Source of the DNA: Methyloglobulus sp.
GTDB taxonomy: Bacteria; Pseudomonadota; Gammaproteobacteria; Methylococcales; Methylomonadaceae
Assembly: GCA_013140405.1 (NCBI GenBank)
Contig: JABFSV010000427.1
Location: forward strand, 1 to 12,550
DNA length: 12,550 nucleotides
Direction of reading: 5' to 3'
In this document: positions 1 through 12,550 of the stretch, one piece after another
Numbering within the stretch: position 1 is the stretch's first letter
How the letters are laid out: every line of letters begins with the position of its first letter
Notes under the pieces: model-generated
The model's database searches: none
What the model was told of the DNA's origin: nothing
The model's input: only the letters and a program-made list of their open reading frames with translations
Program-made: the position numbers and the translations under genes

Positions 1-1038
1 TATACTGTGAAAGCCAAGCTGGAGCGGGAAGACAAATCCCTGCAACCCTGGCAATTTCAAGCATTAACCCATAGTTGTCGGGATGCAAAAGAAAAGCTGT
101 TCAATATTCAGACGATGGATGTCGCCCCAATTGTCATCGCAAACAGGGGATCTTCATTGATTGGCGGTACGTTACGGACAGAACTCACTCGTGAAGAAGT
201 TAATAACGCATTGGTTGATGGGTTTTTGCCTGTCGTTCCTGCCAGCACCAGGCCTGTTTTCCGCGCCCGTACCGGACTAAGGACTTCGGGCTTGCCGTAT
301 GCCCAGGATGCTGGCATCACCCGGCATCTTGCTGCGTTTCTTGCCAAACAGCAACATGCTACTGGAGAGCTAGAAGGCATAAAACTGGCCGAAAATGCCA
401 CCTTTATCCACCCGACCGCCGTCTTGTTTAATGGCGGCGTGTTAAAAGCAGAATCGTTGGCTAACCGCCTGATGACAGTATTGAATAGCTGGTTACAGGA
501 AGAGCAAGCACCGTCAGCACGCCTGTTATCCGGCACTGACCTTGATCTCGCCGTTGCCAGGGGCGCAGCTTATTATGGCTTTGTCCGCAAAGGTAAAGGC
601 GTGCGTATCAAAGGTGGTGCGGCTGCATCCTATTACGTCGGCATCGAAAGTGCCATGCCTTCCGTTCCTGGCATTCCGCCAGAAATCCAGGCCTTATGTA
701 TTGCCCCTTTTGGTATGGAAGAAGGGACGCAGCAAGAATTGCCCAATGAAGAATTCGGTTTGGTGATCGGGGAGCCAGTCCGTTTTCGCTTTTTTGCGTC
801 CACAACCCGTCGTGAAGACAGGGTAGGTACGCGTTTAAACCATTGGAACCGTGACGAACTCTCAGAACTGGCTGAAATCGAAATCACCTTGGACAAAGAA
901 GGCCGTAGGGCAGGTGAAGTTGTTCCCGTCCATTTGTGCGCTGCCGTCACTGAAGTAGGTACGCTCGAACTGCAAGCCGTTTCGCAAAAAGACAATACGC
1001 GTTGGAAAATTGAGTTTGATGTTAGGTCAGGGGAATAA
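1..1038 (+). CDS. Hsp70 family protein, 5'-truncated by the window edge
   Basis: This is the C-terminal part of a divergent DnaK-like ATPase. The frame is open from base 1, so the GTG at position 7 is an internal valine and not the start. The first visible residues align by eye with about residue 270 of the Hsp70 encoded just downstream: QALTHSCRDAKEKLF here matches QLIEQCRAAKERLL there. The full protein is therefore probably about 610 residues. Visible landmarks are the adenosine-binding stretch AVLFNGGVLK (near 418-450) and a motif shared with the downstream paralogue, IKGGAAASYYVGIE (near 607-650). After that comes a beta-rich substrate-binding-like region ending at IEFDVRSGE. It lacks the long C-terminal extension of the second gene. 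In other gammaproteobacteria, as I recall, such paired Hsp70 genes often follow a DUF2760 gene, which would lie outside this window. The client and cellular role are unknown. Confidence 0.92.
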   Translation, partial: YTVKAKLEREDKSLQPWQFQALTHSCRDAKEKLFNIQTMDVAPIVIANRGSSLIGGTLRTELTREEVNNALVDGFLPVVPASTRPVFRARTGLRTSGLPYAQDAGITRHLAAFLAKQQHATGELEGIKLAENATFIHPTAVLFNGGVLKAESLANRLMTVLNSWLQEEQAPSARLLSGTDLDLAVARGAAYYGFVRKGKGVRIKGGAAASYYVGIESAMPSVPGIPPEIQALCIAPFGMEEGTQQELPNEEFGLVIGEPVRFRFFASTTRREDRVGTRLNHWNRDELSELAEIEITLDKEGRRAGEVVPVHLCAAVTEVGTLELQAVSQKDNTRWKIEFDVRSGE

Positions 1039-1062
1039 GTATCAAACATCAGCATAGAAGAA

Positions 1063-1080
1063 GCATCCTTATCTGGATGC
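1063..1080 (+). other. 6-bp perfect hairpin between the two hsp70 genes
   Basis: GCATCC and GGATGC form a perfect six-base-pair stem around the loop TTATCT. A short T-run follows only eleven bases later (1091-1094). It may be a weak attenuator or an RNA-processing site between the two paralogues. It is not a convincing intrinsic terminator, because the stem is short and the T-run is not adjacent. Confidence 0.3.
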
Positions 1081-1105
1081 AATTAAAACTTTTTGAAACC
1101 ACATT

Positions 1106-3886
1106 GTGCAAAATCAATCCCCCCAATTCCACGTCGGCATAGACCTAGGCACGACCCATACGGTTGTCGCTTACGCTAAAAACGATCAAAAACAAGATAT
1201 CCAGTTGTTTCAGATTGAGCAACTGATTGCACCGGGGCAAGTCGCAGCTAAACCTTTACTGCCTTCTGTACGTTATCATCCTGCTGAAAACGAGTTGTCG
1301 GAAAGTGAAATTATGTTTGCCCAGCCTGGTAATCGGGCTGTTATAGGCGAAGCCGCACGGCTTTTGGGTGCGAAATCTAAAGGGCGATTGGTGACCAGCG
1401 CCAAAAGCTGGTTGTCGCATCCTTCGGTTGACCATAATGCGGACATTCTTCCCTGGGGCAGTGCCGATGAGATTGAGAAAGTGTCTCCGGTCGATGCCAG
1501 CGCCAGCTATCTCAGACATATTCGCACGGTTTGGGGGCATCAACATCCTGAAGCGCCGCTGGAAAACCAGGACATTGTGATTACCGTACCCGCTTCTTTT
1601 GATGAGGGTGCGCGGTCGCTCACTTTAGAGGCGGCAAAAAGGGCTGGACTCAACCATGTCAAGTTGCTGGAAGAACCTCAAGCTGTGTGCTACGACTGGT
1701 TGCGGCGACATGCTGGCAATATCCATAATGCGCTGGCAACTGTTCAGTTGCTGCTTATTTGTGATGTTGGTGGCGGCACGACTGACCTGACCTTAATAAA
1801 AGTTGAGCATAATCAAGCAGAACCCAAGCTGACCCGCATTGCGGTCGGTGACCACATCATGTTAGGTGGCGACAATATTGATTTGGCACTCGCCCATCTC
1901 GTTGAAAGCCGTTTGCACACGGATCAAACCCGTTTATCTGCTGCGGATTTTTCCCAACTCATCGAACAATGCCGTGCCGCCAAAGAACGCTTACTTGCGG
2001 AAGATGCGCCTGAACAGCTAAGCATTACCTTATTGGGTGGTGGTTCCAAACTGATTGGTGGTTCGCGTTCCACATTTTTGACCCAGGAAGACGTGGGACA
2101 AATAGCGTTGGATGGCTTCTTCCCGCTCACCCAACTAGATGATTTACCTGATAGAAAACGCAGTGGTGTGGTGGAATTCGGCTTGCCGTACACGGCAGAA
2201 CCCGCTGTCAGCAAACATATTGCAGCTTTTTTAAACATGCACAAAGCCGCTGCACGGGAAGCATTGCAAGGGTCAGGTGAAGTGCCTGATGCGATCCTAT
2301 TGAATGGCGGCCTGTTTCGTAGTCGCACGATCACCCAAAGAATCGTGGATCTGTGTAATTCCTGGAGTTCAAAGCCCTTAATACAGCTTGAGAACAATCA
2401 CCCTGAATTTTCAGTGGCTTATGGGGCAGTTAGCTATGCTATCGCAAGACGTGACAAGCAGTTAAAAATTGGTGGCGGTGCAGCGCGTAGTTATTTTCTC
2501 CTGGTTGATACGGCCTCTTCGCAAAAGGCATCGCAATCGCTAACACAATACGGCTTGTGTGTGCTACCGAAAGGCAGCGAAGAAGGCGAAGAAATTATAT
2601 TGCATGACCGTCGGTTTGCCTTACGTACCGGTGTGCCTGTCCGCTTTGACCTGGTTTCACATTCAGGGGATAACCCATTCAAACCTGGCGATATGACGGA
2701 AATCACCGATAGTTTTCATGCCTTGCCGCCGCTGGTGGTGGCGTTTGACGGCAAGGTCGCCAATACCGATGAGGAAACGGTGGTGCAACTTGGCATAGCC
2801 CAAACTGACCTGGGTACGCTTAAGATTCAATGTGTTGCGGTGAATGGCAACGCAACTGATAAGGAACAACGCTGGGATGTAGAGTTCCAAATACGGAAAC
2901 AGGGAACGATTAGAACGCAGTCCGATACTGAATTGCCACCTCAATTTAATGCCGCCGCAGAACTAATTCAGGCTGTTTTTGGGCCTAAATCTAAAGAAGT
3001 TGATCCAAACGCAGTCAAAAATTTACGTGCCAATCTCGAAAAACAATTAGGACGTGACCGTTCCGAATGGGATTCGGCCTTACTCAGGGCGCTATTTGCG
3101 GCATTGTGGGAAGGCCATAAATACCGTCGTCGCTCGGAACATCATGAACGGGTTTGGTTTAGCCTGATTGGTTTTTGTCTTCGTCCTGGCTTTGGTTGTC
3201 CTCTGGATGACTGGCGTGTTCAGCAATTGTGGAAACTCTATCCTCAGGGCATACAATTCACCAACGAAATCCAAAACTGGAGCGAATGGTGGACGCTATG
3301 GCGGCGCATTGCAGGTGGGTTGGATGCTGCCGTCCAGGAACTGATTTTTGCTGATATTGCCCATTACATCAATCCCGCTTCCAGCAGACAACCTAACGTT
3401 GCCAAGCAATCCAAGCAACGCAGCTATGACGATATGGTTCGGCTTGCCGCCGTGCTTGAACGACTGTCGGTTGCCAACAAAATACAGGTTGGTGAATGGT
3501 TAATCAAGCGTTTGCAAAAAGCCAGTGAATCTAAGCAGGCATGGTGGGCGCTAGGCCGTATCGGTGCACGGTTGCCCTTTTATGGTAGTGGCCATAATGT
3601 TATTCCTGCCGATATTGCTAGCAAATGGCTTAATACATTCTTGGCTCAGGATTGGAAGAAAAACCCTCAAGTTGCTTTTGCCGCAACACTGATATGCCGC
3701 AAAAGTGGTGATCGAGTCTTGGATATTGATGAACCGTTGCGACTGTTAGTAATGGATAAGCTAAAATCAAGCAAAACGCCGACTCCTTGGTTGGAGATGG
3801 TCGAACAGTACAAGGAACTCGATGAAAAAGAAACGGATCAGTTTTTTGGTGAGGCATTGCCGCCAGGATTAAAATTGATTCTGTAG
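1106..3886 (+). CDS. Hsp70 family protein with C-terminal DUF3731-like domain
   Basis: This is a 926-residue divergent Hsp70. The N-terminal actin-fold ATPase shows the phosphate-1 loop GIDLGTTHTVVAY (residues 11-23), ITVPASF (about 158-164), LLEEPQAVCYDW (about 187), the phosphate-2 loop DVGGGTTDLT (about 220-229), LGGDN (about 253) and the adenosine motif LLNGGLFRS (about 398). A beta-rich region follows to about residue 610. The last 300 residues are helical and Trp-rich and carry an RPG motif (693-695), which I recall as the hallmark of DUF3731, a domain found at the end of bacterial Hsp70-like proteins. The start is GTG: an in-frame TGA lies four codons upstream and no other start fits. 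No clear Shine-Dalgarno is visible. It follows its paralogue by 67 bases and is probably cotranscribed with it. A chaperone-like ATPase role is inferred from the family; substrates are unknown. It is clearly longer than DnaK (about 640 residues). Confidence 0.95.
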   Translation: MQNQSPQFHVGIDLGTTHTVVAYAKNDQKQDIQLFQIEQLIAPGQVAAKPLLPSVRYHPAENELSESEIMFAQPGNRAVIGEAARLLGAKSKGRLVTSAKSWLSHPSVDHNADILPWGSADEIEKVSPVDASASYLRHIRTVWGHQHPEAPLENQDIVITVPASFDEGARSLTLEAAKRAGLNHVKLLEEPQAVCYDWLRRHAGNIHNALATVQLLLICDVGGGTTDLTLIKVEHNQAEPKLTRIAVGDHIMLGGDNIDLALAHLVESRLHTDQTRLSAADFSQLIEQCRAAKERLLAEDAPEQLSITLLGGGSKLIGGSRSTFLTQEDVGQIALDGFFPLTQLDDLPDRKRSGVVEFGLPYTAEPAVSKHIAAFLNMHKAAAREALQGSGEVPDAILLNGGLFRSRTITQRIVDLCNSWSSKPLIQLENNHPEFSVAYGAVSYAIARRDKQLKIGGGAARSYFLLVDTASSQKASQSLTQYGLCVLPKGSEEGEEIILHDRRFALRTGVPVRFDLVSHSGDNPFKPGDMTEITDSFHALPPLVVAFDGKVANTDEETVVQLGIAQTDLGTLKIQCVAVNGNATDKEQRWDVEFQIRKQGTIRTQSDTELPPQFNAAAELIQAVFGPKSKEVDPNAVKNLRANLEKQLGRDRSEWDSALLRALFAALWEGHKYRRRSEHHERVWFSLIGFCLRPGFGCPLDDWRVQQLWKLYPQGIQFTNEIQNWSEWWTLWRRIAGGLDAAVQELIFADIAHYINPASSRQPNVAKQSKQRSYDDMVRLAAVLERLSVANKIQVGEWLIKRLQKASESKQAWWALGRIGARLPFYGSGHNVIPADIASKWLNTFLAQDWKKNPQVAFAATLICRKSGDRVLDIDEPLRLLVMDKLKSSKTPTPWLEMVEQYKELDEKETDQFFGEALPPGLKLIL

Positions 3887-4312
3887 TCTTGAATGATATA
3901 AACGTCAATAAAATAGCGTAATAAATCTCACTAAAGTTTATAATTGCCGCAATACTGGATTTTTTTATGTAAATAACTCATTGAAAAAAATAGGTAATGC
4001 TACTTATTTTCCATAATGGGTTTTTTCCGTAAGCTATTACTAAATGTCCGTTAACGAAAATGCTTGATAAATACAGGCCTTAATCCTGATTTTTCTGATG
4101 GCTGTTTCTTTTTTAAGGTTCAGGCTATAGTTGTCACGTACTGGATTAAATTTACATGTGTAGTTACCAAATTTATTAATGCATTTCTTACACAACTTTT
4201 ATGCCGATTTTATATGGAAATACAATGCAAGTTCGCCAATTGGAAAGACAGCCTAGACTTTGGCATTGTCGTTCTAACCTATCCCTATTAACTGGCTTGT
4301 CGAACTAGACTT
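3887..4312. other. AT-rich intergenic region, no convincing gene
   Basis: This is the longest gene-free stretch (426 bases). It must hold the end of the hsp70 transcript and the promoter of the downstream ATPase, but I see neither clearly. One imperfect hairpin is present at 3987-4010: AAAATAGGTA and TACTTATTTT around ATGC, with one G-T pair. A T-run follows at 4021-4026, so weak termination is possible. A TATAAT hexamer at 3939-3944 has no matching -35 element. The eight-base word CTAGACTT occurs at 4253-4260 and again at 4305-4312, directly before the ATG. No tRNA or known small RNA was recognised. A 75-codon frame at 4064-4291 starts with TTG, has no ribosome binding site and resembles nothing I know. 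Confidence 0.6.
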
Positions 4313-5239
4313 ATGTATACAAATTTTTTTGGACTGACTAAAAAGCCATTTTCGCTGAGTCCTGACCCTAGCTTTCTCTACTTAAGTCCGATTCACAAGA
4401 AGGCGTTGACCACCTTAAAATATGGTTTGGTGAGTCAAGCCAGTATTACCGTTATCACAGGCGAAATTGGTTCTGGTAAAACAACCCTGATCATGACGGT
4501 TTTAGGAAAAGTAGAAAATCAGTGTACCGTAGGCTTGATAACCAATACCCACAGTGCTTTTGGCGACCTGCTGACCTGGGTTTTGGCTGCTTTCAATATT
4601 CCTCATGAAACCAAAAACAAGGCGGAACGCTACCAGATATTCACTAAATTTCTGACCGAAGAACACAAAAAACAACGGCGCGTGATTCTGATTGTTGATG
4701 AAGCGCAAAATATGGACATCGAAACATTGGAAGAGCTAAGGCTGTTATCCAATGTCAATATAGCCGACCAGATAAAACTACAGTTGATACTGGTGGGGCA
4801 GCCTGAATTGGTCGAAAAGCTGAATAAACCTGAGCTTATACAGTTTGCCCAACGTATCTCCATTGAATATCACTTAAAGCCACTAAACTTTGAAGAAACC
4901 CAAAACTACATCGTGCACCGTTTACAAGTGGCCGGTGGCGATCCGGCAATCTTTAATGAAGCAGCGACAGCAGCGGTTTATTACTACACTGAAGGTGTGC
5001 CGCGCTTAATCAATAATATATGCGATCTCGCGATGGTATTTGCCTTTGCCTCGGAAACTAAAACAATTGGCTGGAAAACAATAGTTGAAGTAGTGAACGA
5101 AAGAAAAACGGGTGGTATCAGACGGTTTAAAGGGACAGTTTCAGCAGATCCCAGCTTGATGGATCGGGCGACAGAAGCTGAGCGGATTCGCAGGGCTATC
5201 TTGGATAAGACCAAAGTTGATATTTCAAAATCGCTTTAA
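4313..5239 (+). CDS. ExeA/GspA-type AAA ATPase (PEP-CTERM-locus-like)
   Basis: This is a 308-residue AAA+ ATPase. The N-terminal signature YTNFFGLTKKPFSLSPDP (residues 2-19) is typical of the ExeA/GspA and exosortase-locus secretion ATPases. Motifs in order are Walker A GEIGSGKTT (50-58), Walker B VILIVDEAQ (124-132, with D129 and E130), sensor 1 LILVGQPEL (158-166), a probable arginine finger QRIS (R181) and sensor 2 GVPRLINNICD (228-238). It lacks the membrane anchor and peptidoglycan-binding domain of full GspA/ExeA, so it is a cytosolic stand-alone ATPase. Its last 40 residues are charged and low in recognisable features. Relatives often lie in extracellular polysaccharide or exosortase loci, but no such gene is visible here, so its partner is unknown. 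The ATG has no clear Shine-Dalgarno. The gene converges on the ABC operon with a 10-base gap. Confidence 0.92.
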   Translation: MYTNFFGLTKKPFSLSPDPSFLYLSPIHKKALTTLKYGLVSQASITVITGEIGSGKTTLIMTVLGKVENQCTVGLITNTHSAFGDLLTWVLAAFNIPHETKNKAERYQIFTKFLTEEHKKQRRVILIVDEAQNMDIETLEELRLLSNVNIADQIKLQLILVGQPELVEKLNKPELIQFAQRISIEYHLKPLNFEETQNYIVHRLQVAGGDPAIFNEAATAAVYYYTEGVPRLINNICDLAMVFAFASETKTIGWKTIVEVVNERKTGGIRRFKGTVSADPSLMDRATEAERIRRAILDKTKVDISKSL

Positions 5240-5249
5240 GTTGCCGAAG

Positions 5250-6854
5250 TTATTCCGTACTTTTTAGTACGGGGACTGCGCCAATAAGTTTTTGTGTGTA
5301 GGCGTGTTTTGGTTTAAAAAGCACTTGTTCTACACTGTTTTGCTCTATTATTTTACCTTGGTACATCACCGCCACGTCATCAGCGATTTCAGCAACTACC
5401 GCGAGGTCGTGGGTAATAAACAAATAGCTGATGCCCTGTTCCTTTTGTAAGGTCTTGAGTAGTTGGATAATTTGAGCTTGCACAGAGACATCCAGCGCAC
5501 TGGTTGGCTCATCACAAACAATCAATTTCGGGCGCACCGCCAAGGCACGGGCGATACAAATACGCTGCCGTTGACCGCCAGAAAACTCATGCGGATAACG
5601 CAGCGCCGAATCTTCCGGCAAACCGACTTGCTCAAGCAAGTTCCGCACTCGTGATTTGCGGTCTGTTGTATTGACATCAGGGTGCAACGCCTTCAAGCCT
5701 TCTGCGATAATGTCGCCCACCAGCATTCTTGGATTCATCGACGAGAACGGATCCTGGAAAATGATCTGCATATTAGTGCGTTGTTTCCGTAGCAGTTCGC
5801 CTTCCAATCCACCCAAATCAAGGCCATTAATTTTGACTGACCCGAAACCGCCGGGAATCAAATTGAGCAAACTCTTCCCCAACGTGGTTTTGCCACAACC
5901 CGATTCACCGACCAATGCCAGCGTTTTACTTTGTTGGATTTCAAAACTTACGTCATCGACAGCCCGCACATAGCCGACGGTACGTTTGAACAAGCCCTTA
6001 CGGATTGGATAATAGCAATGGAAATCATTAACCTGTAACAATGGTGGTTTTTCTTCGGGGCTATGATTTAAGCAGCTTTGCATTGATGGCAAGGCATTAA
6101 GTAACTTAAGGGTATACGGGTGCTTGGCATGGCTAAACAGTTCAACTGATGATGCGGTTTCAACAATTTTGCCCTGCTGCATCACGGCGACCCGATCCGC
6201 CATTGTGGAAACCAGTGCCAGATCATGGCTAATCAGCCAAAGTGCCATGCCTGTTTTCTGCTGGATGTTTTTCAGTAAAGCCAATATTTGCGCCTGAATG
6301 GTTACATCCAGGGAAGTCGTGGGTTCATCTGCAATCAATAACTCCGGCTTCCCCGCCAAGGCGATTGCTATCATCACCCGTTGTCGTTGACCGCCAGATA
6401 GTTGATGCGGGTAATCCCTGATTCTCTGTTGCGGCCCGGGGATTTCAACTTGTTGTAATAATTCTAAAACACGCAATTGCGTGTCATTTTTGGACAAGGG
6501 CAGATGTTGTTGAATGGCTTCTGCGATTTGCTCACCAACTGTCATAACCGGATTCAGTGACGACATGGGATCCTGGAAGATCAAGCCGATACGCCGTCCA
6601 CGAATCTTGCACAGCTCTAACTCTGGCAGTTTCAGTAAGTTATCGCCTTGCAAACTGATAGACGTGGCGCTCAGAGAAGCATTATTAGGCAATAACCTTA
6701 GCACTGATAACGCAGTAATGGATTTTCCAGAACCCGACTCGCCCACTAAGGCAAAGGTTTCGCCTGGGTAAATGTCAAAGCTGATCTCATCAACAACCCG
6801 ATTTTTCTGGTCAAAGCTAACACTTAAATTACTGATGGATAACAAAGGGATCAT
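5250..6854 (-). CDS. Peptide ABC transporter ATP-binding protein, fused double NBD (YejF/DppDF type)
   Basis: This 534-residue protein carries two complete ABC ATPase domains in tandem and would power a peptide importer at the inner membrane. Domain 1 shows Walker A GESGSGKS (38-45), Q-loop FQDP (93-96), signature LSGGQRQ (152-158), Walker B LLIADEP (172-178) and the switch histidine H210. Domain 2 shows GESGCGKTT (316-324), IFQDP (365-369), FSGGQRQ (424-430), LIVCDEP (444-450) and H482. Each domain ends with the oligopeptide-type tail (HPYTLKLLNALP at 245-256, HAYTQKLIGAVP at 517-528). Length and fusion match E. coli YejF (529 residues). The ATG directly follows the TAA of the DUF4276 gene, and a Shine-Dalgarno AGGGAG lies seven bases upstream inside that gene. 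The natural partner is the DppC-type permease at 8895-10244, now separated from it by three genes. Confidence 0.96.
   Translation of the reverse strand: MIPLLSISNLSVSFDQKNRVVDEISFDIYPGETFALVGESGSGKSITALSVLRLLPNNASLSATSISLQGDNLLKLPELELCKIRGRRIGLIFQDPMSSLNPVMTVGEQIAEAIQQHLPLSKNDTQLRVLELLQQVEIPGPQQRIRDYPHQLSGGQRQRVMIAIALAGKPELLIADEPTTSLDVTIQAQILALLKNIQQKTGMALWLISHDLALVSTMADRVAVMQQGKIVETASSVELFSHAKHPYTLKLLNALPSMQSCLNHSPEEKPPLLQVNDFHCYYPIRKGLFKRTVGYVRAVDDVSFEIQQSKTLALVGESGCGKTTLGKSLLNLIPGGFGSVKINGLDLGGLEGELLRKQRTNMQIIFQDPFSSMNPRMLVGDIIAEGLKALHPDVNTTDRKSRVRNLLEQVGLPEDSALRYPHEFSGGQRQRICIARALAVRPKLIVCDEPTSALDVSVQAQIIQLLKTLQKEQGISYLFITHDLAVVAEIADDVAVMYQGKIIEQNSVEQVLFKPKHAYTQKLIGAVPVLKSTE
5255..5272. 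terminator. Inverted repeat at the convergent gene ends (weak terminator candidate)
   Basis: CCGTAC and GTACGG pair perfectly around TTTTTA. The hairpin overlaps the last codons of the minus-strand ABC ATPase and lies 15 bases after the stop of the plus-strand ExeA-type ATPase. It could act on transcripts from either side. Neither side has a T-run after the stem, so classical intrinsic termination is not supported. Confidence 0.3.
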
Positions 6855-7535
6855 TTATGCGCTCCCTAACTGATTCAACTGTTGATACCATTCAGAAAAG
6901 TGCTTACATTGCTCACACAAGTTATTTATTCCAATGCTTTGAATCGCAAGTGGACCATGAAGCGTCTTTCGGTACTTAATCTTGGTTAAATGATTTTCAA
7001 GTTGTTTTGAAGGCTTTGTATCGTAACCATCATTAATATGCTCTGGGGTGGGAAAAGAATTTCTAACGGTTTGTAATGCGGCTAATGATCGCCTCCAATC
7101 AGTTTCGAATTCAATTAATTTTTGAATATCAGTAAACAATAAACCTTCAAATTCATAAGGCTGGATATATGGTATAAATCGTTCCGAAAATAGGTGGTTT
7201 TCTTGAGCAATGTCTTGTTTGAATTCGCTCTCTAAGTAAGCTACTTTTTGATAAACGTCAACAATTGTTTGGCTTTCCACAAAGCGTGGGAATTCATTAT
7301 CTAATGCGTACAAATCAAAAAAGGTGGTGACGACGGTTTCTGTTTCCTCTTTCAAGCAATTCAAAATAAAACGTTTTACGCGAAAATAACTTAATGCACC
7401 ACCTTTATGCCCTTTAGTTGTCGGGACTAATCGCGCAGTTAAATAAATATGTTGATGGGCTAACAGAGGTGCAATAACGTCTCGAATAAAGGTTTCTTCG
7501 GTTTGACCTTCGCAAACAACAATCACCCTAATCAT
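6855..7535 (-). CDS. DUF4276 family protein (TOPRIM-like), partner of the AAA ATPase
   Basis: This 226-residue protein matches the DUF4276 pattern by eye. It has VVCEGQTEE at the N-terminus (residues 6-14, acidic E9, E13 and E14), then FFDLYALDNEFP (72-83, with D74), then PYEFEGLLF (126-134), and HGPLAIQSIGI near the end (193-203). An early glutamate motif plus a later DxY motif is what one expects of a TOPRIM-like metal-binding fold, so a nuclease or nucleotidyl role is possible but inferred. The start is taken at the ATG that overlaps the ATPase stop as ATGA. A longer frame starting at 7571 adds 12 residues with no family match and runs inside the ATPase gene. The stop abuts the ATG of the ABC ATPase. 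Single 60-base lines counted by hand here are 30-38% GC. Together with the ATPase it forms an apparent toxin-effector/sensor pair. Confidence 0.88.
   Translation of the reverse strand: MIRVIVVCEGQTEETFIRDVIAPLLAHQHIYLTARLVPTTKGHKGGALSYFRVKRFILNCLKEETETVVTTFFDLYALDNEFPRFVESQTIVDVYQKVAYLESEFKQDIAQENHLFSERFIPYIQPYEFEGLLFTDIQKLIEFETDWRRSLAALQTVRNSFPTPEHINDGYDTKPSKQLENHLTKIKYRKTLHGPLAIQSIGINNLCEQCKHFSEWYQQLNQLGSA
6862..6867 (-). promoter_or_regulatory. Ribosome binding site of the ABC ATPase inside the DUF4276 gene
   Basis: AGGGAG on the minus strand lies seven bases before the ATG of the fused ABC ATPase and is embedded in the last codons of the DUF4276 gene. It supports the ATG at 6854 as the start. 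It also ties translation of the transporter ATPase to the preceding gene. Confidence 0.7.
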
Positions 7536-8632
7536 CGTGTCGGTCTTCCGCCGATAATGTTTTGTTTCCACAAGTCGCCAAGGCTGTAATCTTCCAGCCA
7601 GTCTTTTAATTGCTCGTCATCAAGGCGTTTGAAGGTAGAGGCATCATCAACCCTATCCACCACAATAATATCGTTAGCGGAGAAATGATTGATAAGTTCG
7701 ACAGATTGCGTGGAAATAATAAGCTGTTTTTGCTCGGCAGCCCTTTTAATTAAATCTGCCAGGACAGCAAGCCCATAAGGGTGTAAGCCTAATTCTGGTT
7801 CGTCAATCAATACCGTATCGGTCATCAAACTAAACGGCTGTAATAAGAGTGTTGCCAAACAAATAAAGCGTAATGTTCCGTCTGATAAAACATGGGCTTT
7901 AAAGGGGGTATCTGGATTGCCAACTTCAGTCCATTCAAGTTGAATGTGTTCTTCGCCTTCCCTCAATACAAAATCTGCGAAAAAAGGGGCAACCAGACGA
8001 ATGGTTTTGACAATTTGCTGATAATTTTCGGGAAATTTAAGTTTTAGTTTTAATAAAAAGGCAGCTAGATTTCCAGCGTCAGTTTTGAGTTTTAAATTGT
8101 CGTTGATTGCATGTATATGTTTAACAAATGCCGTATCGCTTGTATCGTGAAAATGATAAATACGCCAACTTTCAATAGCTGGCTTTATAAACTCCGCGTA
8201 TTTATGATTCGATTTTTTAAGCACTGCTTCAATATGTCCGCGAGCTATTACTGTCGATGAGGGATATCGAGGTGTACCATCCCAAGCAATATAGCCCGTA
8301 AACATTAGTTTTTCTTGTTCAAAAACCAATCTATTATCAAGAGTTGGTATTAATGTGAATTCATAACCATTCACGTCAAAATAAAAACCCATGCTAATTT
8401 GCTTAGTTTTTTTTCGGCCATAATTCAACAATGCATCTGCACCGCCATTTTCTGGCACATAAACTTGCAAACGTTGTTCATACATTTGTGCAAGTAGTTT
8501 AAACACCGAAATAAAATTACTTTTCCCTGCCCCATTAGCACCCAAAAGGATATTCAAATTAGTCAGCTTAAATTGTTCAAGATTTCTAATCGACTTATAA
8601 CCTTGGATGCTAATTTTATTTAATTTAGACAC
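7532..8632 (-). CDS. ABC-type AAA ATPase (AAA_21/SMC-like), first gene of a two-gene cassette
   Basis: This is a 366-residue single-polypeptide ATPase of the RecF/SMC-like class. Its N-terminus ISIQGYKSIRNL (7-18) leads into Walker A GANGAGKSN (31-39). A roughly 200-residue insertion of beta hairpins and helices follows, then the ABC signature LSDGTLRF (249-256), Walker B plus D-loop VLIDEPELGLHP (274-285) and the switch motif IISTQS (305-310). All catalytic elements look intact. It has no fused TOPRIM domain, unlike one-chain OLD nucleases; the next gene, overlapping by ATGA, supplies a TOPRIM-like DUF4276 protein instead. The start is a GTG preceded by GGAAGGA at close spacing. A nine-codon frame with a better ribosome binding site overlaps this start. 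The gene is AT-rich (28-30% GC in two hand-counted lines), which suggests transfer. A role in phage defence or DNA-damage sensing is a hypothesis. Confidence 0.92.
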   Translation of the reverse strand: MSKLNKISIQGYKSIRNLEQFKLTNLNILLGANGAGKSNFISVFKLLAQMYEQRLQVYVPENGGADALLNYGRKKTKQISMGFYFDVNGYEFTLIPTLDNRLVFEQEKLMFTGYIAWDGTPRYPSSTVIARGHIEAVLKKSNHKYAEFIKPAIESWRIYHFHDTSDTAFVKHIHAINDNLKLKTDAGNLAAFLLKLKLKFPENYQQIVKTIRLVAPFFADFVLREGEEHIQLEWTEVGNPDTPFKAHVLSDGTLRFICLATLLLQPFSLMTDTVLIDEPELGLHPYGLAVLADLIKRAAEQKQLIISTQSVELINHFSANDIIVVDRVDDASTFKRLDDEQLKDWLEDYSLGDLWKQNIIGGRPTR

Positions 8633-8660
8633 ATTCCTTCCGTTCTTTAGTCATGTTGAA

Positions 8661-8668
8661 CTCCCCTC
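8661..8668 (-). promoter_or_regulatory. Strong Shine-Dalgarno serving a nine-codon leader frame before the AAA ATPase
   Basis: GAGGGGAG on the minus strand lies six bases before an ATG at 8654. That ATG opens a frame of only nine codons ending with TAA at 8627-8625, which overlaps the GTG start of the ATPase. It may be a coupling leader, or a leftover start of the gene that used to follow here. Confidence 0.4.
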
Positions 8669-8671
8669 AGA

Positions 8672-8911
8672 TCAAAGCCATCCGGGTAACCAGCAAGTGC
8701 TGTCTTTCAACGCCTGCCACTTCATTTCATACTCTTGCTTGGTCAGCACCGCTTCGACTGTACACGTTACAATAATGCCGTACTCATCTTCGTTAACACG
8801 GGTCACCAAAAAATGCTTTTCCTTGTTGCGAGGAACTGTAGCCGTCCATTTACTCAACAATAATTTAGCAGGATTGATTTGATTACTGGCTGATTTATTC
8901 GCTGGCTTCAT
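8672..8911 (-). CDS. Small Trp-rich protein, TIGR02450 family
   Basis: This 79-residue protein matches what I remember of the TIGR02450 Trp-rich family. The core INPAKLLLSKWTA (residues 12-24) is followed by NKEKHFLVT (29-37), then EAVLTK (53-58), and W65, W74 and W78 in the closing WQALKD and WLPGWL segments. Family function is unknown. It has no signal peptide and no membrane segment, so it is probably cytosolic. The ATG lies inside the end of the permease gene (17-base overlap) and is preceded at eight bases by a strong GAGGAG, so translation is likely coupled to the permease. One hand-counted 60-base line is 50% GC, like the permease and unlike the next two genes, so it probably belongs to the older operon. 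Its presence inside a peptide-transporter operon is unusual. Confidence 0.85.
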   Translation of the reverse strand: MKPANKSASNQINPAKLLLSKWTATVPRNKEKHFLVTRVNEDEYGIIVTCTVEAVLTKQEYEMKWQALKDSTCWLPGWL

Positions 8912-10244
8912 TAGTCATACTCCTCGGATCAAATGCATCCTGAACCACGTCAGCAAATAAATTAGCCGCCAGCACCAAGGCAAACATGAATACAAAAGCT
9001 GCTGATAAAGACCACCACACAATCGGTTCACGTGCCATTTCCAGACGGGCGCCATTAATCATATTGCCCCAGCTATAGGTCGTCGGGTCAACACCGATGT
9101 TGATATACGACAATACCGCTTCCGCCAACACCAAAGAACTGAAGTCTAACACCACGGAAATTAATACGATGTGCATAACATTCGGCAAAATATGGCGTAA
9201 CAAAATTGTATGTTGTTTTACACCTAATGCGTACGCCGCTTGCACATATTCCATTTCCCTGAGTTTTAAAGTTTCCGCCCGAAGCAAGCGGCATAAGCCG
9301 GTCCAACTGGTTACGCCTAGAATCATACAAAGGAACAGCAAGCGCATATCAGCACGGACAATCAAGCTGGTAAACTCGGCTTCATGATTTGCCATGTACA
9401 CTTGCACCATCAACACAGATGCAGCTATCAGCAATACGCCGGGAATGGAATTGAGAGTGGTGTACATGTATTGGATGACATCATCAACCCAGCCCCGAAA
9501 AAATCCGGCAAGAATGCCGAACAGGATAGCCATTGGCAGCATGATTAGCGTCGTCAACGTACCAATGACCAGGCCAGTACGGATGCTTTTGATGGCTTGG
9601 TAAAACACATCCTCGCCGACTTTATCCGTACCCAAGACGTGATAATACAGTGAAAGATAGCCCGAGATTGTGCTTAAAACGATAATAATGAATAACGTCA
9701 CCATGACTGGGCGCATGGTAAAAAACTGGGGCGCTGAACTGTGTTTTAGGTAACTAACGCCAGCAGATAAAAGCAAAAATGCCGTGAACAGGGCTAAACC
9801 TTGCAAAAATCCGATTCCAGCTTTTAGCATAATATCGGATACCTGCTGTTTTTCTGGATCATCCAAATGTTTACCGCCATAAACCTGGCGTGGATAATCC
9901 CATTGCATACTGCCATCTTTTTCAACCATCTCCTTGCTATACAAGGTCGTCGCAAACGGTGCTGAATACGTTTTCTCGTTATGCTCCCGCAGCGGCGTGG
10001 CACAATAATCCAATAGGCTGATAATCTCGCTAGAGTTTTCTTGATTTGACTTGAAATGGATGGAGTCCAAAAGCCCGATTAACAGGAAGAATACCAGCAC
10101 AACCAGCGACACCATGCCCACTTTGCTGCGGACAATCTTATTGAGTGGACGTTGAATGTGTTCCTTATCATGCAAGTAAAACCCAATTCCTATTGAGCTA
10201 AACAATAACAGCAAGATCAAGGCATCAGTCCACAATATAATCAT
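8895..10244 (-). CDS. Peptide ABC transporter permease (DppC/YejE type, extended N-terminus)
   Basis: This 449-residue inner-membrane permease belongs to the binding-protein-dependent (BPD_transp_1) class. Membrane segments lie at about residues 5-24 and 43-61. A hydrophilic, probably periplasmic loop (about 62-138) follows, with further segments at about 143-163 and 178-200 and then the core permease domain (about 220-432). LGTDKVGEDVF (204-214) is the conserved DppC-type stretch before the core. The EAA coupling loop is at 332-355 (AAYALGVKQHTILLRHILPN), and the C-terminus carries DAFDPR. It is longer than YejE or DppC (about 300-340 residues) because of the N-terminal pair of helices and the loop. 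The partner ATPase is the fused protein at 5250-6854. No DppB-type permease or solute-binding protein is present next to it in this window. The ATG overlaps the TGA of a 20-codon upstream frame as ATGA. Confidence 0.95.
   Translation of the reverse strand: MIILWTDALILLLLFSSIGIGFYLHDKEHIQRPLNKIVRSKVGMVSLVVLVFFLLIGLLDSIHFKSNQENSSEIISLLDYCATPLREHNEKTYSAPFATTLYSKEMVEKDGSMQWDYPRQVYGGKHLDDPEKQQVSDIMLKAGIGFLQGLALFTAFLLLSAGVSYLKHSSAPQFFTMRPVMVTLFIIIVLSTISGYLSLYYHVLGTDKVGEDVFYQAIKSIRTGLVIGTLTTLIMLPMAILFGILAGFFRGWVDDVIQYMYTTLNSIPGVLLIAASVLMVQVYMANHEAEFTSLIVRADMRLLFLCMILGVTSWTGLCRLLRAETLKLREMEYVQAAYALGVKQHTILLRHILPNVMHIVLISVVLDFSSLVLAEAVLSYINIGVDPTTYSWGNMINGARLEMAREPIVWWSLSAAFVFMFALVLAANLFADVVQDAFDPRSMTNEASE
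8920..8925 (-). promoter_or_regulatory. Ribosome binding site of the Trp-rich protein within the permease gene
   Basis: GAGGAG on the minus strand is eight bases upstream of the ATG at 8911 and lies within the last codons of the permease. It decides the start of the small Trp-rich gene. Confidence 0.7.
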
Positions 10245-10334
10245 GATGGCAGCTTACCTTCCTGATTTTGCTTGGCTATGGGCAGATTAATAATGGCTTC
10301 CATTGGATGGGAAAGTGGCCTTAATTAACCAACG

Positions 10335-11054
10335 TCAGGCAAAAATTTCTGCAAAGAAATTTTGCATAGCCTGCCAGGATCGCCTGTCAGCATCAGCCTG
10401 ATAAACCGTGCCAAAATCAGGATTATTGGCAACAGAATTGGTGAAAGCGTGGACAGTATGACCATAGGAAACAAACTGCCAGTCCGCTCCTGCTTGGGTC
10501 ATTTCTTCCTGGAAGGCAAGCACTTGTTCCGGCAGTCCCATCGGATCGTCGCGGCCATGTAAGGCTAGGACTTTTGCCTTGATTTTATTGCCTTGGGTGT
10601 TGTCTGGTGCGCCGAGCAAGCCGTGAAAACTGACCACACCTTTTATATCAACACCCGTCCTTGCCAAATCAAGGACACATAAGCCGCCAAAACAAAAGCC
10701 CATGGCGGCGATTTTTTTGTCATCCACCCAAGGCAATAAACTAACGGCATTAAGGGCGGTTTTTATGCGTTTTTGTAATTTCTCGCGGTCCGCCATAAAA
10801 GGCTGCATCAGTGTGGCATTTTCTTCCTTGTCCGCACCCAATATGCCTTTGCCATACATATCAAGGGCAAAACCAACGTAACCTAATCCGGCTAGTTTTC
10901 TGGCTTTATCGGCGACAAAACCATCCCTGCCGCCCCACGCATGGCTGATTAGGACTGCGGGCCGTCGGGCTGAAACGCTATCATCAAAAGCAAAAAAAGC
11001 TTCAAGGACGGTATCTTCGTCCATGTATACAACGGTGTTTTCAACGATAGCCAT
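10335..11054 (-). CDS. Dienelactone hydrolase family protein
   Basis: This is a 239-residue alpha/beta-hydrolase of the dienelactone hydrolase family, soluble and without a signal peptide. The nucleophile elbow GFCFGG places the catalytic cysteine at C121. The acid is D169 or D170 in HGRDDPMG, and the histidine is H202 in GHTVHAFTN. SHAWGG (38-42) forms the oxyanion region. The family hydrolyses lactones and esters; the true substrate cannot be read from the sequence, and many chromosomal members are not part of aromatic degradation. It lies 12 bases after the phosphatase gene and has a Shine-Dalgarno AAGGGGA six bases before its ATG, so the two are very likely cotranscribed. Length is normal for the family. 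Confidence 0.95.
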   Translation of the reverse strand: MAIVENTVVYMDEDTVLEAFFAFDDSVSARRPAVLISHAWGGRDGFVADKARKLAGLGYVGFALDMYGKGILGADKEENATLMQPFMADREKLQKRIKTALNAVSLLPWVDDKKIAAMGFCFGGLCVLDLARTGVDIKGVVSFHGLLGAPDNTQGNKIKAKVLALHGRDDPMGLPEQVLAFQEEMTQAGADWQFVSYGHTVHAFTNSVANNPDFGTVYQADADRRSWQAMQNFFAEIFA

Positions 11055-11060
11055 ACTAGA

Positions 11061-11067
11061 TCCCCTT
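11061..11067 (-). promoter_or_regulatory. Ribosome binding site of the dienelactone hydrolase
   Basis: AAGGGGA on the minus strand lies six bases before the ATG at 11054 and touches the stop codon of the phosphatase gene. This fixes the start and supports an operon of the two genes. Confidence 0.7.
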
Positions 11068-11561
11068 TAATTGCGTAACACCAGTTTGCCTGATTTTTGT
11101 AAGGACTCCAAAAAACCTAAGGACGCATCTTCCACCATATCCAATACCCGTTCAAAGCCTAGCTTTTCACCGTAGTATGGGTCAGGGACTTCGCGGATTC
11201 CGAGGTGTGGTGCATATTCCAGAAAATACTTGACCTTGGTTTTATGTTCATCGGGGCAATCATGAATGAGTATCGAATAATTGTCATCGTCCATTGCCAA
11301 TACAAAGTCAAAATACTCAAAGTCGCTACTGTGGACTTTTCTGGCGCGTAAATGTTGCAATTCCACGCCTCGCTTAAGGGCGGCTTGCTGGGCACGGGCA
11401 TCGGGCGGATTGCCGACGTGGTAGGCATGAGTGCCCGCCGAATCGATAGCAAACTGGGGAGTTAGGTTTTTTTCGGCAATGAGTTTCGTAAATACGCCTT
11501 CGGCTGTAGGGGATCTACAGATGTTGCCCATGCAAACAAAAAGTACTTTGATTTTTTCCAT
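11067..11561 (-). CDS. Low-molecular-weight protein tyrosine phosphatase
   Basis: This 164-residue cytosolic phosphatase has the N-terminal P-loop VCMGNICRSP, in which C10 is the nucleophile and R16 the phosphate-binding arginine (C-X5-R). The general acid is D127 in VPDPYYG. AMDDDNY (89-95) is also a conserved family stretch. It removes phosphate from tyrosine residues or small phosphoesters. In many bacteria such enzymes act on tyrosine kinases of capsule export, but no kinase or capsule gene is visible here, so a general role is as likely. Length is normal for the family. It precedes the dienelactone hydrolase by 12 bases. The ATG has no good Shine-Dalgarno. A seven-base direct repeat stands just upstream of it. 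Confidence 0.96.
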   Translation of the reverse strand: MEKIKVLFVCMGNICRSPTAEGVFTKLIAEKNLTPQFAIDSAGTHAYHVGNPPDARAQQAALKRGVELQHLRARKVHSSDFEYFDFVLAMDDDNYSILIHDCPDEHKTKVKYFLEYAPHLGIREVPDPYYGEKLGFERVLDMVEDASLGFLESLQKSGKLVLRN

Positions 11562-11579
11562 GAAGTTATACAGAAGTTA
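11562..11579 (-). promoter_or_regulatory. Tandem 7-mer TAACTTC-N4-TAACTTC just upstream of the phosphatase start
   Basis: On the minus strand TAACTTC occurs twice, four bases apart, with the second copy directly before the ATG. A 7-4-7 direct repeat is the layout bound by OmpR/PhoB-type response regulators, but the sequence is not a PhoB box and the position at the start codon is odd. It may be chance. Confidence 0.2.
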
Positions 11580-11596
11580 GTTTCGGAACAGCAATC

Positions 11597-12019
11597 TTAG
11601 AAAAGCATAAAAGAAGCCAAATAATTGATTAAAATAAACAATGAAATAACGATTATACGGTTAGTCATGGACATGCCCTGCCAATCAGTTGTCATGGCAT
11701 CTTTTAATTCCGACCATTCTTGTTTAAATATTTGGCTTACCCCACTAAATACTTGAACCAGCACTTTCCAAACAAGGTAGGTGAGTGTTCCGGCAATAGC
11801 CAGTATGATATAAAAAACAATCAATTGAGTTTCATGCAGTTCAGTATCAAAAATATCTTCCACTAACCTATCGAGACTCAGTTCAATTATCTCAAAAATG
11901 ATATGGATAAATTCCCATATCGAACCAAATATCACATCATAAAAGCCCACCAAAATACTGATCGTAATTCCGAACACACTCAGGTGGAATATAAATTTTT
12001 GATAGGTTTGACTGTGCAT
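11597..12019 (-). CDS. Small three-helix membrane protein of unknown function
   Basis: I do not recognise this protein. It has about 140 residues with three clear hydrophobic stretches: one near the N-terminus after a short polar lead (FIFHLSVFGITISILVGF, possibly extended by a second amphipathic stretch), one in the middle (LIVFYIILAIAGTLTYLVW) and one at the C-terminus (IIVISLFILINYLASFMLF). Acidic residues lie between helices 1 and 2 (LDRLVEDIFDTELHE), and a polar, Trp-containing segment lies between helices 2 and 3. It has no catalytic motif. The ATG at 12019 is preferred to a TTG two codons earlier; no good Shine-Dalgarno supports either. It follows purL by about 40 bases and precedes the phosphatase by 35, so it may share their transcript. 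Similar proteins would be annotated as hypothetical membrane proteins. Confidence 0.7.
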   Translation of the reverse strand: MHSQTYQKFIFHLSVFGITISILVGFYDVIFGSIWEFIHIIFEIIELSLDRLVEDIFDTELHETQLIVFYIILAIAGTLTYLVWKVLVQVFSGVSQIFKQEWSELKDAMTTDWQGMSMTNRIIVISLFILINYLASFMLF

Positions 12020-12058
12020 ATACAACCATTACAGTGGGATCTACGAAAAGGGTCGTGC

Positions 12059-12550
12059 CTATCTTTGGCTTACCCAAACCTTGGCATTCCTGAACAATCG
12101 CATCCAGCCGCCAACTTCTTGCCAGTCTTTTGGATGCCATGAATTTTGTAACGTCCTGAAACACCGCTCAGGATGCGGCATCATGATAGTAAAACGTCCA
12201 TCGCTAGTCGTCAATCCGGTAATACCTAAAGGCGAACCATTAGGGTTTGCCGGAAATGCTTCCGTTACTGCACCATAATTGTCCACATAACTCAAGGCAA
12301 CCTTATGTGCTTGGACTGAAGATACCGGATCACCTGCAAAGACGGCGCGGCCCTCACCATGTGCGACGACGACGGGCAACCTGGAGCCTTCCATGCCAGC
12401 CAGTAAAATAGAAGGTGATTTTTGTACTTCTACCATGACCAATCGGGCTTCAAATTGTTCCGACTGATTACGCATAAAACGCGGCCAATCCTCAGCGCCG
12501 GGGATAATATCTTTCAACCCAGACATCATTTGACAACCGTTGCACACGCC
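12059..12550 (-). CDS. purL: Phosphoribosylformylglycinamidine synthase, C-terminal glutaminase part, truncated by the window edge
   Basis: This is the C-terminal class I glutamine amidotransferase end of the large PurL, which makes FGAM from FGAR, glutamine and ATP in purine synthesis. The first visible residues are GVCNGCQMM, which include the nucleophile elbow (the first cysteine). The catalytic His and Glu are seen in MPHPER. The C-terminus WMRLFRNAK is the usual end of proteobacterial PurL. The frame is open through the last window base, so the rest of the roughly 1300-residue protein lies beyond position 12550. The stop is TAG at 12061-12059. The large single-chain form is typical of gamma- and betaproteobacteria. 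Confidence 0.97.

Follow-up and report, generated by a model that had tools for sequence, protein, structure and literature searches.

HEC-01 is one of the Hma-embedded candidate (HEC) systems and reportedly goes back to a 2024 preprint by Payne et al. The HEC systems are grouped under unknown mechanism in the available part of PMC10855318, antiviral activity of several of them, including HEC-06, is described in PMC12988326 (likewise available in part), and one paper, in its accessible portion, records HEC-01 in a Desulfovibrio strain. The accessible parts of the literature on HEC systems, a search outside which the founding preprint lies, contained no experiment on HEC-01; the system is absent from the examined parts of two papers that cite the HEC preprint, and a search for DUF4276, run without preprints and with few subscription papers, returned no paper.

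TOPRIM-linked OLD-ABC ATPases form a broad class of defence operons (PMC12839542). In OLD classes 1-3 the ATPase and the TOPRIM domain share one chain; Bp OLD reportedly tolerates mutation of individual metal ligands in vitro (PMC6755086). HEC-04 (IbfA) is also a single fused protein, combining an ABC ATPase with a TOPRIM domain, and is active against T4 and T5 and inactive against T7 and lambda (PMC12111858). In PARIS, a class 4 OLD system, the OLD-type ATPase and the TOPRIM nuclease are encoded by two adjacent genes; detection of a phage trigger by AriA is followed by release of AriB as a dimer that cleaves tRNA (PMC12409363). WonAB of Vibrio cholerae is likewise split i.e. an OLD-type ABC ATPase with a separate nuclease, although the latter is of the restriction-enzyme PD-(D/E)xK kind and not TOPRIM, and activation of the system inhibits translation (PMC12137116). 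Cran1, an archaeal OLD protein, has a role in the cell cycle (PMC12796447). Each of these accounts is taken from the accessible portion of the paper cited.

In the window i.e. the whole 12,550-nucleotide stretch of Methyloglobulus DNA analysed here, ATPase and TOPRIM-like protein are two ORFs, lying within a host operon (Table 1). The original prediction was of a complete SMC/RecF-like ATPase, lacking a fused effector, that is followed through an ATGA overlap by a DUF4276 protein, and this description is accurate: the complete ATPase ORF runs from a GTG at 8632 to a stop at 7534-7532, and the complete DUF4276 ORF from an ATG at 7535 to a TAA at 6857-6855. An earlier GTG for the latter (7571) appears in the ORF list; homologue matches start at the ATG instead. 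The ATPase carries GANGAGKS (with K37), LSDGT and ILIDEPELGLHP, which we take to be the Walker A, signature and Walker B motifs respectively, and the DUF4276 protein carries CEGQTEE (E9 and E13) and FFDLY (D74); E9, D74 and K37, singled out beforehand as residues expected to be essential, occupy those positions and are conserved.

Table 1. The cassette and its host genes in the window (positions in nucleotides)
Feature	Position	Strand	Basis or remark
HEC-01A, OLD/SMC-type ABC ATPase, 366 aa, without fused effector	7532..8632	-	
HEC-01B, DUF4276 protein, predicted TOPRIM nuclease, 226 aa	6855..7535	-	
ATGA overlap of ATPase stop and DUF4276 start	7532..7535	-	sequence; 4-nt-overlap spacing in 28/46 relatives
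DUF2389/TIGR02450 Trp-rich protein, host gene upstream of the cassette	8672..8911	-	
oppC-like ABC permease, host operon gene	8895..10244	-	PF00528; best NCBIfam model Opp4C, below cut-off
oppDF-like fused ABC transporter ATP-binding protein	5250..6854	-	
39-nt gap from DUF2389 stop to ATPase GTG, with AAGGA ribosome-binding-like site	8633..8671	-	sequence

The profile searches that had been proposed as a check gave PF14103 (DUF4276) at 6.7e-51 as the effector's sole Pfam match at 0.01, and AAA_21 at 4.7e-26 for the ATPase. The name of the AAA_21 family suggested an AbiEii toxin, which was dropped because the name is generic. PADLOC named the pair as HEC-01: the ATPase matched the HEC-01A model PDLC04175 at 3.2e-147 (residues 3-364) and the effector matched the HEC-01B model PDLC04188 at 3.7e-78 (residues 1-224), the next-best systems being mad3 (3.9e-26), AbiLi (5e-25) and AriA (3.1e-24) for the ATPase and GajA (0.027) for the effector. 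Judged by these matches and by the adjacency of the two genes, the pair belongs to HEC-01, a previously described candidate anti-phage system and a split OLD-type module, although here it lies inside an opp operon and no Hma gene was noticed (three window proteins were scanned against PADLOC). This identity is ordinary; the predicted fold and active site of the effector are informative, and the placement in housekeeping operons is unusual.

The pair had been expected to be an OLD/PARIS/AbiL-like module, and what stands of this is an OLD/SMC-type ATPase with a separate TOPRIM-like protein, not membership of PARIS or of AbiL. PARIS was rejected because AriB, which we take to be a DUF4435 protein, was not among the seven PADLOC matches of the effector at E up to 1, and because HEC-01A far outscores AriA for the ATPase, although AriA too is matched (3.1e-24). 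AbiL was rejected because the ATPase matched AbiLi at 5e-25 only and its partner, which in AbiL is presumably RloB-like, matched no AbiL model at E up to 1. The likeness to MADS consists of the Mad3 ATPase match, but the ATPase reaches only 87.2 bits against the NCBIfam MAD3 cut-off of 420, and mad4 is matched at only 0.048; a literature search of listings found nothing on the MADS components.

The proposed structural check leans towards a TOPRIM-like effector: the predicted fold of the DUF4276 protein is nearest to OLD/TOPRIM, only moderately above background, and the nearest solved folds with a known function are OLD DNases. All of the OLD two-metal positions have counterparts in DUF4276 except the second Asp; the DxD motif reads D-L-Y in the window effector (the Glu is present), and Tyr occupies position 76 in 45 of 46 cases, with His in the remaining one. 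The pair thus resembles class 2 OLD i.e. GajA of Gabija, as far as the accessible literature describes it, in predicted fold and two-metal residues, but differs in that its ATPase and TOPRIM parts form separate chains, that in the window no helicase gene adjoins it, and that Tyr stands in place of the second Asp. The DUF4276 sequence alone gave one match among solved structures (0.61), its profile gave none at E up to 10, and profile-profile comparison with three GajA TOPRIM regions was not significant; one mode of this non-significant comparison aligned CEGQTEE with VEGxxE and YEFE with FEFE. Taken together, the analysis provides the effector of HEC-01, a named system that is uncharacterised in the accessible literature, with a nearest enzyme family and with a fold and active site that can be tested.

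We consider it probable that the pair is a HEC-01 sensor ATPase controlling a detached TOPRIM nuclease that acts against infection. The SMC-head-like ATPase would dimerise with ATP and hold back the TOPRIM protein, either inactive or not yet assembled; once the ATPase senses an infection cue, it would release or activate its partner, which would cut nucleic acid by two-metal catalysis, with E9, E13, D74, E128 and E130 as predicted metal ligands and K190 near the scissile phosphate, and this cutting would stop the infected cell. We infer that the cassette would be transcribed from the promoter of the host operon. The named effector residues are invariant within the subfamily; conservation of E13 and K190 is weaker in the wider family, which slightly lowers our confidence in this explanation. 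RNA, perhaps tRNA, may be the substrate, a slight lean over DNA that we make because the split OLD-ATPase systems PARIS and WonAB hit translation in the available accounts of them.

The same architecture could instead carry a TOPRIM protein that nicks or degrades phage or plasmid DNA, like OLD and Gabija. Such a target would agree with OLD DNases being the nearest solved folds of known function and with the nearly complete set of two-metal counterparts, but sits less well with Y76 in place of the second DxD Asp and with the action of the split systems AriAB and WonAB on tRNA or translation, at least in the available parts of those papers. We hold a DNA target as a tentative possibility, the weight of which overlaps with that of the preferred explanation.

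An ATPase match was present at all 53 loci found from the DUF4276 protein in named genomes, the two genes were on the same strand in 46 of the 46 loci checked, and the spacing to the first aligned DUF4276 residue was that of a 4-nt overlap in 28 of these 46; the pairing is therefore not due to chance. PF14103 was matched in 65 of 398 genomes of the phylum (and in none of 14 well-known control genomes), and the ATPase adjoins DUF4276 in 28 of the 29 newly fetched best-scoring PF14103 loci of that search, the sole unpaired locus beginning 162 bases into its contig. Loci from the genome searches are the best-scoring ones (best 30 per search) and not a random sample; alignment A1 covers 45 of the 53 loci, alignment A2 34 and the gap table 46. 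The host is presumably a methanotroph of the Methylococcales: the same-family genome G017 carries the Methylotuvimicrobium buryatense 5G locus (its L007 shares DNA with L047), and the best named relatives belong to Methylobacter, Methylomonas and the like. Relatives of the DUF4276 protein were found on 12 of 72,556 plasmid records, and in none of 50,697 phage records; viral contigs contained two instances, of which one is a fragment. The genome of the window has a second HEC-01 pair (L159; G000 contig C271, 6525-9243), the effector of which is 32-36% identical and which is flanked by a ParE-like toxin gene and a CopG-like gene.

Neighbouring genes were scanned as the nearest mechanical ORFs (90-1500 aa) at 39 of the 53 loci, giving 77 proteins; the scan omitted L014 and L015, the opp genes of which were already known, and L017, L029, L032, L039, L040, L045, L047, L057, L060, L061, L063 and L064. 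Type I restriction enzymes accounted for 6 of the 77 and specificity subunits for 5 (first 25 of 201 PADLOC families), and in Pfam 7 matched T1RH-like_C, 6 HSDR_N and 7 AA_kinase, with 3 for each of the other housekeeping families. At L027 HsdS precedes the pair and HsdR follows it, with one gene between. Away from the close relatives of the window, then, the pair is at times part of a restriction operon, as would be expected from the name HEC. Homologues that are always single and in housekeeping contexts had been named in the original prediction as evidence that would count against it; the homologues are not single, and their contexts are mixed i.e. restriction operons in some genomes and housekeeping operons in the window and its close relatives.

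A selfish, addiction-type (toxin-antitoxin-like) module, in which the ATPase would neutralise a TOPRIM toxin and the unit would persist in operons without benefit to the cell, is in our view improbable. It would suit a coupled two-gene cassette that is patchily distributed, occurs also on the 12 plasmid records, and is present a second time in the window's genome, flanked by ParE-like and CopG-like genes; however, some relatives adjoin Type I restriction genes, and PARIS, a pair of similar build, serves in defence (PMC12409363, accessible part). A purely selfish role, like a Cran1-like one, is less likely than the defence nuclease model.

In the window the cassette interrupts the host peptide-transporter (opp) operon between DUF2389 and oppDF, the ATG of oppDF (6854) abutting the DUF4276 stop (TAAATG). 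Among the family's best 30 oppDF loci, four from the same genus read oppC-DUF2389-oppDF with no cassette, DUF2389 lying directly before oppDF (in one of the four it aligns in two pieces); the rest comprise the window itself, nine loci with oppC directly before oppDF and 16 with no oppC within the available flank. A Methylococcales MAG (L014) and Methylomonas sp. WSC-6 (L015) carry related cassettes at this oppC/oppDF junction. A misplaced contig was considered, the window being the whole of contig C242 in a genome with 4.97% contamination, and was rejected: against same-genus genomes, oppDF shows 82-86% identity and exeA up to 94%. Inspection of the window junctions by eye revealed no target-site duplication, and a repeat scan found no repeat pair at the two cassette ends. 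The gene at 5250-6854 fuses OppD and OppF homologues, and its best NCBIfam models are YejF and GsiA, both below their cut-offs. A scan of 6600-10400 placed no promoter-like or terminator-like site in the 39-nt gap; over the scanned region promoter-like sites were not above shuffles (6 versus a mean of 9.5), and terminator-like sites were (9 versus 3.7, sd 2.1). Two minus-strand terminator-like sites lie inside oppC, upstream of the ATPase, and could, if real, weaken read-through into the cassette.

Cassettes also lie between obgE and proB, between ilvD and a kinase-domain gene that we infer from PF00696 to be argA, and after trpC. In a search of 201 genomes of the family, 14, including that of the window, had a protein at least 60% identical to the window DUF4276; 12 of the 14 cassettes are beside genes of four places (opp and the three above) and the other two lie elsewhere. 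L199 (L022 is the same DNA), which counts among the 12, precedes proB and follows a gene other than obgE. The obgE|proB junction, in the best 30 proB loci, was empty (adjacent genes) in 26, held the cassette in two and a Uma2-family gene in one, and was unjudgeable in one; the Uma2-family gene, encoding a putative restriction endonuclease in another genome, is at L137 2715-3290. At L016 and L019, a stretch of ~300 nt between ilvD and the cassette seems, by eye, to encode a short membrane protein. The DUF4276 gene of the trpC-linked L047 (9965-10683) is in two overlapping frames, as it is in L203 from another genome of the genus Methylotuvimicrobium, and in both it is possibly a broken copy; L012, at the same trpC site, has it in one frame.

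The oppC|oppDF gap of genome G033 holds a different pair of ATPase and DUF4276-like protein, which matches other HEC-01 models (PDLC04182 at 9.8e-197 and PDLC04205 at 2.4e-92). Its effector barely reaches the PF14103 cut-off (30.3 of 30.2 bits) and has no BLAST match to the window DUF4276 protein (P0001) at E up to 10, and its ATPase is 28% identical to the window ATPase over 128 residues only. A relative of this pair (ATPase 57%, effector 44%) lies in G609 between oppC and an oppDF that aligns in two frames; the best 16 loci of the divergent type include these two. Both types also share a second place (four loci versus two), before a gene beginning like MPKT-IQLATGTLHL, which is probably the PRTase_2/TRSP gene (2 of the 77 neighbours). 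This survey of the divergent and own types covered 41 loci, with L178-L191 and L212-L215 left out. A housekeeping role alongside the opp transporter or in cell physiology, comparable to that of Cran1, is very unlikely, since the pair is missing from the oppC|oppDF junction in four same-genus genomes and has relatives at unrelated junctions, although that junction is occupied in three genomes by the window subfamily and in two by the divergent one, and some OLD proteins are not defensive (PMC12796447, as far as available).

A speculative proposal, about which we are doubtful, is that methanotroph HEC-01 cassettes may be recombinase-free operon hitch-hikers i.e. promoterless two-gene defence units that would enter a gap between co-directional housekeeping genes, leave both genes whole, borrow their promoter, and re-use a few preferred junctions. 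Two weakly similar HEC-01 subfamilies are present in the same oppC|oppDF gap in different genera, and on this proposal the junction itself, and not only descent, would draw such units. In-place exchange by recombination in the flanks could mimic independent re-use of one junction by two subfamilies. In a tree of 23 ATPases the cassettes cluster according to site (seven changes over eight labels, where the minimum is seven; 0 of 200 shuffles were as low); within a single subfamily, each site thus seems to have received few insertions, with descent or exchange thereafter. Support for the three-member opp group is weak in this tree (59/85), and the ilvD group and the obgE group are each interrupted by a single row with a separately labelled site. 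If the junctions are truly preferred, cassette movement without a visible recombinase becomes a concrete question. Defence candidates of this sort lie inside conserved housekeeping operons, where defence-island searches would not look; a narrow literature search combining 'anti-phage' and 'housekeeping operon', which proves little, found no paper.

Two different HEC-01 cassettes (L169 and L202; G140 contig C1, ~1174268-1176704) apparently lie in tandem on one strand. At the contig end, window positions 11937-12547 hold what is presumably a PurL-like C-terminal sequence in two overlapping frames.
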